From: Pseudanabaena sp. BC1403
GTDB lineage: Bacteria > Cyanobacteriota > Cyanobacteriia > Pseudanabaenales > Pseudanabaenaceae
DNA: 64,000 bases
Direction of reading: 5' to 3'
NCBI RefSeq assembly: GCF_002914585.1
Contig: NZ_PDDM01000014.1
Coordinates: 62,001 to 126,000, forward strand
Position 1 is the first letter of the stretch. Each line of letters opens with the position of its first letter. Below the pieces are notes generated by a model. It was not told the origin of the DNA. It made no database searches and saw nothing but the letters and a program-made list of their open reading frames with translations. Positions 1 to 64,000 of the stretch are shown here, one piece after another. Made by a program: the position numbers and the translations under genes.

Positions 1-119
1 TTATTAAAAGTGCCATGCACAAGCACTGCCGCACCAGAGCCGCCGACAACCGCCGCCGCTACTAGCCCAAACCAAGTACTTTTGCTTAAAACTGGAATTT
101 TCATAATTTCGCTCTTCAT
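1..119 (-). CDS. N-terminal fragment of an exported or membrane-anchored protein (runs off the left edge)
   Basis: An open frame on the minus strand starts at 119 (a second in-frame ATG lies at 104) and is cut by the window edge after 39 codons. The visible peptide has a short charged start (MKSEIMKIP), then a hydrophobic Gly/Ala/Val stretch (LVAAVVGGSGAAVLV), as in a signal peptide or N-terminal membrane anchor. Cyanobacterial trypsin-like proteases often begin this way, but nothing visible identifies the family, so no function is assigned. Confidence 0.5.
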   Translation of the reverse strand, partial: MKSEIMKIPVLSKSTWFGLVAAAVVGGSGAAVLVHGTFN

Positions 120-282
120 CGTTGATTAAGTTTGCATAATACTATTGACGCAAACAAACGCGAGTTAGCTCCTTAATCTATTTTATAGCAGCTTAAAGTC
201 CAAAAAGATGTCAGTCAGAAGTCCTGTTAATTCCTTTTTCTTAAGCAAAAAACTCTTAATAAGTAGAAATGCTTAATTAAAT

Positions 283-357
283 GTAGGATTCTTTAGTGCA
301 ACGTAACGCATCAATTAGACATCAACTATGGGTTACGCGATCGCCAACCCATCCTAA
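283..357. repeat. Dispersed GTAGGATGGGTTAG-type repeat, degenerate copy
   Basis: The left end GTAGGATTCTTTAG and right end CAACCCATCCTAA are imperfectly complementary and enclose the phrase GTGCAACGTAACGCATCAAT. The same phrase and ends occur at 25774-25859, and a relative lies at 54413-54488. It looks like a non-coding palindromic mobile repeat. It sits in the 371-bp gap between the partial gene at 1-119 and coaD. Confidence 0.6.
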
Positions 358-374
358 ATTTAATTCCAACAACT

Positions 375-479
375 TATACCAATTCACAGAAGTGTGACAA
401 CACTTCTGTGAATTAAAATGCAACCCCTGTAAGGGTTTTAAAAACATAAAGTGGCTACGCCACTTTGTGTTTTGGTATT
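375..479. repeat. Dispersed ATACCAA palindromic repeat, full-length copy
   Basis: The copy begins TATACCAATTC and ends TTTTGGTATT. It contains two hairpins (CACAGAAGTG/CACTTCTGTG and AAAGTGGC/GCCACTTT) separated by a CCCTGTAAGGGTTTTAAAA spacer. Full copies also lie at 11357, 16391, 19112 and 28133, in both orientations. The terminal inverted GGTATA ends and lack of coding potential suggest a MITE-like element. Confidence 0.8.
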
Positions 480-490
480 ACTGAGAGCAA

Positions 491-979
491 TTAGTGGTGT
501 TGGAATTTTTGTCTTAGGGCGGTCACTACTTCGGGAGTTACTAAATGCCCAATTTCACCACCAAAACGAGCAATTTCACGAACCACGCTACTGCTCAAGA
601 AGCTATATTCATTGGAAGTAGATAGAAAAACCGTCTCGATATCATTAGCCAAGGTTTTATTGGTATGTGCCATCTGTAATTCCAATTCAAAATCTGAAAC
701 TGCTCTTAATCCTCGAATTAAAACCTTTGCTTGCTTGAGATGGGCATAGGTGACAGTTAGCCCTGTAAAGGTGTCAACATCGACATTATCTAAGTGTTGC
801 GTTGCTTGACTAATTTGGAGCATTCTTTCCTCCATCGTAAATAGAGGATTTTTATTTGGGTTTCTTAAAACAGCGACGATAACGCGATCGAATAGATGAC
901 TACCGCGCTTAATAATATCGATATGTCCAAGGGTAATAGGATCAAAACTACCTGGATAAATGGCAATCAATGCAGTCAC
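491..979 (-). CDS. coaD: Phosphopantetheine adenylyltransferase
   Basis: The 162-aa protein is a full-length member of the bacterial PPAT family. It transfers AMP from ATP to 4'-phosphopantetheine, the penultimate step of coenzyme A synthesis, in the cytosol. The N-terminal motif [12 protein letters not shown] (residues 8-19) carries the nucleotidyltransferase T-x-G-H signature, and the C-terminal half holds the SSSVVREIA segment that binds ATP phosphates. The predicted start adds about four residues before the usual MIAIYPGSF-like beginning, so the first residues are slightly uncertain. It lies downstream of, and in the same direction as, the chorismate-lyase-like gene, with a strong hairpin between them, so it is probably transcribed separately. 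Confidence 0.97.
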
Positions 980-1020
980 CGACTAGCTATAGAAAGCGAT
1001 TATAACAGCGCAAAGCTCCT

Positions 1021-1053
1021 AAAAATAAGCCACGCTTTGCGTGGCTTATTTTT
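1021..1053. terminator. Perfect hairpin between chorismate-lyase-like gene and coaD
   Basis: AAAAATAAGCCACGC pairs with GCGTGGCTTATTTTT around a short loop, giving an intrinsic-terminator shape with a T-run on either strand. It overlaps the last codon of the minus-strand gene ending at 1052 and would insulate coaD. Confidence 0.7.
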
Positions 1054-1708
1054 AAAGGCTGCTGGAACCAAGATATTTGCCGATCGCGGGTGAATAGATC
1101 TCATAAATCATCGTGATTGGCTCGCCCCCATGCCACAACAAGTAATGCCTACCCCAATAAGTATCAATCTCAGGATAGCCAAAAGCTTCAGCTAAGTTGG
1201 GACAATGTCCTTTATAAATACCTTTGAGATCACGGTAAAGCTCTGTGTACTTTTGGTTAAGGCTGACCCAAATTGGCAGAGATGGATCTTTGAGGTATTT
1301 TTGCATCGTTGCCTCAGACCACCAAGAGGTTGCATGGGAAAATATCTCTCCAGTTTGCTGCGATCGCAAAAAGATCTGACGGCGAATTCGAGGTGCTGCG
1401 ATCGCGGTAATATCCGATGGAGCATTGTCATCACTCTCCCCTATTGAAGTCATGGCAACCACATCTACGGAGATTTCCGATTGAGTCAATAGCTGTAAAT
1501 GTCGAGTTGGTGCGCCATCGCCCATCAAGAACATTTGCCAAGTTGGAGATAGCAGGTTAAATGGCAAACCTTTCCGAATGTCGGCTTCGCTGCCTTGCCA
1601 CATCGGCTCTTCGATGCAATTCCATGCTGAGATGATTCCCCTATTGAGAGGTGGATTTGCAGTACTGGCTGCACTTGGAGGAGAAGAAAGAGGAGAAGAA
1701 AGTTTCAT
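1052..1708 (-). CDS. Chorismate lyase-like protein (DUF98/UbiC-like family)
   Basis: This 218-aa protein resembles the cyanobacterial chorismate pyruvate-lyase family, which makes 4-hydroxybenzoate from chorismate for plastoquinone synthesis. The hallmark visible here is MGDGAPTRHLQLL (residues 62-74), followed by the IRRQIFLRS segment near residue 107, matching the substrate-pocket arginine strands of this fold. The first 25 residues are rich in Ser and Pro and look unstructured, so the true start may lie further in. No membrane segment is seen. It is recognised from motif resemblance only, so the enzymatic assignment is likely but unproven. Confidence 0.75.
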   Translation of the reverse strand: MKLSSPLSSPPSAASTANPPLNRGIISAWNCIEEPMWQGSEADIRKGLPFNLLSPTWQMFLMGDGAPTRHLQLLTQSEISVDVVAMTSIGESDDNAPSDITAIAAPRIRRQIFLRSQQTGEIFSHATSWWSEATMQKYLKDPSLPIWVSLNQKYTELYRDLKGIYKGHCPNLAEAFGYPEIDTYWGRHYLLWHGGEPITMIYEIYSPAIGKYLGSSSL

Positions 1709-1754
1709 ACAGGATTTATCTTAACAATCCGTAACATATTCTTTATTGTAGTCC

Positions 1755-1793
1755 AAACCAAAAGAAACTCACTACGTGAGTTTCTTTTGGTTT
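1755..1793. terminator. Perfect hairpin upstream of the chorismate-lyase-like gene
   Basis: AAACCAAAAGAAACTCAC pairs with GTGAGTTTCTTTTGGTTT around TAC. It lies between the genes ending at 1847 and starting at 1708, and with the adjacent hairpin at 1803-1841 probably ends minus-strand transcription from the YaaW-like gene. Confidence 0.6.
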
Positions 1794-1802
1794 ACAAGTA
1801 TT

Positions 1803-1841
1803 AAAAGAGAATTGCGGCGCTTTGTGCCGCAACTCTCTTTT
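1803..1841. terminator. GC-core hairpin at the 3' end of the YaaW-like gene
   Basis: AAAAGAGAATTGCGGC and GCCGCAACTCTCTTTT pair almost perfectly around GCTTTGT. It sits just past the stop codon at 1847 (minus strand), as expected for an intrinsic terminator. It belongs to the family of hairpins with a GGC-TTTG-GCC-like core seen through the window. Confidence 0.65.
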
Positions 1842-1846
1842 GATAC

Positions 1847-2686
1847 TCAAGACATTCTCAGTAATCTTATTTGAGCAACAATGAAAATAGCAGGAATGAT
1901 TCGCCCGTAATTAGTGGCGATCGCTCTCCAACCTAGATCAGCAAAAAACAAGCCCCAGAGCGCAGGTGTAATCACCGAAAACACAGTCCGCGCTGCCGTA
2001 TATTGAGTAGCCGCCACAGCCATTCCCCGTTTCGCAAGATAGGTAGACACATAAGCATTTAAACGAGTTGCGATCGCTGTCCCACCTGCTTTGAGCACCT
2101 CATAACCAACTTGATAAGATGCAAAATGCCATGCCATTTGTCGGGCGATCGCAGTTAGTACGGCTGAACGAATCACTGTACTAACTGCGATCGCACTGCC
2201 ACCTTTAACCAATAAGCTCATAGGATTGCGCTGGGCATCAAGAGGCAAAGACTTTTGTAAATCTGACTCAGTGAGCGCTGCTTGCATCGAATCATCAATA
2301 CTAGAACGCTCTTGAGGTGAGAGCTTTTTCCATGAATTACTAATTAGATTCAGAAATAATTCTGATTCGATATCTTCGATGGTTTGATTTTTAGAATATT
2401 TGATATTTAGATGCTGGCATACACGCTCTAGAACTTCTCGATAGCTGACATTACTAGTTTTGCGTCGTAAAACCGTGATTCCATCGGCGGCTAGAAATTT
2501 GAAACGTTTTGCGATCGCCTCAATCAGCTCATCGCGATCCCAGCTTTGTAATTCTTTAACGGGCGGAGTAGCAAAATAATCTAGGGGATTGAACTTGCGC
2601 CGAAAAAGGATATCCGCAATTTGGGATAACTCTTCATCGGTTGCCAACGCTAGCACATCGCTTAACTCGTCCATTGCCCCATCCAT
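1847..2686 (-). CDS. YaaW-like family protein
   Basis: The 279-aa protein resembles the YaaW / ubiquinol-cytochrome c chaperone-like family, whose biochemical role is not settled. The N-terminal half is charged and helical (ELSDVLALATDEELSQIADIL, then tandem NVSYREVL and TIEDIESEL segments). The C-terminal half is rich in Ala and Gly with probable membrane-associated helices (LVKGGSAIAVSTVIRSAVLTAIA; VFSVITPALWGLFFADLGWRAIA). The start MDGAMDE is the first ATG, and an alternative ATG four codons later is possible. The family assignment is from overall pattern and is moderately sure. Confidence 0.6.
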   Translation of the reverse strand: MDGAMDELSDVLALATDEELSQIADILFRRKFNPLDYFATPPVKELQSWDRDELIEAIAKRFKFLAADGITVLRRKTSNVSYREVLERVCQHLNIKYSKNQTIEDIESELFLNLISNSWKKLSPQERSSIDDSMQAALTESDLQKSLPLDAQRNPMSLLVKGGSAIAVSTVIRSAVLTAIARQMAWHFASYQVGYEVLKAGGTAIATRLNAYVSTYLAKRGMAVAATQYTAARTVFSVITPALWGLFFADLGWRAIATNYGRIIPAIFIVAQIRLLRMS

Positions 2687-2762
2687 TGATTTGTGACGAA
2701 CAGTATAACAAGCTTACCAAAGTTAAGTTTAAAAGATTCTAGTAGTGACGACTTCAAGTCAT

Positions 2763-2807
2763 AATACCAAAATACAAAATGGCAACGCCATTTTGTGTTT
2801 TGGTATT
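2763..2807. repeat. ATACCAA palindromic repeat, short (one-hairpin) copy
   Basis: AATACCAAAATACAAAATGGC pairs with the complementary half ending TTTTGTGTTTTGGTATT. It corresponds to one hairpin of the longer two-hairpin element at 375-479. Confidence 0.7.
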
Positions 2808-2918
2808 ATGAACTGCTCCGAAAGACTACTGTTTTCTTATTTCTTACTCCTCCAGAATTGGGGGCTAGGGGGCGATTAATTATTGACTTAAGCAGATGAA
2901 CATAATTAATTACAAATC

Positions 2919-2967
2919 TAAACCCAAAAGTTTGTGCCCCACAGAGGCACAAACTTTTGGGTTTAGG
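2919..2967. repeat. Long hairpin with CCACAGAGG core
   Basis: CTAAACCCAAAAGTTTGTGC pairs with its exact complement around a CCCACAGAG loop. The loop region is the reverse complement of the CCTCTGTGG centre of the hairpin at 21970-22052, although the two outer stems differ. Confidence 0.75.
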
Positions 2968-3306
2968 TAATTTATTCTGTAGAGATACTTATAGCTGGGA
3001 TGCAGTGTTTAGATCGAACTAAATTAAGAATTGCGAATACAGATTTAATAGACCTGTTGGTGGATAACAAGTAAAGCAGCTGAAATTTTTACCCATCCTC
3101 GGCTTCAATTCTTTTGACATAAAGCCGTTAAAATCCTTGCTCAGATTGGCTTTTGAGGGTTTTCGAGCTTATTGCCCAACAAGTCTAGCATAGATAAAAA
3201 ACTAACTTTACTATAACTTTACTTCTTGTTATTTCCTAATTATTTCAATATAATTTCGTTGTTTGTAAAGGATTAAAGCTAAATCTAGTTTTACTCTTTT
3301 CTCGGT

Positions 3307-3351
3307 CAAGCAATAGCGTTGCGGGGCTTTGCCCCGCAACGCTATTGCTTG
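3307..3351. repeat. Long perfect hairpin with GGGGCTTTGCCCC core
   Basis: CAAGCAATAGCGTTGCGGGG pairs with CCCCGCAACGCTATTGCTTG around a CTTTG centre. It stands alone about 180 bp before the giant gene and is not next to a gene end, so it is better regarded as a repeat than a terminator. Confidence 0.75.
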
Positions 3352-3532
3352 GTTTTATATATCTTCTTTAGTGAGAAGGGCGTAGTCATTAGTTGAGTGG
3401 ATGGAAACCTAGTCAAGTAGATAAGCGATCACGATAATTTCTATAGAAATTCATAGTCTTTGCTTTTCACCATTCCTTCGTTATATCAACATCTGTCTTA
3501 AGTATTTATTTCTCAATCAATCTAAAAACAAT

Positions 3533-6500
3533 ATGCCTATTACCCTATCGTCTCCCAAAGTGTCATCAGCCAGTTACTCTACCAGCCCAGCGTCGCCGAC
3601 TAGATCTTGTAAAGTCAGGACTCTCATTGTTTTTGACAGTCGCGTTGAAGATCTGGACATTCTTTACAAAGCATTACTGTCTGATACCATTGCCTATACC
3701 ATTACAGCGCAAGAGGACTCTCTTAATATCATCACGCAGTTGTTGGCAGAGACGGGAACGAGGCAGCTAGTAATTGTTGCTCATGGCGAATCTGGGGTGG
3801 TTCACATCGGTGCTAATCCACTGAATATCGAACAGATCGAGCAAAGATCTCATCTGTTACAGAAATGGGGCGTGGAAGAAATTGCGCTTTATAGTTGCGA
3901 AATTGCTAAAGGCGATCGGGGTTTGAGCTTTGTTGGCAAGTTGGGTGAATTGACGGGAGCTAAAATCGCTGCGGCCTCTAATGTTATCGGCTCGAATAAA
4001 TTAGGTGGAAGTTGGGATTTAACTGTAACAGTTGGAGACATCAATTCGCCATTCGTATTTGATTCCCATATTTTAAACACTTTCCCACAAATCCTGCCCA
4101 TTTCAATCAATGGCTTTACAGAGTCGGTCTACTTTTCTGGTTTGCCAACTTCGACTGGACTAACCATCGATCCGTTAACAAGAAATATTTTTATTGCGGA
4201 CGGTACTTCTACAAACGGAATCCTACGAAAAATCGATTCAAGTAAAGTACTCTCAACAGTTACGAATGACTTCACTCCTGGTGTTGGTATCTACCCATAT
4301 GTGGCAACTGATATTCAGTTTGCGAACGGATTTGTTTACTCTTCTTTGTCAGATGGTGGGCTGGTTCAGATAAATGTTATTACGGGGGCTTCACAGATTC
4401 TCACATCCTTTCCAAATTTTGGTGTTGAATCTGGATTGGATATTAAGAATAACAAGATATATGTTACCGATGGGGAGGGATCGAGTAATCAACTTTGGGA
4501 GTTTGATTTAACAACAGGGCTATCAACACCCAAAATATCTGGTCTACCACCTTCCGCCTATGGATTTGAATATGACGCAACCCAAAACAAGTTTTATTTT
4601 GCCGCGAATGGCAATAGCTTTTATCGAGCAGATCCTCAAACTGGCACATATCAGCTTCTTTCAACTGCATCAACTGGATTAGGGAATTTTGCGATCGATC
4701 CAACTGGAAATTATTTATATGCCAGAGTTGGTTCTGACATTCTTCGCATCTCTACTGCCGATGGTTCATCCATTCCATTTCAAACTGGACTGGTTGCTGA
4801 CAGTATGGGTGACTTGGCTTTTGGCCCTTCTTCGTCGGGAGTTGGAACTAGTCTTTATATTGTTAATGGGAATAACATTGTTGAAACCTCTGGATTTAGT
4901 TCTGGATCTAGTATCACACCTCAACTATCGTTGACAGCGGGTATTAAACCCATAGAAGGCAGCAGAAACGGCATCTTTACGATCAATCTTGACTCTCCTG
5001 CCCCAGTCGGCGGGCTAGTGGTCAATTTCACCACCACGGGTAGCACTGCCACGGCAAACTCCGACTATATCTTCACCGCAGGAACTGGAATTGCTGCCTT
5101 AACTAATAATACTTTCACGATCGCTGCGGGAGCCACCAGCGCCACACTTAATGTTGTAGCTGCTGCGGATAATGTTGTCGATCCCAGCGAAACCGTCATC
5201 CTCAACCTCACTGCTGGATCGGGCTATACCCTCAGTAGCAGCAACAGCGTGACATTTTCTCCCAGTACTAATTTTGGTGCGGGAGGTTTTCCAACGTCCG
5301 CGTACGTTGGGGACTTCAACGGCGATGGTAAATCTGACTTAGTGGTGACGAATGTTGGCAACAACAGCATCTCCTTACTGCTGGGTACTGGCACTGGTAG
5401 TTTCAGCTCACCCACAAATTTTGCTGTAGGGGTTACTCCCAATTCAGCGATCGTTGGAGATTTCAATGGCGACGGCAAATCCGACTTGGTAGTATGGAAC
5501 ACTTTCAGCAATAACTTCTCAGTACTATTCAGTACAAACACTGGCAGCTTAAGCTCCCCCACAAATTTTTCTGTGGGATCTGGTCCGAGTCCCAATTCAG
5601 TCAGTGTAGGAGACTTTAATAGTGACGGCAAATCGGATTTAGTAGTGGCGACCCCAGGAGTTAATAGTGGTGTGTCCGTGCTATTGAGTACAGGCACTGG
5701 TAGCTTCAGCTCCTCCACAAGCTTTCTTCAAGGATTTAGTCCCTCTTCCATGACCGTAGGAGACTTCGACGGTGATGGTAAATCTGACTTAGTGATGGCA
5801 AACGCTGGTGGCAACAACAGCGTGTCCGTATTATTGGGCACTGGCACAGGCAGTTTCGGCGTACCCACAAACTTTTTCGTAGGATTTAGTCCGTCTTCCA
5901 TGACCGTAGGCGACTACAACGGCGACGGCAAATCTGACTTGGCAGTAGTGGCAAATGCTGGCATTAGCAGCAGCGTGTCCGTGCTACTGGGCACTGGCAC
6001 TGGCAGTTTTGGGTTACCCATGAACTTTTTCCTAGGATTTAGTCCCGCTTCTGCGATCGTCGGCGATTTCGATGGCGACGGTAAATCTGACTTAGTGGTG
6101 ACAAATCCCAGTAGCAACAGCACCTCCGTGCTGCTTGGCACTGGCACAGGCAACCTCATCTCCACTGCTAACTTAACTATTGGGACTTCTTTTGCCCCCG
6201 TGACTGTAGGAGACTTTAATGGCGATGGCAAATCTGACTTGGCAGTGGCGAATGCTAGCGACAACAACGTCTCTATTTTGCTCAATAATACTATCCCGAC
6301 AGCTACTGCTACTCTGACAATTCTTGATAGCAATCGTGCGCCGACCCTACAGGCTTTACCATTCGGGAGCTACGCCGACACCGCTAACTCAGACTACTTT
6401 GCACCAATTACTGGTACGCTCTTCGGTTCTGACCCCGATCTTAATGCCACACTCACATACGGCATCGCTGGGGGCAGTGTGAGTAATGGTATTACATCAA

Positions 6501-9500
6501 CCCTAGCAGGCAACTACGGAACCCTCAGTCTAAATACATTTACTGGAGCCTACACCTATACCCCCAATGCGATCGCAATTAATGCCCTGAGTGCCAATGC
6601 TGCCGACAACTTCTATTTTACCGTCAATGATGCTAGCCTGAGCGCATCCCAGCTCTTTACCATCAACATCAATGGCGTAAACGACAGACCGACAATCTCA
6701 GTTCCATCTTCTTTTACTGTTATGGAAGATAAGGCTTCCAGCCTCATCTTTAGTGGCTCCACCTTCTTCGATGTTGATAGTAACCTGACTGTTACTCTTG
6801 CGATCGCGGATGGCACGATATCGGGCATTAGTAGTAGTGGTGGCGTTACTGTTGGTGGGACTGCCACCGCTCGCACTTTCAGTGGCAGTCCAAGTCAACT
6901 GAATGACTACTTCATAGCAGGCAAAGTCACCTACACCACGGCGCTCAATAACAACACGACCCGCACGCTTTCAGTGAGTGTCAGTGATGGCGAATTCAAT
7001 TCCTCTACTACCAGTACCATCAACATCACGCCTGTCCCAGACATCACGCTTACGGCTGGTCTACTCCCTGTAGAAAACGGCAACAACGGCACCTTTATAA
7101 TTAATCTCGACTACCCTGCTCCAGTCGGCGGATTAGTGGTCAATTTCACTACCACAGGCAGCACCGCCACTGCCACCACCGACTACACCTTCACCGCAGG
7201 AACTGGAATTGCAGCATTAACTGCCAACACTTTCACCATCGCCGCAGGAGCCACCAGCGCCACACTCAATGTTGTGGCTGTTGCAGATGCTGTCAACGAT
7301 CCACTTGAAACCATCACCCTCAACCTTAGTTCTAGTTCGGGTTTGACCAACGCTGATTTTTCCCCCAGTGCCAATTTTGGCGCTGGGATTGGTCCATCGT
7401 CCATAAGCATAGGAGACTTCAACGGCGATGGCAAATCTGACTTGGTAGTGGCAACCTCTGGTAGCAATAGCATCTCTGTGCTATTGGGCACAGGCACTGG
7501 CAACTTCAGCTCGCCTACTAACTTTTCTGTTGGGCAGACTGCCCAATCCGTGAGCGTGGGAGACTTCAACGGCGATGGCAAATCTGACTTGGTAGTGACA
7601 ACCTCTGGTAGCAGTGTCTCCGTACTATTGGGCACAGGCACTGGCAACTTCAGCTCCTCTACTAACTTTGCCGTTGGGTCTAGCCCCTATTCCGTGAGCA
7701 TAGGAGACTTCAACAGCGACGGCAAATCTGACTTAGCGGTGGCGAATGCTGGTGGCAGTGGCAGTGTTTCCGTGCTCTTGGGTACTGGCACTGGCAGTTT
7801 CGGCGCTGCCACGAACTTTGCGGTAGGGACTTCTACCAGATTCGTGAGTATAGGAGACTTCAACGGCGACGGCAAAGCTGACTTGGCAGTGGCGAACTAT
7901 ATTGGTAACAGCGTCTCTATACTTCTGGGCACAGGTACTGGCAGCTTCAGTTCTCCCACCAATTTTGCCGTGGGAGCTTCTCCCGTATCTATGACCGTAG
8001 GAGACTTCAATAGCGATGGCAAATCTGACTTAGCGGTGGCGAATGCTGGCGGAAGTGGTAGCGTCTCCGTGCTCTTGGGTACTGGCACTGGCAGCTTCGG
8101 TGCTGCCACCAATTTTGTTGTGGGGTACAATCCTACTTCCGTTACTGTAGGAGATTTCAACGGTGACGGCAAATCTGACTTGGCAGTGGCAAACTCTGGT
8201 AGCAACAGTATCTCCGTATTATTAGGTACAGGCACTGGCAACTTCAGCTCCCCTACGAACTTTGCCGTAGGAGATCTACCCAGATCGATAACTGTAGGAG
8301 ACTTCAATAGCGATGGCAAATCTGACTTGGCAGTGGCGAACCTTTTCAGCTCCAATGTTTCAGTTCTGCTGAATAATTTTATCCCCGCTAGTGCTAGCTT
8401 GACGATTCTTAATAACAATGCACCGACCCTACAGGCGTTAACATTCGGAAGTTACACTGATACCGCTGACTATGACTCTTTTACCCCGATTACTGGTGCG
8501 TTGGTTGGTTCTGACCCCGATGTTGGTAACACACTTACCTACAGCATCGCTGGGGGCACTGTCAGTGGCTCTATATCAACCCTAGTAAGCAGCTACGGAA
8601 CTCTGAGCTTAAATACATCTACTGGAGCCTACAGCTACACACCTAACACCACAGCAATTAACGCTCTGAGTAACAATGCTGACGACAACTTCTCTTTCAC
8701 AGTCAGCGATGGGAGTCTGAGTGCAACCCAGGTATTTACCATCAACATCAACGCTGTCAACGATGCGCCTACTGGCTCTGCTACAGTTTCGTTGGCAAAC
8801 GGCGCAGAAGACACCACCTATACCATTAATGCCTCCGACCTATTACAAGGATTCACCGATATAGAGGGAGATACTCTCTCAGTTTCCAACTTGACCGCTA
8901 ACAATGGTTCCTTGATTGACAACCTCAATGGTACATATAGCTTCACGCCCAATGTCAATTACAACGGTACGGTCAACCTTTCTTACAGCGTAATTGATGG
9001 TAATGGAGGCTCTGTAATCGCATCTAAATCCTTCAGTTTAGAAGTTGTAAACGATGCTCCAACTGGCTATGCCACAGCTTCGCTACTAAACGGTACTCAG
9101 GATGCCGCCTACACCGTTAGTGTCTTGCAACTGCTGCAAGGGTTCTCCGACCCAGACATTGCGACAAATGGTCAAGTCCTCAGCATTGCGAATCTTACTG
9201 CTAGCAACGGCATCGTCACGCTCAATAATGATGAAAGCTACACGATCGCCCCGACGGCTAACTTCATCGGAGCCGTGACGCTGACCTACGACGTTACCGA
9301 TAACAATGGCAGCACGTTGACGGGGCAAACTCTTACCTACTCAGTAATCGATAACATTCCTCCAACCGTCACCATCACCAGCAATAAAGCCAACTTCAAA
9401 GCGGGTGAATTTGCGATCGCAACGTTCACATTCTCCGAGGTGCCAACTGACTTCACCAGTTCTGACATCACAACCAGTGGTGGAACGCTTACAAATCTCG

Positions 9501-11338
9501 CAGTCGATCCAAACAACGCAAAAGTATACACTGCTACTTTCAACCCAATTGCTACAAATAGCTTGAGCGGTGCGATCGAGATCGCATCCAACACTTTCAC
9601 TGATGCTGTTGGGAACAACAACCTTGCAAGTAACTCCATCGCCTTTAGTGGTGATACTTTGATTTCTGTACCAACTCTGGCGCTGGCGGTTGACTCAGAC
9701 TCAGGTATCTCTAGCAGCGACATGCTCACTAACGCAGGAATTCTGACCGTCAGTGACTTGGAGAGTGGTGCGAGTTGGAAATACAGCGTCAATAACGGTA
9801 CAAGTTGGACATCTGGCGTTGGTAATAGTTTTACACTCACTGGTGATGGAACGAAGAGCGTGTTGGTGCAGCAGACCGATCTCGCAGGCAACGTCTCCAA
9901 TAATTCCGCCCCATTCATCTTCACCCTAGATACTGCCGCACCGTCCAAAACCGCCGCGATCGCCAGCATGACAAAGGACACGGGGACTTCCTCAATAGAC
10001 TTCATTACAAATGACGGCACCGCAGGTCGCACTTACAGCGGCACCCTATCGACAGCACTTGTCAGCGGGAGCGAAAGCCTTCAGGTCTCTGTTGATGGAG
10101 GCATAACTTGGTCTACCAATGCCCTCGTCAGTGGCACGAATTGGACGTTCGTCGATAATAATACTCAGTCAAGCAATTGGACGATTCAGACTCGGGTGGT
10201 TGACAATGCTGGCAATGCTGGTGCGATCGCCAGTAAAGCCATTACCCTCGATCAACAAATTTCAGCTGCCAGTACGATTACCCTTGACCTGCTAGCAACG
10301 AGTGATTCTGGTGTCAGTAATACAGATAACATCACGAACAAAACATTACCCACATTCGCTGTCACCTTCGATCCTACAAAAGCACAAGCAGGGGATATCG
10401 TTGAGATCCGCAAGGGCGCTCTTGTCCTTGGCTCTACAACGCTTGATACTACTCTGGCTAACGCTGGCACAGTCAATGTGACGCTGACCACCACCCTCAG
10501 TAACGGCTTAAATACACTTTCTGCTGTTCACCGCGATATTGCTGGCAATAGTGTCACAGGTTCTACCTCTCTTGCAGTTACTCGCGATACCACAGCGCCA
10601 GCAGCCCCAGTCTTGGGTGGATACACATCGACAAGCGTTAACGGAACGACAGAGGCAAATGCAACCATCAAGTTTTCTACGAGTGCCAGTTCACCGTCGA
10701 GCTTTGCAGGGGCTGCGGCTACAGCTCTCGCTAGTGGCAACTATGCGATCGCAACCTCGGGACTGACTGGTTCTGTCGGTGGTACAAGTTACTATCTCTA
10801 TGCTGAGGATGTGGCAGGCAACTTGAGTTCTGCCAGTAGTCAGCGGGTGATAGTTGGTACTTCTGGTAATGACATTCTAACTGGGGGGGCAAGTGGTAGC
10901 GACCTCTTGGTTGGTGGTAACGGAATTGATAAGGCTCAATACGCAGTTGCAAGCAACGCGATCGCTCTGACAGGTCAGATTACATCAACAACGGGAAGCA
11001 TCAATATTAGAACTGCCAATATTGACGTTCTGACTGGTATCGAACAGATTAATTTCACAGGTTCTGGCTATACAGGAATCGGAAATGGAAACAACCAGTT
11101 AAGAGGCTCTATTCAGTCTTCTCTAGGAAACAACTCAATTGCAGCCTTTACTGGTGTTTATGATGCCTTGTCAGGAAGCTTCTCATTTGGCATGGCAACC
11201 CCAAATGCGACTCTAATCGCCTTCGATTCCAATTCGGGAAGCGGCACGAATTATGAGGCTTTCCTGCTCCTTAATAAGAGCACGATCAGTGGCAACACAG
11301 CATTTGGTGGCGGAACTTTGAGCTTGGCTAATCTTTAA
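3533..11338 (+). CDS. Giant modular surface or secreted protein (DUF4347, Calx-beta, FG-GAP, VCBS/cadherin-like, RTX-like)
   Basis: The 2601-aa protein starts with a DUF4347 domain (about residues 29-190; RTLIVFDSRVEDLDIL, LVIVAHGE, IALYSCEIAKG). Next come a beta-propeller-like region (195-455) and a Calx-beta domain near 463-560. Seven FG-GAP repeats of the form VGDFNGDGKSDLVV follow, with Asp/Asn-rich calcium loops, and then a VCBS-like domain. A second Calx-beta, seven further FG-GAP repeats and a second VCBS-like domain repeat the module. The remainder is cadherin-like and Ig-like modules, then one RTX-like stretch (GTSGNDILTGG, SDLLVGGNGIDKAQY) and a beta-rich tail resembling cyanobacterial surface-protein C termini. 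No classical signal peptide is seen; the tail suggests type I-like export, probably as an adhesin or sheath protein. Function is inferred from domains only. Confidence 0.85.
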   Translation: MPITLSSPKVSSASYSTSPASPTRSCKVRTLIVFDSRVEDLDILYKALLSDTIAYTITAQEDSLNIITQLLAETGTRQLVIVAHGESGVVHIGANPLNIEQIEQRSHLLQKWGVEEIALYSCEIAKGDRGLSFVGKLGELTGAKIAAASNVIGSNKLGGSWDLTVTVGDINSPFVFDSHILNTFPQILPISINGFTESVYFSGLPTSTGLTIDPLTRNIFIADGTSTNGILRKIDSSKVLSTVTNDFTPGVGIYPYVATDIQFANGFVYSSLSDGGLVQINVITGASQILTSFPNFGVESGLDIKNNKIYVTDGEGSSNQLWEFDLTTGLSTPKISGLPPSAYGFEYDATQNKFYFAANGNSFYRADPQTGTYQLLSTASTGLGNFAIDPTGNYLYARVGSDILRISTADGSSIPFQTGLVADSMGDLAFGPSSSGVGTSLYIVNGNNIVETSGFSSGSSITPQLSLTAGIKPIEGSRNGIFTINLDSPAPVGGLVVNFTTTGSTATANSDYIFTAGTGIAALTNNTFTIAAGATSATLNVVAAADNVVDPSETVILNLTAGSGYTLSSSNSVTFSPSTNFGAGGFPTSAYVGDFNGDGKSDLVVTNVGNNSISLLLGTGTGSFSSPTNFAVGVTPNSAIVGDFNGDGKSDLVVWNTFSNNFSVLFSTNTGSLSSPTNFSVGSGPSPNSVSVGDFNSDGKSDLVVATPGVNSGVSVLLSTGTGSFSSSTSFLQGFSPSSMTVGDFDGDGKSDLVMANAGGNNSVSVLLGTGTGSFGVPTNFFVGFSPSSMTVGDYNGDGKSDLAVVANAGISSSVSVLLGTGTGSFGLPMNFFLGFSPASAIVGDFDGDGKSDLVVTNPSSNSTSVLLGTGTGNLISTANLTIGTSFAPVTVGDFNGDGKSDLAVANASDNNVSILLNNTIPTATATLTILDSNRAPTLQALPFGSYADTANSDYFAPITGTLFGSDPDLNATLTYGIAGGSVSNGITSTLAGNYGTLSLNTFTGAYTYTPNAIAINALSANAADNFYFTVNDASLSASQLFTININGVNDRPTISVPSSFTVMEDKASSLIFSGSTFFDVDSNLTVTLAIADGTISGISSSGGVTVGGTATARTFSGSPSQLNDYFIAGKVTYTTALNNNTTRTLSVSVSDGEFNSSTTSTINITPVPDITLTAGLLPVENGNNGTFIINLDYPAPVGGLVVNFTTTGSTATATTDYTFTAGTGIAALTANTFTIAAGATSATLNVVAVADAVNDPLETITLNLSSSSGLTNADFSPSANFGAGIGPSSISIGDFNGDGKSDLVVATSGSNSISVLLGTGTGNFSSPTNFSVGQTAQSVSVGDFNGDGKSDLVVTTSGSSVSVLLGTGTGNFSSSTNFAVGSSPYSVSIGDFNSDGKSDLAVANAGGSGSVSVLLGTGTGSFGAATNFAVGTSTRFVSIGDFNGDGKADLAVANYIGNSVSILLGTGTGSFSSPTNFAVGASPVSMTVGDFNSDGKSDLAVANAGGSGSVSVLLGTGTGSFGAATNFVVGYNPTSVTVGDFNGDGKSDLAVANSGSNSISVLLGTGTGNFSSPTNFAVGDLPRSITVGDFNSDGKSDLAVANLFSSNVSVLLNNFIPASASLTILNNNAPTLQALTFGSYTDTADYDSFTPITGALVGSDPDVGNTLTYSIAGGTVSGSISTLVSSYGTLSLNTSTGAYSYTPNTTAINALSNNADDNFSFTVSDGSLSATQVFTININAVNDAPTGSATVSLANGAEDTTYTINASDLLQGFTDIEGDTLSVSNLTANNGSLIDNLNGTYSFTPNVNYNGTVNLSYSVIDGNGGSVIASKSFSLEVVNDAPTGYATASLLNGTQDAAYTVSVLQLLQGFSDPDIATNGQVLSIANLTASNGIVTLNNDESYTIAPTANFIGAVTLTYDVTDNNGSTLTGQTLTYSVIDNIPPTVTITSNKANFKAGEFAIATFTFSEVPTDFTSSDITTSGGTLTNLAVDPNNAKVYTATFNPIATNSLSGAIEIASNTFTDAVGNNNLASNSIAFSGDTLISVPTLALAVDSDSGISSSDMLTNAGILTVSDLESGASWKYSVNNGTSWTSGVGNSFTLTGDGTKSVLVQQTDLAGNVSNNSAPFIFTLDTAAPSKTAAIASMTKDTGTSSIDFITNDGTAGRTYSGTLSTALVSGSESLQVSVDGGITWSTNALVSGTNWTFVDNNTQSSNWTIQTRVVDNAGNAGAIASKAITLDQQISAASTITLDLLATSDSGVSNTDNITNKTLPTFAVTFDPTKAQAGDIVEIRKGALVLGSTTLDTTLANAGTVNVTLTTTLSNGLNTLSAVHRDIAGNSVTGSTSLAVTRDTTAPAAPVLGGYTSTSVNGTTEANATIKFSTSASSPSSFAGAAATALASGNYAIATSGLTGSVGGTSYYLYAEDVAGNLSSASSQRVIVGTSGNDILTGGASGSDLLVGGNGIDKAQYAVASNAIALTGQITSTTGSINIRTANIDVLTGIEQINFTGSGYTGIGNGNNQLRGSIQSSLGNNSIAAFTGVYDALSGSFSFGMATPNATLIAFDSNSGSGTNYEAFLLLNKSTISGNTAFGGGTLSLANL

Positions 11339-11356
11339 ACTCTATAGCTAGCCTTA

Positions 11357-11460
11357 ATACCAAAACACAAAGTGGCAAAGCTATTTTGTGTTTTTAAAAC
11401 CCTTACAGGGTTTGGCTTTTAATTCATAGAAGTGTTGTCACACTTTTGTGAATTGGTATA
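11357..11460. repeat. Dispersed ATACCAA palindromic repeat, full-length copy
   Basis: The copy starts ATACCAAAACACAAAGTGGC, has the CCCTTACAGGGTTTGGCTTT spacer and ends CACTTTTGTGAATTGGTATA. It lies just downstream of the giant gene. The first hairpin is slightly degraded (AAAGTGGC against GCTATTTT). Confidence 0.8.
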
Positions 11461-11577
11461 ACGTGCCAGATGTTAAGGTTAGCAACATCATTAGAGATTA
11501 TTCAAGTTTTAGCTTTTTCGCAGGGATTAACATTATAAAACACCAAAATTGGTTTCATAATGTTAATTCTTGGCTTT

Positions 11578-11784
11578 TTAGATCTCAACTCCAGCTTGAA
11601 AAATCTGATTTGCAGTAAGCTTTAATTCGGGGAAAGCTTGAGAAATAATGCGTTCATCATCACGAAACTTAATAATTTGATATTCGCCCTCGACCAAATT
11701 ACAAAAGGTTTGGGGCATAGCTATTAGGCTTGGCTGACTATGAAAAATATTGTAATCCGCAATAAGATCTGCGATGTTTTGCAC
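11578..11784 (-). CDS. Small hypothetical protein (68 aa) after the GntR gene
   Basis: The frame starts with GTG at 11784, only 8 bp after the GntR stop, in the same direction. The peptide (for example PQTFCNLVEGEYQIIKFRDD) has normal composition and reads like a real globular protein rather than a shadow. No family is recognised. A hairpin at 11760-11798 covers its start, which would be unusual for a coupled gene, so an ATG at residue 23 (MPQTF) is an alternative start. Existence is plausible, not certain. Confidence 0.45.
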   Translation of the reverse strand: MQNIADLIADYNIFHSQPSLIAMPQTFCNLVEGEYQIIKFRDDERIISQAFPELKLTANQIFQAGVEI

Positions 11785-11798
11785 AGCAGATCTTATTG
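11760..11798. repeat. Inverted repeat at the GntR gene 3' end
   Basis: CAATAAGATCTGC (11760-11772) is exactly complementary to GCAGATCTTATTG (11786-11798). It spans the GntR stop codon and the start of the small downstream frame, and may be a terminator or attenuator between them. Confidence 0.6.
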
Positions 11799-12494
11799 AA
11801 TCTGTTGGCTTTGCAGTTGTTCGATTTCGCGGATAACTCTGGCTTGGCTGGACATTAAATGATTACTAAGAGCCGTGAAAGCCGCTTCGTAATCTCGTTT
11901 TACGATCGCTTCATAAATTTGACGATGCTCCGAGCGGATCTCTAAAACCTTGAGATTTTGTTGCACTGTCTGCATCCGCAATAATGCCATTTTGTCGAAT
12001 AGCTGATCGAGGAGCAAAGCTAGCCAAGGATTGCCCGAACATTCCGCGATCGCTCGATGAAATTGGTAATCGATATGTAGTAACTGGTAGCTTGTCAGCT
12101 GATTTGGCTGCTGGGCGATCGCTTTTTCTGCTTGCTGAATCGCCAACTCAATTTTTGCTAACTGCTCAGCAGTGGCATTTTTACAGGCTTCTAAGACTGA
12201 TTCTTGCTCTAGTACCAAACGACAACGATAGAGATGTTTAGCATCAGCAGTCGAGAAACTGACCACCCGAAGATTGCCATTTTCATCGGTTATAACAAGC
12301 TGCTCTTGCTGTAACTGCTGTAGTGCCTCACGTATTGGTGTACGGCTAACTTGTAATTTCTCGGCAATTTGGGTCTCTACTAAACGTGAGCCAGCTAAAA
12401 ATTCCCCTGACAAAATAGCTGAGCGCAAAACCTGATAGGTTTGCTCACGCAAAGATTGTGAACGTTGGATGGGACGAGGTGATGAGAGCAACAA
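11793..12494 (-). CDS. GntR-family transcriptional regulator (FadR/FCD type)
   Basis: The 233-aa protein has an N-terminal winged helix (about residues 17-75; LREQTYQVLRSAILSGEF, then LVETQIAEKLQVSRTPIREAL, a classic GntR helix-turn-helix) and a C-terminal all-helical FCD ligand domain. Metal-binding-type residues are visible in HIDYQFHRAIAECSGNPW and EHRQIYEAI. The start is a TTG at 12494: the codon just before it is a stop (TGA), no ATG is available nearby, and AGGAG lies about 8 nt upstream. It diverges from the M20 amidase gene, so it probably controls that gene and itself through the shared region. The effector is unknown. Confidence 0.9.
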   Translation of the reverse strand: MLLSSPRPIQRSQSLREQTYQVLRSAILSGEFLAGSRLVETQIAEKLQVSRTPIREALQQLQQEQLVITDENGNLRVVSFSTADAKHLYRCRLVLEQESVLEACKNATAEQLAKIELAIQQAEKAIAQQPNQLTSYQLLHIDYQFHRAIAECSGNPWLALLLDQLFDKMALLRMQTVQQNLKVLEIRSEHRQIYEAIVKRDYEAAFTALSNHLMSSQARVIREIEQLQSQQIQ

Positions 12495-12822
12495 TCAGAA
12501 ATCTCCTAAAATCTGTGTGAATAATTCTCTGCGATTTTGACTATAAAAGGATCAGCAGAAATCATGAGAATTTTTTGGCTTTTCGTAAAGTTTGTAAGTA
12601 CCGATATCGTAATTAAACCCCAGATCAAAAACTTGTGATGCCCATTAGGCAAGCATAAGTTTTAAGATTTTATATTTAATTGCGTCAGCTTACTTAATCA
12701 TCGAAATAATCATTCTTCAATACAGACAAGAATCTTAATCCTATTGTTTCTTGATTTTTAGATAAATTCATGAAGCAACTTCGCCTGAAAATCGAATAAA
12801 AGTACCATATTAATTACAAATA

Positions 12823-12845
12823 TGTGTATACAGTATATTGTATTC
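12823..12845. promoter_or_regulatory. Candidate GntR operator
   Basis: TGTATACA at 12825-12832 is an exact palindrome and is followed by GTATATTGTAT, giving two overlapping TATAC/GTATA half-sites. FadR-type GntR proteins bind short palindromes of this sort. It lies 43-65 bp before the amidase start, where repressor binding would block transcription. The rest of the 393-bp divergent gap shows nothing else recognisable. Inference from position and symmetry only. Confidence 0.4.
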
Positions 12846-12887
12846 ATAGCTTCCTGCTTAACATATCTTTAAGGAATAATCTGAGCC

Positions 12888-14129
12888 ATGATAGCGATAG
12901 TTCCCAAATTAGCGATCAATTGCGATCGCCTTGATCGCAGTCTTGCTGAACTTGCCACAATTGGCAAGCTGCCCAACGGTGGAGTGTGCAGACTTGCTTT
13001 TTCTGAAGAGGACATACTGGCTCGTAAATTGATCAAAACTTGGATGCTAGAAGCAGGAATGTCTGTACGCAGTGACGCGGTTGGCAATATCATCGGTACT
13101 TATGCAGGAACAGAATCAGGAACAGCAGCTTTGGCGACAGGATCGCACATTGACACCGTCCCAGTGGGAGGCAGGTTCGATGGTTGTCTCGGCGTTTTGG
13201 CGGGAATCGAAGTGGCGAAGGTATTTCAAGAAAGCCAGATACGGCTGCGTCATCCCTTTGAAGTAATAGTTTTTTCTGATGAAGAAAATAGTGTGATTGG
13301 CTGTAAAGCGATCGCAGGCAATGCTCCAACTGATCCTGAACGTTATCGTCGTAAAGATGGCACATCAATTCAAGATTGTTTAAAAAATGTTGGTGGTGAT
13401 TGGGATAAGCTCCATACTGCTAAACGCGATCGCCATGAAATTGCGGCGTTTATCGAACTCCATGTTGAGCAGGGCGGCGTACTTGAAGCATTAGATAAAC
13501 AAATCGGCGTAGTTACAGGTATCGTCGGTCAATATCGCTTTATGGTGACAATTATTGGTCGTCCCAACCATGCAGGCACAACGCCAATGCATATGCGAAA
13601 AGATGCTCTCGTTGCGGCTTCTCAACTGGTATTAGCAATCAATCGCCTTGGTGTAGAAACGAAGGGTGAACAAGTTGCTACTGTAGGACATATGACTGTT
13701 TCGCCTAACGCAACTAATGTTGTGCCAGCCCGTGTAGATATGAGCATTGATTTGCGCGACCTCTCTGAAGAGAATCTGCAATATTTAATCGCGCAGATTG
13801 AGAAAGAATGTGAGGCGATCGCGCAAAATACAGGTACAGAATTTACCATTGAGCAGAAGCTGCATGTGCTGCCAACTCCAGCTAATTCCGAATTAATGGA
13901 GGCGATCACTAACGTCTGTCAAGAACTCAAACTTAGTTACGATTACTTACCTAGCCGCGCAGGACATGACGCTCAAGAGATTGGACGTTTTACGAATATG
14001 GGCATGATTTTTGTTCCCAGTCTCGATGGTATTAGTCATTCGCAGGATGAATATACTTCACCAGAGCAATGCGCTCAGGGTGCAAATGTTTTGTTACATA
14101 CGCTTTTAGTGATCGATAAAACTCTGTAA
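12888..14129 (+). CDS. M20-family amidase (hydantoinase/carbamoylase type; allantoate amidohydrolase or N-carbamoyl amino acid hydrolase)
   Basis: The 413-aa protein matches the Zn-dependent amidase subgroup of M20 peptidases in length and motifs. Metal ligands are visible in GSHIDTVPVGGRFDG (H87, D98) and SDEEN (E132/E133), with ELHVEQGGVLE near residue 190 and a final His in LDGISHSQDEYTS. These enzymes hydrolyse allantoate, ureidoglycolate-type or N-carbamoyl substrates, releasing ammonia and CO2, in the cytosol. Sequence alone does not fix the substrate. The divergent GntR gene suggests substrate-induced expression and a role in scavenging organic nitrogen. Confidence 0.88.
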   Translation: MIAIVPKLAINCDRLDRSLAELATIGKLPNGGVCRLAFSEEDILARKLIKTWMLEAGMSVRSDAVGNIIGTYAGTESGTAALATGSHIDTVPVGGRFDGCLGVLAGIEVAKVFQESQIRLRHPFEVIVFSDEENSVIGCKAIAGNAPTDPERYRRKDGTSIQDCLKNVGGDWDKLHTAKRDRHEIAAFIELHVEQGGVLEALDKQIGVVTGIVGQYRFMVTIIGRPNHAGTTPMHMRKDALVAASQLVLAINRLGVETKGEQVATVGHMTVSPNATNVVPARVDMSIDLRDLSEENLQYLIAQIEKECEAIAQNTGTEFTIEQKLHVLPTPANSELMEAITNVCQELKLSYDYLPSRAGHDAQEIGRFTNMGMIFVPSLDGISHSQDEYTSPEQCAQGANVLLHTLLVIDKTL

Positions 14130-14165
14130 TACCAAATACAAAATGGCGTAGCCATTTTGTATTTT
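14129..14165. repeat. ATACCAA palindromic repeat, short copy
   Basis: ATACCAAATACAAAATGGC pairs with GCCATTTTGTATTTT directly after the amidase stop codon. It may also act as a transcription terminator for that gene. Confidence 0.65.
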
Positions 14166-14175
14166 AAAGCCCAGT

Positions 14176-14210
14176 AATGCAAAGCGCCTGCGTAGCAGGC
14201 GCTTTGCATT
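14176..14210. terminator. Perfect hairpin between convergent amidase and glucosidase genes
   Basis: AATGCAAAGCGCCTGC pairs with GCAGGCGCTTTGCATT around GTA. The position between two convergent genes fits a bidirectional terminator. Confidence 0.7.
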
Positions 14211-14214
14211 TTAT

Positions 14215-14251
14215 CTCAAAAGATGAGAAGCGCCGCTTCTCATCTTTTGAG
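14215..14251. terminator. Hairpin overlapping the 3' end of the glucosidase gene
   Basis: CTCAAAAGATGAGAAGCG pairs with CGCTTCTCATCTTTTGAG around a single C. The glucosidase stop codon (14240, minus strand) lies inside the stem. The outer stem CAAAAGATGAG recurs in the hairpins at 16510 and 28046. Confidence 0.7.
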
Positions 14252-16249
14252 GTTCTCGATGAATATCCAAGTTTGTAGAACCTCGGCAACAGTCCAAGCT
14301 TGAGCAATACAACCTCGCGATCGCATCGGGGCATCACCATCAAAGATCTCACTCAAACTACCTAAACCTCCAGCTTGCAGATGATGAGACATTGGCTGGA
14401 GTATTGCATGAGCCTGTTCGGGATTTTGATAGACCCGCAGATGACTCCGCACAAATGCGCCCAGCAACCAGCCCCATACTGTTCCTTGATGATAAACACT
14501 GTCCCTTTGATAGGAATTACCAGCATAATGTCCGCAATAGTCAGGATGTTCAGGGGATAGCGATCGCAATCCGTAGGAAGTAAGTAGCGATCGCCCACAT
14601 GTATCCACAATACTTTTTTGTTGAACTTCAGTTAATAGTGGCGAAATGGGCAGAGATACAGCAAAGATTTGATTGGGACGCAGAGTATCATCGTTAAACG
14701 CTTTGCCGTCTGAATTTAGAACATCATAGCAATAACCAGTTAATGGATTCCAAAACTTCTGAAATCCGATTCTGGCTTGATCTGCGAGTTTCTCATAACG
14801 ATCATGGGGTTTGCCAATCTTTTGCGCGATCGCAGACATCGTCGCAAGGGCGCAATACCAAAGCGCATTAATTTCTATGGGCTTACCAATGCGAGGCGTG
14901 ACTACCCAGTCACCAATCTTGGCATCCATCCAAGTTAGTTGTACTCCCGATTCACCTGCATAGAGCAAGCCATCACTATCGAGATGGATGTTGTAGCGAG
15001 TACCTTGGCAATGCCAATCGATAACTTCTTCGAGAGCAGGAAAGAGTTGATGTAATAATTGCTCGTTGCCAGTTGCCGCGTGATAGGCACGGATTGCCTC
15101 AAAGTACCAAAGCGTGGCATCAACAGTGTTGTATTCTGGCATTTCTCCGACATCGGGGAAACGATTCGGCAGCATTCCACGATCTAGATATTGGGCAAAG
15201 GTGAGTAAAATGGAACGCGCAATTTCAGGACGACCCGTTGCTAACGTCAATCCTGACAAACTAATCATCGTATCTCTTCCCCAGTCAGAGAACCAGTGAT
15301 ATCCAGCAATAATCGTTTTGCCATTATCTAGCTCTGGACGATCCACAATAAATTGATCGGCTGCTAGCACTAAATGCTCGATCCAATCTGGTGCAGACTG
15401 AGTTGAAATTTTGGAGGAATAATTTAAGGAATAGAAAGAGTACCAAGTATCTAACAATTTCGCATCGCGATCGCGCTCTATTTGTAAAGCGAATTTACCA
15501 TCTAAGGAAGCACTAGCAGTCGTGCTCGCAATAATAGTTAAAGCCTCGCCCACTTCCAGTTTTACTTCAAAAGTAACAACATGAAGATGATCTTCGCGAT
15601 CGCTTAATCCGCGTTCTCTTTCTATCGCTAGCTCGAATCCCTTATACCAATCATGAGCAAGCGTGAAATTACCGCGATCGCATAGTAAATAGAATGGAGT
15701 TGCGGTCGGGAAAGCCCTAATACAAACTCCTTTCTCAATGCGATCCACTTGCATTTGCCAATTGCCGCCAATGGTACTGCCGTGGTAATCACGATAGTTA
15801 ACTAATGCTTTAATTGAGAGTGTTATAGGAGAACTACCACGCTCTAGAGCATACTGAATATAGGTAGTATTTTGTCCATGCTGCATCCATATCCGCTTTT
15901 GGAGTATTGCATCAGCACAGGCAAAGCTCCATTTGGGTATAGTTCCTTCTAATGCGAAACTTTCAATATTTTGATAGCCTGATGGTTCAACAGTTCCATC
16001 TGCCCAACGATTAGTATGAAGAGGATAATGCCGATCCCTATATCTTACAGTTTCATCTAATTTTGAGAGCAAGAGCGATCGCTCTAATGGTGGTTTGAGT
16101 GCGCCTACCAATAATCCATGATAGCGACGGGTCAACATTCCTGAAATCGTACCAGAGGCATAGCCACCAATGCCATTAGTCACTAGCCATTCATATTCTT
16201 CTGATTTAGTGCGATCGCCACAAATCTCTCTTCCAAAATTAATGCTCAT
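14240..16249 (-). CDS. Amylo-alpha-1,6-glucosidase (glycogen-debranching-enzyme family)
   Basis: The 669-aa protein has the two-part layout of prokaryotic glycogen-debranching-type glucosidases. The N-terminal beta-rich domain (about 15-230) opens with EYEWLVTNGIGGYASGTISG and MLTRRYHGLLV, and the C-terminal alpha/alpha toroid catalytic domain has WFSDWGRDTMISLSGL, NTVDATLWYFEA and YHQGTVWGWLLGAFVRSH. It would hydrolyse alpha-1,6 branches or trim limit dextrins during glycogen turnover in the cytosol. The ATG start at 16249 gives the expected family N terminus. It converges with the amidase and has no obvious operon partners. Confidence 0.88.
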   Translation of the reverse strand: MSINFGREICGDRTKSEEYEWLVTNGIGGYASGTISGMLTRRYHGLLVGALKPPLERSLLLSKLDETVRYRDRHYPLHTNRWADGTVEPSGYQNIESFALEGTIPKWSFACADAILQKRIWMQHGQNTTYIQYALERGSSPITLSIKALVNYRDYHGSTIGGNWQMQVDRIEKGVCIRAFPTATPFYLLCDRGNFTLAHDWYKGFELAIERERGLSDREDHLHVVTFEVKLEVGEALTIIASTTASASLDGKFALQIERDRDAKLLDTWYSFYSLNYSSKISTQSAPDWIEHLVLAADQFIVDRPELDNGKTIIAGYHWFSDWGRDTMISLSGLTLATGRPEIARSILLTFAQYLDRGMLPNRFPDVGEMPEYNTVDATLWYFEAIRAYHAATGNEQLLHQLFPALEEVIDWHCQGTRYNIHLDSDGLLYAGESGVQLTWMDAKIGDWVVTPRIGKPIEINALWYCALATMSAIAQKIGKPHDRYEKLADQARIGFQKFWNPLTGYCYDVLNSDGKAFNDDTLRPNQIFAVSLPISPLLTEVQQKSIVDTCGRSLLTSYGLRSLSPEHPDYCGHYAGNSYQRDSVYHQGTVWGWLLGAFVRSHLRVYQNPEQAHAILQPMSHHLQAGGLGSLSEIFDGDAPMRSRGCIAQAWTVAEVLQTWIFIENLKR

Positions 16250-16390
16250 TATTTACATATTTTTACTGGATCTCAATTCACCCTAACAGATTTGGTTAAT
16301 CGATACCTGTGCTTATGATAAAGGATTCATTAAACATTTTAGAAATTTCTATAGGGCTATCCTCAGCAAAAAATTATTTATAGCAATGTA

Positions 16391-16494
16391 ATACCAAAAC
16401 ACAAAGTGGCTACGCCACTTTGTGTTTTTAAAACCCTTACAGGGTTTGCTTTTTAATTCACAAAAGTGTGACAACACTTTTGTGAATTGGTATA
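16391..16494. repeat. Dispersed ATACCAA palindromic repeat, full-length copy
   Basis: The two perfect hairpins are ACACAAAGTGGC/GCCACTTTGTGT and CACAAAAGTG/CACTTTTGTG, with the CCCTTACAGGGTTTG spacer between them. It is the best-preserved copy in the window. Confidence 0.85.
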
Positions 16495-16509
16495 AGGTTT
16501 GCTTAGAAC

Positions 16510-16560
16510 AACCCAAAAGATGAGTGGCGGCGCTTCGCGCCGCCACTCATCTTTTGGGTT
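16510..16560. repeat. 51-bp perfect hairpin with GGCGGCGCTTCGCGCCGCC core
   Basis: The outer stem AACCCAAAAGATGAGTGG is followed by a GCGGCGC stem and TTC centre, all exactly mirrored. It lies next to ATACCAA elements rather than at a gene end. The outer stem shares CCAAAAGATGA with the hairpin at 28046-28090. Confidence 0.8.
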
Positions 16561-16568
16561 TTGATGTA

Positions 16569-16613
16569 ATACCAATTCATAAAAGTGTGTCGGCACTTTT
16601 GTGAATTGGTATA
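16569..16613. repeat. ATACCAA repeat, second-hairpin fragment
   Basis: ATACCAATTCATAAAAGTG and CACTTTTGTGAATTGGTAT flank a TGTCGG loop. It corresponds to the right hairpin of the full element. Confidence 0.75.
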
Positions 16614-16650
16614 AATTCTATAGAATATAGTTCATGACTTCTAGAATATT

Positions 16651-16911
16651 CTAGTTTTGGCGATTGATTTCTTGTTGAATCCATTCGTCAACGGGTTGAC
16701 CATCTTTACGAGTGAGTTCAATCTCTACCATTACAGAAGAAACTGCACCAACTGGAGCCATTTTTTGATGGAAACGAATTACATAATCTTTAGGATTATG
16801 ATTGCGTTCCTTGAGCCAGTCTTGAACTTTGAGTTCTGCAAAGACTGACTGACCTTGCTCAAACATCCTTGCAACCTGCATTCTGATCGTAAAAGGATTG
16901 ACTTGTGGCAT
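16651..16911 (-). CDS. Conserved-looking hypothetical protein (86 aa)
   Basis: The frame encodes a small soluble protein (VNPFTIRMQVARMFEQG, then DYVIRFHQKMAPVGAVSSVMVEIEL). The ATG at 16911 is preferred over the ATG at 16923 because GGAG sits about 6 nt before it. No signal peptide, cysteine or membrane helix is visible, and the family is not recognised. It follows MltA in the same direction with a 44-bp gap but is oriented away from it, so co-transcription downstream of mltA is possible. Confidence 0.65.
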   Translation of the reverse strand: MPQVNPFTIRMQVARMFEQGQSVFAELKVQDWLKERNHNPKDYVIRFHQKMAPVGAVSSVMVEIELTRKDGQPVDEWIQQEINRQN

Positions 16912-16955
16912 AAAAAACTCCATCTATAACAAGTGACAAAAAATTCCGTCTGTAG

Positions 16956-18215
16956 TTATTTTTTTAATACAAGATAGTACAACTCACCGTCGCCTTTGAT
17001 TAATCCAGCCCTTTGTTTAGCCCGATCGCCTGTTCCCATAAAAATGTCCACTCGTCCCGCACCGCGAATCGCGCCGCCAGTATCTTGATCAAGCGCAAAG
17101 CGTTGAACTTGACGCAATTCGAGCTTGCCAGTGGTGGGATTTTCAAACGGAATTTCAGTGCGGATTAGGGCAATGCCGCCAGAGGGAAAGATCTTTTTAT
17201 CAGTAGCGATCGATCGCTCTGCACTAACTGGCGCACCGAGACTACCCGTCGCAGGTTTACCATTGGTTTCGCGGAAAAAGACAAAACTGGGGTTGCGATT
17301 GAGATACTTAACTAAATCTTGGGGATTTTTTTGAAAATATTCAATCAGTGTCTGCAAAGTCACATCTTCAAGACGCATTTTGCCATCTCTGACTAGCTCT
17401 GCACCAACCGAACGATAAGGCTGATCGGTTTTGCCTGCATAACCAACTGTTAATAAATTACCATCGGGTAACTCAAACCTTGCAGAGCCTTGGACATGAA
17501 CTAAGAAAGCTTGGAAGCGATCGCTTAACCATACAATTTCTAAACCTGCCATTTGCTTACTCCCTTCAAGCATGGCTCGGGTGGGGTGGGGCGATGTCCA
17601 TTGAGCAAAGTCAGTTGGCAGGCTATAAAGCGGGTATTTAAACTCGTCAGTACGAGTACGGCTGGCTTTGTACAATGCCTCGTAATAGCCTGTAAACTGA
17701 ACGCCGCCATTGCCATCACGCCCTACCGACTGATAAAGATCAAATTCACGATTTACAGCTTGCTGGAGATCTTTGGCTGTGCGAGACACTTGTACGAGCC
17801 TACGAAATCGCACCAAACTGCGCTCCATGAGATCTTGACTAATTCCTGCGATCGGATAGCGCTTTGCAGCAGATGGGGTGCGAATGTACTGAATACTATG
17901 GTCGATCGCTTGCAGGAGATTTTGGCGATCGCTCTCTAATAGATCATCGGTGAGATCAAGGGCGAGAGGGTTAACTGCACGCGGCGGGATTGGTACTATG
18001 GCTTGAGCAAGTTTGAGTTCTGCTGCTTCGGCTGGTCTTTGAAAATCGGTTTGCATATAGCATGGTGGTACAGCACAGATCAAGCCGACCCAAGTTGCAA
18101 ATAAGATATCCCCACCACGATGCAAGGTTGAAACCCAAGATTTCTGAGCTGGAAACCCCTTTTTTCTGCCTAATAAATCGTATTTACTTTTACCGAACCT
18201 ATGGGAACCAATCAC
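16956..18215 (-). CDS. mltA: MltA-type lytic murein transglycosylase
   Basis: The 419-aa protein cleaves the MurNAc-GlcNAc bond of peptidoglycan with formation of 1,6-anhydro ends, in the periplasm. A hydrophobic segment near residues 36-52 (GGDILFATWVGLICAVPPC) fits a signal anchor. The MltA domain is seen in VQFTGYYEALYKASR, and the C-terminal 3D domain carries the catalytic-type Asp cluster DQDTGGAIRGAGRVDIFMGTG. The start is a GTG giving a long N-terminal extension before the signal, so the real start could lie closer to the hydrophobic segment. The assignment itself is secure. Confidence 0.92.
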   Translation of the reverse strand: MIGSHRFGKSKYDLLGRKKGFPAQKSWVSTLHRGGDILFATWVGLICAVPPCYMQTDFQRPAEAAELKLAQAIVPIPPRAVNPLALDLTDDLLESDRQNLLQAIDHSIQYIRTPSAAKRYPIAGISQDLMERSLVRFRRLVQVSRTAKDLQQAVNREFDLYQSVGRDGNGGVQFTGYYEALYKASRTRTDEFKYPLYSLPTDFAQWTSPHPTRAMLEGSKQMAGLEIVWLSDRFQAFLVHVQGSARFELPDGNLLTVGYAGKTDQPYRSVGAELVRDGKMRLEDVTLQTLIEYFQKNPQDLVKYLNRNPSFVFFRETNGKPATGSLGAPVSAERSIATDKKIFPSGGIALIRTEIPFENPTTGKLELRQVQRFALDQDTGGAIRGAGRVDIFMGTGDRAKQRAGLIKGDGELYYLVLKK

Positions 18216-18282
18216 CCTTGAAAACTCCTCACTAAATAATCCTATGTTCGATCAGGGTTCTACAACTTAATAAAGAATCAAA

Positions 18283-18314
18283 TTTTTGTGGTGCGGCAAG
18301 CCGCAATACAAAAA
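18283..18314. terminator. Imperfect hairpin after the glycosyltransferase gene
   Basis: TTTTTGTGGTGCGGC pairs with GCCGCAATACAAAAA around AA with two mismatches. It lies just past the stop codon of the minus-strand glycosyltransferase and upstream of mltA. Confidence 0.55.
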
Positions 18315-18327
18315 TCGCTTTTTTATT

Positions 18328-19080
18328 TCACTTCTGTTCCCCATCATACTTGACGTTAATACTAGCTTTTTGTTCGTACAAACGATTAAGCATTTTCGGG
18401 TCAATGTTGAAGTGATAGCATATTTTTAACAACTGATTGAGCATAGCATGACGATATATTCCCCTCTGGTGAAATCGTCTTGCGGAGGTAACAACCTTGC
18501 CTTGAGTCAGCGCTGGCTTCGAGAATTGACATAGGCGCTTGCTTAACAACGTATCTTCAAAAATATCGAGATCAGGGACATTGCCAATTTCAGCTAATAC
18601 TTGGCGATCAATGAACGGACAGTGATCAAAATAAACGATTCCTTTTTGCTTTAAGCGAACATGGTTAGAGTACCAAGACGTAAAATGCAGTAACCAATGT
18701 GTAAAGTCAAAGCTATGGCAAAATGCGCCCCATTTACTTCCTGATTCTAAAGCCTGCTCAATTAGCTGTAGGGCAATACGCTCTGGTAAAAGCGTTGCTG
18801 GATGATGTAACAAAATTATGTCGCCTGTGCAAACAGCGATACCATCATTTAGTCTCTGGGCACGATTTTTGGCAAGCGACCTGATAACTTGGATCTCAGG
18901 CGATCGCGCGGCATATTCGTCCAAGACTCGATCTGTCCCATCATCACTGGCACTAACTACGGCAATAATTTCTTTTTCACAATTTTGAGGAACTAATTGG
19001 GCAATTAGATTTGTAAGAATTCGGTCTAAATAACCATGCCGAATTTCATTGAGACAGGGCAGAATTATAGATAGGCGCAT
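18328..19080 (-). CDS. Family 2 glycosyltransferase
   Basis: The 250-aa protein starts at ATG 19080 (MRLSIILPCLNE), a typical GT-A strand; a GTG five codons earlier is less likely. The nucleotide-binding region includes VSASDDGTDRVLDEY and the DXD-like region around GDIILLHHPATLLP. A later FDHCPFIDRQVLAEIGNVP segment and IFEDTLLSKRL (ED) match the TIGR04283-like subgroup of GT2 enzymes. Here the usual loop after the first strand carries NEIRHGYLDRIL. Donor and acceptor sugars cannot be inferred. No membrane helix is seen, so it is a cytosolic or peripheral enzyme. Confidence 0.85.
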   Translation of the reverse strand: MRLSIILPCLNEIRHGYLDRILTNLIAQLVPQNCEKEIIAVVSASDDGTDRVLDEYAARSPEIQVIRSLAKNRAQRLNDGIAVCTGDIILLHHPATLLPERIALQLIEQALESGSKWGAFCHSFDFTHWLLHFTSWYSNHVRLKQKGIVYFDHCPFIDRQVLAEIGNVPDLDIFEDTLLSKRLCQFSKPALTQGKVVTSARRFHQRGIYRHAMLNQLLKICYHFNIDPKMLNRLYEQKASINVKYDGEQK

Positions 19081-19111
19081 ATACTCTATTACCACTTATT
19101 ATTCACTGGTA

Positions 19112-19215
19112 ATACCAAAACACAAAATGGCTACGCCATTTTGTGTTTTTAAAACCCTTACTGGGTTTGGTTTTTAATTCACGAAAGTGTTGCTACACTT
19201 TTGTGGATTGGTATA
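19112..19215. repeat. Dispersed ATACCAA palindromic repeat, full-length copy
   Basis: ATACCAAAACACAAAATGGC starts the element and GTGGATTGGTATA ends it, with a CCCTTACTGGGTTTGG spacer. It lies between the glycosyltransferase and the kinase gene. Confidence 0.8.
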
Positions 19216-19256
19216 AGGGAGTATATAACAGTCCTAAATCATTTGTAGATTTTTTG

Positions 19257-19299
19257 GGTTTGTAGAAGAACGCCATTTTGAGGTGCTCTTCTACAAACC
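19257..19299. repeat. Hairpin upstream of the receiver/kinase gene
   Basis: GGTTTGTAGAAGA(A)CGCC pairs with GG(T)GCTCTTCTACAAACC around ATTTTGA. It lies 30-70 bp before the receiver-kinase start and could be a leftover repeat or a leader hairpin. Confidence 0.5.
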
Positions 19300-19329
19300 A
19301 TTTACGATTGCTATAGCAATCGCGATGTT

Positions 19330-20619
19330 ATGATACAAACAATAATAAAGATACTTACTATGACCAGTCAAAATCCAAACCAACCTGAACAAACTGAAAT
19401 ACATGAAGATTATGAACAGACTAAAAATGCTTCTATCCTTATAGTTGATGATACTATTTACAATATTCAACTTCTATCCTTGATGTTAAAGAGACAAGGG
19501 TATGGAGTTCAAAAAGCTACTAGTGGATTAGAAGCATTAGATAAAGTTAATCAACAATTACCTGATATAATTCTGTTAGACATTCGGATGCCTGATATTA
19601 ATGGCTATGAAGTATGTACTAGATTAAAGGCTAATCCAACAACTAAAGATATCCCAATCATTTTTATTAGTTCGATAGAAGAGTCAGCGGATAAAGTAGA
19701 AGCATTTTCTGTGGGTGGAGTAGATTATATTAGCAAGCCTTTTCAGTTGATTGAAGTATTAGCTAGAATCGAAACACACTTGCGGCTCTGTTCGTTACAA
19801 AAAAAGCTTCAAGAACAAAATGAACAGTTACAGCTATCAGCCGATGTATTATCGCGATCGCTTAGCCAAGAACGCAAGCTTAGTCAAATGAAAACAGACT
19901 TTATATCTGTCGTTTCTCATGAATTTCGTACACCATTAACTACGATTCAAAGTGCATCAGAACTGCTCGAACATTACGAATGGACAAAGGAAGAACAGGT
20001 CAAACAATTGCATCAAATTCAATCGGAGGTAAAACACATGACGGCTCTTATGGAAGATGTATTATTCCTGAGTCGAAGCAATACAAATAAAGTGAAACTA
20101 AATCTTACTAAATTCGATCTTTTAAAATTTTGTAGTCAACTCGTACATCAGATACAAATAACTTTTGCTCAAGAATATACTCTAAGTCTATCTATCTATA
20201 TTTCTTCAACTAGTACATCCATTGAAAATCCTCATCTTCAAAATCCCCCACCAGAATTATTCGTGGAAATGGATGACAAATTATTACGCCAAATCTTGAC
20301 TAATCTACTCACAAATGCAGTTAAGTATTCTCCAGTCAATAAAACAGTCGATTTTCAAATTACTGTGGAGCAAGAACAGGTGATTTTTGTCATTACTGAT
20401 CATGGTATTGGCATTCCAGAAGAAGATTTTGAAAATCTATTCAGTGCATTCTATCGGGGTAAAAATGTAGGGATATTGCCTGGTACTGGATTGGGGTTAT
20501 CAATTGTCAAAAATTGTATCGATATTCATAATGGTTCAATATCTGTAGATAGTAAGTTAGATATCGGCTCTAAATTTACAGTGATTTTGCCAGTTTCCGA
20601 CGAAGTATTTCAAGCTTAA
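19330..20619 (+). CDS. Receiver-histidine kinase hybrid
   Basis: The 429-aa protein has an N-terminal receiver domain (about 34-155; acidic pair D40/D41, phosphoacceptor D84 in LLDIRMPD, K136), a short coiled coil, a HisKA domain with SHEFRTPL (H197), and an HATPase domain with NLLTNAVKYS, DHGIGIPEEDF and GTGLGLSIVK. All catalytic motifs appear intact. It has no membrane segment, so it acts in the cytosol, receiving phosphate from or passing it to unseen partners. The ATG at 19360 (MTSQNPN) is an alternative start. The next gene encodes a similar receiver-kinase and is probably functionally linked. Confidence 0.92.
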   Translation: MIQTIIKILTMTSQNPNQPEQTEIHEDYEQTKNASILIVDDTIYNIQLLSLMLKRQGYGVQKATSGLEALDKVNQQLPDIILLDIRMPDINGYEVCTRLKANPTTKDIPIIFISSIEESADKVEAFSVGGVDYISKPFQLIEVLARIETHLRLCSLQKKLQEQNEQLQLSADVLSRSLSQERKLSQMKTDFISVVSHEFRTPLTTIQSASELLEHYEWTKEEQVKQLHQIQSEVKHMTALMEDVLFLSRSNTNKVKLNLTKFDLLKFCSQLVHQIQITFAQEYTLSLSIYISSTSTSIENPHLQNPPPELFVEMDDKLLRQILTNLLTNAVKYSPVNKTVDFQITVEQEQVIFVITDHGIGIPEEDFENLFSAFYRGKNVGILPGTGLGLSIVKNCIDIHNGSISVDSKLDIGSKFTVILPVSDEVFQA

Positions 20620-20850
20620 TTATTCCCAGATTTTTCAATTAGACCAATCGCATAAAATGTGAATATAATTGCTGAAATTAGAATTAAACTCAGTAAGATT
20701 CTTGATTTAGCGAAATTGCAATGTCAGTTTGTGAATTGGTATTAGCTAGAGATATGAAGCTATTGCTAATCCATTGACTATATGTTACGTCTTAGATTTA
20801 CTATTGATTGCTATCAGTATAATGTTGCATATATACACCAGCTAGCTAGC

Positions 20851-21951
20851 ATGAAAAAAATCCTCCTCATCGAAGATAATCCGAACGTCTTGCTAAATAC
20901 AACCAGAATGCTGCAAGCCGAAGGATACATGGTGATCAGTGCCGATAATGGACGTGCTGGTTTAGAGATGGCGCTACAGAATATTCCTAGCTTGATCATC
21001 TGCGATATTATGATGCCTGAGATCGATGGCTACGGAGTTATAGAGGCTCTGCGAAATAATCCTTCGACAACGACAATCCCTTTTATATTTCTGAGCGCTA
21101 AGTCTGACAAAAATGACTTTCGGCAAGGTATGGAATTGGGATCTGATGATTATTTGACTAAACCATTTACTAGAGATGAACTATTAGGGGCAATCAATGC
21201 TCAGTTTAAGAAACAAGAAGTAATTAATAGCTATTACAAACAAGAGTTAGCTAACTTGCGTGGCAATATATCCAAGTCGCTGCCTCATCAGCTACTATTT
21301 CCTGCGATCGAAGTCATGGGATTAGCGGATATTTTGGTCAAAAATTATCATGCTATGCAAGCCCATGAAGTCCCAGATATCGGTAAGCGCATTCGTAAAG
21401 CGGGACGAGATATGCATGAGATGGTGAAAAAATTTCTGCTATATGCTGAGTTAGAGTCAACGGAGAGCAATGCAGAATGGATTAACCAAATTCATAATAG
21501 TAAGGCAACTTTTGTTGATATTGAGATTGCAAGTTGTGCAAAAAAAATCGCTGAAAATTATAATCGCGTTTCTGACTTACATATTGATATTAATGATGCC
21601 AGTATTCAAATCTCAGACTCTTACTTAAGTGTAATCGTAAAGGAACTTGTGGATAATGCGTTCAAATTTTCTGCGGAAGGAACGGTCGTAGATGTTGTTT
21701 CCAATTGTGATGATAAGGACTATTGTTTGATTATTACTGATCATGGTCAGGGGATTGAACCAGAGCAGATTGCTAATTTTGGTGCATATATGAAGTTTGA
21801 GAAAAAGCTCTATATTCAGCAGGGGACTGGGTTGGGTTTGTCGATCGCCAAGCGATTGCTCGATCTGCATGGCGGTAGGCTAGAAATTGAGAGTGTTCCC
21901 TATGAGTTAACTGTTGTCAAAGCTTTTTTACCTTTAAGTGGTCGCAAGTAA
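20851..21951 (+). CDS. Receiver-histidine kinase-like hybrid with degenerate H-box
   Basis: From ATG 20851 (MKKILLIEDNPN) the protein has 366 residues. An earlier in-frame ATG at 20782 would add 23 residues unlike a receiver start. The receiver domain has E8/D9, phosphoacceptor D52 (CDIMMPEIDG) and K104. The dimerisation region reads SLPHQLLFPAIEVMG, so H146 is present but the usual H-E-[LF]-R-T-P context is lost. The HATPase domain keeps ELVDNAFKFS, DHGQGIEPEQ and GTGLGLSIAK. It may have weak or altered autophosphorylation and could work with the preceding kinase. Confidence 0.85.
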   Translation: MKKILLIEDNPNVLLNTTRMLQAEGYMVISADNGRAGLEMALQNIPSLIICDIMMPEIDGYGVIEALRNNPSTTTIPFIFLSAKSDKNDFRQGMELGSDDYLTKPFTRDELLGAINAQFKKQEVINSYYKQELANLRGNISKSLPHQLLFPAIEVMGLADILVKNYHAMQAHEVPDIGKRIRKAGRDMHEMVKKFLLYAELESTESNAEWINQIHNSKATFVDIEIASCAKKIAENYNRVSDLHIDINDASIQISDSYLSVIVKELVDNAFKFSAEGTVVDVVSNCDDKDYCLIITDHGQGIEPEQIANFGAYMKFEKKLYIQQGTGLGLSIAKRLLDLHGGRLEIESVPYELTVVKAFLPLSGRK

Positions 21952-21969
21952 TGGTTATAAGTACTTGTG

Positions 21970-22052
21970 CAAAATTAATTACATATCCAAACCCGTAAAA
22001 TTGCGCCTCTGTGGGGCGCAATTTTACGGGTTTGGATATGTAATTAATTTTG
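21970..22052. repeat. Very long perfect inverted repeat (about 38-nt arms)
   Basis: The left arm begins CAAAATTAATTACATATCC and continues AAACCCGTAAAATTGCGCC. The right arm is its exact complement, around TCTGTGG. It lies just downstream of the second receiver-kinase and is much longer than a normal terminator. Its centre is shared, reverse-complemented, with the hairpin at 2919-2967. Confidence 0.85.
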
Positions 22053-22077
22053 CCTAGCTATTTACGATTGAATAAAG

Positions 22078-22124
22078 AGCCAGTCTTTTGTGGCGAGGCT
22101 CCGCCTCGCCACAAAAGACTGGCT
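22078..22124. repeat. 47-bp perfect hairpin with GGCGAGGCTCCGCCTCGCC core
   Basis: The outer stem AGCCAGTCTTTTGT is exactly mirrored by ACAAAAGACTGGCT. Together with the 21970-22052 repeat it fills most of the 306-bp gap before the next small gene; the rest of that gap shows nothing recognisable. Confidence 0.8.
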
Positions 22125-22257
22125 GGGATTTGAGCACGTTTGTGATTTCAATCACTTCCATAGAGCTCTATGGTCACGTTTAAGTCCTTAAAACTGTCAC
22201 ACTAAGCCCAGTTGGTCATCACAGACTTCTCAAGCTAATTAGTTAAACATAGGAGAT

Positions 22258-22518
22258 GTGAAGAGCGTTCTATGTCAGCTAATTATGATTATTTTATCTT
22301 TATCTGAAATTCATTCGACTAATTTCCCAACTCCTTGGGGAAGTGAGCAAGGAATTTGCTATTTAGGAAAGACATTTTTGCCGATCAATATCCACGCAAA
22401 TCAACAAGAAGCGATCGCAGCCTGTCGGCAAGACTTGGACTTGGGAATGCTCTCGATCATTGTCGATGAGGGTGATCGCCTTTCCCAGTGGTGGTATTTT
22501 TCAGAATCTTTTATATAG
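22258..22518 (+). CDS. Small hypothetical protein (up to 86 aa)
   Basis: The frame opens with GTG at 22258 right behind AGGAG; the spacing is short, and ATG at 22285 is an alternative giving 77 residues. The peptide contains PWGSEQGICYLGKTFLPINI and HANQQEAIAACRQDLDLG, then acidic IIVDEGDRLSQWW, and looks like a compact soluble protein. No family with known function is recognised. It faces the PhzF-like gene, with a hairpin between the two. Confidence 0.6.
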   Translation: MKSVLCQLIMIILSLSEIHSTNFPTPWGSEQGICYLGKTFLPINIHANQQEAIAACRQDLDLGMLSIIVDEGDRLSQWWYFSESFI

Positions 22519-22542
22519 CTTGACTCAGCCAAATTAGGACAT

Positions 22543-22597
22543 AAAACCGATAAGATAAGTGACGGCGCTTCGCGCCGTCACTTATCTTATCGGTTTT
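22543..22597. terminator. 55-bp perfect hairpin between convergent genes
   Basis: The stem AAAACCGATAAGATAAGTG extends into ACGGCGC/GCGCCGT around TTC. It covers the end of the PhzF-like gene (stop at 22582) and lies 25 bp after the small plus-strand gene, so it can terminate both. Confidence 0.75.
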
Positions 22598-23412
22598 AAA
22601 TTGATATTGCCGCGCAAGAAGGTCACTGCTTCACCTTTCAGTAAAACCCTAGCTCCGCGATCGCTAACTATAAGTTCGCCAGTTCGTGCCGATAGCTGTT
22701 TTGCCTTGAGATCGCTTTTGCCGAGACGCTTTGCCCAATAGGGAGTCAAACTACAATGGGCGGAACCAGTCACAGGATCTTCCTGTATTCCTGCTTTGGG
22801 GGCAAAAAATCGCGATACAAAGTTATAGGGGCGATCAAGATCTGCGATCGCGGTGATGATAAAGCCAAAACCATCTAGTTCGGCAATGCGTTCATATTGT
22901 GGTTGAAAACTTTGGACTGCGGACTCAGACTCTAATAAAACTGTTAAATAATCTTCAGCCTGACCCAGAATTTCATAATGGTGATCGCCAAACATCTCTG
23001 CTAATAATTGTTGCGATCGCTCTGAGCAAGTTCGATAAAAAGTAGCAGGAAAATCCATCACGATTAGCTGCTCTTCAAAGCTAATGGTTAAGTCACCACT
23101 TAGGGTAGAAAAAATAATTGGTGAATTGGTGTCAATCACCGATAATTCGCGCAAATAATGCGCGATCGCAAGGGTGGCATGACCGCAGAGAGGTACTTCC
23201 TGCTTCGGCGTAAACCATCGCAATTGGAAATGGTTCTGAGAGGAATTTTTATCTAAAGGTTTAACAAAGGCTGTTTCTGAAAGATTGATCTCAGCAGCAA
23301 TTTGCTGCATTTGGGCATCTTCGGGAAATTGGTCAACTAATATCGTTGCCGCAGGATTACCGAGAAATGTTTGATTGGTGAATGCATCAATAATTGCGAT
23401 CGCAAGTTGCAT
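22582..23412 (-). CDS. PhzF-family epimerase/isomerase-like protein
   Basis: The 276-aa protein matches the PhzF family, a diaminopimelate-epimerase-like fold with two similar halves. Visible motifs are AFTNQTFLGNPAATI near the N terminus, NLSETAFV with the conserved catalytic-type Glu near residue 46, PLCGHATLAIAHYL, and in the second half EDPVTGSAHCSLTPYW. The family acts on small aromatic or amino acid-like substrates; only PhzF itself has a known pathway role, and no phenazine genes are nearby, so the substrate is unknown. The C terminus lies inside a hairpin. Confidence 0.9.
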   Translation of the reverse strand: MQLAIAIIDAFTNQTFLGNPAATILVDQFPEDAQMQQIAAEINLSETAFVKPLDKNSSQNHFQLRWFTPKQEVPLCGHATLAIAHYLRELSVIDTNSPIIFSTLSGDLTISFEEQLIVMDFPATFYRTCSERSQQLLAEMFGDHHYEILGQAEDYLTVLLESESAVQSFQPQYERIAELDGFGFIITAIADLDRPYNFVSRFFAPKAGIQEDPVTGSAHCSLTPYWAKRLGKSDLKAKQLSARTGELIVSDRGARVLLKGEAVTFLRGNINLKPIR

Positions 23413-23436
23413 ATATAGCCATCCTAAATGGTTTTA

Positions 23437-23515
23437 ATTCCCCCTTGCAAAGGAGAAAAACTAGAAATCTTGTTCCCTCCCCTTTGCAAGGGGAGGGTTA
23501 GGGTGGGGTAAATTT
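23437..23515. repeat. CCCCTTGCAAAGG-type palindromic repeat, divergent copy
   Basis: ATTCCCCCTTGCAAAGGAG and CTCCCCTTTGCAAGGGGAGG form facing hairpins, ending GGTTAGGGTGGGG. It is related to, but more divergent than, the GATCCCCC elements inserted in the nif region. Confidence 0.65.
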
Positions 23516-23531
23516 CAAATGAGAAAACACC

Positions 23532-24242
23532 CTAAGGAATAGCTAAATCAGCATTTACAACTTGGCTATTAGATATTTTAAAGAAGTAATCTTTTAGTTC
23601 GGCAAACTTTGGCTCGATCGCCCCAAAAGTTAAAATTATCAACTTGTTATTACGGCGCTGTAATTTGCTATTGGCTTGAAATTTGATTTTCTTGTTTCCC
23701 ACAGTCACAGTTGATGTCCATTCAATCACAATATTTCCTGCTGCCTCAGTTACAGGGGCTTTCATCTCAAAATCTGTTTGGTTGTTGTACATCTCTTTAA
23801 CAATTACGGCGAAAACATCACTTAATCGATTTTCAGGAATTTCGCTTGGAGGTACAAAAATATTTACGGAAATAGTCGCTCTCCCCCCCTGTTCATTCCA
23901 AGTCAACAGTAATTCGCCCGTTTGACTCTTATCAATTAATTTCCAGCCCTTCGGTATATCTGTTTCTAGCAGCCCCGAGCGATGTTTGTATGGTTCAAGC
24001 GCTTTTATTTGTAGTTCAGGCAAATTAATCGGAGCAAGCTCAGGTTTTGGGCTAGGCGAACTATTCGGTGATGGGCTTGAGGTTGCAGTAGTTGTGGGTA
24101 TTGGTGTAGGAGAAACCTTTGTAGTATCGTTTGCTGGCATAGAAAAATTACTATTGCCAGCACCAGAGTTACCACAGGCTGTAAATAAACCTGTCGCGAT
24201 CGCTGTCAGCAATAAAATCGATAGCCTTCGAGAGAGAAACAT
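23532..24242 (-). CDS. Putative lipoprotein of unknown function
   Basis: The 236-aa protein begins with a lipoprotein signal peptide (RRLSILLLTAIATGLFTAC, lipobox Cys at residue 22). A disordered Thr/Ser/Pro-rich tether follows (residues about 40-68, with SPSPNSSPSPKPE). The remaining domain (GWKLIDKSQTGELLLTWNE; ENRLSDVFAVIVKEM; PKFAELKDYFFKISNS) resembles small beta-sheet domains found in cyanobacterial lipoproteins with a PsbP-like look, but the match is not strong enough to name. It should sit at the outer face of a membrane. Confidence 0.7.
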   Translation of the reverse strand: MFLSRRLSILLLTAIATGLFTACGNSGAGNSNFSMPANDTTKVSPTPIPTTTATSSPSPNSSPSPKPELAPINLPELQIKALEPYKHRSGLLETDIPKGWKLIDKSQTGELLLTWNEQGGRATISVNIFVPPSEIPENRLSDVFAVIVKEMYNNQTDFEMKAPVTEAAGNIVIEWTSTVTVGNKKIKFQANSKLQRRNNKLIILTFGAIEPKFAELKDYFFKISNSQVVNADLAIP

Positions 24243-24280
24243 AATGTTGAGTGATGTTGCGTTCTAATCAAACCCAGATA

Positions 24281-24312
24281 ATTTAAAAGCCTTGCAAAGC
24301 AAGGCTTTTAAA
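24281..24312. terminator. Hairpin after the dihydroorotase-like gene
   Basis: ATTTAAAAGCCTTGC pairs with GCAAGGCTTTTAAAT around AAA. It follows the stop at 24348 (minus strand) and precedes the lipoprotein gene, as expected for an intrinsic terminator. Confidence 0.7.
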
Positions 24313-24347
24313 TTTAATCATTCATGGTTACCCATTGTGTCGCTAAT

Positions 24348-25736
24348 CTAGCCAAACTGCAATGCTTGACCGCGCACATCAGAATTGACCTTACCATTGG
24401 CATACACTACTTGACCACCGACAATCGTTGTCTTTGCCCAGCCCGTGAGTTCCCATCCAGCAAAAGAACTCCAGCCACATTTAGTCAACAAATCTTCATT
24501 TTTTACAGGTTTATAGTTATGGAGATCGACTAATACTAAGTCGGCATCCCAACCAATCCGAATCTCGCCTTTGTTGGCAATTTTGTAACCTTTAGCAACA
24601 TTTCTACTCATCCATTCACTGACCTGATGGACGGTACAACGTCCTTTCATTGCTTCCGTAAGCATTAATGGCATCGAGGTTTCCACACCAGGCATTCCTG
24701 ATGGCACGTTGGCTGGCTCTAGTAATACAGTCTCCTTAGAAGATTTGTCGGATTGGTTAGATTGAATATCTTCACTGGCGGCTAGTCCTTTCTCAACTAA
24801 AGTATGCGGCGCATGATCCGTCGCAATAAAGTCAATCACGCCATCTAATAAAGCTTGCCACAATATTTCTTGATCGCGGGGCGATCGCAAGGGTGGATTC
24901 ATTTGCGCTAGAGAGCCAATTTTCTCGTAAGCGCCAATATTCATCAGCAAATGCTGCGGTGTCACTTCGGCTGTCACCCATGCAGGTTTTTCTTGACGCA
25001 AAAATTCTGCCTCTTCACCTGTGGACATATGCAATATATGCAAACGTCGCTGATATTTTTTAGAAAGCTTTACGGCTAGTTTTGTAGCATTGAGCGCCGC
25101 TTGATTATCCTGAATTAGTGAATGCTTAGCAGGATCTTTGCTATCGGCAAATTCGATGCGGCGTTGAGCAATTCTTGCTTGATCTTCTGCATGAACCGCA
25201 ATTAGGCGATCGCCCTGCGAAAAAATCTTATCTAACAGATCTTCTTGATCAATTAACAAATCACCATGCATCGATCCCATAAATATTTTGATGCCACAGG
25301 TGGGATTGGCATTGAGCAAATCTGGCAAAACTTCGCCAGTCGCCCCAATAAAAAAGCCGTAATTAACTACGCATTTGCTAGCCGCCCGACTAAGCTTGTC
25401 ATCAAGCGCTGCCTGTGTAATCGTCAGTGGTCGAGTATTTGGCATTTCTAAAAAGCTAGTCACTCCGCCCTTCGCGCAAGCATGACTAGCCGATCGCAAA
25501 TCCTCTTTATGCTCTAGCCCTGGTTCGCGAAAATGTACTTGCGGATCAATCACGCCTGCCATTAATGTCAAACCAGTTGCTTCGATAATTTCTAAAGGTT
25601 GATCATCGGCACTTAAAGCTGCGAGATCAATATGCGGTGCGATCGCCACAATTTTGCCATCCCGTACATATACATCACCTAGTAACGTTTCGCGATCGGG
25701 CAAAATAATCGTACTTTGTCTAATTAATATACTCAA
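24348..25736 (-). CDS. pyrC: Dihydroorotase-family protein (PyrC type I), metal motif altered
   Basis: The 462-aa protein matches type I dihydroorotase in length and order of motifs, so it may convert carbamoyl-aspartate to dihydroorotate in pyrimidine synthesis. Metal-site motifs visible are VHFREPGLEHKEDL, GGVTSFLEMPNTRP, VHAEDQ, HILHMSTGEE and ATDHAPHT. The first His of the usual D-x-H-x-H is Gln here (DPQVHFREPG), so activity is uncertain. The start is TTG at 25736, with AAGGA about 9 nt upstream and no in-frame ATG close by. If inactive, it could be a PyrX-like partner or a hydrolase of other specificity. Confidence 0.85.
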   Translation of the reverse strand: MSILIRQSTIILPDRETLLGDVYVRDGKIVAIAPHIDLAALSADDQPLEIIEATGLTLMAGVIDPQVHFREPGLEHKEDLRSASHACAKGGVTSFLEMPNTRPLTITQAALDDKLSRAASKCVVNYGFFIGATGEVLPDLLNANPTCGIKIFMGSMHGDLLIDQEDLLDKIFSQGDRLIAVHAEDQARIAQRRIEFADSKDPAKHSLIQDNQAALNATKLAVKLSKKYQRRLHILHMSTGEEAEFLRQEKPAWVTAEVTPQHLLMNIGAYEKIGSLAQMNPPLRSPRDQEILWQALLDGVIDFIATDHAPHTLVEKGLAASEDIQSNQSDKSSKETVLLEPANVPSGMPGVETSMPLMLTEAMKGRCTVHQVSEWMSRNVAKGYKIANKGEIRIGWDADLVLVDLHNYKPVKNEDLLTKCGWSSFAGWELTGWAKTTIVGGQVVYANGKVNSDVRGQALQFG

Positions 25737-25773
25737 AATAAAATTCCTTATAAAATTTCTTTAAATGTTTTTT

Positions 25774-25859
25774 GTAGGATGGGTTAGTGCAACGTAACGC
25801 ATCAATTAGTCAGCAATTGGTCAGCAATGATGGGTTATGCGATCGCTAACCCATCCTAC
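25774..25859. repeat. Dispersed GTAGGATGGGTTAG repeat, intact copy
   Basis: The ends GTAGGATGGGTTAG and CTAACCCATCCTAC are exact inverted repeats enclosing CGTAACGCATCAATTAGTCA and related sequence. This is the clearest of three copies and has a MITE-like form. Confidence 0.75.
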
Positions 25860-26036
25860 GCTTAATTCCAACAAGTAATTTTGCAAAGCATGAATGAAAA
25901 TCATTGGTCTCTACTTCGCAGTCCAGCCAAATAACCATCAAGAAGAATGGCTATTCTTCGCATTCTTATTCTTCTTGACACTGGTGATTAATGGGGAATT
26001 CGGTATTAAACCGCTTGCAGAAAAAGAATCAATGGT

Positions 26037-26077
26037 TTTAAAAGCTCAAAATGGCGTTGCCATTTTGAGCTTTTTTA
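26037..26077. repeat. Hairpin in the gap before the phycobiliprotein-like gene
   Basis: AAAAGCTCAAAATGGC pairs with GCCATTTTGAGCTTTT around GTT. It resembles the left hairpin of the ATACCAA element without the ends. The remainder of the 527-bp gap (25737-26263) shows only the GTAGGATGGG repeat and AT-rich DNA. Confidence 0.6.
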
Positions 26078-26263
26078 TGACAAACTACTTTAGAACTGCA
26101 ATGTATGTCGAAATATATTATTAAGTTAACTTTAATTTCATTCTTGGAATTTAAGTAAATGTAGTTCTATAATATCAAAGAATTATTGGGGGCGATAAAT
26201 TTTTTTTGAATGTAAAATTTGGTGAATCAATCAAATATATTGTGAGTACTAATAGCAAAGATT

Positions 26264-26737
26264 ATGTTAGCAATTAACTGCGTTTTAGATCAGAAAGTCG
26301 AAGGTATTGATCGGGCATATCTCACGGATGAAGATCTATTAAATGTAGAAAAGTTTGTTAGTGGTTTTCCATTGCGCGTGAAAACTTATAATTTATTGCG
26401 AGATCAATCAGATGAACTGGTCGTGAGATCAATAAGTCTTCTAGCTCAGCAATATCCAGAACTTGTTCAAAAAAGTTCGCGTGTTTGCAAATACGATATG
26501 TCTATTAATCTTCGATATTTAGCACTTTCAATATTGCGAGATGACGAAACTTTTTTTCGCGAAAGCTTAACTGAATGGCACGCTAACATTATCCATTCCT
26601 ATGGCATTTCCAAAGAGGTTACTGTAGCCTATTGTTTGTTGCGTGATCTAACAAAAAAGATTGCTCCTCCAGAGTGTTTTAGTTTAATCAACCCATATTT
26701 TGAAGTTACTATATCTGCATTTCAGAAGAGTTCGTAG
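26264..26737 (+). CDS. Phycobiliprotein-family protein
   Basis: The 157-aa protein resembles the phycobilisome protein family in length and helical pattern. The region around residues 75-95 (SSRVCKYDMSINLRYLALSIL) aligns by eye with the chromophore segment of allophycocyanin-type subunits (C-x-x-D-x-x-x-x-L-R), keeping a Cys in the position of the bilin-binding residue. It is shorter and more divergent than core subunits and stands alone, so it may be an ApcD-like or other accessory homologue rather than an antenna building block. Bilin attachment is only inferred. Confidence 0.72.
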   Translation: MLAINCVLDQKVEGIDRAYLTDEDLLNVEKFVSGFPLRVKTYNLLRDQSDELVVRSISLLAQQYPELVQKSSRVCKYDMSINLRYLALSILRDDETFFRESLTEWHANIIHSYGISKEVTVAYCLLRDLTKKIAPPECFSLINPYFEVTISAFQKSS

Positions 26738-26900
26738 AACGATTGGGAAATGATTTTTGCACAAATTCTCATAATGGGAATGCTATTGCGAGAATTTAAA
26801 ACCCTTACTGGATTTGGCTTTTAATTGTAGAAAGTGAAGTTACATTATCGAGAACTGGTATTACAAAGATTCGTAGCGAGACCTTATTATGCCAAGGTAT

Positions 26901-27638
26901 TTATGGTAATTTACTAGCGAGAATTTTATTGGCAAGGCGGCTAACTTGAATGGTTACAGCAAAAGTTGCAACTAAGCCAACAATTTTAATAGTCCATTGA
27001 GCAATTTGAGTTTGTGGATTGCCAACTATGCTGATAGGCTGCATTCCCAGCAAAGCAACATCTCCAATGAGAGAACCCAGATAAACATACATAATTGTGG
27101 CAGGAATCATGCCAATTGAGCCTAGAATGTAGTCCTTCAAAGCCACACGGGTAACTCCAAAAACATAATTCAGCATGTTGAACGGAAAAATTGGTGATAG
27201 TCTTGTCAACAGAACAATTTTGAATCCATCGATCGCAACAGCCGCATCAATCGCTCGAAAAGTCATGTTGTTGCGAATCTTTTCACTTACCCAGCCTCGC
27301 GCAAAATATCTACCGATTAAAAAAGCAAAAATCGCGCCCAAAGTTGCGGCAACAAATACATAGATTGATCCCCATACCACGCCATATATAGCTCCACCGC
27401 CCAATGTTAATAACGATGCTGGAATAAATAAAATTGTTGCTAGATTGAAAATAACAATAAAAGCGATCGCGCCCATTGCCCCAAGCATCTTGACCCAAAG
27501 TAAGGTACTTTGAAGCAGATTAATGAATCTATCGTTGATGCTCAGTTTTTGAGAAACTGCTATCAATATAAGTACGGAAGCTATAAGAAATATAACTTTT
27601 AGCCAAAATTTCGGCGTATTAAATCGCGATCGCTTCAT
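26901..27638 (-). CDS. TVP38/TMEM64 (DedA-like) membrane protein
   Basis: The 245-aa integral membrane protein has an N-terminal helix (FWLKVIFLIASVLILIAVS) and further helices around AIAFIVIFNLATILFIPASLL and a C-terminal one. The family signature is visible in GGGAIYGVVWGSIYVFVAATLGAIFAFLIGRYFARGW, followed by LLTRLSPIFPFNMLNYVFGVT. Family members sit in the cytoplasmic or thylakoid membrane and are linked to lipid scrambling or transport, but no specific role can be read here. Confidence 0.9.
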   Translation of the reverse strand: MKRSRFNTPKFWLKVIFLIASVLILIAVSQKLSINDRFINLLQSTLLWVKMLGAMGAIAFIVIFNLATILFIPASLLTLGGGAIYGVVWGSIYVFVAATLGAIFAFLIGRYFARGWVSEKIRNNMTFRAIDAAVAIDGFKIVLLTRLSPIFPFNMLNYVFGVTRVALKDYILGSIGMIPATIMYVYLGSLIGDVALLGMQPISIVGNPQTQIAQWTIKIVGLVATFAVTIQVSRLANKILASKLP

Positions 27639-27704
27639 AAATACTTCTGGTAGCTTTCCGAGTCAAAATATTGGGCCTCAATACAAATTTTACTTTTTTG
27701 TTTT

Positions 27705-28031
27705 ATGAAATTGCTATTTGTTTGCGGTAAAAACAGATTACGCAGCCCCACAGCAGAAACAATATTTATGAGTTATGAGGGCTTAGAGGTGGATTCAGCA
27801 GGAATAGATCGAGAAGCCGAAACACCTTTAAGTAGCGAAGCAATTATCTGGGCTGATTTAATCTTTGTGATGGAAAAATCTCATCGTAGGAAACTTTCTA
27901 CAAACTTTCAGGCTTGGATTAAACATAAACGAGTGATTTGCCTAGATATTCCCGATAAATACGATTATATGGAACCAGCCTTAGTAGAGTTACTGAAAAA
28001 GAAAGTATTGCCATTGCTTGGGACTTTTTAG
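27705..28031 (+). CDS. Low-molecular-weight protein tyrosine phosphatase-like protein
   Basis: The 108-aa protein begins MKLLFVCGKNRLRSPTAE, where C7-x5-R13-S form the phosphate-binding loop of the phosphatase family. A conserved Asp-containing segment (CLDIPDKYDYMEPALV) near the C terminus fits the general acid. It belongs to a shorter subgroup of predicted phosphatases found in cyanobacteria and proteobacteria, shorter than the classical ~150-aa enzymes. It is a single gene diverging from the TVP38 gene. Substrate unknown. Confidence 0.85.
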   Translation: MKLLFVCGKNRLRSPTAETIFMSYEGLEVDSAGIDREAETPLSSEAIIWADLIFVMEKSHRRKLSTNFQAWIKHKRVICLDIPDKYDYMEPALVELLKKKVLPLLGTF

Positions 28032-28045
28032 GTAGATTTATCGCT

Positions 28046-28090
28046 CCAAAAGATGAAAGGCGGCGCGAAGCGCCGCCTTTCATCTTTTGG
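28046..28090. terminator. Perfect hairpin after the phosphatase gene
   Basis: CCAAAAGATGAAAGGCGGCG is mirrored by CGCCGCCTTTCATCTTTTGG around CGAAG. It lies 15 bp after the stop codon. The outer stem CCAAAAGATGA matches the hairpin at 16510-16560. Confidence 0.75.
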
Positions 28091-28132
28091 GCTTTGGTTT
28101 TAATCCCTCAAAGTTTAGTCGCGCTGCTAGTT

Positions 28133-28236
28133 ATACCAATTCACAAAAGTGTGGCAACACTTTCGTGAATTAAAAACCAAACCCAGTAAGGGTTTTAAAA
28201 ACACAAAATGGCTACGCCTTTTTGTGTTTTGGTATT
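28133..28236. repeat. Dispersed ATACCAA palindromic repeat, inverted full-length copy
   Basis: This copy runs in the opposite direction (TATACCAATTCACAAAAGTG first, TTTTTGTGTTTTGGTATT last). The 316-bp gap from 28032 to 28347 holds this element and the hairpin at 28046, and otherwise only the likely promoter region of the methyltransferase gene. Confidence 0.8.
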
Positions 28237-28347
28237 AGTGTGGATTCGCGTACATTTATGCTGTAATGACAGGTGAAGCTTGCGCTCTGCGTAACAAGCA
28301 TCTGTTATTAAACTTTTTAGGCGCAAAGCGCTATATTGCAATCAAAC

Positions 28348-29103
28348 ATGGTGATTTCATCTCCTACGCCGACTTTCTTGGAAGGATATTGGCAAGACGG
28401 CTTTAGATTAGAGCAACACTTGCAAGAGTTCTTAAAACTAGATGCAGAAACGATTACCGAGAAACTGCAAAATTGTCGTTACGATTTAGAAAATTTAGGA
28501 AATACCGACTTTGACTGGGAAGAGGCAACAGCTTTTTACAAGGATAAAGTTGGTGAGATGTATTTGTTTAAACTTGGTACTTGGCATCTTGAGAGTAAGG
28601 ACTACATTGGCGGTACGATCAAGCTAATTGCGGATCAAGCTAAGGGGCGGGTGCTTGATTTTGGTGGTGGCATTGGTACTCATGCGATCGCTGCTGCCAT
28701 GTGTCCAAATGTCGATTCGGTGATCTATTGCGATATTAATCCGATTAATCGCGGCTTTGTAGAGCATCGAGTAGCGCAGTTAGGACTAAGCAATAAAATA
28801 TCTTTTCGTTCCGAAATTCCATTAGAAGAAGCTTTGGAAGGATATTTTGATACGGTCTTATGTTTTGACGTATTGGAGCATTTACCCGATCCTAGTGGTC
28901 AGTTGATGCAGTTTCACAAGATGCTTTCACCTCAAGGAAAAATTATTGTTAATTGGTATTTCTTTAAGGGATTTGAAAATGAGCATCCAATCCATTTAGA
29001 TGATCCTGAAACAGTAGATACTTTTTTCCGCACCTTACAAGCTAATTTTCTTGAGGTGTTTCAGCCTCATTTAATTACTGCCAGATGCTATCGCAAGTTG
29101 TAA
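28348..29103 (+). CDS. Class I SAM-dependent methyltransferase
   Basis: The 251-aa protein starts at ATG 28348 (MVISSPTPTF); an upstream TTG in frame is less likely. The SAM-binding motif I is VLDFGGGIGTHAIAAA near residue 105, followed by an acidic end of strand 2 (VIYCDINPINRGF) and motif IV/post-IV DTVLCFDVLEHLPDP. The N-terminal 90 residues are helical and probably form the substrate cap. The acceptor is unknown. Confidence 0.85.
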   Translation: MVISSPTPTFLEGYWQDGFRLEQHLQEFLKLDAETITEKLQNCRYDLENLGNTDFDWEEATAFYKDKVGEMYLFKLGTWHLESKDYIGGTIKLIADQAKGRVLDFGGGIGTHAIAAAMCPNVDSVIYCDINPINRGFVEHRVAQLGLSNKISFRSEIPLEEALEGYFDTVLCFDVLEHLPDPSGQLMQFHKMLSPQGKIIVNWYFFKGFENEHPIHLDDPETVDTFFRTLQANFLEVFQPHLITARCYRKL

Positions 29104-29119
29104 TTTTGTAGCTAAACCC

Positions 29120-29172
29120 AAAAGCCAGAAATTAAAAGGATCTCTAAGCTTTCCCATTAATTTCTGGCTTTT
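29120..29172. terminator. Inverted repeat after the methyltransferase gene
   Basis: AAAAGCCAGAAATTA (29120) and TAATTTCTGGCTTTT (29158) are exactly complementary with a 23-nt loop. The T-rich 3' side fits a terminator that separates this gene from the toxin-antitoxin promoter. Confidence 0.65.
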
Positions 29173-29181
29173 ATTTTAGTC

Positions 29182-29213
29182 TTGACAATATACTCTCAAA
29201 ATGAGAGTACATT
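29182..29213 (+). promoter_or_regulatory. Promoter region with palindromic operator for the HigBA-type pair
   Basis: A -35-like TTGACA (29182-29187) is followed directly by the palindrome TACTCTCAAAATGAGAGTA (29191-29209), with TACATT as a possible -10 at 29208. A palindrome of this type inside a toxin-antitoxin promoter is the expected autorepression site for the antitoxin. The promoter boxes are weak and the spacing is long; the operator is the firmer part. Confidence 0.5.
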
Positions 29214-29226
29214 GTAGGTAAGTCAA

Positions 29227-29322
29227 GACACTAACTAAGACATTAACTAAGACATTAACTAAGACATTAACTAAGACATTAACTAAGACATTAACTAAGA
29301 CATTAACTAAGACACTAACTAA
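29227..29322. repeat. Eight tandem 12-bp repeats (GACATTAACTAA)
   Basis: Six identical GACATTAACTAA units are flanked on each side by one GACACTAACTAA variant, making exactly 96 bp, followed by a partial GACA. The array separates the predicted promoter/operator from the toxin start (54 bp further on). Copy number probably varies by slippage. Confidence 0.95.
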
Positions 29323-29375
29323 GACAGCAAAATTATGACTACCAAAAATAAATTTCAAGCTCAAAGGTATAGGAT

Positions 29376-29675
29376 ATGCGGATTTATTCTAAGAAAACAC
29401 TTGATGAATTTGGGAAAATTCATGCCGACGTAGCTACTGCTTTAAATAGTTGGCATCAAGTCGCAAAATCTGCATCATGGCAAAATATTCAAGATGTCAA
29501 GAAATCTTATTCATCTGCTGATGTGGCGGGACGATTTACTGTTTTCAATATCAAAGGTAATAAATATCGCCTGATCGTCAACATTGACTATGAGAGACAA
29601 ATTATCAATATCAAATATGTTCTAACTCACGCTGAGTATGACTCAGGTAGGTGGAAAAATGACCCTTACTATTAA
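29376..29675 (+). CDS. higB: HigB-like mRNA interferase toxin
   Basis: The 99-aa protein matches the HigB toxin family (RelE-like fold): MRIYSKKTLDEFGKIHADV at the start, a central basic strand with GRFTVFNIKGNKYRLIVNIDY, and the C-terminal IINIKYVLTHAEYDSG with the typical H-x-E/D-Y-D ending. Such toxins cut mRNA on the ribosome. The following gene encodes the paired antitoxin and overlaps the toxin by 17 bp, the toxin-first order characteristic of HigBA. Confidence 0.92.
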   Translation: MRIYSKKTLDEFGKIHADVATALNSWHQVAKSASWQNIQDVKKSYSSADVAGRFTVFNIKGNKYRLIVNIDYERQIINIKYVLTHAEYDSGRWKNDPYY

Positions 29676-30057
29676 TCGAAAAGTTTATGGTGATTTGCTA
29701 GCCGAGATTCAGCCTCATGTGATTACCAATGATGCTGAAAATGAAATTGCATTGCAAAACATGGAAAGATTGCTAGCACTTCCTCATCCAACTGCTGAAG
29801 AAGAGAGGATTTTGCAATTGCTGCTGACATTGATTGAAAAATATGAAGATCAGCATTATCCAATGAATGATGCTTCACCTCTTGATGTTCTCTTACATTT
29901 AATGGAAGCCAATGATTTAAAACAAGCCGATCTAGTGAATGTGATTGGCTCAAGTGGCGTTGTCTCAGAAGTGGTAAACGGCAAGCGTCAAATCAGCAAA
30001 AATCAAGCTCAAGCGCTTGGCAAATTCTTTCACGTTGATCCTAAATTGTTCTTATAA
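29659..30057 (+). CDS. higA: HigA-like antitoxin with C-terminal helix-turn-helix
   Basis: Starting at ATG 29659 (MTLTINRKVYGDLL) the protein has 132 residues. The C-terminal part is a Cro/C1-type helix-turn-helix (LLHLMEANDLKQADLVNVIG, then VVSEVVNGKRQISKNQAQALGKFF). The N-terminal part resembles the HigA toxin-binding region with an acidic helix (AEEERILQLLLTLIEKYED). It should neutralise the toxin and repress the operon at the palindrome near 29191. An ATG seven codons upstream exists but would deepen the overlap. Confidence 0.92.
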   Translation: MTLTINRKVYGDLLAEIQPHVITNDAENEIALQNMERLLALPHPTAEEERILQLLLTLIEKYEDQHYPMNDASPLDVLLHLMEANDLKQADLVNVIGSSGVVSEVVNGKRQISKNQAQALGKFFHVDPKLFL

Positions 30058-30087
30058 GAAAAGGATTGCTTTGCAATCCTTTTCTTA
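30055..30087. terminator. Bidirectional hairpin terminator
   Basis: TAAGAAAAGGATTGC pairs with GCAATCCTTTTCTTA around TTT. It lies between the convergent antitoxin and CRR7-like genes and overlaps both ends. Confidence 0.8.
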
Positions 30088-30339
30088 TTTATCTAGGCGG
30101 ACGACGTACCATTGCCATGTACCGCGATCGCCACAATCTAGATCGCAAGCAGTTTTAATTAGACGCTGGACTTGTTCACTAATTGCAAGGTTTTGTAAAT
30201 CGTAGGGTAGCGCATCTTGGATATCGATCAGCAGATCATGCAAAATTTGTTCTAATTCTGGCTGAGTGACAAACTGTTCTTGCATATCTGGAGGCAGCAC
30301 CACATAAGTGTCTTCGTAGTACATCATGCTGCTTGGCAT
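30085..30339 (-). CDS. CRR7-like protein (chlororespiratory reduction 7 family)
   Basis: The 84-aa protein has the pattern of the small CRR7 family of cyanobacteria and chloroplasts: EDTYVVLPPDMQEQFVTQPELEQIL at the N terminus, LPYDLQNL in the middle and a C-terminal CDLDCGDRGTWQWYVVRLDK. In plants CRR7 is needed for assembly of the chloroplast NDH complex; the cyanobacterial role is less clear. The assignment is by remembered motif pattern, so it is moderately sure. Confidence 0.6.
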   Translation of the reverse strand: MPSSMMYYEDTYVVLPPDMQEQFVTQPELEQILHDLLIDIQDALPYDLQNLAISEQVQRLIKTACDLDCGDRGTWQWYVVRLDK

Positions 30340-30425
30340 ATGGTTTCTCAGCTAATATAATTTTTTGTTTAATTTAAGGATAAAAGCATTGTATTGCAAT
30401 GCCTTCACTCGGTTAAAATCTTAGC

Positions 30426-31103
30426 ATGACGAATGAATTGCCTTTAGAACAAACTGTAGAGCCAATTGAGCCAGTGCTTGAAGAGTCTATCGAGCCTAAA
30501 GAGCCAGTTGATCATGTTGAGCCAGTGCTTGAGGAATCAGTTGAGCTTGAAGAGCCAGATGAGTATATTGAGCTATTAGAACCATTGTCTTTATCAATGG
30601 ATGGTTATGAGCAGCCAGAATTACCGATCGCCAATTCTCTCAAGCAAAAAGTAGAAGCAGTGTTGTATCTAAAGGGGCAACCGATGAATTTGGCTGCGAT
30701 CGCTGAGGCTCTGGGTTGCGAGATCGAGGATGCAGAAATGGGACTGATTGACTTAATTACTGAATATGCCCATCGAGACAGTGCTTTAGAAATCATGGAG
30801 ACTGATGTGGGCTTTTCGCTCAGACTGCGATCGGAGTTTGAGGATTTAGTACATAAACTTATCCCTGTCGATTTGGGGCGTGGTGTTTTACGGACTTTGG
30901 CTGCGATCGCCCTCAAAAAAAATATTGTGCAATCAGAGTTGATTGAACTACGCGGTGCTGGGGCTTATCAGCATGTGCAGGAATTGGTCGAGCAAGGATT
31001 TGTAAAAAAGAAGCGCCAAGCAGAAGGGCGATCGTCAGTTTTACAAGTAACTACCAAATTTCATCAATACTTTGAAATCGATGATTTGACTAAGTTGATT
31101 TAG
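30426..31103 (+). CDS. scpB: Segregation and condensation protein B
   Basis: The 225-aa protein is ScpB, a winged-helix partner of SMC-ScpA in chromosome condensation. The ScpB core starts near residue 67 (LKQKVEAVLYLKGQPMNLAAIAEALG), with RTLAAIALKKNIVQSELIELRGAGAYQHVQELVEQGFVKK in the second winged helix. It carries an N-terminal acidic extension of about 60 residues with two repeats of EPVLEES and related EEP/KEP units, probably disordered. No other scp or smc gene lies nearby. Confidence 0.92.
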   Translation: MTNELPLEQTVEPIEPVLEESIEPKEPVDHVEPVLEESVELEEPDEYIELLEPLSLSMDGYEQPELPIANSLKQKVEAVLYLKGQPMNLAAIAEALGCEIEDAEMGLIDLITEYAHRDSALEIMETDVGFSLRLRSEFEDLVHKLIPVDLGRGVLRTLAAIALKKNIVQSELIELRGAGAYQHVQELVEQGFVKKKRQAEGRSSVLQVTTKFHQYFEIDDLTKLI

Positions 31104-31123
31104 GCTCATGTGATATTCATATC

Positions 31124-31166
31124 CTCATTAATAAAGGCGGAGCGAAGCTCCGCCTTTATTAATGAG
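31124..31166. terminator. Perfect hairpin after scpB
   Basis: CTCATTAATAAAGGCGGAG pairs with CTCCGCCTTTATTAATGAG around CGAAG. It follows the scpB stop by 20 bp and lies between scpB and the convergent nif arm. Confidence 0.75.
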
Positions 31167-31280
31167 GGTTTTATGTCCTAAGCAAAGCTTACATTGCTAT
31201 AAAAAAGGTGATGTTTATAAGCAAAATATTTTCGACTGTTTTGCAAATACCAGAAGCATTGTAACAACGCCTAGCGATCG

Positions 31281-31484
31281 CTAAGCAATTCTTCTTGCTT
31301 CAACGGTCTTTGGTAAACTTAGCGGTTCCTCTAGGTTTCCAAAGGCAAGCTCCCACCCGTTTGCTAGCGTCATCACCTTGCCATCAGTGGTTTCTTCTTC
31401 TTTGACAACTTCCTCTTCTAAATCTTTTTTAGCAACATAGACCACTAGATGACCGATGTTATTCCGACGTAGCATGACTTTCAT
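31281..31484 (-). CDS. nifT: Nitrogen fixation protein NifT
   Basis: The 67-aa protein starts at ATG 31484 (MKVMLRRNNIGHLVVYVAKKD), the standard NifT/FixU beginning; the longer frame from 31538 has no family match in its first 18 residues. The C-terminal half TLANGWELAFGNLEEP is also typical. NifT is a small protein of unclear role in nitrogenase maturation. It is the last gene of the minus-strand nif arm, after nifZ. Confidence 0.93.
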   Translation of the reverse strand: MKVMLRRNNIGHLVVYVAKKDLEEEVVKEEETTDGKVMTLANGWELAFGNLEEPLSLPKTVEARRIA

Positions 31485-31537
31485 GGAATTTTCCTTGATG
31501 ATTTTAGATGTAAATGGGCACAAAGCACCCACTCGCA

Positions 31538-31795
31538 TTATTCGACGATTTCTAATTCTTTTTGACGACAGCCGATGATATGTCCTGTATAGAGAAAGTG
31601 GACAGAATAGATATAGGAACTTTGGAGGAAAGTCCCAATATTCACCACATAGCCAACTTCTCCTTTCTTAGCAAGAGTTTCACCAATCTCCTTTCCAGGA
31701 AAAGTACCATCATTGCGAATTAATTTCTTGATTCTGACCTTTTCGCCAATCTCAAAGGTTGGAGGACTATCAAGTTCCACATCGTTATACAGCAT
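31538..31795 (-). CDS. nifZ: Nitrogen fixation protein NifZ
   Basis: The 85-aa protein begins at ATG 31795 (MLYNDVELDSPPTFEIGEKVR), overlapping the 3' end of nifV by 11 bp; the longer frame from 31882 lies inside nifV and is not used. The NifZ core appears in FEIGEKVRIKKLIRNDGTFP and GEVGYVVNIGTFLQSSYIY. NifZ acts in maturation of the second P-cluster of the MoFe protein. The overlap implies translational coupling to nifV. Confidence 0.93.
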   Translation of the reverse strand: MLYNDVELDSPPTFEIGEKVRIKKLIRNDGTFPGKEIGETLAKKGEVGYVVNIGTFLQSSYIYSVHFLYTGHIIGCRQKELEIVE

Positions 31796-32915
31796 GGGCA
31801 AATCTCTCTGATTGAACGAGGTTAAGCAATTCCTTAGAAGTGAGACTGCGCTTGACTTGGATCGATCGCTGACGCACTGCATCTAAGACTGATTGCGCTT
31901 TCTCTTTGGAAATATCAACACCCTGCTGCTGGAGTAAACTTGCTACGAGATGACGACCTGAATGTTTACCAGCAACAAGATGACGCTTAGCGCCCACTTC
32001 ATCGGGATTAAACGGCTCATAGCTGCTAGGATTTTTGAGAACTCCTGCGGCGTGAATACCCGATTCATGGCTAAAGGCGTTGCTACCGACGATCGCTTTC
32101 CAAGGTGGTACAGGATTTTGCGAAGCGGTCGCAACTAATTGCGAGAGTTCCCAGAAACAACGGGTTTCAATACCTAAATCAATACCATGAATTTGTTTGA
32201 GCGCCATCACCACTTCTTCTAGAGCCGCATTGCCTGCCCTCTCGCCTAAACCGTTCACAGTGGTATTTAGCGATCGCGCTCCTGCTTGCATACCAGCGAG
32301 AGCATTAGCAGTAGCCATGCCTAGATCGTTATGGGTGTGCATCTCGACGGGAATTGAGAGGGCATTGACCAGTAATTTAATCTTGCGATAGGTATTAAAT
32401 GGATCGAGAATGCCAACGGTATCGCAAAAACGGAAACGAGAAGCACCCCATTGTTCTGCTGAAGCTGCTACTTCTAATAGAAAACGATCGTCAGCTCTAG
32501 AGGCATCAGCACCACCGACGGACACATATAAACCATTATCAAGGGCATAGGTAATACTTTCTTGCAGACGTGTTAGTACAGTTTCCCGCTTGCCGTCAGC
32601 CATTAGCCCAATCTGTACATCAGAGACAGGTACAGAAATATGGACGCGCTTTAGCCCACAGGCGATAGAGGCTTTGACATCAGAAATTGCCGCACGATTC
32701 CAGCCGAGTAATTTTGCTTTGAGTCCTAAGTTATTAATGGCGGCGATCGCTTCGGTTTCAGCCCCACCCATTGCAGGGATTCCAATTTCTAATTCTTGTA
32801 CGCCAATGCGATCGAGGAATTTGGCGATTTCGATTTTCTCTTCAATGCTAAACGCTACACCAGCAGCCTGTTCGCCATCTCTCAGGGTTGTATCGTTAAT
32901 TTGAATGTCAAGCAT
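31785..32915 (-). CDS. nifV: Homocitrate synthase
   Basis: The 376-aa protein condenses acetyl-CoA with 2-oxoglutarate to give homocitrate, the organic ligand of FeMo-cofactor. It has the HMG-CoA lyase-like TIM barrel start INDTTLRDGEQAAGVAFS, the HTHNDLGMATANALAG metal-binding motif and GLGERAGNAALEEV, and the C-terminal IHAAGVLKNPSSYEPFNPDEVG and GKHSGRH segments. It follows nifK in the same direction after a GATCCCCC repeat, and overlaps nifZ. Confidence 0.95.
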   Translation of the reverse strand: MLDIQINDTTLRDGEQAAGVAFSIEEKIEIAKFLDRIGVQELEIGIPAMGGAETEAIAAINNLGLKAKLLGWNRAAISDVKASIACGLKRVHISVPVSDVQIGLMADGKRETVLTRLQESITYALDNGLYVSVGGADASRADDRFLLEVAASAEQWGASRFRFCDTVGILDPFNTYRKIKLLVNALSIPVEMHTHNDLGMATANALAGMQAGARSLNTTVNGLGERAGNAALEEVVMALKQIHGIDLGIETRCFWELSQLVATASQNPVPPWKAIVGSNAFSHESGIHAAGVLKNPSSYEPFNPDEVGAKRHLVAGKHSGRHLVASLLQQQGVDISKEKAQSVLDAVRQRSIQVKRSLTSKELLNLVQSERFAHAV

Positions 32916-33000
32916 GATCGTCCTCCTCTTTCTGTACTTTCTGCTGTGATTGCGTTCGTCAGATAAGCAATATGAATGAATCTGTCTACGGTTTGAGGTG

Positions 33001-33085
33001 AGATCCCCCCCAGCCCCCCTTATGAAAGGGGGGAGAATTTAATTAATTCTTTTCCCCCCTTGTAAAGGGGGGTTAGGGGGGATCT
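33001..33085. repeat. GATCCCCC palindromic repeat between nifK and nifV
   Basis: AGATCCCCCCCAGCCCCCCT opens the element and GGGGTTAGGGGGGATCT closes it, with two inner hairpins around an AATTTAATTAATTC centre. It is one of six well-matched copies of the same element in the window. Confidence 0.9.
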
Positions 33086-33090
33086 TAAAT

Positions 33091-34629
33091 CTAGCGAATC
33101 AAGTCGTAGGAAATGTCGGTCTTTGATGGAATGATCGTGTTGCGATCGAGTTCATCGAGGAGAGTATTCACAATCCAGTTGAGTAGATTGATTGCGCCTT
33201 GATAACCGTAGGTCGAATAGCGATGTAGATGATGGCGATCGAAGATAGGATAGCCAATGCGTACCAAAGGAGTCTTGGTATCGCGCCATAGGTACTTACC
33301 GTAGGAATTGCCAATCAAGAGATAAACTGGCTCGGTGAAGAGGAGCGATCGCAAGTGCCAGAGATCCTTACCACCCCAGATCGTGGCATTCTGACCGAAG
33401 GGGCTAGAATCTAGCAGTGCCCTTAATTCGCCTTCAAAGTTAGCGTTAGAGTTGCTGACGACAATATGAATTGGTTCTGCACCAACTTCCAAGAGGAACT
33501 GAACTAAACCAATTACCAAGTCAGGATCGCCATAGAGGGCAATGCGCTTGCCATGCAACCATGCTTGAGAATCTGTCAGAGCATCAACGGCGCGACCTCT
33601 TTCATCTTCCAATTCCTTAGGAATGGGCTTGCCTGTTAGAGCCGAAAGCTTCATCAAGAATTCATCAGTACCGCGAATACCGACGGGACGGCTGACGTAG
33701 GTCTTTTGATTCCACTCAGTTTCGATGTATTCTCTAGTCTTGGTGGTCGCGTAAGATTGGAATGCGATTGTCGCTTCAGCATTGATTGAATCAGCAGCAT
33801 CCTCTAGCTTGGTTCCACCTGGATACATTTGGTATTCACCCGTGTTAGGTGAATCCAAGTATTCAGAGTTATCCGCAAGCAAGGTGTAGTTAACATCCAT
33901 TAAATCAGCATAGCGCTTGATTTCACGAAGGTTGCCAATGTAGGTTTCAAATCCTGGGATGAAGTTAATCTTGCCGTTGGTGGTTTCTTGCTTCTTACCT
34001 GCGGTCAGGTTCGAGAGAATACCCTTGATCATGTTGTCATAGCCTGTGATGTGAGAACCAACAAAGCTAGGCGTATGGGCATAGGGAACGGGAAAAGTTA
34101 GAGGAACTGAATTGGCTGCCTTCGCATTGGTGATGAATGCTTGTAAGTCATCACCGATTACTTCTGCCATACAGGTTGTGCAGACTGCAATCATCTTGGG
34201 CTTGTAGAGATTGTAGGAAGTTGCCAAGCCTTCAATCATATTCAATTGTCCGCCAAAAACCGCCGCATCTTCTGTCATCGAAGAGGATACTGCTGAGAAT
34301 GGCTCTTTGAAGTGGCGCGTAAAGTGACTGCGGAAATAGGAAACACAGCCTTGAGAACCATGAACGAAGGGTAATGTAGCTTCAAAACCAACTGCTGCAA
34401 GGATGGCTCCAAGGGGCTGACAAGCTTTAGCAGGATTGACAGTGAGGGCTTCACGGGCGAAATTCTTTTCGCGGTATTCCCAACCCTTTGTCCAGTCAGC
34501 AATCTTAGCAACTTCTTCGGGGCTATGCCCACCTTCAAATTCTTTCTTTGCTTGAAATAGCTCTTGGTATTCGTCTTGGTGGAATAACCGAGCGTGATCT
34601 TGAATGTCGTTAACGTTATTCTGGGACAT
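33091..34629 (-). CDS. nifK: Nitrogenase molybdenum-iron protein beta chain
   Basis: The 512-aa protein is the beta subunit of the MoFe protein (alpha2beta2), where N2 is reduced. P-cluster cysteines are visible in AKACQPLG, GSQGCVSYFRSH and CTTCMAEVIGDD, and the P-cluster serine region reads VSSSMTEDAAVFGG. Length and order are typical. The start MSQNNVNDIQ at 34629 is normal for cyanobacterial NifK. It follows nifD after a GATCCCCC element of about 90 bp and precedes nifV. Confidence 0.98.
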   Translation of the reverse strand: MSQNNVNDIQDHARLFHQDEYQELFQAKKEFEGGHSPEEVAKIADWTKGWEYREKNFAREALTVNPAKACQPLGAILAAVGFEATLPFVHGSQGCVSYFRSHFTRHFKEPFSAVSSSMTEDAAVFGGQLNMIEGLATSYNLYKPKMIAVCTTCMAEVIGDDLQAFITNAKAANSVPLTFPVPYAHTPSFVGSHITGYDNMIKGILSNLTAGKKQETTNGKINFIPGFETYIGNLREIKRYADLMDVNYTLLADNSEYLDSPNTGEYQMYPGGTKLEDAADSINAEATIAFQSYATTKTREYIETEWNQKTYVSRPVGIRGTDEFLMKLSALTGKPIPKELEDERGRAVDALTDSQAWLHGKRIALYGDPDLVIGLVQFLLEVGAEPIHIVVSNSNANFEGELRALLDSSPFGQNATIWGGKDLWHLRSLLFTEPVYLLIGNSYGKYLWRDTKTPLVRIGYPIFDRHHLHRYSTYGYQGAINLLNWIVNTLLDELDRNTIIPSKTDISYDLIR

Positions 34630-34741
34630 GATTTTAATTCCAATCTAGGTGAAAATCAATGTGAGTGAAAGATTCTTGAATGAGAATGGGTTTGAAAAGT
34701 TTGTAACCCTCACTCATGAATTTCTGTTAAATGCAGAGGTT

Positions 34742-34834
34742 TGATCCCCATGCCCTATCGGGCATCCCCCTTGTAAAGGGGGGCTTAATTGAATTAATTC
34801 TCCCCCCTTTACAAGGGGGGCTGGGGGGGATCTA
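34742..34834. repeat. GATCCCCC palindromic repeat between nifD and nifK, contributing the nifD stop
   Basis: The element runs from GATCCCCATGCCC to CTGGGGGGGATCTA. The nifD stop codon (TAG on the minus strand, 34832-34834) overlaps the terminal GATCTA, so the element abuts or slightly rewrote the nifD 3' end. Its hairpins may influence the nifD:nifK transcript ratio. Confidence 0.88.
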
Positions 34835-36337
34835 AACTTCCGCAGTTTTCCAAGGAGTGCCAACTAAGCTCCAAGTGGGGCTGTTGAGGGCAAGATCCAT
34901 ATCACGGGCAAAGATTGCGAAGCCGTCATAACCGTGATAAGGACCAGAGTAATCCCAAGAGTGCATCTGACGGAAAGGTAGTGCCATCTTCTGGAACACA
35001 TACTTCTCTTTGATGCCAGAGGCGATCAGATCAGGCTTCAGTTCTTTGACGAAGGCTTCAAACTCGTATGCCGAAACATCGTCATAGATCAGAGTGCCAT
35101 TCTCAATGTAGTGAGTGGTGCGCTTGTAGTCGTCGTTGTGACCAAACTCGTAGCCCGTACCAATCAACTTCATGCCAAGATCGTGGAACGCAGGAACAAC
35201 GTGGCGAGGACGTAATCCACCAACCATCAGAGCTACGGTTTTACCTTCTAAACGTGATTTGAATTTAGCAAGGACAGCATCGGTCTGAGCTTGGTATTTC
35301 GCAATCACTTCTTCGGCTTTTGCTTGAATAGTTTCATCAAATTTAGAAGCAATTTCTCTGAGTGAGGCAGCGATTTGGGTGGGGCCAAAGAAGTTGTATT
35401 CTAACCAAGGAATACCATAGGCTTCTTCCATGTGACGGCTGATATAGTTCATAGAGCGATAGCAGTGAACTAGATTCAGTTTTACGGAAGGAGTGTTGAT
35501 CATCTCATTGAGAGTTCCGTCTCCTGACCATTGGGCGACAACGCGCAAGCCAATTTCTTCGATCAAGATGCGACTAGACCAAGCATCTCCACCAATGTTG
35601 TAGTCACCGATAATGGCAACATCATAGGCGGTACTATCTGGAATATTACCTTCTTTCTTGTTTTTGTCGAATTGTGGGAAAACCCAATCACGTACTGCGT
35701 CATTGGCGATGTGGTGTCCGAGGGATTGCGATACTCCACGGAAGCCTTCACAACGGACAGGTACAACAGTTTTGCCGATTTCTTTAGCAGCCTTCTTAGC
35801 TACTGCTTCAATGTCATCTCCAATCAAACCGATTGGGCATTCTGATTGAATGGAAACACCACGATTGAGAGGGAAGAGTTCATCTAACTCGGTAATCAGT
35901 TTCAATAGTTTTTTGTCACCACCGAAAACGATATCACGTTCTTGGAAGTCAGACGTGAAGTCCATCGTGCCGAAGGAATCAATACCAGTTGTGCCGATGT
36001 AGTAGTTACGGCGACCAGACCAAGAGTAGTAACCACAACCAACGGGCCCGTGACTGATGTGGATCATGTCTTTGATTGGTCCCCAAACTACACCTTTAGA
36101 ACCAGCGTAGGCGCAACCACGGGTGGTCATTGAGCCAGGGACAGATTTGACGTTGGATTTGACACCACAATCAGACTTGCCTTCTTCAAACACGTTGAGG
36201 TGCTTTTCGCGTTTTTTCTTGGCTTTGTCTGGATATGCTTCGATGACTTCTTTGATGAATGCCTTGGTCTCAGGAATGTCATTAACAGGTGTTGTAGCGG
36301 TTGGAGGTGTTAATGTAGCGGATTCTGGAGGTGTCAT
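34832..36337 (-). CDS. nifD: Nitrogenase molybdenum-iron protein alpha chain
   Basis: From ATG 36337 (MTPPESATL) the protein has 501 residues; the longer frame from 36376 overlaps the nifH-nifD hairpin and is not favoured. P-cluster cysteines lie in [20 protein letters not shown] and [12 protein letters not shown]. The FeMo-cofactor ligands are the Cys in [10 protein letters not shown] and the His in [18 protein letters not shown]. The N-terminal Thr/Pro-rich extension of some 25 residues is slightly longer than average. It lies between nifH and nifK. Confidence 0.98.
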
Positions 36338-36375
36338 ATTAGCCTCAAGGAAAAGGGTAAAAGGATTGAGAGTCA

Positions 36376-36404
36376 CTCTGTGCAGGCTGAGCCTGCACAG
36401 AGTC
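36376..36404. terminator. Hairpin between nifH and nifD (attenuator or RNA stabiliser)
   Basis: ACTCTGTGCAGG pairs exactly with CCTGCACAGAGT around CTGAG, 8 bp after the nifH stop. There is no T-run, so it is more likely a 3' stabiliser or partial terminator that keeps nifH mRNA in excess over nifDK, as is common in nif operons. Confidence 0.65.
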
Positions 36405-36411
36405 GAAATTA

Positions 36412-37332
<921 letters not shown>

Positions 37333-37510
37333 TTATTAAATCAAAGAATGTACTGTAGTTTGGAAGTTAGGACACTTGAGAAAGGTCTTAAGGAAGTTCT
37401 TTCTCGGTTTTTAAAGCGATCGCTGTCTTCACAGGAGGAGAGCGCTCGACTCTAAGTATGGAAATGTTGAATAAGTAAGGGTTCATTGGTTTTGGGTTGA
37501 AAATTACTGG

Positions 37511-37589
37511 CTCCCCCCTTCCCCCCTTGCAAAGGGGGGAGATTAGAATTATCTTCTTCCCCCTTTACAAGGGGGATTGAGGGGGATCT
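37511..37589. repeat. GATCCCCC palindromic repeat between nifU and nifH
   Basis: CTCCCCCCTTCCCCCCTTGC and GATTGAGGGGGATC form the ends, with the CCCTTTACAAGGGGG hairpin on the right side. The left end is truncated or diverged compared with other copies. Confidence 0.85.
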
Positions 37590-37599
37590 TTAGAAACTT

Positions 37600-38484
37600 T
37601 TAAACTGCTTCAACGCTGAGGCTGGAGAGAACGCGATCGCGTAGTCTTACTTCGATCGCATCTTTTAAAGTAGCGGTGCTGCTAGAGCAGGAACTGCAAG
37701 CACCTTTGAGAATGACTTTGACGATATCGCCATCGACATCGAATAGTTCGACATTGCCACCGTCTGCGATGAGCATGGGGCGGACTTCATCGAGAATTTC
37801 TTGAATCTTGGTGATCTTCTGAACAGTGGTTAACTTACGGCTGGTTTGTTGAATGCGAGTAAGTTCAGCTTCCACTCTGGCAGTTGTCGCTTCCTTATCT
37901 TTTTCTACTGTGGTGATAATGTCTTCAATCCCTGCGAGACAGGAACCGCAGGAACCACCAGCTTTGATGTAGTTGGTAACTTCTTCAACGGTAGTGAGAT
38001 TATTCTCAATGACGATGCGGCGAACGCGGTTATCACTAACTCCAAAGCATGTGCAGAGAAGTGCGCCTTCATCTTCTTCATGATGTTCAATCTCTATGCC
38101 GCGATACTTGTAAATAGCCGCTTCTAGGGCTTCTTGTCCCATTACGGAACAGTGCATTTTTGCTTCAGGTAAGCCGCCTAAGTAATCGGCGATGTCTTTA
38201 TTGCTTACTTTAAGAGCTTCATCTAATGTAAGTCCTTTTATCATTTCTGTCAAGGCAGAAGAAGAAGCGATCGCACTGGTGCATCCAAAGGTTTGGAAGC
38301 GAGCATCAAGAATGCTATCGGCAGGAACATCAATCTTGAGATGTAGTCTCAGAGCGTCACCACAGGCAATGCTGCCGATTTCGCCGAATACAACTGCAAT
38401 ATCTGTTTCGTCAGTAATTTCTATCGCTCCTTGATTCTTAGGATTGTAGAAGAGGTCTAATACTTTATCGGTGTAGTCCCACAT
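37600..38484 (-). CDS. nifU: Nitrogenase Fe-S cluster scaffold NifU
   Basis: The 294-aa protein has the three NifU modules. The N-terminal IscU-like scaffold has its cysteines in EIGSIACGDAL, TFGCTSAIASSSAL and KMHCSVMGQEALE. A central [2Fe-2S] BFD-like domain has LLCTCFGVSDNRV and GGSCGSCLAGIED, and the C-terminal Nfu domain has KGACSSCSSSTATLKD. It builds Fe-S clusters for NifH and NifDK with sulfur from NifS, encoded just upstream in the same operon. Confidence 0.98.
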   Translation of the reverse strand: MWDYTDKVLDLFYNPKNQGAIEITDETDIAVVFGEIGSIACGDALRLHLKIDVPADSILDARFQTFGCTSAIASSSALTEMIKGLTLDEALKVSNKDIADYLGGLPEAKMHCSVMGQEALEAAIYKYRGIEIEHHEEDEGALLCTCFGVSDNRVRRIVIENNLTTVEEVTNYIKAGGSCGSCLAGIEDIITTVEKDKEATTARVEAELTRIQQTSRKLTTVQKITKIQEILDEVRPMLIADGGNVELFDVDGDIVKVILKGACSSCSSSTATLKDAIEVRLRDRVLSSLSVEAV

Positions 38485-38577
38485 GGCAGTAAGTAAAAAG
38501 ATAAAAGGTAAAAGTGAAAATAGAAAGCTAGTAGTTGGAATTTCAAGATCAAGTAAATTCAGGTAAGAGAAAAATAT

Positions 38578-38603
38578 TTTTTCCTTTTTCCTTTTTCCTT
38601 TTT
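38578..38603. repeat. Heptanucleotide repeat TTTTTCC at the nifS 3' end
   Basis: Three TTTTTCC units and a final TTTTT run up to the nifS stop codon (38602-38604, minus strand). The same heptamer, as GGAAAAA, occurs four times inside the modBC gene at 56009. Confidence 0.85.
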
Positions 38604-39807
38604 ACTTGACAAGAGCCTCTTCTCTCTCTTGCAACCAACCCGCAGCATCGCTATTAAAGGGTGATAAAGCACGGAGGCGATCGATGATGCTGGGCATGAC
38701 TTCTAGGACGTGATCAATTTCGGCATCGGTGGTATAGCGGGAGAGGCTGAAGCGGATGGAGCCGTGGAGAATTGTGTAGGGGAGTCCCATTGCGCGAAGC
38801 ACATGGGATGGTTCGAGGGAGCCAGAGGTACAGGCGGAACCAGAGGAGGCGCAAATACCATAGCGATCGAGGGATAAGAGAATTGCTTCTCCTTCAATGA
38901 ATTTGAAACCGATGTTGGTGGTATTAGGCAAGCGATTTTTAGGATCGCCGTTTACTTCACAGTCGGCAATGGTTGAGAGGAGAACCTTTTCTAAGCGATC
39001 ACGCAATTTCTTTTCATGCTGTACCGCATTTGGCAGATGGATTAACTCCAATTCCGCAGCTTTACCGAGGGCAACGATACCAGCGACGTTCTCAGTTCCT
39101 GCTCTGCGCCCGCGTTCCTGATGTCCGCCAAGAATGAAGGGGCGGAAGCGGTAGCCACGACGGACATATAATGCGCCAACGCCCTTGGGTGCGTGCAATT
39201 TATGTCCAGAGAGGGTCAGCAAATCAATCGTACTATTTTTCAGGTTGAGAGGGATTTTGCCAACCGCTTGCACCGCATCAACATGGAAGGTTGCACCATA
39301 TTCCTTTGCCAAAGAGCCAATTTGCTCAATCGGGAAGATTGTGCCTGTCTCATTGTTGGCATACATCGTGGTTACCAGCGCTGTATTACCAGTGAGAGCC
39401 GCCTCCAACTCTGATAAATCAATCAGCCCTTTACGATCGACCGAAAGATAAGTGACGGTATAACCTTGCTTCTCTAACTGTTTGCAAACATTCATCACAC
39501 AGGCATGTTCGACTTGGGTGGTAATGATGTGTTTGCGATCGCTTTGAGCTGCAAGAGCTGCACGAATGGCAGTGTTGTTTCCTTCAGAGCCACAACTGGT
39601 GAAGATGATTTCTGAAGGCTCGGCTCCGAGGAGTTCGGCAACTTGCGATCGCGCTGTTTGAATCGCCTTACCTACTTGTCCACCAAAGGTGTGCATACTC
39701 GAAGGATTGCCATAGTAGGTGGTCAGATAAGGAAGCATTGCTTCAACAACGAGAGGATCGATTCGGGTTGTCGCGTTGTTGTCAAGATAGATTGTCTCTA
39801 CGCTCAT
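38602..39807 (-). CDS. nifS: Cysteine desulfurase NifS
   Basis: The 401-aa PLP enzyme releases sulfur from cysteine for NifU. The start at ATG 39807 (MSVETIYLDNNATTRIDPLV) is the family norm and overlaps the upstream ferredoxin stop in an ATGA arrangement, implying coupling. The PLP-binding Lys lies in LSGHKLHAPKGVGAL and the active-site Cys in ASSGSACTSGSLEPSHVL. The longer frame from 39900 is rejected because it runs inside the ferredoxin gene. Confidence 0.98.
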   Translation of the reverse strand: MSVETIYLDNNATTRIDPLVVEAMLPYLTTYYGNPSSMHTFGGQVGKAIQTARSQVAELLGAEPSEIIFTSCGSEGNNTAIRAALAAQSDRKHIITTQVEHACVMNVCKQLEKQGYTVTYLSVDRKGLIDLSELEAALTGNTALVTTMYANNETGTIFPIEQIGSLAKEYGATFHVDAVQAVGKIPLNLKNSTIDLLTLSGHKLHAPKGVGALYVRRGYRFRPFILGGHQERGRRAGTENVAGIVALGKAAELELIHLPNAVQHEKKLRDRLEKVLLSTIADCEVNGDPKNRLPNTTNIGFKFIEGEAILLSLDRYGICASSGSACTSGSLEPSHVLRAMGLPYTILHGSIRFSLSRYTTDAEIDHVLEVMPSIIDRLRALSPFNSDAAGWLQEREEALVK

Positions 39808-40136
39808 GCTGTCACTTCCTGCCATCTTTGGGCTTTTGCCTGAATTTTGGTTTGCAAGTCTGCAACTAAGCGATCGTGAGTGGCAAACCATTTTTCCCAA
39901 TAGGGATTAGAGTCTTTAAGCATTACCAAATGCTGCTGATCGCTGGGAATTACACCAAAAATGTAATTGCTAGAACAAGCTAAAATACCTTGGGACAAAC
40001 TGGACTGAAGACAGCTATTGCAGAGGTTCTGTTCAATCAAGTAACGTCCATTCGCATCCTGTTGAATCGCTCCCTTAGGACAATGGGATTGGCAAACTTC
40101 CCAAGAGATATATTGTTGGTCAACTGTGTAAGGCAT
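39804..40136 (-). CDS. fdxN: FdxN-like ferredoxin with lost cluster ligands
   Basis: The 110-aa protein sits between nifB and nifS, where the bacterial-type 2[4Fe-4S] ferredoxin FdxN normally lies, and keeps FdxN-like length and a C-terminal NPYWEKWFATHDRLVADL tail. In a canonical member the first motif is CxxCxxCxxxCP; here it reads Y9-x2-W12-x2-C15-x3-C19-P. In the second motif C39, C42 and C54 remain. One cluster (C19, C39, C42, C54) could therefore still form while the other appears lost. FdxN is thought to donate electrons to NifB-dependent cofactor synthesis. It overlaps a second, shorter relative by 17 bp and nifS by 4 bp. Confidence 0.85.
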   Translation of the reverse strand: MPYTVDQQYISWEVCQSHCPKGAIQQDANGRYLIEQNLCNSCLQSSLSQGILACSSNYIFGVIPSDQQHLVMLKDSNPYWEKWFATHDRLVADLQTKIQAKAQRWQEVTA

Positions 40137-40308
40137 GGCTAGACTCCTGTTGTTGTAGAAATTTAGGAAACTTAGCGTAAAGGCAGTTATGACAAAGATT
40201 CTGATCGATTAGATAATGTCCGTTAGGACTTTTTTGAATAGCTGCTCTTGGACATTGGGAAAGGCAAACTTCCCAGTAGATTTCTTGATTTTCAAGCTTA
40301 TAGGGCAT
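40120..40308 (-). CDS. Second, truncated FdxN-like protein (62 aa)
   Basis: ATG at 40308 (MPYKLENQEIYWEVC) opens a 62-aa paralogue of the next gene: same start, E9-W12-C15-C19 in the first motif, and NLCHNC at 39-42. It then ends early without a third ligand or the FdxN tail, so no complete cluster site is visible. It lies 41 bp after nifB and overlaps the longer ferredoxin. The longer frame starting at 40482 overlaps nifB and is not used. It may be a decaying duplicate or a cluster-free assembly partner. Confidence 0.8.
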   Translation of the reverse strand: MPYKLENQEIYWEVCLSQCPRAAIQKSPNGHYLIDQNLCHNCLYAKFPKFLQQQESSHALHS

Positions 40309-40349
40309 GACGATACTCCTGATAGCTGTAGATCTTGTTAGTAGGAAAC

Positions 40350-41855
40350 TTAATAGGGAGCTTGTTCTAGAAGCGCTTCTTTTTGGAGAAACGTAGCGTA
40401 GAATTCCTTCGCTACGGTATCGATCGCATCGTAGGCCTCGACTGGTTCGATGCCTGCTTTGCGAAGACTTTCTTGAGGACAATTACCAACTTTGGAAGTT
40501 AGGACGGCTTTGCAATCGGCAATAGAAGAGATGATTTCTTCGAGAGTTGCTTCTTCGCCGTAGCCGCTTTGGCAATATTGGTCAATCTTGCGATGTCCGA
40601 CGAATTTTACTTCAGTAGCATCAACTTCATAGATTTGGAACTCTTTAGCATGACCAAAGTGTTGATTGACGATACCACTGCCTTTGGTAGTCACAGCTAC
40701 AAGGATTTTGGGAGTCGCCACTGTCTTTTGAATGTTGGTGACTTTGGCTTTCTTCTCTTGCAATTCTGCTTTTAAGAGATCGATGCCAGCGTGAACTACT
40801 TGACGAGCTTCTAAATTGTAGGTGGGAGTCATTTCCATGAATTTATCTTTGGTAAACTCTTGGGAACGATCTTCACCTAGTAAACCGACAGCATCGGCAC
40901 GACATTGACGGCAGTGGCGCATCATCTTCATGTTGCCTTCAGCGCAGCTATCCTGAAGCTTTTTCAATTCCTTAGGATTGGGACCACGTTGTCCAGTCAA
41001 ACCGAAGTGTGTGCCATGTTCAGGAGCCGAGATGAGAGGCATAATATTATGGAGAAATGCTCCTTTCTCACGAATCACGCGACCAACTTCTACGAGATGC
41101 TCATCGTTAATTCCGGGAATCATTACCGAATTAACTTTGCAAAGAATGTCTGCTTCTTTGAGCATATCCAAGCTTTCCATTTGGCGCTGGTGCAGAATCT
41201 GAGAAGCTTCTACACCTGTGTAACGCTTACGGTTATAACGAATCCAAGGATAAATTTTGGTTCCAATTTCAGGATCGACCATGTTAATCGTGATGGTCAC
41301 ATGATCGATATTTAACTTCTTGATGCGATCGACATATTCGGGAAGCATCAATCCATTAGTTGAGAGACAAAGCTTAATATCTGGAGCTTCTGCCGCAATC
41401 AACTCAAAAGTACGGAAAGTCTTTTCAGGATTGGCTAAAGGGTCACCCGGCCCCGCAATTCCCAATACGGTCATTTGGGGGATTTTGCCGCCAATTACCA
41501 TTACTTTGTGAGCTGCTTCTTCGGGAGTTAGTAGTTCGCTAACTACCCCTGGGCGGCTTTCGTTGGCACAGTCATATTTGCGATTGCAGTAGTTACACTG
41601 AATGTTACAAGCGGGAGCTACGGCAACATGCATCCGAGCATAATGGTGGTGAGCTTCCTCGCTATAGCAAGGGTGCTTCGCAATCCGCTCTTGCATACTT
41701 TCACTCAAGGCATTTTTTTGGGCGCTTTTGTTAGAAGTTTGGGAACCTTTTGAGCTACTACAACCACAGCTTTCTGATTTTTTGGATTTTGCTGGAGTTG
41801 TTGCAATCTTATTCTCAACGGGGGAGGCAATGAGAGCTTGTGTCGGGGGTGTCAT
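40350..41855 (-). CDS. nifB: Nitrogenase cofactor biosynthesis protein NifB
   Basis: The 501-aa radical SAM protein makes the 8Fe-9S-C precursor of FeMo-cofactor. The radical SAM cluster motif is [14 protein letters not shown] (near residues 83-96), with [12 protein letters not shown] and further conserved segments after it. A C-terminal NifX-like domain begins near residue 390 ([24 protein letters not shown]). The first 40 residues are low-complexity Ser/Lys/Cys ([12 protein letters not shown]). It is the first gene of the minus-strand arm and is transcribed from the divergent promoter region at 41.9-42.2 kb. Confidence 0.98.
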
Positions 41856-41936
41856 TGAGGCTTCCTGATAAGTGGACTGCGGTCAACATGCAAAATTTAT
41901 AGCAGCCACTATCGAACCGTTCAGGAAAGCGATCGC

Positions 41937-42098
41937 GATAAGATTTATTAAATACATTAAGCTTGTACTCAAAATCCACACCCTAAACTGCGCCTACATT
42001 TAAGCAATTTTGAAATTTTTTTTGGGGTAGGGGTACGAGTATTTAGATGATGGGGGTTAGGTATTTATAGGGTGGGGGTACAGTTTTGCTTGTACTCA
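41937..42098 (-). promoter_or_regulatory. nifB-side regulatory block (left half of the mirrored nif promoter)
   Basis: Read toward nifB, the block contains GTACTCA boxes (TGAGTAC on the minus strand) at 42092-42098 and 41965-41971. A C-rich stretch lies at 42021-42082 (ending TACTCGTACCCCTACCCC AAA). The 17-nt element ATTTAATAAATCTTATC lies at 41953-41937, exactly 11 nt after the last TGAGTAC and 81 nt before the ATG. All have matching partners on the cysE side. A further TGAGTAC lies at 42165-42171. CnfR control of nifB in non-heterocystous relatives is established; that these are its sites is inference. Confidence 0.65.
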
Positions 42099-42509
42099 TA
42101 ACAAATCTAGTTATATCAAGCTATACGAGCAAAATTTGAGTGCTAATTGTAAGCACTTTTTTATGTACTCAAAAAAGATGCCAATTCTTATAAAAAATAT
42201 GAGATTAATGGCTGATAAGTATGTATAGAATTCTTTTCAGATGTTTTAATACCTATAATTAAGGCAGTTAATTTTGTATCTAAATTATCATTCCTTCGAT
42301 AATCTGTAGCAAAAGGATCAAAATTTTTTAACAATTGTCAGGAGTTGCTTTCTTTCGGTAAAAACTGATTTTAAACGTATCTATATATACAGATCTAAAT
42401 CCAAAAAGTTTAAATTTATTTCTTGATTTTTGAGAGATAGTACAGTAGAGTAATGAATCGTAGCTATTAATACAAAATCTTCTTTGCTCAACAGGAATTG
42501 GCTCATTTC

Positions 42510-42764
42510 TGAGTACCTATGAGTACAATTTAATTTTGCTTGTTTTGTTGCCTTCAAACCCTTATCTATGCTTGCGAGTAGCATTTAATCTTTAAGAACA
42601 GAATTAGTAGAAATGGCTGTAAAAATACTTATCCCTATTCCCTTAAATACTAGCCCCCCCTCTCAAAAATACTAGTACCCCTATCCCAAAGGAAAAGTCA
42701 AACTCTCTAGGAGTATGGCTTTAGACCTCTGAGTACTTTCCTAATTAATTTAATAAATCTTATC
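42510..42764 (+). promoter_or_regulatory. cysE/nifP-side regulatory block (right half of the mirrored nif promoter)
   Basis: Read toward cysE, the block has TGAGTAC at 42510-42516, 42520-42526 and 42730-42736. A C-rich stretch lies at 42627-42690 (ending TACTAGTACCCCTATCCC AAA). ATTTAATAAATCTTATC lies at 42748-42764, 11 nt after the last TGAGTAC and 85 nt before the ATG. The first pair also forms GTA-N8-TAC (42513-42526), the NtcA consensus. The AT-rich element probably includes the -10 region. The remaining middle part (about 42172-42509) shows nothing else recognisable. Confidence 0.65.
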
Positions 42765-42849
42765 CGCAGCATTCTTTTTCGTTGGATTGGCAGTACCTGA
42801 TATAAGCAAGAGGACAGAACTCCGCACCTCTTAACTGTCAGAGCCTGCA

Positions 42850-43647
42850 ATGCTGCAACCCATCTCTCACCTAGACACTTTGGATAATCAAGAAATCGAT
42901 CGCATATGCGCCACAGCATATCCATCGGATTTCCCAGCCAAATCATCTGCACATTCACTCTGGCAGTTTTATCAGTTGCAAGTTTCCCAGCAATGGCAAC
43001 AGGTCACCCAAGTTCTACAGGTGATCAAGGCGGATTTCCAAGCGATCGCCGATCGCGATCCTGCTGCTCATCATTGGCTAGAGATTTTATGCTGCTATCC
43101 AGGGTTACATGCCTTAGTAATCCATCGCTTTACCCATTGGTTACACCATCGCCAAATTCCCTTACTCCCAAGGTTGATTGCCTACTGTGCGCGATTTATC
43201 ACGGGCATTGACATTCATCCTGCTGCCAGCATTGGCAAAGGGGTATTTATCGACCACGGCATGGGTGTAGTGATTGGTGCAACTGCGATTGTTGGTGATT
43301 ATGTACTGCTCTATCAAGGTGTCACCCTTGGCGGTACAGGCAAAGAAACTGGCAAGCGTCACCCAACCATCGGCAACCATACGATCGTCGGTGCAGGAGC
43401 TAAAGTCCTCGGCAACATTCAAATTGGTGATTATGCTCGCATTGGGGCAGGCTCAGTTGTGCTACGTGACGTCCCAACCCATACCACCGTTGTGGGTGTC
43501 CCTGCTCGTATTTGTCGTACTAATCAGCCAGCCTCGTTAGGTCAAGCAAATCAAGAACAGTTGGCCGATCCATCGGCTGACATGTTACAGGCTTTGCTCC
43601 TTCGCATCGAGCGACTCGAACAACAGCTTTCAGACAAAATTTCCTAG
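42850..43647 (+). CDS. cysE: Serine O-acetyltransferase (nif-linked, NifP-type)
   Basis: The 265-aa enzyme acetylates serine for cysteine synthesis, feeding NifS with sulfur. An N-terminal helical part (about 1-110, HHWLEILCCYPGLHALVIHRFTHWLH) is followed by a left-handed beta-helix of hexapeptide repeats. The active-site motifs are HPAASIGKGVFIDHGMGVVIG, GVTLGGTGKETGKRHPTIG and the ending AGSVVLRDVPTHTTVVGVPA. It is the first gene of the plus-strand arm; a copy at this location is usually called nifP. The first 40 residues are a short extension compared with housekeeping CysE. Confidence 0.95.
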   Translation: MLQPISHLDTLDNQEIDRICATAYPSDFPAKSSAHSLWQFYQLQVSQQWQQVTQVLQVIKADFQAIADRDPAAHHWLEILCCYPGLHALVIHRFTHWLHHRQIPLLPRLIAYCARFITGIDIHPAASIGKGVFIDHGMGVVIGATAIVGDYVLLYQGVTLGGTGKETGKRHPTIGNHTIVGAGAKVLGNIQIGDYARIGAGSVVLRDVPTHTTVVGVPARICRTNQPASLGQANQEQLADPSADMLQALLLRIERLEQQLSDKIS

Positions 43648-43697
43648 AAGTAAAGATGAATAGCTCTTAAAAACCTAAAAAAATAGAGGAAACGATC

Positions 43698-43814
43698 ATG
43701 ACGGAAACCCTAGTTGTCAGTTGCTTGGTGTTAATCACCACATATTTTCAAGATTACATGATGCGTCGAATGCTCAATGTCGATGAGCAAGACTCCCAAC
43801 GTCAACCTAAATAG
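43698..43814 (+). CDS. 38-aa miniprotein in the nif operon
   Basis: ATG 43698 is preceded by AGAGGAAACG and opens 38 codons: MTETLVVSCLVLITTYFQDY followed by a charged tail (MMRRMLNVDEQDSQ). The N-terminal half could be a short membrane-associated helix. It fits neatly in the 213-bp space between cysE and the Mo-nitro_C gene, with a ribosome binding site, so it is probably translated. No family is known to me. Confidence 0.6.
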   Translation: MTETLVVSCLVLITTYFQDYMMRRMLNVDEQDSQRQPK

Positions 43815-43860
43815 TTCCTAAATTCCTCAACCCCTAGTTATTCACAGAGTCGATACTGCC

Positions 43861-44157
43861 ATGACTACCACTAGATTTTTCTCCACACTGACCGAGCAGA
43901 GTAAACCCAGTAAATCCTTCGCGATCGATATTTTCTCCCCTCTGCGCCAATGGCTAAATCAGATTGAATTTAGCGATCGCCAATTCGCCGAGAAAATCTG
44001 CCATCTCATCCCTGCCAGTTGTCCCTTTGAACGCGATGTTAGTGCTTTTGGCTATACCTACCATATCCCAGCCCTCTGCAAGATCAATCCTGTATTTGAG
44101 GAAGTAGTAAACCTCCGCTTCCGCGCCCTAACCTACCTCTCCGAACTCCCCTGCTAA
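43861..44157 (+). CDS. Mo-dependent nitrogenase C-terminal-like protein (Mo-nitro_C)
   Basis: The 98-aa protein matches a small cyanobacterial family named after the C terminus of Mo-dependent nitrogenase: RQFAEKICHLIPASCPFERDV, then IPALCKINPVFEEVVNLRFRALTYL. Conserved cysteines at IPASC and ALC may bind metal. Members occur beside nif genes and in photosynthesis contexts; the function is unknown. It lies between the miniprotein and nifEN. Confidence 0.85.
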   Translation: MTTTRFFSTLTEQSKPSKSFAIDIFSPLRQWLNQIEFSDRQFAEKICHLIPASCPFERDVSAFGYTYHIPALCKINPVFEEVVNLRFRALTYLSELPC

Positions 44158-44202
44158 ATCCCAATCCCCAATTCTCAATTACCCTTCACCCAAATTTGTG
44201 CC

Positions 44203-46956
44203 ATGAAACTCACACAAGGAAAAATCAACGAACTCCTCTCTGAGACTGCCTGTGAGCATAATCATCATCATCACAAAGATGGGCAGAAAAAGAACAAGGC
44301 TTGCTTACAACAAGCCCAACCAGGAGCCGCACAAGGCGGATGTGCCTTTGATGGTGCATCGATCGCCCTCGTCCCAATTACCGATGTCGCCCATCTCGTC
44401 CATGCACCGATCGCCTGTGGTGGGAATTCTTGGGGTGCAAGAGGTAGCCTGTCGTCAGGTTCGACCATGTATAAAATGGGCTTTACCACCGACCTCAGCG
44501 AAAACGATATTATTTTCGGTGGTGAGAAAAAGCTCTACAAGGCAATTTTAGAAGTTCAGCAACGCTATCAACCTGCGGCGGTGTTTGTGTATAACACCTG
44601 TGTGACTGCCCTGATTGGTGACGATCTCGAAGCGGTCTGTCAAAAAGCAACCGAAAGAACAGGTATTCCCATTGTTCCCATTAATTCACCGGGGTTCGCT
44701 GGAACCAAGAATTTAGGAAATCGCATGGGCGGCGAAGCTTTATTAGAATATGTAATTGGCACTGCCGAACCAGAATATACCACTCCCTACGATATCAATC
44801 TGATTGGTGAATACAATATCGCAGGTGAAATGTGGAGTGTGCTGCCCTTATTTGAGAAATTGGGCATTCGCGTATTATCGAAAATTACAGGTGATGCCAC
44901 CTATAAAGAAGTTTGTTATGCTCACCGTGCGAAACTGAATGTTCTCATCTGTTCCAAAGCATTAATCAATGTCGCTCGGAAGATGGAAGAGCACTATGGC
45001 ATTCCCTACACCGAAGAGTCTTTTTACGGGATTGCCGACATGAATCAATGTCTACGCAATATTGCCGCAAAATTAGGCGATCGCGACTTACAGGATCGAG
45101 TCGAAAAGCTGATCGCCGAAGAAGCCGCCAACCTCGATCGCGAACTTGCACCCTATCGCGATCGCCTTAAGGGTAAAAAAGTTGTTCTCTATACAGGCGG
45201 GGTCAAAAGTTGGTCAATCATTTCCGCCGCGAAAGATTTGGGTATGGAAGTGGTTGCCACCAGTACTAAGAAGAGTACAGAAGAAGATAAGGCAAAGATT
45301 CGTGCCTTGCTGAGCAAAGATGGGATCATGATGGAGAAAGGGAACGCCCAAGAATTGCTCAAAACCATTGCGAAAACCCAAGCCGATATGTTAATTGCAG
45401 GTGGGCGTAACCAATACACTGCACTCAAAGCACGCATTCCTTTTCTCGATATCAACCAAGAGCGTCATCATCCCTATGCTGGCTATGTGGGCATGATCGA
45501 GATTGCTAGAGAATTAGAAGAAGCTCTATATAGTCCAATTTGGGCGCAAGTCCGTCAACCCGCACCTTGGGAAGATCCCCTTGCGTTCAGCAAGGCTTTA
45601 TTACTGGATGGAGATATATCACAAGTTAAAACCGATATCGTTGCATCGAAAAAGTCAGTTACTGTCAATGCTCTCAAGCAAAGCCAGCCTCTCGGTGCAT
45701 CCCTTGCTTTTCTAGGATTAAAGGGAGCAATGCCATTAATGCATGGTTCCCAAGGCTGTACTGCCTTTGCAAAGGTGCAACTCGTCCGCCATTTCCGCGA
45801 AGCAATTCCCCTTGCTACCACGGCGATGACGGAAGTTACCACAATTCTCGGTGGTGAGGACAATATTGAGCAGGCGATTTTAACCCTAGTGGAAAAGGCA
45901 AAGCCCGAAATTATTGGACTCTGCACCACAGGCTTAACGGAAACTCGCGGCGATGATATGGATGGTATTCTCCGAACCTTCCGTCAGAAACATCCTGAGC
46001 TTGATCAACTAGCGATCGCCTTTGCTTCGACTCCCGATTTCCGAGGTGCGTTACAGGATGGCTATGCAGCAGTAATTGAGAGCATTGTGCGATCGCAAGC
46101 CCAAGAAGGCATCAAAGATCCGCAACAGATAACAGTCTTAGCAAGTTCTGCCCTAGCCCCTGGGGATATCCAAGAGATTAAGGAGATCATTAATTCATTT
46201 GGACTATCACCAATTTTCATTGCCGATCTTTCGAGTTCGATGGATGGACATTTGAGCGAGAGTTATAGTCCCGTCACTACAGGCGGAACGACGCTAGAGC
46301 AAATTCAGAGTGTTGGTAGTTCTGTATTTACCCTCGCTTTGGGGGAAAGTATGCGAACTGCGGCGACAATTCTGCAAGAGCGCTTTGGTACTGATTATCA
46401 AGTATTCGATCGCCTCACGGGGCTAGGTGCAACCGATCGGATCTTGCAACAACTCTATCAATTGAGTGGAGTTGACGTACCTGAGAAATATCGCTATCAA
46501 AGACAACAACTCCAAGATGCGATTCTTGATACGCACTTCTATTTCGGTCGCAAGCGCGTTTCTCTCGCCCTAGAACCCGATCTGCTCTACAGCGTCGCTT
46601 GGTGGCTGTCAGAAATGGGCGTAGAACTGCAAGCTGCCGTTACCACGACGCGATCGCCTTTATTAGAGAAGTTACCGATCGCGGAAGTGACGATTGGCGA
46701 TCTCGAAGATTTTGAAAATCTCGCCGCAGGTTCCGATCTGATGGCAACCAATTCTAACGGAAAGAGAGTTGCTAAGAAATTAGGAATTCCCCTTTACCGT
46801 TTAGGCTTCCCCATTCTAGATCGCTTAGGTAATGGACATCGCAGCATCGTCGGTTATCGCGGCACGATGGAACTACTTTTTGAGCTTGGCAATATTTGGC
46901 TAGAAGCCGAAGAATCCGCTCATCCCAATATTTTAGTGAAACAAGGAGAATCGTAA
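44203..46956 (+). CDS. nifEN: Fused FeMo-cofactor scaffold NifE-NifN
   Basis: The single 917-aa frame joins NifE (about 1-460) and NifN (about 485-917), normally separate subunits of the alpha2beta2 scaffold on which the NifB product is matured. NifE has [33 protein letters not shown] and [13 protein letters not shown]. NifN has [40 protein letters not shown] and [13 protein letters not shown]. The junction reads [21 protein letters not shown] with no stop. A His-rich patch (HNHHHHKDG) lies near the N terminus. The C terminus ends normally and overlaps nifX by one base (TAATG). Confidence 0.97.
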
Positions 46957-47357
46957 TGAAGGTTGCTTTTACCACAAGCGATCGCATTCACATTAATGCC
47001 CACTTTGGCTGGGCTAAAGAGATTGATGTCTATGAAGTCACGACTGAAGGATATCAATTTGTGGATACGCTCAGCTTCAAAGGTGAGTTAAAGGAAGATG
47101 GCAACGAAGACAAACTCGTTCCCAAAATTGAAGCATTAGCTGGTTGTACCATCGTCTATGTTTCGGCGATCGGTGGTAGCGCCGCCGCCCGTCTAATTCG
47201 CAAGCGGGTTACACCGATTAAAGCGAAGTCGGAAGAGGAAGAAATCGCGGAGGTACTAAATAAATTGGTACTAACCCTGCAAGGCAATCCTCCCCCTTGG
47301 TTGAGAAAAGCCCTGCAACCACCAGTCCATGATTTTGATGATCTAGAGACGGGTTGA
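46956..47357 (+). CDS. nifX: FeMo-cofactor carrier NifX
   Basis: The 133-aa protein starts at ATG 46956 ([28 protein letters not shown]), sharing the A of the nifEN stop codon. It has the dinitrogenase iron-molybdenum cofactor-binding fold also seen at the NifB C terminus. The acidic/Pro-rich tail is PPPWLRKALQPPVHDFDDL. NifX holds cofactor precursors between NifB and NifEN. The longer frame beginning at 46896 is inside nifEN and rejected. Confidence 0.96.
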   Translation: MKVAFTTSDRIHINAHFGWAKEIDVYEVTTEGYQFVDTLSFKGELKEDGNEDKLVPKIEALAGCTIVYVSAIGGSAAARLIRKRVTPIKAKSEEEEIAEVLNKLVLTLQGNPPPWLRKALQPPVHDFDDLETG

Positions 47358-47367
47358 GAATTGGAAG

Positions 47368-47458
47368 AGATCCCCCCTAACCCCCCTTACGAAAGGGGGG
47401 AAAGAGTCAAATTAATTCTTGATTCTCCCCCCTTTACAAGGGGGGCTGGGGGGGATCT
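47368..47458. repeat. GATCCCCC palindromic repeat between nifX and the DUF269 gene
   Basis: GATCCCCCCTAACCCCCCTT opens and CTGGGGGGGATCTC closes the element, with two inner hairpins. It begins 10 bp after the nifX stop codon. Confidence 0.9.
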
Positions 47459-47517
47459 CAACCTCCAAACGCAGCCAAAAGCTTAGCCCCAACAGTAAAC
47501 ACTAAAAGGAGAACTCT

Positions 47518-48015
47518 ATGACCGCAACAATTACTCTAACTTCTACTACAGAAACTGCTCCTGTAAATGGTGCAGAAGTAATTAAACAAAGCCCATTTTT
47601 ACAGGCACTAGTCCAGCAAATCCGCGTTAACGATGGTTATGGAACCTATCGCAACTGGGCAGATGAATTGCTACTCAAGCCCTTCATTCTCACCAAACAA
47701 CAAAAGCGCAAAATTTCCGTTGACGGTGAAGTCGATCCGATTACCAAAGGTCGAGTTTTTGCCTTCTACCGTGCGATCGCCCTTCGCATTGAGCAGCAAT
47801 CTGGGCATCTTTGCCAAGTAGTTGTCGATCTTAGTCATGAAGGCTTTGGTTGGGCGTTGATTTTCTGTGGTCGTCTGCTGGTAACAACTCGCACTTTGCG
47901 CGACGCTCAACGTTTTGGGTTTGACTCACTAGAGAAGCTAGGCGAAGAAGGTGAAAAACTTGCCCAAAAGGGTGTGGAATATGCCACCAACTTCCCTGAA
48001 GTTGCCAAAGCCTAA
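47518..48015 (+). CDS. NifX-associated nitrogen fixation protein (DUF269)
   Basis: The 165-aa protein matches the DUF269 family found next to nifX: SPFLQALVQQIRVNDGYGTYRNWADELLLKPFI, then DPITKGRVFAFYRAIALRIE and GFGWALIFCGRLLVTTRTLRDAQRFGF. Its role is probably an accessory step in cofactor transfer. GGAG lies 7 nt before ATG. It leads a tight run of small genes (DUF683, nifW, hesA). Confidence 0.95.
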   Translation: MTATITLTSTTETAPVNGAEVIKQSPFLQALVQQIRVNDGYGTYRNWADELLLKPFILTKQQKRKISVDGEVDPITKGRVFAFYRAIALRIEQQSGHLCQVVVDLSHEGFGWALIFCGRLLVTTRTLRDAQRFGFDSLEKLGEEGEKLAQKGVEYATNFPEVAKA

Positions 48016-48044
48016 ATCAATCTTAAACATACCGAGAAAAGATT

Positions 48045-48284
48045 ATGGTGCAAGTGATAGATACAGCGATCGCTGGTCTTGGTATTGATGAACTCAAAAC
48101 TAAGATCAAGCGGCTGAACAGCAAGGCAGGTCAAATGAAAATGGATCTGCACGATCTCGCGGAAGGGCTACCCACCGACTACGAACATCTGATGGACGTA
48201 GCAGCCAAAACCTATGACATCTTTCATCAAATTGATGGACTGAAGAAACAATTAATCATCCTCGAACAGAATAGGAGCGACTGA
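48045..48284 (+). CDS. Small nif protein of the DUF683 (CCE_0567) family
   Basis: The 79-aa all-helical protein (LGIDELKTKIKRLNSKAGQMKMDLHDLAEGLP; YEHLMDVAAKTYDIFHQIDGLKKQL) matches the DUF683 family, which forms a helical-hairpin dimer. Family members are metal-binding in at least one cyanobacterium. It lies one base before nifW. Confidence 0.9.
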   Translation: MVQVIDTAIAGLGIDELKTKIKRLNSKAGQMKMDLHDLAEGLPTDYEHLMDVAAKTYDIFHQIDGLKKQLIILEQNRSD

Positions 48285-48285
48285 T

Positions 48286-48615
48286 ATGGTTGGTACACTT
48301 AGCGAATTTCGGAAATTGACCGATGCGGAACAGTATTTCGAGTTTTTCGATCTTGCCTACGATGCACAGGTTGTAAATATCAATCGCTTACACATTCTCA
48401 AAAAATTCTCGCAGTCTTTGGAAGAAATCGACAATAAACTTGTCGAAGCGGCTGAAGAAGAAAAGCTTGGTTTTTATCGAGAAGCTCTAGAAAATTCCTA
48501 TGCTACTTTGCAAAACTCTAACGCGATCGAGCAGAAGCTGTTTAAAGTTTTTCATCAGAAGCCACAGAATATCGTCATGTTGAGCGACATAGGTACGGAT
48601 GAGGAGGATGAATAA
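48286..48615 (+). CDS. nifW: Nitrogenase stabilising/protective protein NifW
   Basis: The 109-aa protein has the NifW pattern: LSEFRKLTDAEQYFEFFDLAYDAQVVNINRLHILKKF, then a C-terminal helix SYATLQNSNAIEQKLFKVF and an acidic tail (GTDEEDE). NifW protects the MoFe protein from oxygen and helps P-cluster maturation. It lies 1 bp after the DUF683 gene and 2 bp before hesA. Confidence 0.95.
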   Translation: MVGTLSEFRKLTDAEQYFEFFDLAYDAQVVNINRLHILKKFSQSLEEIDNKLVEAAEEEKLGFYREALENSYATLQNSNAIEQKLFKVFHQKPQNIVMLSDIGTDEEDE

Positions 48616-48617
48616 TC

Positions 48618-49457
48618 ATGATCTCTCTAACACCTACAGAAATAGAACGTTATCGCCGCCAAATGATGCTGTCTAACTTTGGCGAAGAAGCGCAACAAAA
48701 ACTCAAATCTTCCACAGTTTTAGTAACGGGTGTGGGCGGATTAGGTGGCACAGCCGCTCTCTATCTTGCTGTTGCAGGCATTGGCAAACTTATCCTCGTT
48801 CGTGGTGGAGAGCTGCGTCTCGATGACATGAATCGCCAAGTCCTGATGACCGATGACTGGGTTGGGAGTCCTCGCGTTTTCAAGGCGCAGGAAACCTTAC
48901 TTAGCATCAATCCTGACGTGGAAATTGAAGCGGTGAATGACTATGTAACTGCCGAGAATGTGGATGCACTTGTCCAGTCAGCCGATATTGCCCTTGATTG
49001 TGCCCACAACTTCACTGAACGCGATCTGCTCAATGCTGCTTGTGTCCGTTGGCGATGTCCGATGGTAGAAGCTGCCATGAACGATATGGAAGCCTATCTC
49101 ACCACCATCGTTCCCCATGAAACGGGATGCCTATCTTGTTTATTCCCCGAAAAGCCCGATTGGGATCGACGTGGGTTTGGGGTTCTTGGTGCGGTGTCAG
49201 GGACTTTAGCCTGTTTAACGGCTCTGGAGGCAATTAAATTCTTGACAGGATTTAGTTCGCCATTGTTATCACAGCTTTTGACGATGGATCTAGGACGATT
49301 AGAGTTTGCCAAACGTCGTACCCATCTTGATCCAGATTGTCCCGTATGCGGACATCAGAGAAACAAGCGATCGCCAGTTCCAACGACTAAGAAAGTCACT
49401 AGCCAGCGCATTCCTTCTTTCGCAAAAATGCTAGTTCAAACTTCTTCCCATTATTAG
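48618..49457 (+). CDS. hesA: HesA (MoeB/ThiF-type protein of nif clusters)
   Basis: The 279-aa protein has the E1-like adenylation fold: VLVTGVGGLGGTAALYLAVAGIGKLILV near residue 35, D-x-x-N-R-Q (LDDMNRQVL) and CAHNFTERDLLN. Zn-binding pairs are GCLSC and CPVCGH. HesA is a member of nif-linked ThiF proteins; its substrate is unsettled. The C-terminal tail after CPVCGHQRNKRSP is short and basic. Confidence 0.95.
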   Translation: MISLTPTEIERYRRQMMLSNFGEEAQQKLKSSTVLVTGVGGLGGTAALYLAVAGIGKLILVRGGELRLDDMNRQVLMTDDWVGSPRVFKAQETLLSINPDVEIEAVNDYVTAENVDALVQSADIALDCAHNFTERDLLNAACVRWRCPMVEAAMNDMEAYLTTIVPHETGCLSCLFPEKPDWDRRGFGVLGAVSGTLACLTALEAIKFLTGFSSPLLSQLLTMDLGRLEFAKRRTHLDPDCPVCGHQRNKRSPVPTTKKVTSQRIPSFAKMLVQTSSHY

Positions 49458-49513
49458 GGAGTGCGGTGTAAAGCACCTGACTCTCTTAACCCCAAAATTT
49501 CAAGGAGATTTCT

Positions 49514-49879
49514 ATGTCAATTATTCTCACCGAAAAAGCTGAATTACGCTTACGCACTTTCCTAAGAGGCACAGGCGATCGCACTACCAACAAGGGCATC
49601 CGCCTTGGTGTAAAAGATGGTGGTTGCAACGGCTATCAATACACCCTAGACATCACCAACAAGCAAAAGCCTGACGACATTGTGGAACAGCTAGGCAAGG
49701 TGCGCGTTTACATCGACTCTCAAAGCGCTCCATTACTCAATGGTGTCGTTGTCGATTACGTTGACGGCTTGCTAGAGAGTGGCTTCAAGTTTGAGAACCC
49801 CAATGCGACGGGTTCCTGCGGCTGTGGTCAATCCTTCCAAGCTGGCGACTGTACCCCTGCGGCTGTACCTTGCAGCTAG
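49514..49879 (+). CDS. hesB: HesB/IscA-type iron-sulfur carrier
   Basis: The 121-aa A-type carrier has the three conserved cysteines in KDGGCNGYQYTLDI and TGSCGCGQSF. It delivers clusters to nif proteins. A short C-terminal extension adds two more cysteines (DCTPAAVPCS). AAGGAG lies 8 nt before the ATG. It follows hesA by 56 bp and is followed by a GATCCCCC element. Confidence 0.96.
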   Translation: MSIILTEKAELRLRTFLRGTGDRTTNKGIRLGVKDGGCNGYQYTLDITNKQKPDDIVEQLGKVRVYIDSQSAPLLNGVVVDYVDGLLESGFKFENPNATGSCGCGQSFQAGDCTPAAVPCS

Positions 49880-49909
49880 TTACGGATATCTCGTCTACGG
49901 TCAAAGGTT

Positions 49910-49997
49910 TGATCCCCCTCAATCCCCCTTAAAAAGGGGGAAGAAGATAATTAATTCTTATTCTCCCCCCTTTTCAAGGGGGGCTGGGGGGGATCTA
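49910..49997. repeat. GATCCCCC palindromic repeat between hesB and fdxH
   Basis: GATCCCCCTCAATCCCCC opens and CTGGGGGGGATCTA closes the element; the centre is AATTAATTCTTATTC. It occupies most of the hesB-fdxH gap. Confidence 0.9.
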
Positions 49998-50061
49998 AAC
50001 CCTAAACCGTAGTTAGAAGACTTCACCCATCAAAATTGCAATTATTTCAGAGGTTTTAAAT

Positions 50062-50361
50062 ATGGCTACATACAACGTGCGACTGTACAACAAGAAGAAA
50101 CAGATCGACGAGACCATTTCTGTAGATGAGGACACAACTATTCTTCAAGCCGCAGAGGATGCGGGAATAGAGCTTCCATCTTCTTGTAATGCAGGATCTT
50201 GTTCCAGTTGTGTTGGCAAAGTAGAACAAGGCACTGTCAATCAGGAAGATCAGAATTTTCTGGATGATGAGCAGATCGAGAAAGGATTTGCCCTCCTTTG
50301 TGTCGCTTATCCCCGTTCTGACTGCACGATTCGTACACATCAAGAACCATATCTTGTTTAG
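50062..50361 (+). CDS. fdxH: Nitrogenase-linked [2Fe-2S] ferredoxin FdxH
   Basis: The 99-aa plant-type ferredoxin has the C-x4-C-x2-C motif [13 protein letters not shown] (near residues 41-53) and the distant fourth ligand in [14 protein letters not shown]. FdxH is the main electron donor to NifH. It is adjacent to fdxB with a 20-bp gap and lies behind a GATCCCCC element. Confidence 0.96.
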
Positions 50362-50381
50362 ATTTAGGAGCAAATTTAATC

Positions 50382-50684
50382 ATGGCAACTCTAACTGGTT
50401 TAACTTTTGGTGGTAAGCAATGGCTACCCAACTTTGTTCAAGCGATCGACCAACATAAGTGTATTGGATGCGCTCGATGTTTTAAGGCATGTGGACGTGG
50501 AGTTCTCGGACTCAAGGGCGTAAATGATGAAGGCGAATTTGTGGATGATGAAGATGAGGATGAAATCGAGAAGAAGGTAATGACGATCGCTAATGCGGCT
50601 AACTGCATTGGCTGTGAAGCTTGTTCGCGAGTTTGTCCAAAGAACTGCTATACCCACGCTCCTTTATCTTTAGCGATCGCCTAG
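50382..50684 (+). CDS. fdxB: Nif-specific ferredoxin III (FdxB, 2[4Fe-4S])
   Basis: The 100-aa protein has two cluster motifs, [14 protein letters not shown] near residue 27 and [13 protein letters not shown] near residue 74, with an acidic loop ([11 protein letters not shown]) between them, as in FdxB. All eight ligands are present, unlike the FdxN pair. It follows fdxH and precedes the cupin gene by 8 bp. Confidence 0.96.
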
Positions 50685-50692
50685 AGGTTCCT

Positions 50693-51337
50693 ATGATTAG
50701 TCTTTCTTTCCACCGCATGAATAGCAAAGATTGGATTGTCACCGATGACGGACATTGCGAATCTCGACCTGCTTCTAGGGAGTGGGACTTAATCAGGGAA
50801 AAATATTATTTCCATGAGTTCCTAACCGAGATTATCAATTTGCTGCGGAACATTTCCAATGAGGAAGACGAGTGGAATTATTTACCACAAATTCGGATGC
50901 GCGTTAGGCAGTTAGTGATCAACTCCTATTGGTTGCACACTCAATATCCAGAACCTTCTCCAAAAACTGGGATGGCAACGCGGACTTTATACAATGAGAT
51001 TGGTTATCCGCTCACCGTACAGACCGCAACCTTTGCGCCGAATGTCTCCTCAAATATCCATAATCACGGTACATGGGGAGTGGTAGCAGTCCTCAAGGGG
51101 CAGGAAAAACATACTTTCTGGAAGCGCGTTGAAGATCCGCAGTTCCCTAACAAAATCGAGATGGTGGGCGAGAAGATTCTCAAGGCGGGCGAAATCATTA
51201 GTTTTACGCCTCATGCAATTCATCAAGTCACCGCCATCGGTAATGAACCCGCCTTTAGCTTCACCATGTATGGCGATCCGCTACCGCGATCGCGTTTCAT
51301 TTTTGACACGAACAAACACACTGCAAAACCATTTTAG
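50693..51337 (+). CDS. Cupin-domain protein of the nif operon
   Basis: The 214-aa protein starts at ATG 50693 (MISLSFHRMN), 8 bp after fdxB; the longer frame from 50621 lies inside fdxB. The cupin motif is visible in ATFAPNVSSNIHNHGTWGVVAVLKGQEKHTFW (His, His, Glu-type ligands) and the second His motif in GEIISFTPHAIHQVTAIG. It resembles cysteine-dioxygenase-like cupins, which might adjust cysteine/sulfur supply. A hairpin follows the stop codon. Confidence 0.85.
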   Translation: MISLSFHRMNSKDWIVTDDGHCESRPASREWDLIREKYYFHEFLTEIINLLRNISNEEDEWNYLPQIRMRVRQLVINSYWLHTQYPEPSPKTGMATRTLYNEIGYPLTVQTATFAPNVSSNIHNHGTWGVVAVLKGQEKHTFWKRVEDPQFPNKIEMVGEKILKAGEIISFTPHAIHQVTAIGNEPAFSFTMYGDPLPRSRFIFDTNKHTAKPF

Positions 51338-51367
51338 TAGATACAGCGCTTTGCGCTGTATCTACTA
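51335..51367. terminator. Perfect hairpin between the cupin gene and the nifO-like gene
   Basis: TAGTAGATACAGCGC pairs with GCGCTGTATCTACTA around TTT. It includes the cupin stop codon. Transcription must read through if the operon continues, so it may be a partial terminator. Confidence 0.65.
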
Positions 51368-51379
51368 ACTGAGAAACCT

Positions 51380-51796
51380 ATGGCAATCATCATTTTTTAT
51401 GAGAAACCTGGTTGCGTCAACAATACCAAGCAGAAGGCAATTCTCCATGCTGCTGGTCATGCTGTTAAGGCACGAAATCTCTTGACGCAATCTTGGAGTC
51501 CTGAAACTTTATACCAATTTCTTAAGGATCGACCTCAATGGGAATGGTTTAATCGCACGGCTCCACAAATTAGGGAAGGTGAAATTGTGCCTGAGAAGCT
51601 CGAGCAGCAGACCGCTTTAGAGCTAATGGTCAAGTACCCGATTCTCATTCGTCGTCCACTAATTCAAATTGGCGATCGCTATACCGTCGGATTTGATTTA
51701 GTCAAGCTCAACGCATGGATGGGATTGAGGGAACCTCAACCTAGTGTTAAAGACTTAGATCTGGAAACCTGTCCACGCATGGTTACTAATCGGTGA
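51380..51796 (+). CDS. ArsC/Spx-fold nitrogenase-associated protein (NifO-like)
   Basis: The 138-aa protein has the thioredoxin-like ArsC fold: MAIIIFYEKPGCVNNTKQKAIL with a single Cys at position 12, then WEWFNRTAPQIREGEIVPEKL and PILIRRPLIQIGDRYTVGFD. Nif-linked members are annotated NifO or nitrogenase-associated protein and may affect molybdenum allocation. It is followed closely by two hypothetical nif genes. Confidence 0.88.
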   Translation: MAIIIFYEKPGCVNNTKQKAILHAAGHAVKARNLLTQSWSPETLYQFLKDRPQWEWFNRTAPQIREGEIVPEKLEQQTALELMVKYPILIRRPLIQIGDRYTVGFDLVKLNAWMGLREPQPSVKDLDLETCPRMVTNR

Positions 51797-51803
51797 TTGG
51801 GAA

Positions 51804-52139
51804 ATGTCAAATAACAATAAAGCAACTGAAATCCAAAGCTTGACTGGATTAACTTTAGGGCATTTTGCAGATTTAATTCGCCTGACCCAATTAATCTTTG
51901 ATCCGACTGGAGGACTGCCACATAAAACTGTAGATGTGGATTGGAAAATGCTTGGTATTCCTAAAGGGGTTGTCAATAATCTCTGGATGCTCGGTAAAAA
52001 ATATCAATATGCTTCTCCCTATATTGCAATCGATTTGGTTTGGGAGCAGTTAACTCCAGAATCTCGTAATTGGATGATGGAGAACAAACGCAATCTCTGG
52101 AAATTAGAAGAATATTTCCCTGCTAGGGATGAGGATTAA
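51804..52139 (+). CDS. Hypothetical nif-operon protein (111 aa)
   Basis: The protein is soluble, with LTLGHFADLIRLTQLIFDP and VDVDWKMLGIPKGVVNNLWMLGKKYQ and a Trp-rich C-terminal half (WEQLTPESRNWMMENKRNLWKLEEYF). No known motif is recognised. It begins 8 bp after the nifO-like gene, and its TAA is followed immediately by the ATG of the next gene, so the three genes are clearly one unit. A nitrogen-fixation role is inferred only from context. Confidence 0.8.
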   Translation: MSNNNKATEIQSLTGLTLGHFADLIRLTQLIFDPTGGLPHKTVDVDWKMLGIPKGVVNNLWMLGKKYQYASPYIAIDLVWEQLTPESRNWMMENKRNLWKLEEYFPARDED

Positions 52140-52415
52140 ATGAACTTAACAAAAGAAGAAGCTCAAGCTCAATCAGAACGCCAAAATCTCTATGCAGCGT
52201 TGATTGACAAGTTGTTTCAATGCCCTAATGGCGGCGAACCTGAAGTTCTCAATCTCCATAGTGATTTGCTTGATGAAGGGCTAATCAAAATGATGATTCA
52301 GGTGGCAACTTACTACGCTCACCACGACAATCCCGATGCAGCAAAATTTTTAATTCATATAGCAAGGGAGTTGTCTAAGCAATTGGGTTTATATCCAACT
52401 GAAGTAGCTAGTTAA
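52140..52415 (+). CDS. Hypothetical nif-operon protein (91 aa)
   Basis: The 91-aa helical protein (AQSERQNLYAALIDKLFQCPNGGE; DEGLIKMMIQVATYYAHH; AAKFLIHIARELSKQLGL) starts directly at the stop of the preceding gene. The alternating hydrophobic pattern resembles a helical-repeat fold. Function unknown; it is the last gene before a terminator at 52553. Confidence 0.8.
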   Translation: MNLTKEEAQAQSERQNLYAALIDKLFQCPNGGEPEVLNLHSDLLDEGLIKMMIQVATYYAHHDNPDAAKFLIHIARELSKQLGLYPTEVAS

Positions 52416-52552
52416 TATTGGATAATTAGTAATTGGTAAATTTAAAGAAAGTAATTTGGTGTTTAAACCTCAATATTAAATGCTTTTAATTGCTTTTAAA
52501 ATGCCAAAAAATTAGCCAATAGTTTGCTGAGTTAACTTTATCTAAAATATCT

Positions 52553-52578
52553 AAATAAGGAGCTTAAGCTCCTTATTT
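52553..52578. terminator. Palindromic terminator downstream of the first nif plus-strand block
   Basis: AAATAAGGAGCTT is followed directly by its complement AAGCTCCTTATTT. It lies 138 bp after the hypothetical gene in a 303-bp gap that otherwise shows only AT-rich DNA, where a new promoter for the CBS-CP12 gene may lie. Confidence 0.65.
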
Positions 52579-52718
52579 ATGCTGACTTTTAAAGTTTTTA
52601 ACTATTTGTATTTATTGCTATTTTTAATACAAAATATAGTTAAGAAATGTAGTAGAAAATGCAAAATTTGCTTCGGAAGAATTAAGCTAAATGATGTCGT
52701 TAATAAAGGTCAGCTTTT

Positions 52719-53360
52719 ATGTTAAAAGCATCTGATATCATGACTCAAGAGGTCGTACTTGTGAGCGGTTCTGCAACCGTTGCCGAGGCGATTAAGCTGA
52801 TGAGGCTGAAGGGAGTTCGTACATTGATCGTAGACATCCGTTCGACCGAAGATGCCTATGGAATTGTGACGCAAACTGACATAGTCTATAAGGTGGTTGC
52901 CTATGGGAAAGATCCAGCCGCCATGCGGGTTTACGAGATCATGACTAAACCCTGTATTTCCGTCAATCCTGATCTAGGGGTGGAGTATGTTGCGCGTTTG
53001 TTCGCTAATACTGGTATCCGTATTGCACCTGTAATTCGAGAAGGCGTGCTGGGAACAATTTCTCTAACCGATATCCTGAATAAGGGAGACTTCCTAGAAA
53101 AGCCCAAAGTGGTCGTGGCTCGCAAAGAATTGTCCCGTGCGATCGAGGAAGCAAAATCCACTTGTGCTGGCACTGGAATTGCATCGAAGGAATGTGCTGC
53201 TGCTTGGGCGTTGGTCGAAGATATTGAAGCAGAAATGATTTATCAGAGCGGTGCAGAAGTCCCTGACAAAACAGCATTCCAGATTTACTGTGATGAACAT
53301 CCTAAAATTTTCCAAGTTCTTGGTACTGGACAACTAGTTGGTAACGGAGCTGCGCGTTAA
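52719..53360 (+). CDS. CBS-domain protein with C-terminal CP12 domain
   Basis: The 213-aa protein has two CBS domains (about 5-60, ASDIMTQEVVLVSGSATVAEAIKLM; 70-125, VYEIMTKPCISVNPDLGVEYVARLF) that usually sense adenine nucleotides. A CP12-like domain follows (about 137-200): AIEEAKSTCAGTGIASKECAAAW with C149 and C159, then VEDIEAE and IYCDEHP with C191. The second C-terminal Cys of classical CP12 is replaced (V200). CP12 binds GAPDH and PRK in the Calvin cycle. The fusion could link energy or redox state to carbon metabolism during nitrogen fixation. Confidence 0.88.
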   Translation: MLKASDIMTQEVVLVSGSATVAEAIKLMRLKGVRTLIVDIRSTEDAYGIVTQTDIVYKVVAYGKDPAAMRVYEIMTKPCISVNPDLGVEYVARLFANTGIRIAPVIREGVLGTISLTDILNKGDFLEKPKVVVARKELSRAIEEAKSTCAGTGIASKECAAAWALVEDIEAEMIYQSGAEVPDKTAFQIYCDEHPKIFQVLGTGQLVGNGAAR

Positions 53361-53385
53361 TCTAGATGTCTGTGTAGATTAGGTT

Positions 53386-53422
53386 AGAGAGAGCTAAACA
53401 TCTAATTGAATAGCTCTCTTTT
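53386..53422. terminator. Terminator after the CBS-CP12 gene
   Basis: AGAGAGAGCT (53386) pairs with AGCTCTCTTTT (53412) with a 16-nt AT-rich loop and a T-run. It is positioned to end transcription between CBS-CP12 and the methyltransferase. Confidence 0.55.
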
Positions 53423-53460
53423 AGCAAAAAGTAGTGTAGTTATTCCCATAGAATAAATCA

Positions 53461-54090
53461 ATGATTGATTCTTCTGAGAAAAGTACGGTTGATCGTGATT
53501 GGTCGGCATATTATCAAGCTGTGGCAGGTCGTCCGCCTCGCGATACTTTACTAAAAGCGCTAGATCTCTTCGATCTAGGAAAATACCCGAAATCATCCCG
53601 ATTTGCTGTTGATCTTGGTTGTGGCGATGGGCGCGATACGGTGGAACTGCTCAATCGAGGATGGCAGGTATTAGCGATCGATGGGAATGAAGAGGCGATC
53701 GCTAAGCTATACGATCGCAAGGACATTGATACAACATGGCTAGAAACTCAGGTGATGCGCTTTGAGTCAATTACTCTACCAAATTCTGTAGATCTAATTA
53801 ATTCTAGCTTCGCCTTACCCTTTTGCCGTCCTGAAGATTTTCCTAACTTGTGGAATAAAATCACCGCATCACTGCGAAGCGGTGGCAGATTTTGTGGTCA
53901 ATTATTTGGCGATCGCGATACTTGGGCGACGACTTATCCCAATATGACCCATTATCCAAAAGATAAAGTTGTGGAGCTACTTCAGTCTTTTAAGGTGGAA
54001 TATTTTGAAGAAGAGGAACATCATGGGGAAACTGCTATTGGCGAACAGAAATACTGGCATATATTCCATATTATAGCTAGTAAGAAGTAG
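53461..54090 (+). CDS. Class I methyltransferase near the molybdate genes
   Basis: The 209-aa protein begins DRDWSAYYQAVAGRPPRDTLLKAL and has SAM motif I FAVDLGCGDGRDTVELLNRGW, then an acidic strand-2 end (VLAIDGNEEAI). The post-motif regions DLINSSFALPFCRPEDFPNLW and LRSGGRFCGQLFGDRDTW resemble TehB-like or thiopurine-type methyltransferases. The substrate is unknown. It lies between the CBS-CP12 gene and mop. Confidence 0.82.
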   Translation: MIDSSEKSTVDRDWSAYYQAVAGRPPRDTLLKALDLFDLGKYPKSSRFAVDLGCGDGRDTVELLNRGWQVLAIDGNEEAIAKLYDRKDIDTTWLETQVMRFESITLPNSVDLINSSFALPFCRPEDFPNLWNKITASLRSGGRFCGQLFGDRDTWATTYPNMTHYPKDKVVELLQSFKVEYFEEEEHHGETAIGEQKYWHIFHIIASKK

Positions 54091-54177
54091 TCAAAGCAGA
54101 TAGATAAAGCTTCATTCCATAGATCTGCATAAACCAAGTTTTGTAATTCATCTAAAAATTTATAAGGAGAAATAGCG

Positions 54178-54387
54178 ATGAAAATTAGCGCTCGTAATTC
54201 TTTCAAGGGCATCGTTAAGAAAATTACTGTCGGTGCTGTCAATGCTGAAATTTCGATTGAGATTTCTTCTGGAGTAGAAATTACTTCCATTATCACCAAA
54301 TCATCTGCTGAAGCACTTGGTTTGCAAGAAGGCAGAGAAGCATATGCTGTGGTTAAGGCTTCAGACGTGATGTTAGCGATCGATTAG
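54178..54387 (+). CDS. mop: Molybdopterin/molybdate-binding protein Mop (TOBE domain)
   Basis: The 69-aa protein is a single Mop/TOBE domain: MKISARNSFKGIVKKITVGAVNAEISIEISSG, then SITKSSAEALGL-like and GREAYAVVKASDVML ends, very typical of molbindin. It stores or buffers molybdate. A strong GGAGAAATAGCG lies before the ATG. modA and modBC follow after a repeat. Confidence 0.95.
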   Translation: MKISARNSFKGIVKKITVGAVNAEISIEISSGVEITSIITKSSAEALGLQEGREAYAVVKASDVMLAID

Positions 54388-54412
54388 CAACGTTTTTTAT
54401 TCTATTAGAGTT

Positions 54413-54488
54413 GTAGGATGTGTTAGCGATCGCGTAACGCATCATTTGTGGTTATTGAGTGCGTTACGCTGACGCTAACACACCCTAC
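54413..54488. repeat. GTAGGATG-type repeat between mop and modA
   Basis: GTAGGATGTGTTAGC and GCTAACACACCCTAC are nearly perfect inverted ends around CGTAACGCATCA. It is a variant of the element at 25774-25859. Confidence 0.65.
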
Positions 54489-54523
54489 GAGATCTAAAAA
54501 AAATATTTCTATTGGAGGTTCCA

Positions 54524-55354
54524 ATGAACAAAAAAAAAGTCATCACTTTCCTATCTCTGATCGTTGTCACCCTATGCACGATCGCAGGATGTAGCTTCTT
54601 AACACCAACAATCGAACAGACAAGTAAACCAAGCACATCAGCAGTTCCTCCAGTCAAACAAGAGAACGTTCAATTAACTGTTTCGGCAGCAGCTAGTCTC
54701 AAGGAAGCATTAGGCGAAATTACGCCTTTATATAGCAAAGCAAAATCCAATGTTGCCATTCGCAATAATTTTGGAAGTTCAGGCGATTTGCAACAACAAA
54801 TTATTAATGGCGCTCCCGTTGATGTCTTTATTTCTGCTGCATCTAAGCAAATGGATGAATTACAGAAAAAAGACTTAATTGTTGCTGATACCCGACGCGA
54901 TTTATTAAGCAATCGTCTGGTATTAATTGTGCCTGCGGATAAGAGTGATACTAGTGATTTGAAAGACTTAACTAAAGCTAATGTCGAACGAATTGCGATC
55001 GGTGATCCTCGCAGCGTTCCCGTAGGTCAATATGCCGAGCAAGCCCTGACGAAACTAGAACTATTGCAAGATGTGCAATCAAAATTTGTCCTAGGAAATA
55101 ACGTGCGGCAAGTGCTGCAATTTGTCGAGTCGGGCAATGCTCAAGCAGGAATCGTCTATGCAACCGATGCGAAAACTTCCACTAAGGTTAAAGTAGTGCA
55201 AGTTATTGATGCTAAACTTCATAAACCGATTGTCTATCCGATCGCAGTTTTACAAAAAAGCTCTAACCAACCGAGCGCCAAATCCTATCTAGAATTTCTA
55301 TCCAGCGAACCAGCCAAGACTATTTTTGAGAAATATGGATTCAGTACCCTTTGA
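54524..55354 (+). CDS. modA: Molybdate-binding lipoprotein ModA
   Basis: The 276-aa protein starts at ATG 54524 (MNKKKVITFL) because TTGGAGG lies just upstream; a longer version from 54512 is not needed. It has a lipoprotein signal with lipobox Cys in LCTIAGCSFL and the ModA core VSAAASLKEALGEITPLYSKA, NNFGSSGDLQQQIINGAPVDVFISA, IGDPRSVPVGQYAEQAL and GIVYATDA. It captures molybdate in the periplasm for ModBC. modBC overlaps its end by 20 bp. Confidence 0.95.
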   Translation: MNKKKVITFLSLIVVTLCTIAGCSFLTPTIEQTSKPSTSAVPPVKQENVQLTVSAAASLKEALGEITPLYSKAKSNVAIRNNFGSSGDLQQQIINGAPVDVFISAASKQMDELQKKDLIVADTRRDLLSNRLVLIVPADKSDTSDLKDLTKANVERIAIGDPRSVPVGQYAEQALTKLELLQDVQSKFVLGNNVRQVLQFVESGNAQAGIVYATDAKTSTKVKVVQVIDAKLHKPIVYPIAVLQKSSNQPSAKSYLEFLSSEPAKTIFEKYGFSTL

Positions 55355-57149
55355 TTTCTCTCCATTTTGGATATCCCTAAAGGTGGCAACTACGGCCATC
55401 TTTTTTACATTCTTTTTAGGAATTACCGCAGCTTATCGACTTCTTGAATATCGCGGTAAATGGAAAACAGTACTTGATAGTATTTTCCTTGCGCCACTGG
55501 TGTTACCGCCCACCGTCGTTGGTTTTCTATTACTGCAATTATTTGGACAATATGGCTGGATGGGAAAGTTTTTACAACTCTTCCGTTTTAATATCATTTT
55601 CACTTGGTATGCAGGCGTAGTCGCGGCAATCGTCGTCACTTTCCCCCTAATGTATAAAACTGCTCAAGGTGCATTCGAGCAGGTGGACGAAAATTTGTTG
55701 CGAGCCGCGAAAACCCTTGGTGCTTCTGAATTGCGAGTCTTCTGGCAAATAGCCTTGCCTCTTGCCTTCCCTGGAGTTTTAGCAGGAGCGATGCTTGCTT
55801 TTGCAAGAGGCTTAGGCGAATTTGGCGCAACCTTGATGCTCGCAGGAAATATCCCCAAGCAAACCACCACGATTCCCCTCGCCATTTATGCTGCCGTAGA
55901 AGCAGGCGCAAATCAAGAAGCTTGGCTATGGACGGGGATCATTTTATCGATGTCTTTTTCAGCGATCGCTACTGCACATTTCTGGTCAAACAAAAGAGAG
56001 CAGGGGAGGGAAAAAGGAAAAAGGAAAAAGGAAAAAGTTCAATCGAATTACGAATTACGAATTACGAATTATCAAGAGGGTTTGGTAGTCGATATTGAGA
56101 AGCAATTACCTGAGTTTGATTTGCAAATTGCTTTGCATTGTGTTGATCGATCAATCGGTATCTTGGGCGCATCGGGTACAGGAAAAAGTATGCTGCTCAA
56201 GTGTATTGCGGGGATGGAAACTCCATCAAGTGGGCGGATTGTCATCAATGGTAAGGTTTTATTTGATAGTGCGAAGAAAATAAATTTACTTAGTCGCGAT
56301 CGCAATATTGGTTTCCTATTTCAAAATTACGCTCTATTTCCGCATCTGACCGTTGCACAAAATATTGCTTTTGGCTTGCCCAAGGGATTAACGACATTAC
56401 AAATCAAGCAAAAAGTATCTGAACAATTACACAGTATTGAGCTACAGGGATTTGGCGATCGCTATCCGCATCAACTTTCTGGCGGTCAACAGCAACGTGT
56501 TGCCCTCGCTAGAGCTTTGGTCAGTCAGCCCGATATTCTCCTGCTTGATGAACCATTCTCGGCACTTGATACACACCTTCGTAGTCAAATGGAACGGGAG
56601 CTAATTTCTGCGCTTAGCAATTATTCAGGAACTACTTTATTTGTCACCCATAACATTGAGGAAGCCTATCGTATCTGCACAAATTTGCTGATTTTAGATC
56701 GCGGTCAAGTCATGAGATATGGCGAGAAGTCCGATGTTCTCGAAAATCCCTCTAATCTAGAAACAGCAAGGCTGACGGGCTGTAAAAACTTTTCGCGTAT
56801 TAACCTAATTATGTCTGATCGTGTCGAAGCGATCGATTGGGAATGTAAGCTACAAGTCAAAGATGATGCGACAAGCTTACCAACTCATATAGGAATTCGC
56901 GCTCACCATATTGCTTTTTTAGAGAATTCAGCCAAAAATGATTCGCCAAATATAATTCCCTGTTGGTTAGTTCGCACTACAGAAACACCACACCGTATGA
57001 CTTTATACATTAAGTTAAATACTCCTCCCAACCATGATTGGGACTACCATCTGCAAGCAGAAGTATTTAAAGAGAAATGGTTTGTGCTTAAAGAATATTC
57101 TCAACCTTGGCAAGTTTATCTCGATCCTGCACAACTATTTTTGGTCTAA
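55335..57149 (+). CDS. modBC: Fused molybdate ABC transporter ModB-ModC
   Basis: Starting at ATG 55335 (MDSVPFDFSPFW) the 604-aa protein joins the permease ModB (about 1-220; FTFFLGITAAYRLLEY, FLLLQLFGQYGWMGKF, ARGLGEFGATLMLAGN) and the ATPase ModC (about 245-600; Walker A GASGTGKSM, ABC signature LSGGQQQRVALARAL, Walker B ILLLDEPFSAL, H-loop FVTHN). The linker (about 224-247) contains KGKRKKEKVQSNYELRITN and is encoded by heptanucleotide repeats at 56009-56071. A TOBE-like C-terminal domain follows. A TTG just upstream is a less likely start. The protein converges with cnfR. Confidence 0.95.
   Translation: MDSVPFDFSPFWISLKVATTAIFFTFFLGITAAYRLLEYRGKWKTVLDSIFLAPLVLPPTVVGFLLLQLFGQYGWMGKFLQLFRFNIIFTWYAGVVAAIVVTFPLMYKTAQGAFEQVDENLLRAAKTLGASELRVFWQIALPLAFPGVLAGAMLAFARGLGEFGATLMLAGNIPKQTTTIPLAIYAAVEAGANQEAWLWTGIILSMSFSAIATAHFWSNKREQGREKGKRKKEKVQSNYELRITNYQEGLVVDIEKQLPEFDLQIALHCVDRSIGILGASGTGKSMLLKCIAGMETPSSGRIVINGKVLFDSAKKINLLSRDRNIGFLFQNYALFPHLTVAQNIAFGLPKGLTTLQIKQKVSEQLHSIELQGFGDRYPHQLSGGQQQRVALARALVSQPDILLLDEPFSALDTHLRSQMERELISALSNYSGTTLFVTHNIEEAYRICTNLLILDRGQVMRYGEKSDVLENPSNLETARLTGCKNFSRINLIMSDRVEAIDWECKLQVKDDATSLPTHIGIRAHHIAFLENSAKNDSPNIIPCWLVRTTETPHRMTLYIKLNTPPNHDWDYHLQAEVFKEKWFVLKEYSQPWQVYLDPAQLFLV
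56009..56071 (+). repeat. Heptanucleotide repeats GGAAAAA x4 and CGAATTA x4 inside modBC
   Basis: Four GGAAAAA units (56009-56036) are followed after 7 bases by four CGAATTA units (56044-56071), all in frame within the modBC linker. They translate to a basic stretch and to SNYELRITN, a peptide typical of short tandem repeats read through in cyanobacterial genomes. Confidence 0.92.
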
Positions 57150-57150
57150 T

Positions 57151-57189
57151 AGCAAAACACGAAATGGCTTATCCATTTCGTGTTTTGCT
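57151..57189. terminator. Bidirectional hairpin between modBC and cnfR
   Basis: AGCAAAACACGAAATGG pairs with CCATTTCGTGTTTTGCT around CTTAT, just after the modBC stop and just before the cnfR 3' end. It can terminate both convergent genes, and its stem resembles the left hairpin of the ATACCAA element. Confidence 0.8.
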
Positions 57190-57194
57190 GTAAT

Positions 57195-58835
57195 CTATAT
57201 TTTCAACGCTTGGCGGATTAACTGTTGTTCATTGTGCTTAGCCTGAAATCTACCGTTTTCTACATCTCGAATCCAACTTTGACTCTTCCCAATTTTCTCC
57301 GCTAAGGTGCGCTGACTAATTTGTAAATCTTTCCGTAACGAAGCAATTTGTTCTCCTGAAAGTAGTGATTGAGGAGAGTTTAGGATTTTTTTGCCAGAAC
57401 TCTTGTTTTTTTGTCTAGATGACTGATTTTGCGATCGCTCAATTTTTCTTCTTTTGCGGGAAAGCTCCGCAGGATGTTCCCAATCAGCGAGTAAATCAAA
57501 GGATAGAATTCGAGCATTGATCAGCATTTGCCACTTGCCACGTGGGCCAATATCGGTGAGCCGTAAGTTGCCACTGCCATCATTGATCCAGAACTCTAGA
57601 GCGGCCTCAGCATCATCAGGGATATCCGCCAGTTTCGACCATAGCGGTTGAATCTCTACAGGATAGCTAACGGGGTCGAATATAGGCTTGAGTCCATAGC
57701 GATTTACAACTTCTAAATCACTCTCAAACATTCTGAGTAAGCGTTTCCTTTCTTCCCTTTGAGTCACGGCTTGATTTACCCGATCTTCGCCATAGGCAAC
57801 CCGCATCAGGGTCAGCACCATAATGCGTTGTTGATCTCCCATGCGGGTTTTAAATAGCAACCAGAGCAACATCCGCGCCGCTCCTTCATGTTGTTGCCAA
57901 ATGCTCATAATTGCCCCTAGCAGAGACTTTGGCAGGGTACTATATTGATAAAAGGATCTTCCTGCATGGCATTCCTTTTTATTCAAGAAATATTGCGACC
58001 AAGCTCCTGCTTTTACTTTAAAAGTTAGCCCAACTAGATGTTTACATCCCTCTTCGTCTTCATGAAAATGATGTACGATTTCTAATAAATGCCAAAGTGG
58101 ACTTTCTGGCAAAGAGAAAGCTCCAACTTTGCCCTGTGTCGGCCAATCAATTTGGGCTGTAATCCAACATGGTTGTATGGCGAGAGTCTTAATCAGATTT
58201 AACTTCGTTGATTTCGTCAAATCTTTGCGCTTATCTAAACCAAGATATTCTTCAATTTGACGATCGCTAATTGTAAATTCTTGCTCCCAAGGTTTTTCTA
58301 AGGTTGTGGCATGGGCTGCATAGATTAAGTGCATACAGGTAGCACGGATATCGAGAGTGTCTGATGCAAGGATCGTTTGAGCTTCAATATGCGATCGCGG
58401 ATAACTAAAATTGATGATATTGTTTAAGCGCAATGCGATTTTGCCTTTGCCCTGACTGACCGCTCGTTCGTATACCAAAGTCCCTTTCTCATCTAAGTCC
58501 CAAGCTAAGGATTGTCGTTGAGCCAGTAAATTACAAGCTTCCCAAATGGCGATTGCTGAAGCGAAGGGAGCGCTGACTCCATTAGCAAACAAACTAGGGC
58601 TAACTGTAAAGGGATTTTCAATGGATTTCACTCTGCCTTTTTTGGGTTGTAGTGGTAGAGAAGCCCCAATGCTGCAAGCACTGACACATAAAGGTTCGGG
58701 CGCATATCCTTCACAGTTATTGCATAAAGCTGGATCGATCCAGTAATTACCTTGCTGAATTGAAATTGCTCCCGTCGGACAAACAGATATACAAGAAGAA
58801 CAGGCAGCACAATCACTGGATATTTTATAAGCCAT
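57195..58835 (-). CDS. cnfR: CnfR (PatB-like), transcriptional activator of nif genes
   Basis: The 546-aa protein has a full bacterial-type 2[4Fe-4S] domain at the N terminus (CAACSSCISVCPTGAI, then CNNCEGYAPEPLCVSAC), a long middle region, and a C-terminal helix-turn-helix (ISQRTLAEKIGKSQSWIRDVENGRF, about residues 505-530). This domain order is that of CnfR/PatB, which in non-heterocystous cyanobacteria activates nif genes under low oxygen; the clusters probably sense O2. A basic linker (RKRRKIERSQNQSSRQKNK) precedes the HTH. It is convergent with modBC; its promoter lies in the 518-bp gap to the right. Confidence 0.96.
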   Translation of the reverse strand: MAYKISSDCAACSSCISVCPTGAISIQQGNYWIDPALCNNCEGYAPEPLCVSACSIGASLPLQPKKGRVKSIENPFTVSPSLFANGVSAPFASAIAIWEACNLLAQRQSLAWDLDEKGTLVYERAVSQGKGKIALRLNNIINFSYPRSHIEAQTILASDTLDIRATCMHLIYAAHATTLEKPWEQEFTISDRQIEEYLGLDKRKDLTKSTKLNLIKTLAIQPCWITAQIDWPTQGKVGAFSLPESPLWHLLEIVHHFHEDEEGCKHLVGLTFKVKAGAWSQYFLNKKECHAGRSFYQYSTLPKSLLGAIMSIWQQHEGAARMLLWLLFKTRMGDQQRIMVLTLMRVAYGEDRVNQAVTQREERKRLLRMFESDLEVVNRYGLKPIFDPVSYPVEIQPLWSKLADIPDDAEAALEFWINDGSGNLRLTDIGPRGKWQMLINARILSFDLLADWEHPAELSRKRRKIERSQNQSSRQKNKSSGKKILNSPQSLLSGEQIASLRKDLQISQRTLAEKIGKSQSWIRDVENGRFQAKHNEQQLIRQALKI

Positions 58836-59353
58836 AGCGACAACACCAATATTCTTTGAGAATTTTTGACACTATACTTTCAGTCACCTAACAACTTGCA
58901 GGTCAATTTAAAGGTGATAAAAATCTCTAAGGTATAAAGAATTTGTATTAAGTCTTTATACTTAGATAAGTGTTTGTAATTCTGTTCATAGTGAGCATCA
59001 AATTAGGCTTTAGATTTCCTTAATATTTCAACCTTATATGTTGATATAAGCCTTTCTTTGCTGATACAAAAAGTTAGTAAACCCCTTTGTTTTTAAACCT
59101 TTGCTTACTTTTCAAATACCAATCATAGTCAGTCTCAATTTGTCGATAACGGCTTAAACCCCTATCAAATCTTACTAGGATTGTTTTGGATTTTTGACAT
59201 TAGCTTGGGACTTAGCGATCGCTCTACAAAAACTGAATTGTAATGTTTAGTAACCTTATAGTTAGGTATAAGTTCAAACCTATGTAAATCTAGGTGCAAG
59301 GTATTTACTTTCTCCCACAACAGCAGCAGTTCTAACAAAATCTAGACCAAACT
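58836..59353. other. 518-bp divergent gap between cnfR and the DUF2499 gene
   Basis: The gap is AT-rich and contains no convincing frame, long hairpin, TGAGTAC box or GTA-N8-TAC site. It should hold the promoters of cnfR and of the DUF2499 gene, which cannot be located by eye. Confidence 0.6.
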
Positions 59354-59656
59354 ATGCACGCACTCTCAATTCCAACTTGGATCATTCATATCCTCAGTGT
59401 GACGGAGTGGATTGTGGCAATTTGGTTGGTTTGGATCTATGCCAAGGTCAGTCAAAATCCAGTTTGGCGAGGATTTGCGATCGCCATGTTGCCTGCTCTC
59501 GTCAGCGCTATCTGCGTCTGTACTTGGCATTTTTATGACAACGATCCATCTCTGGCTTGGCTAGGCACTATCCAAGCCACTATGACCTTACTCGGCAACT
59601 GTACTTTGATGGTGGCGGCATGGTTTTTATGGAAACAATCTGTTCAATCTCGCTAA
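59354..59656 (+). CDS. DUF2499 (Ycf49-like) membrane protein
   Basis: The 100-aa protein has three hydrophobic segments and the Ycf49/DUF2499 pattern: LSIPTWIIHILSVTEWIVAIWLVW, then WRGFAIAMLPALVSAICVCTWHFYDN and a C-terminal helix (TLLGNCTLMVAAWFLW). It is a conserved thylakoid-type membrane protein of unknown role in cyanobacteria and plastids. It is paired with the DUF3593 gene. Confidence 0.88.
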   Translation: MHALSIPTWIIHILSVTEWIVAIWLVWIYAKVSQNPVWRGFAIAMLPALVSAICVCTWHFYDNDPSLAWLGTIQATMTLLGNCTLMVAAWFLWKQSVQSR

Positions 59657-59675
59657 TGGATGCAGAATAACAACG

Positions 59676-59969
59676 ATGATTTCTAAAGATACTCTTTTTA
59701 TTCTGTCACTGTTTCCATATTTGGGATTTCTCTGGTTGCTAACGCGATCACAGAAAGCGCCAAAGCTAGCACTGATTGGGTTTTATTGCACCTTGCTATT
59801 TGTTGGCGTGACCATTCCTGCGGGAATCTATACCAAAATCGTCTATGGAACTTCGCTCTCCAATGTCGATTGGTTGCACGGTACTGCCGAGTCCTTCTTA
59901 ACTCTATCAAATACCCTAGTTGTGTTGGGATTTCGTCAAGCGATCTTGCGATCGCCAAAGCTCAATTAA
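59676..59969 (+). CDS. DUF3593 membrane protein
   Basis: The 97-aa protein (LFILSLFPYLGFLWLLTRSQKAPKLALIGFYCTLLFVGVTIPAGIYT, then DWLHGTAESFLTLSNTLVVLGF) matches DUF3593, a conserved membrane family of cyanobacteria and plants that often lies beside DUF2499. The two genes are separated by 19 bp and are probably co-transcribed. The function is unknown. Confidence 0.85.
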   Translation: MISKDTLFILSLFPYLGFLWLLTRSQKAPKLALIGFYCTLLFVGVTIPAGIYTKIVYGTSLSNVDWLHGTAESFLTLSNTLVVLGFRQAILRSPKLN

Positions 59970-59976
59970 TTAAAGT

Positions 59977-60010
59977 GATGAAGTCCTGCGCTTCGCGCAG
60001 GACTTCATCA
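59977..60010. terminator. Perfect hairpin between the DUF3593 and BchE-like genes
   Basis: TGATGAAGTCCTGCGC pairs with GCGCAGGACTTCATCA around TT. It lies 36-69 bp before the BchE-like start and would limit read-through from the DUF genes. Confidence 0.75.
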
Positions 60011-60045
60011 AGCCTGAAACATTTTTAGCCAAGCAGGAAAAAGCT

Positions 60046-62085
60046 ATGCGTATCTTGATGATTCAACCTAACTACCATTCTGGCGGTGCAGAAATTGCAG
60101 GAAATTGGCCGTCCAGTTGGGTTCCCTATGTAGGTGGTGCATTAAAGACCGCAGGTTTTACGGAAATCCGCTTTATCGATGCCATGTGTAACAACATTGG
60201 TGATGTGGAATTGGCAATCGAGATTAAAAAATATCAGCCCGATGTGGTGCTATGTACTGCGATCACGCCGATGATTTATAAATCACAGGCAACTTTAAAG
60301 CTTGTTAAAACTGTTTGTCCAGAAGCGAAAGCAATCATGGGCGGTGTGCATCCTACCTATATGTATCGTGAAGTGTTGAGTGAGGCTCCTTGGGTGGATT
60401 ACATCATTCGGGGTGAAGGGGAAGAAATTACGGTGAATCTGTTGAGGGCGATCGCGAATGTTACGGATATACAAGAGCGCCGCAATATTTTAGGAATTGC
60501 CTTTTTAGAAGATGGCAAAGTTGTCGCTACACCCGCCCATCCACCTATTAAGGATTTGAATACGCTTACTCCTGATTGGAGCTTATTGGATTGGGATAAA
60601 TATATTTACACGCCTCTGAATACTAGAGTTGCAGTTCCCAATTATTCACGGGGCTGTCCATTTCGTTGTCGGTTCTGCTCGCAGTGGAAGTTTTGGCGTA
60701 AATACAGATCGCGATCGCCCAAGCAATTTGTCGATGAAATCGAACGGCTAGTCAAGAATCACAATGTCGGTTTTTTCATTCTTGCTGATGAAGAACCAAC
60801 GATTAACAAATCAAGGTTTGTTGCCCTCTGCAATGAGTTGATCGATCGCAACTTAGGCATTCACTGGGGTATTAATACGCGAGTTACCGACATTCTGCGC
60901 GATGAGAAGGAATTACCGCTTTATCACAAGGCTGGCTTAGTTCATGTATCTCTAGGAACCGAGGCTTCGGCTCAACTGAATCTGAATCTATTCCGTAAAG
61001 AAACCACGATCGCCGATAACAAACGGGCGGTGCAATTGCTTCGTGATAATGGCATTCTTGCGGAAGTGCAGTTCATTATGGGGCTGCCAAACGAAACTCC
61101 TGAAACCATCGAGGAAACCTATCGTATGGCAAGGGATTGGAAAGCGGACATGACCAATTGGAATATGTACACTCCTTGGCCCTTTGCCGAACTCTTCCAA
61201 GATTTGCAAGATAAAGTGGAAATTCGCGACTACTCCCACTACAACTTTGTCACGCCAATTATCAAGCCCGACAATATGAGTCGTGAGGATGTTCTGAAGG
61301 GAGTACTTCGCAACTATGCTAGATTCTATTCTTGGAAGTTCCTCGAATATTGGTTTGAGAAAGATTCCTTCAAACGGCGTTATCTCTTGGGCTGTCTCTG
61401 GGCATTTGTGAAGACGACGCTCAACAAGCGCTTCTATAATCTCGATCGCGTCAAGCAAAAGGGCTTGCATACGGAAATTGATTTTGGCTTCGATGAGGCT
61501 CGCATCTTGACACCCGAACAAATGGCGCTCATTAAAAAAGGACAGGTTGGCTCCGCCGATATTGATTTTGTCGGCACGATTTCCGCCTGTGGTGCGCCCA
61601 ATGATATCGCCCTTGATTCCTATACCAAAGAGCAGGTCGTCAAGAATGATGTGATTCAAGTGGCGGTAGTGGAAGCCGATCAGCAAACGCGGATCGATCT
61701 GCGGGTAAATCTGCGATCGCAAGCGGGTATCGAAGTTGCGAGTGAGGCAACTAATGGCGAAACAGGACTGGTCATTCTCGAATCGATCGATGTGGATGTT
61801 GCCGTTGTCGATGCGGCGCTTCCAGACATGAATCTAGTAAAGTTTCTCCGTTCTGCGCGGAGAGTCCAAGAAAATTCCTACGTGATTCCCTCAAAGATTT
61901 TGATATTAGTGACTCCCGAACAAAGCACGATCCTATGCGAGGCGATCGCTGCGGGTGTAGATGGCTTCTGTCTCAAGGATTCCCCCATTGAAAAACTCGC
62001 AGAAGCAGTACATATCACCCATAAAAAAGGTCGCTATGAAGATCCTGCGATCGCGCCTCTTTTGGAAAATGTTGTTCCTGTTTAA
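60046..62085 (+). CDS. bchE: BchE-type radical SAM Mg-protoporphyrin IX monomethyl ester cyclase with C-terminal receiver domain
   Basis: The 679-aa protein starts MRILMIQPNYHSGGAEIAGNW, the signature opening of BchE, the O2-independent cyclase that forms ring E of (bacterio)chlorophyll. A B12-binding-like domain (1-150; VVLCTAITPMIY, MGGVHPTYMY) precedes the radical SAM cluster GCPFRCRFC (C204, C208, C211) and FFILADEEPTINKSRF. The core ends near residue 500. A receiver-like domain follows (about 537-660): VVEADQQTR, D589 in VVDAALPDM and K644 in CLKD. Its acidic pocket is partly changed (E-A instead of D-D). A normal BchE has no receiver; other radical SAM/B12 paralogues exist in cyanobacteria, so the exact reaction needs confirmation. 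Confidence 0.85.
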   Translation: MRILMIQPNYHSGGAEIAGNWPSSWVPYVGGALKTAGFTEIRFIDAMCNNIGDVELAIEIKKYQPDVVLCTAITPMIYKSQATLKLVKTVCPEAKAIMGGVHPTYMYREVLSEAPWVDYIIRGEGEEITVNLLRAIANVTDIQERRNILGIAFLEDGKVVATPAHPPIKDLNTLTPDWSLLDWDKYIYTPLNTRVAVPNYSRGCPFRCRFCSQWKFWRKYRSRSPKQFVDEIERLVKNHNVGFFILADEEPTINKSRFVALCNELIDRNLGIHWGINTRVTDILRDEKELPLYHKAGLVHVSLGTEASAQLNLNLFRKETTIADNKRAVQLLRDNGILAEVQFIMGLPNETPETIEETYRMARDWKADMTNWNMYTPWPFAELFQDLQDKVEIRDYSHYNFVTPIIKPDNMSREDVLKGVLRNYARFYSWKFLEYWFEKDSFKRRYLLGCLWAFVKTTLNKRFYNLDRVKQKGLHTEIDFGFDEARILTPEQMALIKKGQVGSADIDFVGTISACGAPNDIALDSYTKEQVVKNDVIQVAVVEADQQTRIDLRVNLRSQAGIEVASEATNGETGLVILESIDVDVAVVDAALPDMNLVKFLRSARRVQENSYVIPSKILILVTPEQSTILCEAIAAGVDGFCLKDSPIEKLAEAVHITHKKGRYEDPAIAPLLENVVPV

Positions 62086-62214
62086 GCCTGATAATTTAGC
62101 GATCGCTGATATTAGTGGAAAAAGCAAACCTACCTCAGCGATCGTGTTGATCCGAGATATCTGAGTCTATAGCAATCACCGTCTGCTTGGAGTTTATATT
62201 GGCGATTTGAGTAG

Positions 62215-62736
62215 TTAATTGCTTTGATGTTTTACGAAAGGGACTAAATGCATCATAAAATCGCGCTTACCTATTGGTGCTTCTGCCATACGCAGGATAT
62301 CGTACGCAGTCGTCATATGGAAGTAAAAGTTTGGCATCAGAAAATCATCTACATATGAGAGTCCAGATAATTCGATGTATAGACCTTGCCCAAGTTCGAT
62401 TCGCTTGACATCTGAAAGCGTAGCATCGGTAACATTGATACTTGCCAACAACTCCTTAGTGGATGAAATGTGACCACGAGCCTCATCTAAAGATGCTACG
62501 TCGGGGGGCAAGTTGTTAGCTGGCTGTCCTAAGCACCACAATGCAAAGTTGCGAGGCTGATTGCAAGTAAATACGATTTGTGTGCCGAAAGGAAACATAT
62601 CGGGCGCTATGCGACGCTGCAATATAGACTCCACATCTTCTCCGAAATAACTCTCCGATACTGTTAAGAGATGGCTTAACGTATCGAGCCTTGAAATGAA
62701 GATATTTTGTAGTACTTTGATCTTCTGATTTTCCAT
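62215..62736 (-). CDS. DUF1993-family protein
   Basis: The 173-aa protein has the DUF1993 pattern, part of the DinB/YfiT-like four-helix superfamily: RRIAPDMFPFGTQIVFTCNQPRNFALWCLG, then SLDEARGHISSTKELLASI and NFYFHMTTAYDILRMAEAPIGKRDFM. His residues in these helices could hold a metal. Function unknown. It lies alone on the minus strand between the BchE-like gene and proB. Confidence 0.88.
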   Translation of the reverse strand: MENQKIKVLQNIFISRLDTLSHLLTVSESYFGEDVESILQRRIAPDMFPFGTQIVFTCNQPRNFALWCLGQPANNLPPDVASLDEARGHISSTKELLASINVTDATLSDVKRIELGQGLYIELSGLSYVDDFLMPNFYFHMTTAYDILRMAEAPIGKRDFMMHLVPFVKHQSN

Positions 62737-62846
62737 GCGATTTCTAAGAATACAAGTTGTAATGCAATTACAGTTTAATTACTTTCACAGTAAATCTTAT
62801 TTTAGAAACCATTTAAGAATTACTTTCTGCGGTCAAAAGCTCTAAG

Positions 62847-62923
62847 AGATCCCCCTCAATCCCCCTTAAAAAGGGGGAAGAATTTAATTCTCCCCCCTTT
62901 TTAAGGGGGGCTGGGGGGGATCT
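62847..62923. repeat. GATCCCCC palindromic repeat downstream of proB
   Basis: AGATCCCCCTCAATCCCCCT opens and CTGGGGGGGATCTA closes the element, with AATTTAATTC in the middle. It belongs to the family found within the nif arms and lies at the 3' end of proB. Confidence 0.9.
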
Positions 62924-62944
62924 AGACAATTCTTAAATGGTTTC

Positions 62945-64000
62945 TTAAAGACCGACTAAGTTATCACGATGAATTACGGTTTCTTCGCCATCAAAGCCAA
63001 GTAATTTAGGGATATCTTCTGATTGGGAGCCGAGAATGCGAAGAATGTCACTGCTACTGTAGTTAGAGATGCCTCTGGCAATTTCTTTGCCATCACGATC
63101 GCATAGACTCACAGACTCATTTGCTTCAAACTTGCCATCTACTTGGGTTATTCCCGCAGGCAATAGCGATCGCCCTTTGCCAATAACCGCAGTCACGGCT
63201 CCGTCATCTAAAAATAGCTTGCCTAAAGGAACCATGCCATAGGCAATCCAACGTTTACGGGCATTAACTGTTTTGGGCTGAGCCGCAAATTGTGTGCCAA
63301 AGTTTTCGCCATTGAGAATTGCTGATAGACGTTCAGGAAAAGCTCCTCGCGTAATCACAGTTCGCACTCCTGCCGCCGAAGCAATTCTGGCTGCATCAAG
63401 TTTTGTGGTCATACCGCCAGTTCCCCATTGAGTCCCACCACCTTGAACTCCTAGTGCCTGCTTCTCACCGATCGCTTGCCTAAGGTCTTGTAGTTCTGAA
63501 TATTCTACATACTCAATTGGCTTTGCATCAGGATTTTGACGAGGGTCGTCAGTATATAAGCGATCAACATCGGTTAATAGAAATAACCAATCTGCTTCGA
63601 CCAAACTAGCAACCAGAGCTGAAAGTGTATCGTTATCACCAAACTTCAACTCATCAACTGCAACCGTGTCATTCTCATTCACAATTGGCACAACTCCCAT
63701 CTCTAGCAATTCATGGAAAGTCGCATGGACATTCATGTAATGCTGCCGCTGGATCAGATTCCCTCGCGTTAATAAAACTTGAGCAACAGGCTGTTGTAAT
63801 GAACCAAAAAAGTCATCGTAAATCCTAATTAATCGTCCTTGTCCTACAGCCGCCACTGCTTGCTTTTTAGAAATTTTGCGGGGACGTTGTTTCAGACCCA
63901 GTCTTCCGCAGCCAATTCCTACCGCGCCCGAAGACACTAAGACAACACTATGTCCATCTCGTCGCAAATGCACGATCGCTTCAACTAACTTGGCGATAGT
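62945..64000 (-). CDS. proB: Glutamate 5-kinase, partial at the right edge
   Basis: The frame stays open to the last base (64000), covering 351 residues of ProB and lacking only the N-terminal start. Visible motifs are [63 protein letters not shown], and [20 protein letters not shown] in the kinase domain, followed by a C-terminal PUA domain ([20 protein letters not shown] to the end). It phosphorylates glutamate in proline biosynthesis. The apparent GTG start at 63973 is an internal Val, because the upstream residues (TIAKLVEAI) continue the family sequence. Confidence 0.95.

Follow-up and report, generated by a model that had tools for sequence, protein, structure and literature searches.

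A pseudo-receiver domain attached to the anaerobic cyclase BchE of Pseudanabaena sp. BC1403, with fused, tandem and detached forms in cyanobacteria

The window, i.e. the whole stretch of 64,000 nucleotides of Pseudanabaena sp. BC1403 that was analysed (contig NZ_PDDM01000014.1), carries a bchE/chlE gene whose product continues beyond the enzyme into a receiver-like domain. A CnfR-type nif activator is encoded by the third gene upstream of bchE, with a DUF2499 and a DUF3593 gene in between. The features are given below by window coordinates, strand, and the basis on which they were called.

57195..58835, minus strand: CnfR-type nif activator, N-terminal 4Fe-4S, C-terminal HTH (Pfam; genus scan; excerpts of PMC8510180)
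59354..59656, plus strand: DUF2499 gene, upstream of bchE (Pfam; genus comparison)
59676..59969, plus strand: DUF3593 gene, upstream of bchE (Pfam; genus comparison)
60046..62085, plus strand: bchE/chlE-pseudo-receiver fusion gene, 679 aa, ATG start, open frame (ORF reading, Pfam, NCBIfam; copies in the genus)
60046..61527, plus strand: BchE core, residues 1-494, TIGR02026 match 2-494 (NCBIfam score, core trees)
60085..60441, plus strand: B12-binding domain, residues 14-132 (Pfam)
60643..61128, plus strand: radical SAM domain (Radical_SAM), residues 200-361 (Pfam)
60655..60678, plus strand: CX3CX2C 4Fe-4S motif, C204/C208/C211 (alignment of BchE)
61528..61653, plus strand: tether, residues 495-536, disordered at 501-533 (model, alignment)
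61654..62028, plus strand: pseudo-receiver domain, residues 537-661 (Pfam, model, Foldseek)
61672..61677, plus strand: E543-A544, acidic pair with its second position, a metal ligand, lost (alignment tables)
61714..61785, plus strand: residues 557-580, from the end of helix 1 through strand 2 and helix 2, with eight of the nine positions that define the class (conservation scan)
61810..61812, plus strand: D589, phospho-acceptor position, retained (alignment tables)
61909..61911, plus strand: V622, occupying the Ser/Thr switch position (aligned with NarL 1a04 and CheY; counts)
61975..61977, plus strand: K644, conserved Lys position, retained (alignment tables)

Residues 2-494 scored 751.5 bits against the curated NCBIfam equivalog for BchE, TIGR02026 (cut-off 481.35), and the second-best family, HpnJ, reached 129 bits against its own cut-off of 578. 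The B12-binding domain and the radical SAM motif that belong to the family are both present, and C204, C208, and C211 did not vary across 53 aligned BchE. In the core tree, the window core fell within the cyanobacterial BchE clade with a support of 100/100 against 12 outgroup BchE. Judged by sequence, the protein is almost certainly a true BchE/ChlE, and it is predicted to make protochlorophyllide without O2, as the family assignment implies. The initial annotation had seen a BchE-type cyclase with intact radical SAM and B12-type regions in the N-terminal part, which agrees with these matches. The grouping with paralogues of other function that it had named as an opposing outcome did not appear; such paralogues were compared by score, the core trees consisting of BchE rows only, and this identity was rejected on the scores of TIGR02026 and HpnJ. 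Foldseek searches with the modelled core returned cobalamin-dependent radical SAM enzymes, among which AprD4 (6fd2), TsrM (6wte), and OxsB (5ul4) have a similar core fold but act on other substrates and are 15-18% identical. No BchE structure was found in a search of the PDB. An assembly or frame artefact was rejected because the same fusion recurs in many other genomes, including two genomes of the genus with 98% identical copies and a third with a copy of 92% identity. A second BchE-like frame of 522 aa occurs in the window genome (L002; G000:C20:35139-36179), with 36% identity to BchE over residues 1-344.

The tether behind the core retains the segment SACGAPND, which many unfused BchE have near their C-terminus. 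In the tail, Pfam matched Response_reg (PF00072) on residues 539-655 with 39.2 bits over a cut-off of 30.2, and an AlphaFold2 model built on 53 sequences (mean pLDDT 80) contained a whole (βα)5 receiver fold at residues 537-661. The pLDDT by ten-residue block between 541 and 670 was 84-96, but 74 at 571-580. Foldseek placed the tail with DesR/NarL-type receivers, DesR (4le2) giving a target TM score of 0.89, so that fold and score both assign it to the receiver family. The receiver-like domain proposed in the initial annotation was thereby recovered, and a tail devoid of a receiver fold, the other outcome considered there, did not materialise. Pfam found no C-terminal LuxR-type HTH in the window protein, which sets it apart from NarL/FixJ response regulators. 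Among three HTH-tailed relatives, one (L021) reached 30.1 bits for the receiver, slightly below the cut-off.

Excerpts of PMC12632262 call a receiver a pseudo-receiver once at least one residue out of DD, D, T/S, and K is missing; a functional phospho-receiver has all five. The window domain reads E543-A544, D589, V622, and K644; it is not a phospho-receiver, and A544 and V622 make it a pseudo-receiver under that definition. The BchE-linked domains are pseudo-receivers with near certainty, because each of the 36 that were tabulated, the window included, is short of one or more of the five residues. All five were kept by the seven nearest free regulators and by seven others. At the switch position, all 14 of these regulators have T, which is lost in 35 of the 36 BchE-linked domains; the exception, L022, is without others of the five. 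The Asp of the D589 position is retained in 31 of 33 fused domains and lost in all three tandem forms, and acidic pair, D, and K are jointly retained in 19 of 33 fused domains. The second acidic residue and the Asp are also absent from the detached domain (L206), as read by eye and outside the count of 36. The switch position was set by alignment with NarL and CheY, and the count of 0 canonical domains among 36 depends on this register; if T623 is taken as the switch, 10 of 26 receiver-only fused rows (6 of 21 in a smaller table) are canonical and the window is still non-canonical. The D589, K644, and E-A residues were thus correctly described beforehand, but their phosphoacceptor-type reading did not stand, as V622 breaks the switch position as well. 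A phospho-receiver by virtue of D589 and K644 was rejected because A544 and V622 displace the metal ligand and the Ser/Thr switch.

The domain occurs in three arrangements relative to bchE: fused, tandem (three genomes), and detached (one genome). A total of 33 distinct fused sequences were read in cyanobacteria, seven with a longer HTH-type tail, as assigned via length and alignment, and 26 without, the window among the latter. Frame-shifted L012 and L019 from metagenome assemblies were excluded, L044-L046 were retained and read from residue 7, L156, L161, L164, L168, and L169 were dropped as the same genes reached twice, and removal of 14 identical rows left 110 distinct BchE. In the tandem forms, the receiver gene starts 14 nt after the bchE stop (L195), lies 129 nt beyond it (L186), or follows in frame beyond the TAA of bchE with an ambiguous start (L194). 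The detached L206 is a 128-aa gene with an open frame in G286, about 1.9 Mb from an unfused bchE. Strongly eroded domains were seen in L022, L023, and L024.

Occurrence was counted in two overlapping samples whose counts are not additive, with BchE called at E<=1e-100 in the phylum sample. Of 386 cyanobacterial genomes drawn evenly, 17 had bchE: four fused (window genome included), one tandem (G368), one detached (G286), and 11 without the domain. In 388 genomes of one order, bchE occurred in 48, of which five were fused with a tail of HTH length, 15 fused and receiver-only, three tandem (G419, G557, and G512, the last sharing coordinates with G368), and 25 without the domain. At E<=1e-28, the domain was found in six of the 386 genomes, all within the 17 with bchE and none in the 369 others, and in 23 of the 48 bchE genomes of the order sample. 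This cut between BchE-linked and ordinary regulators is a gap in the match lists, from 1.1e-30 to 1.6e-26 (phylum) and from 5.5e-29 to 1.7e-27 (order); an eroded free copy could miss it, as did the eroded fused domain of G389, which was counted as fused by its gene. One further genome of the order sample, G672, has the domain without an intact bchE. Its locus (L244 964-1917) is a decaying bchE-receiver gene: the bchE remnant has lost residues 129-504, and the domain behind it is interrupted by a stop codon. The gene downstream, of desaturase type, also follows bchE in several relatives. At this threshold, a domain without bchE or a bchE remnant was found in neither sample.

Receivers were absent from all 35 non-cyanobacterial BchE loci (515-596 aa) among the best 80 loci listed. 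Three receiver queries were run by tblastn against a set of 84 unfused loci, which included duplicates and loci with short flanks, and only the two tandem loci in the set matched. Free copies of the domain in unfused genomes were considered and rejected: 11 of 12 genomes gave matches, and of 14 loci read, 13 were ordinary regulators without the hallmark and one was the detached L206. About half or more of cyanobacterial BchE are without the domain, and since it is missing from 11 of 17 and 25 of 48 cyanobacterial bchE genomes and from the 35 non-cyanobacterial loci, the domain is dispensable for catalysis.

The fused, tandem, and detached forms of the domain grouped in a single clade of the receiver tree, with a support of 100/100 at 36 and at 37 rows. 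This clade sits among a family of ~240-aa NarL-type regulators of the same genomes (joint clade 100/99), whose nearest members are L003, L113, L118, L121, L123, L124, and L125; these seven were grouped by eye and then by tree, and L115, L117, and L120 were left out of the regulator set. Core trees were built on 75 of 95 and 70 of 110 rows, with outgroups thinned by hand and, in the 70-row tree, unfused Nostocales as well. The fused proteins fell in one core clade (100/99) that includes a single unfused protein, L092 of G286, and a quick core tree agreed; a single fused core clade without L092 was not rejected (AU p 0.39). Since L092 nests with fused cores and G286 holds the detached receiver, fission after fusion is a natural reading for G286. 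The two trees differ on the tandem lineage. It is basal and outside the fused clade in the core tree, with 96/88 on the branch separating it from Nostocales and the fused forms, and nested inside the fused clade in the receiver tree (97/85); a single fused receiver clade was not rejected (AU p 0.54). Fusion may plausibly have come later, from a bchE-regulator pair in tandem.

Nine positions set the BchE-linked domains apart: Q538, R557, Q559, S566, T569, E572, T573, V576, and S580. Across 37 BchE-linked domains their frequency was 0.95-1.00, against 0.15 at most for the same residue in 20 free regulators; the positions were picked by scanning related sequences and carry no probability. All lie between residues 538 and 580 (β1-α1-β2-α2), about the first third of the domain, and four are in block 571-580, which has the lowest pLDDT of the domain. 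In the N-terminal half, mean column conservation was 0.79 in BchE-linked domains versus 0.74 in free regulators; in the C-terminal half it was 0.62 versus 0.72. Of the 22 closest pairs listed, eight distinct ones with a receiver dS of 0.18-1.4 gave dN/dS values of 0.09-0.19 for the receiver and 0.035-0.065 for the core. In these usable pairs the receiver domain is under constraint, more weakly than the core. Pair L011-L089 gave 0.76 at a receiver dS of just 0.02 and is little informative, six pairs with a receiver dS above 1.6 gave 0.07-0.28, and two further pairs were not computable.

Cyanobacterial ChlE was reportedly treated by Yamanashi et al. 2015, and the window protein resembles that enzyme in its catalytic core, the B12-binding and radical SAM domains, and the CX3CX2C motif, and many relatives of the gene resemble it in their low-oxygen tetrapyrrole gene setting. 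No earlier report of a BchE-receiver fusion was found in the open-access papers searched, and none that pairs 'bchE' with 'receiver domain'. Excerpts of PMC9003380, PMC5061849, PMC7242693, and PMC6776005 mention cyanobacterial BchE or ChlE with no receiver alongside, whereas the window BchE carries, and its relatives carry or pair with, a dedicated pseudo-receiver. With NarL/FixJ-type regulators of the ~240-aa family, the BchE-linked domains share the receiver fold, the joint clade and, in seven fused forms, an HTH-type tail; they differ in a broken phospho-site, a decayed or absent HTH, their own conserved positions, and attachment to an enzyme. The pseudo-receivers in the excerpts of PMC12632262, where the switching of such domains is called a mystery, are alike in the defining lack of residues, but the BchE-linked domain is tied to a biosynthetic radical SAM enzyme. 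The apparent loss of the phosphate switch, together with the distinctive surface that was kept, points to a partner or control element of the anaerobic cyclase that has so far gone undescribed.

Enzyme identity, receiver fold, phospho-site loss, the single clade, the three arrangements, co-occurrence with bchE, and the conserved positions, all read from sequence, point to a likely dedicated functional partnership of BchE and pseudo-receiver. The domain would have descended from a NarL-type response regulator near the ~240-aa cyanobacterial family and, as a partner of BchE, would have lost its phospho-switch and relaxed in its C-terminal half, with the DNA-binding part decaying and then vanishing in the lineage of the window. 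The β1-α1-β2-α2 surface would have stayed fixed. We propose that this surface may be an interface for the cyclase itself, or for some partner shared by all of these cyanobacteria, and may set cyclase activity, stability, or electron supply without phosphorylation. Taken as a whole, the explanation we consider probable is a module of NarL-type descent with a fixed surface, dedicated to the cyclase and serving interaction or control independently of phosphorylation. Counting against it are the D589 position, unneeded in a purely phosphate-free domain and still so widely retained in fused forms, the many BchE without the domain, the erosion of L022-L024, the choice of the nine positions by scanning, with four of them in the block of lowest pLDDT, and the split between trees on the tandem lineage. 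The anaerobic chlorophyll cyclase would gain a candidate dedicated partner in cyanobacteria, and pseudo-receivers a case bound to a biosynthetic enzyme in three genetic forms. Direct testing in trans is made possible by the detached form of G286, and an excerpt of a 2026 preprint (PMC13142503) gives the first report of an active isolated anaerobic cyclase.

The pair might also be a sensor that arose by joining a chlorophyll enzyme with a response regulator: the phosphate-free regulator would directly read whether the oxygen-labile cyclase has its cluster, B12, or tetrapyrrole bound and, in HTH-tailed forms, pass this on to DNA; we regard this as unlikely. A place among the improbable readings also goes to a passenger role in solubility or stability, in which a well-folded C-terminal domain does no more than hold an insoluble enzyme in solution and the sequence of the domain is of little importance. 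The tether modelled as disordered would fit such a role, but a passenger would have no need to retain identical positions in fused, tandem, and detached forms or to survive as a free 128-aa protein, and the domain is constrained, though below the core, in the eight usable pairs. Rather improbable is a phospho-regulated cyclase, in which a histidine kinase or a small phosphodonor still phosphorylates D589 and so switches the enzyme. The 31 of 33 fused domains with D589, the 19 of 33 with acidic pair, D, and K, and the five residues kept by the free relatives speak for it; A544 in place of a direct metal ligand, V622 in place of Ser/Thr, the switch lost in 35 of 36 domains, and the Asp gone from all tandem forms and, by eye, the detached one speak against it.

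The HTH-tailed forms bear on a further reading, in which they are DNA-binding proteins that signal the condition of the oxygen-labile cyclase to low-oxygen genes, with the window form as a reduced descendant. In its favour, seven fused proteins have a tail in the HTH position, and in three of them tested against Pfam GerE (cut-off 23.5), 36.1 and 27.1 bits pass and 19.6 fails. One HTH-tailed gene sits in a 6.09-Mb contig (G724), and bchE often stands beside other low-oxygen tetrapyrrole genes. However, the recognition-helix segment has four basic residues in the nine free regulators listed and only one to three in the seven HTH-tailed and three tandem forms, and 26 of 33 fused forms, the window included, have no such tail. 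We consider an enzyme-tethered transcription regulator very unlikely. Most improbable of all is a neutral relic of gene fusion on its way out, to which the lost HTH tail, the relaxed C-terminal half, the missing active-site residues, and the eroded L022-L024 would correspond, but not the dN/dS well under 1 in the eight usable pairs, the nine near-fixed positions, or the open frame of the detached copy. In an Acaryochloris assembly (L048 3062-5323), the HTH-tailed BchE gene is preceded by a pair of heme oxygenase-type genes that flank another gene; no hemN occurred within the 9.5 kb examined.

At 45 other cyanobacterial bchE loci, a heme oxygenase-type gene was found in 24, hemN in 21, and an AcsF-type cyclase gene in 11. 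NCBIfam named AcsF and HemN at L016 and gave no match for the heme oxygenase, which is presumably of that type from its sequence and the published cluster. In the window genome, contig C3 has no bchE but carries a cluster of heme oxygenase, hemN, and AcsF-type genes. In excerpts of PMC4500134, BchE is listed among 37 cyanobacteria only in Cyanothece PCC 7822 and PCC 7425, and bchE of PCC 7425 lies directly downstream of chlAII-ho2-hemN. At the threshold applied in clustering, not one of the 45 other loci, several of them short, had the window's neighbours, and a general nif island was rejected on this count. The initial annotation had inferred a low-oxygen island from the nearby cnfR; a link of the bchE fusion with low-oxygen life is plausible given the heme oxygenase-type, hemN, and AcsF-type cyclase genes, but the nif/cnfR setting is local to Pseudanabaena and did not hold as a general neighbourhood.

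Excerpts of PMC8510180 describe CnfR as having two 4Fe-4S sites in its N-terminal part and ending in an XRE-type HTH. The window neighbour passed narrowly for Fer4 (21.9 bits, cut-off 21.1) and HTH_3 (23.8, cut-off 23), two-cluster models stayed under their cut-offs, and the protein was counted as CnfR with its second 4Fe-4S site read from cysteines by eye. Within Pseudanabaena, bchE occurred in 4 of 26 genomes, all of which also have cnfR; the two genes lie 1.2 to 4.5 kb apart in three of these genomes and on separate contigs in the fourth. A CnfR match was found in 10 of 26, two of them partial. Exactly these four bchE genomes have a second DUF3593 gene, adjoining DUF2499; the window's copy (59676..59969) is 65% like the common DUF3593 gene of the genome. 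Between DUF3593 and bchE lies a perfect 15-bp hairpin (window 59976-60010), with a similar one at the same place and a compensatory stem change in L192, and a different, shorter palindrome in L191. In ABRG5-3 (98.2% match), the bchE fusion is located together with nif genes on the 125.5-kb plasmid ABRG53d, where psbA lies between cnfR and bchE (L146, NZ_AP017564.1, 63922-65004) and might encode a special D1 form during nitrogen fixation.
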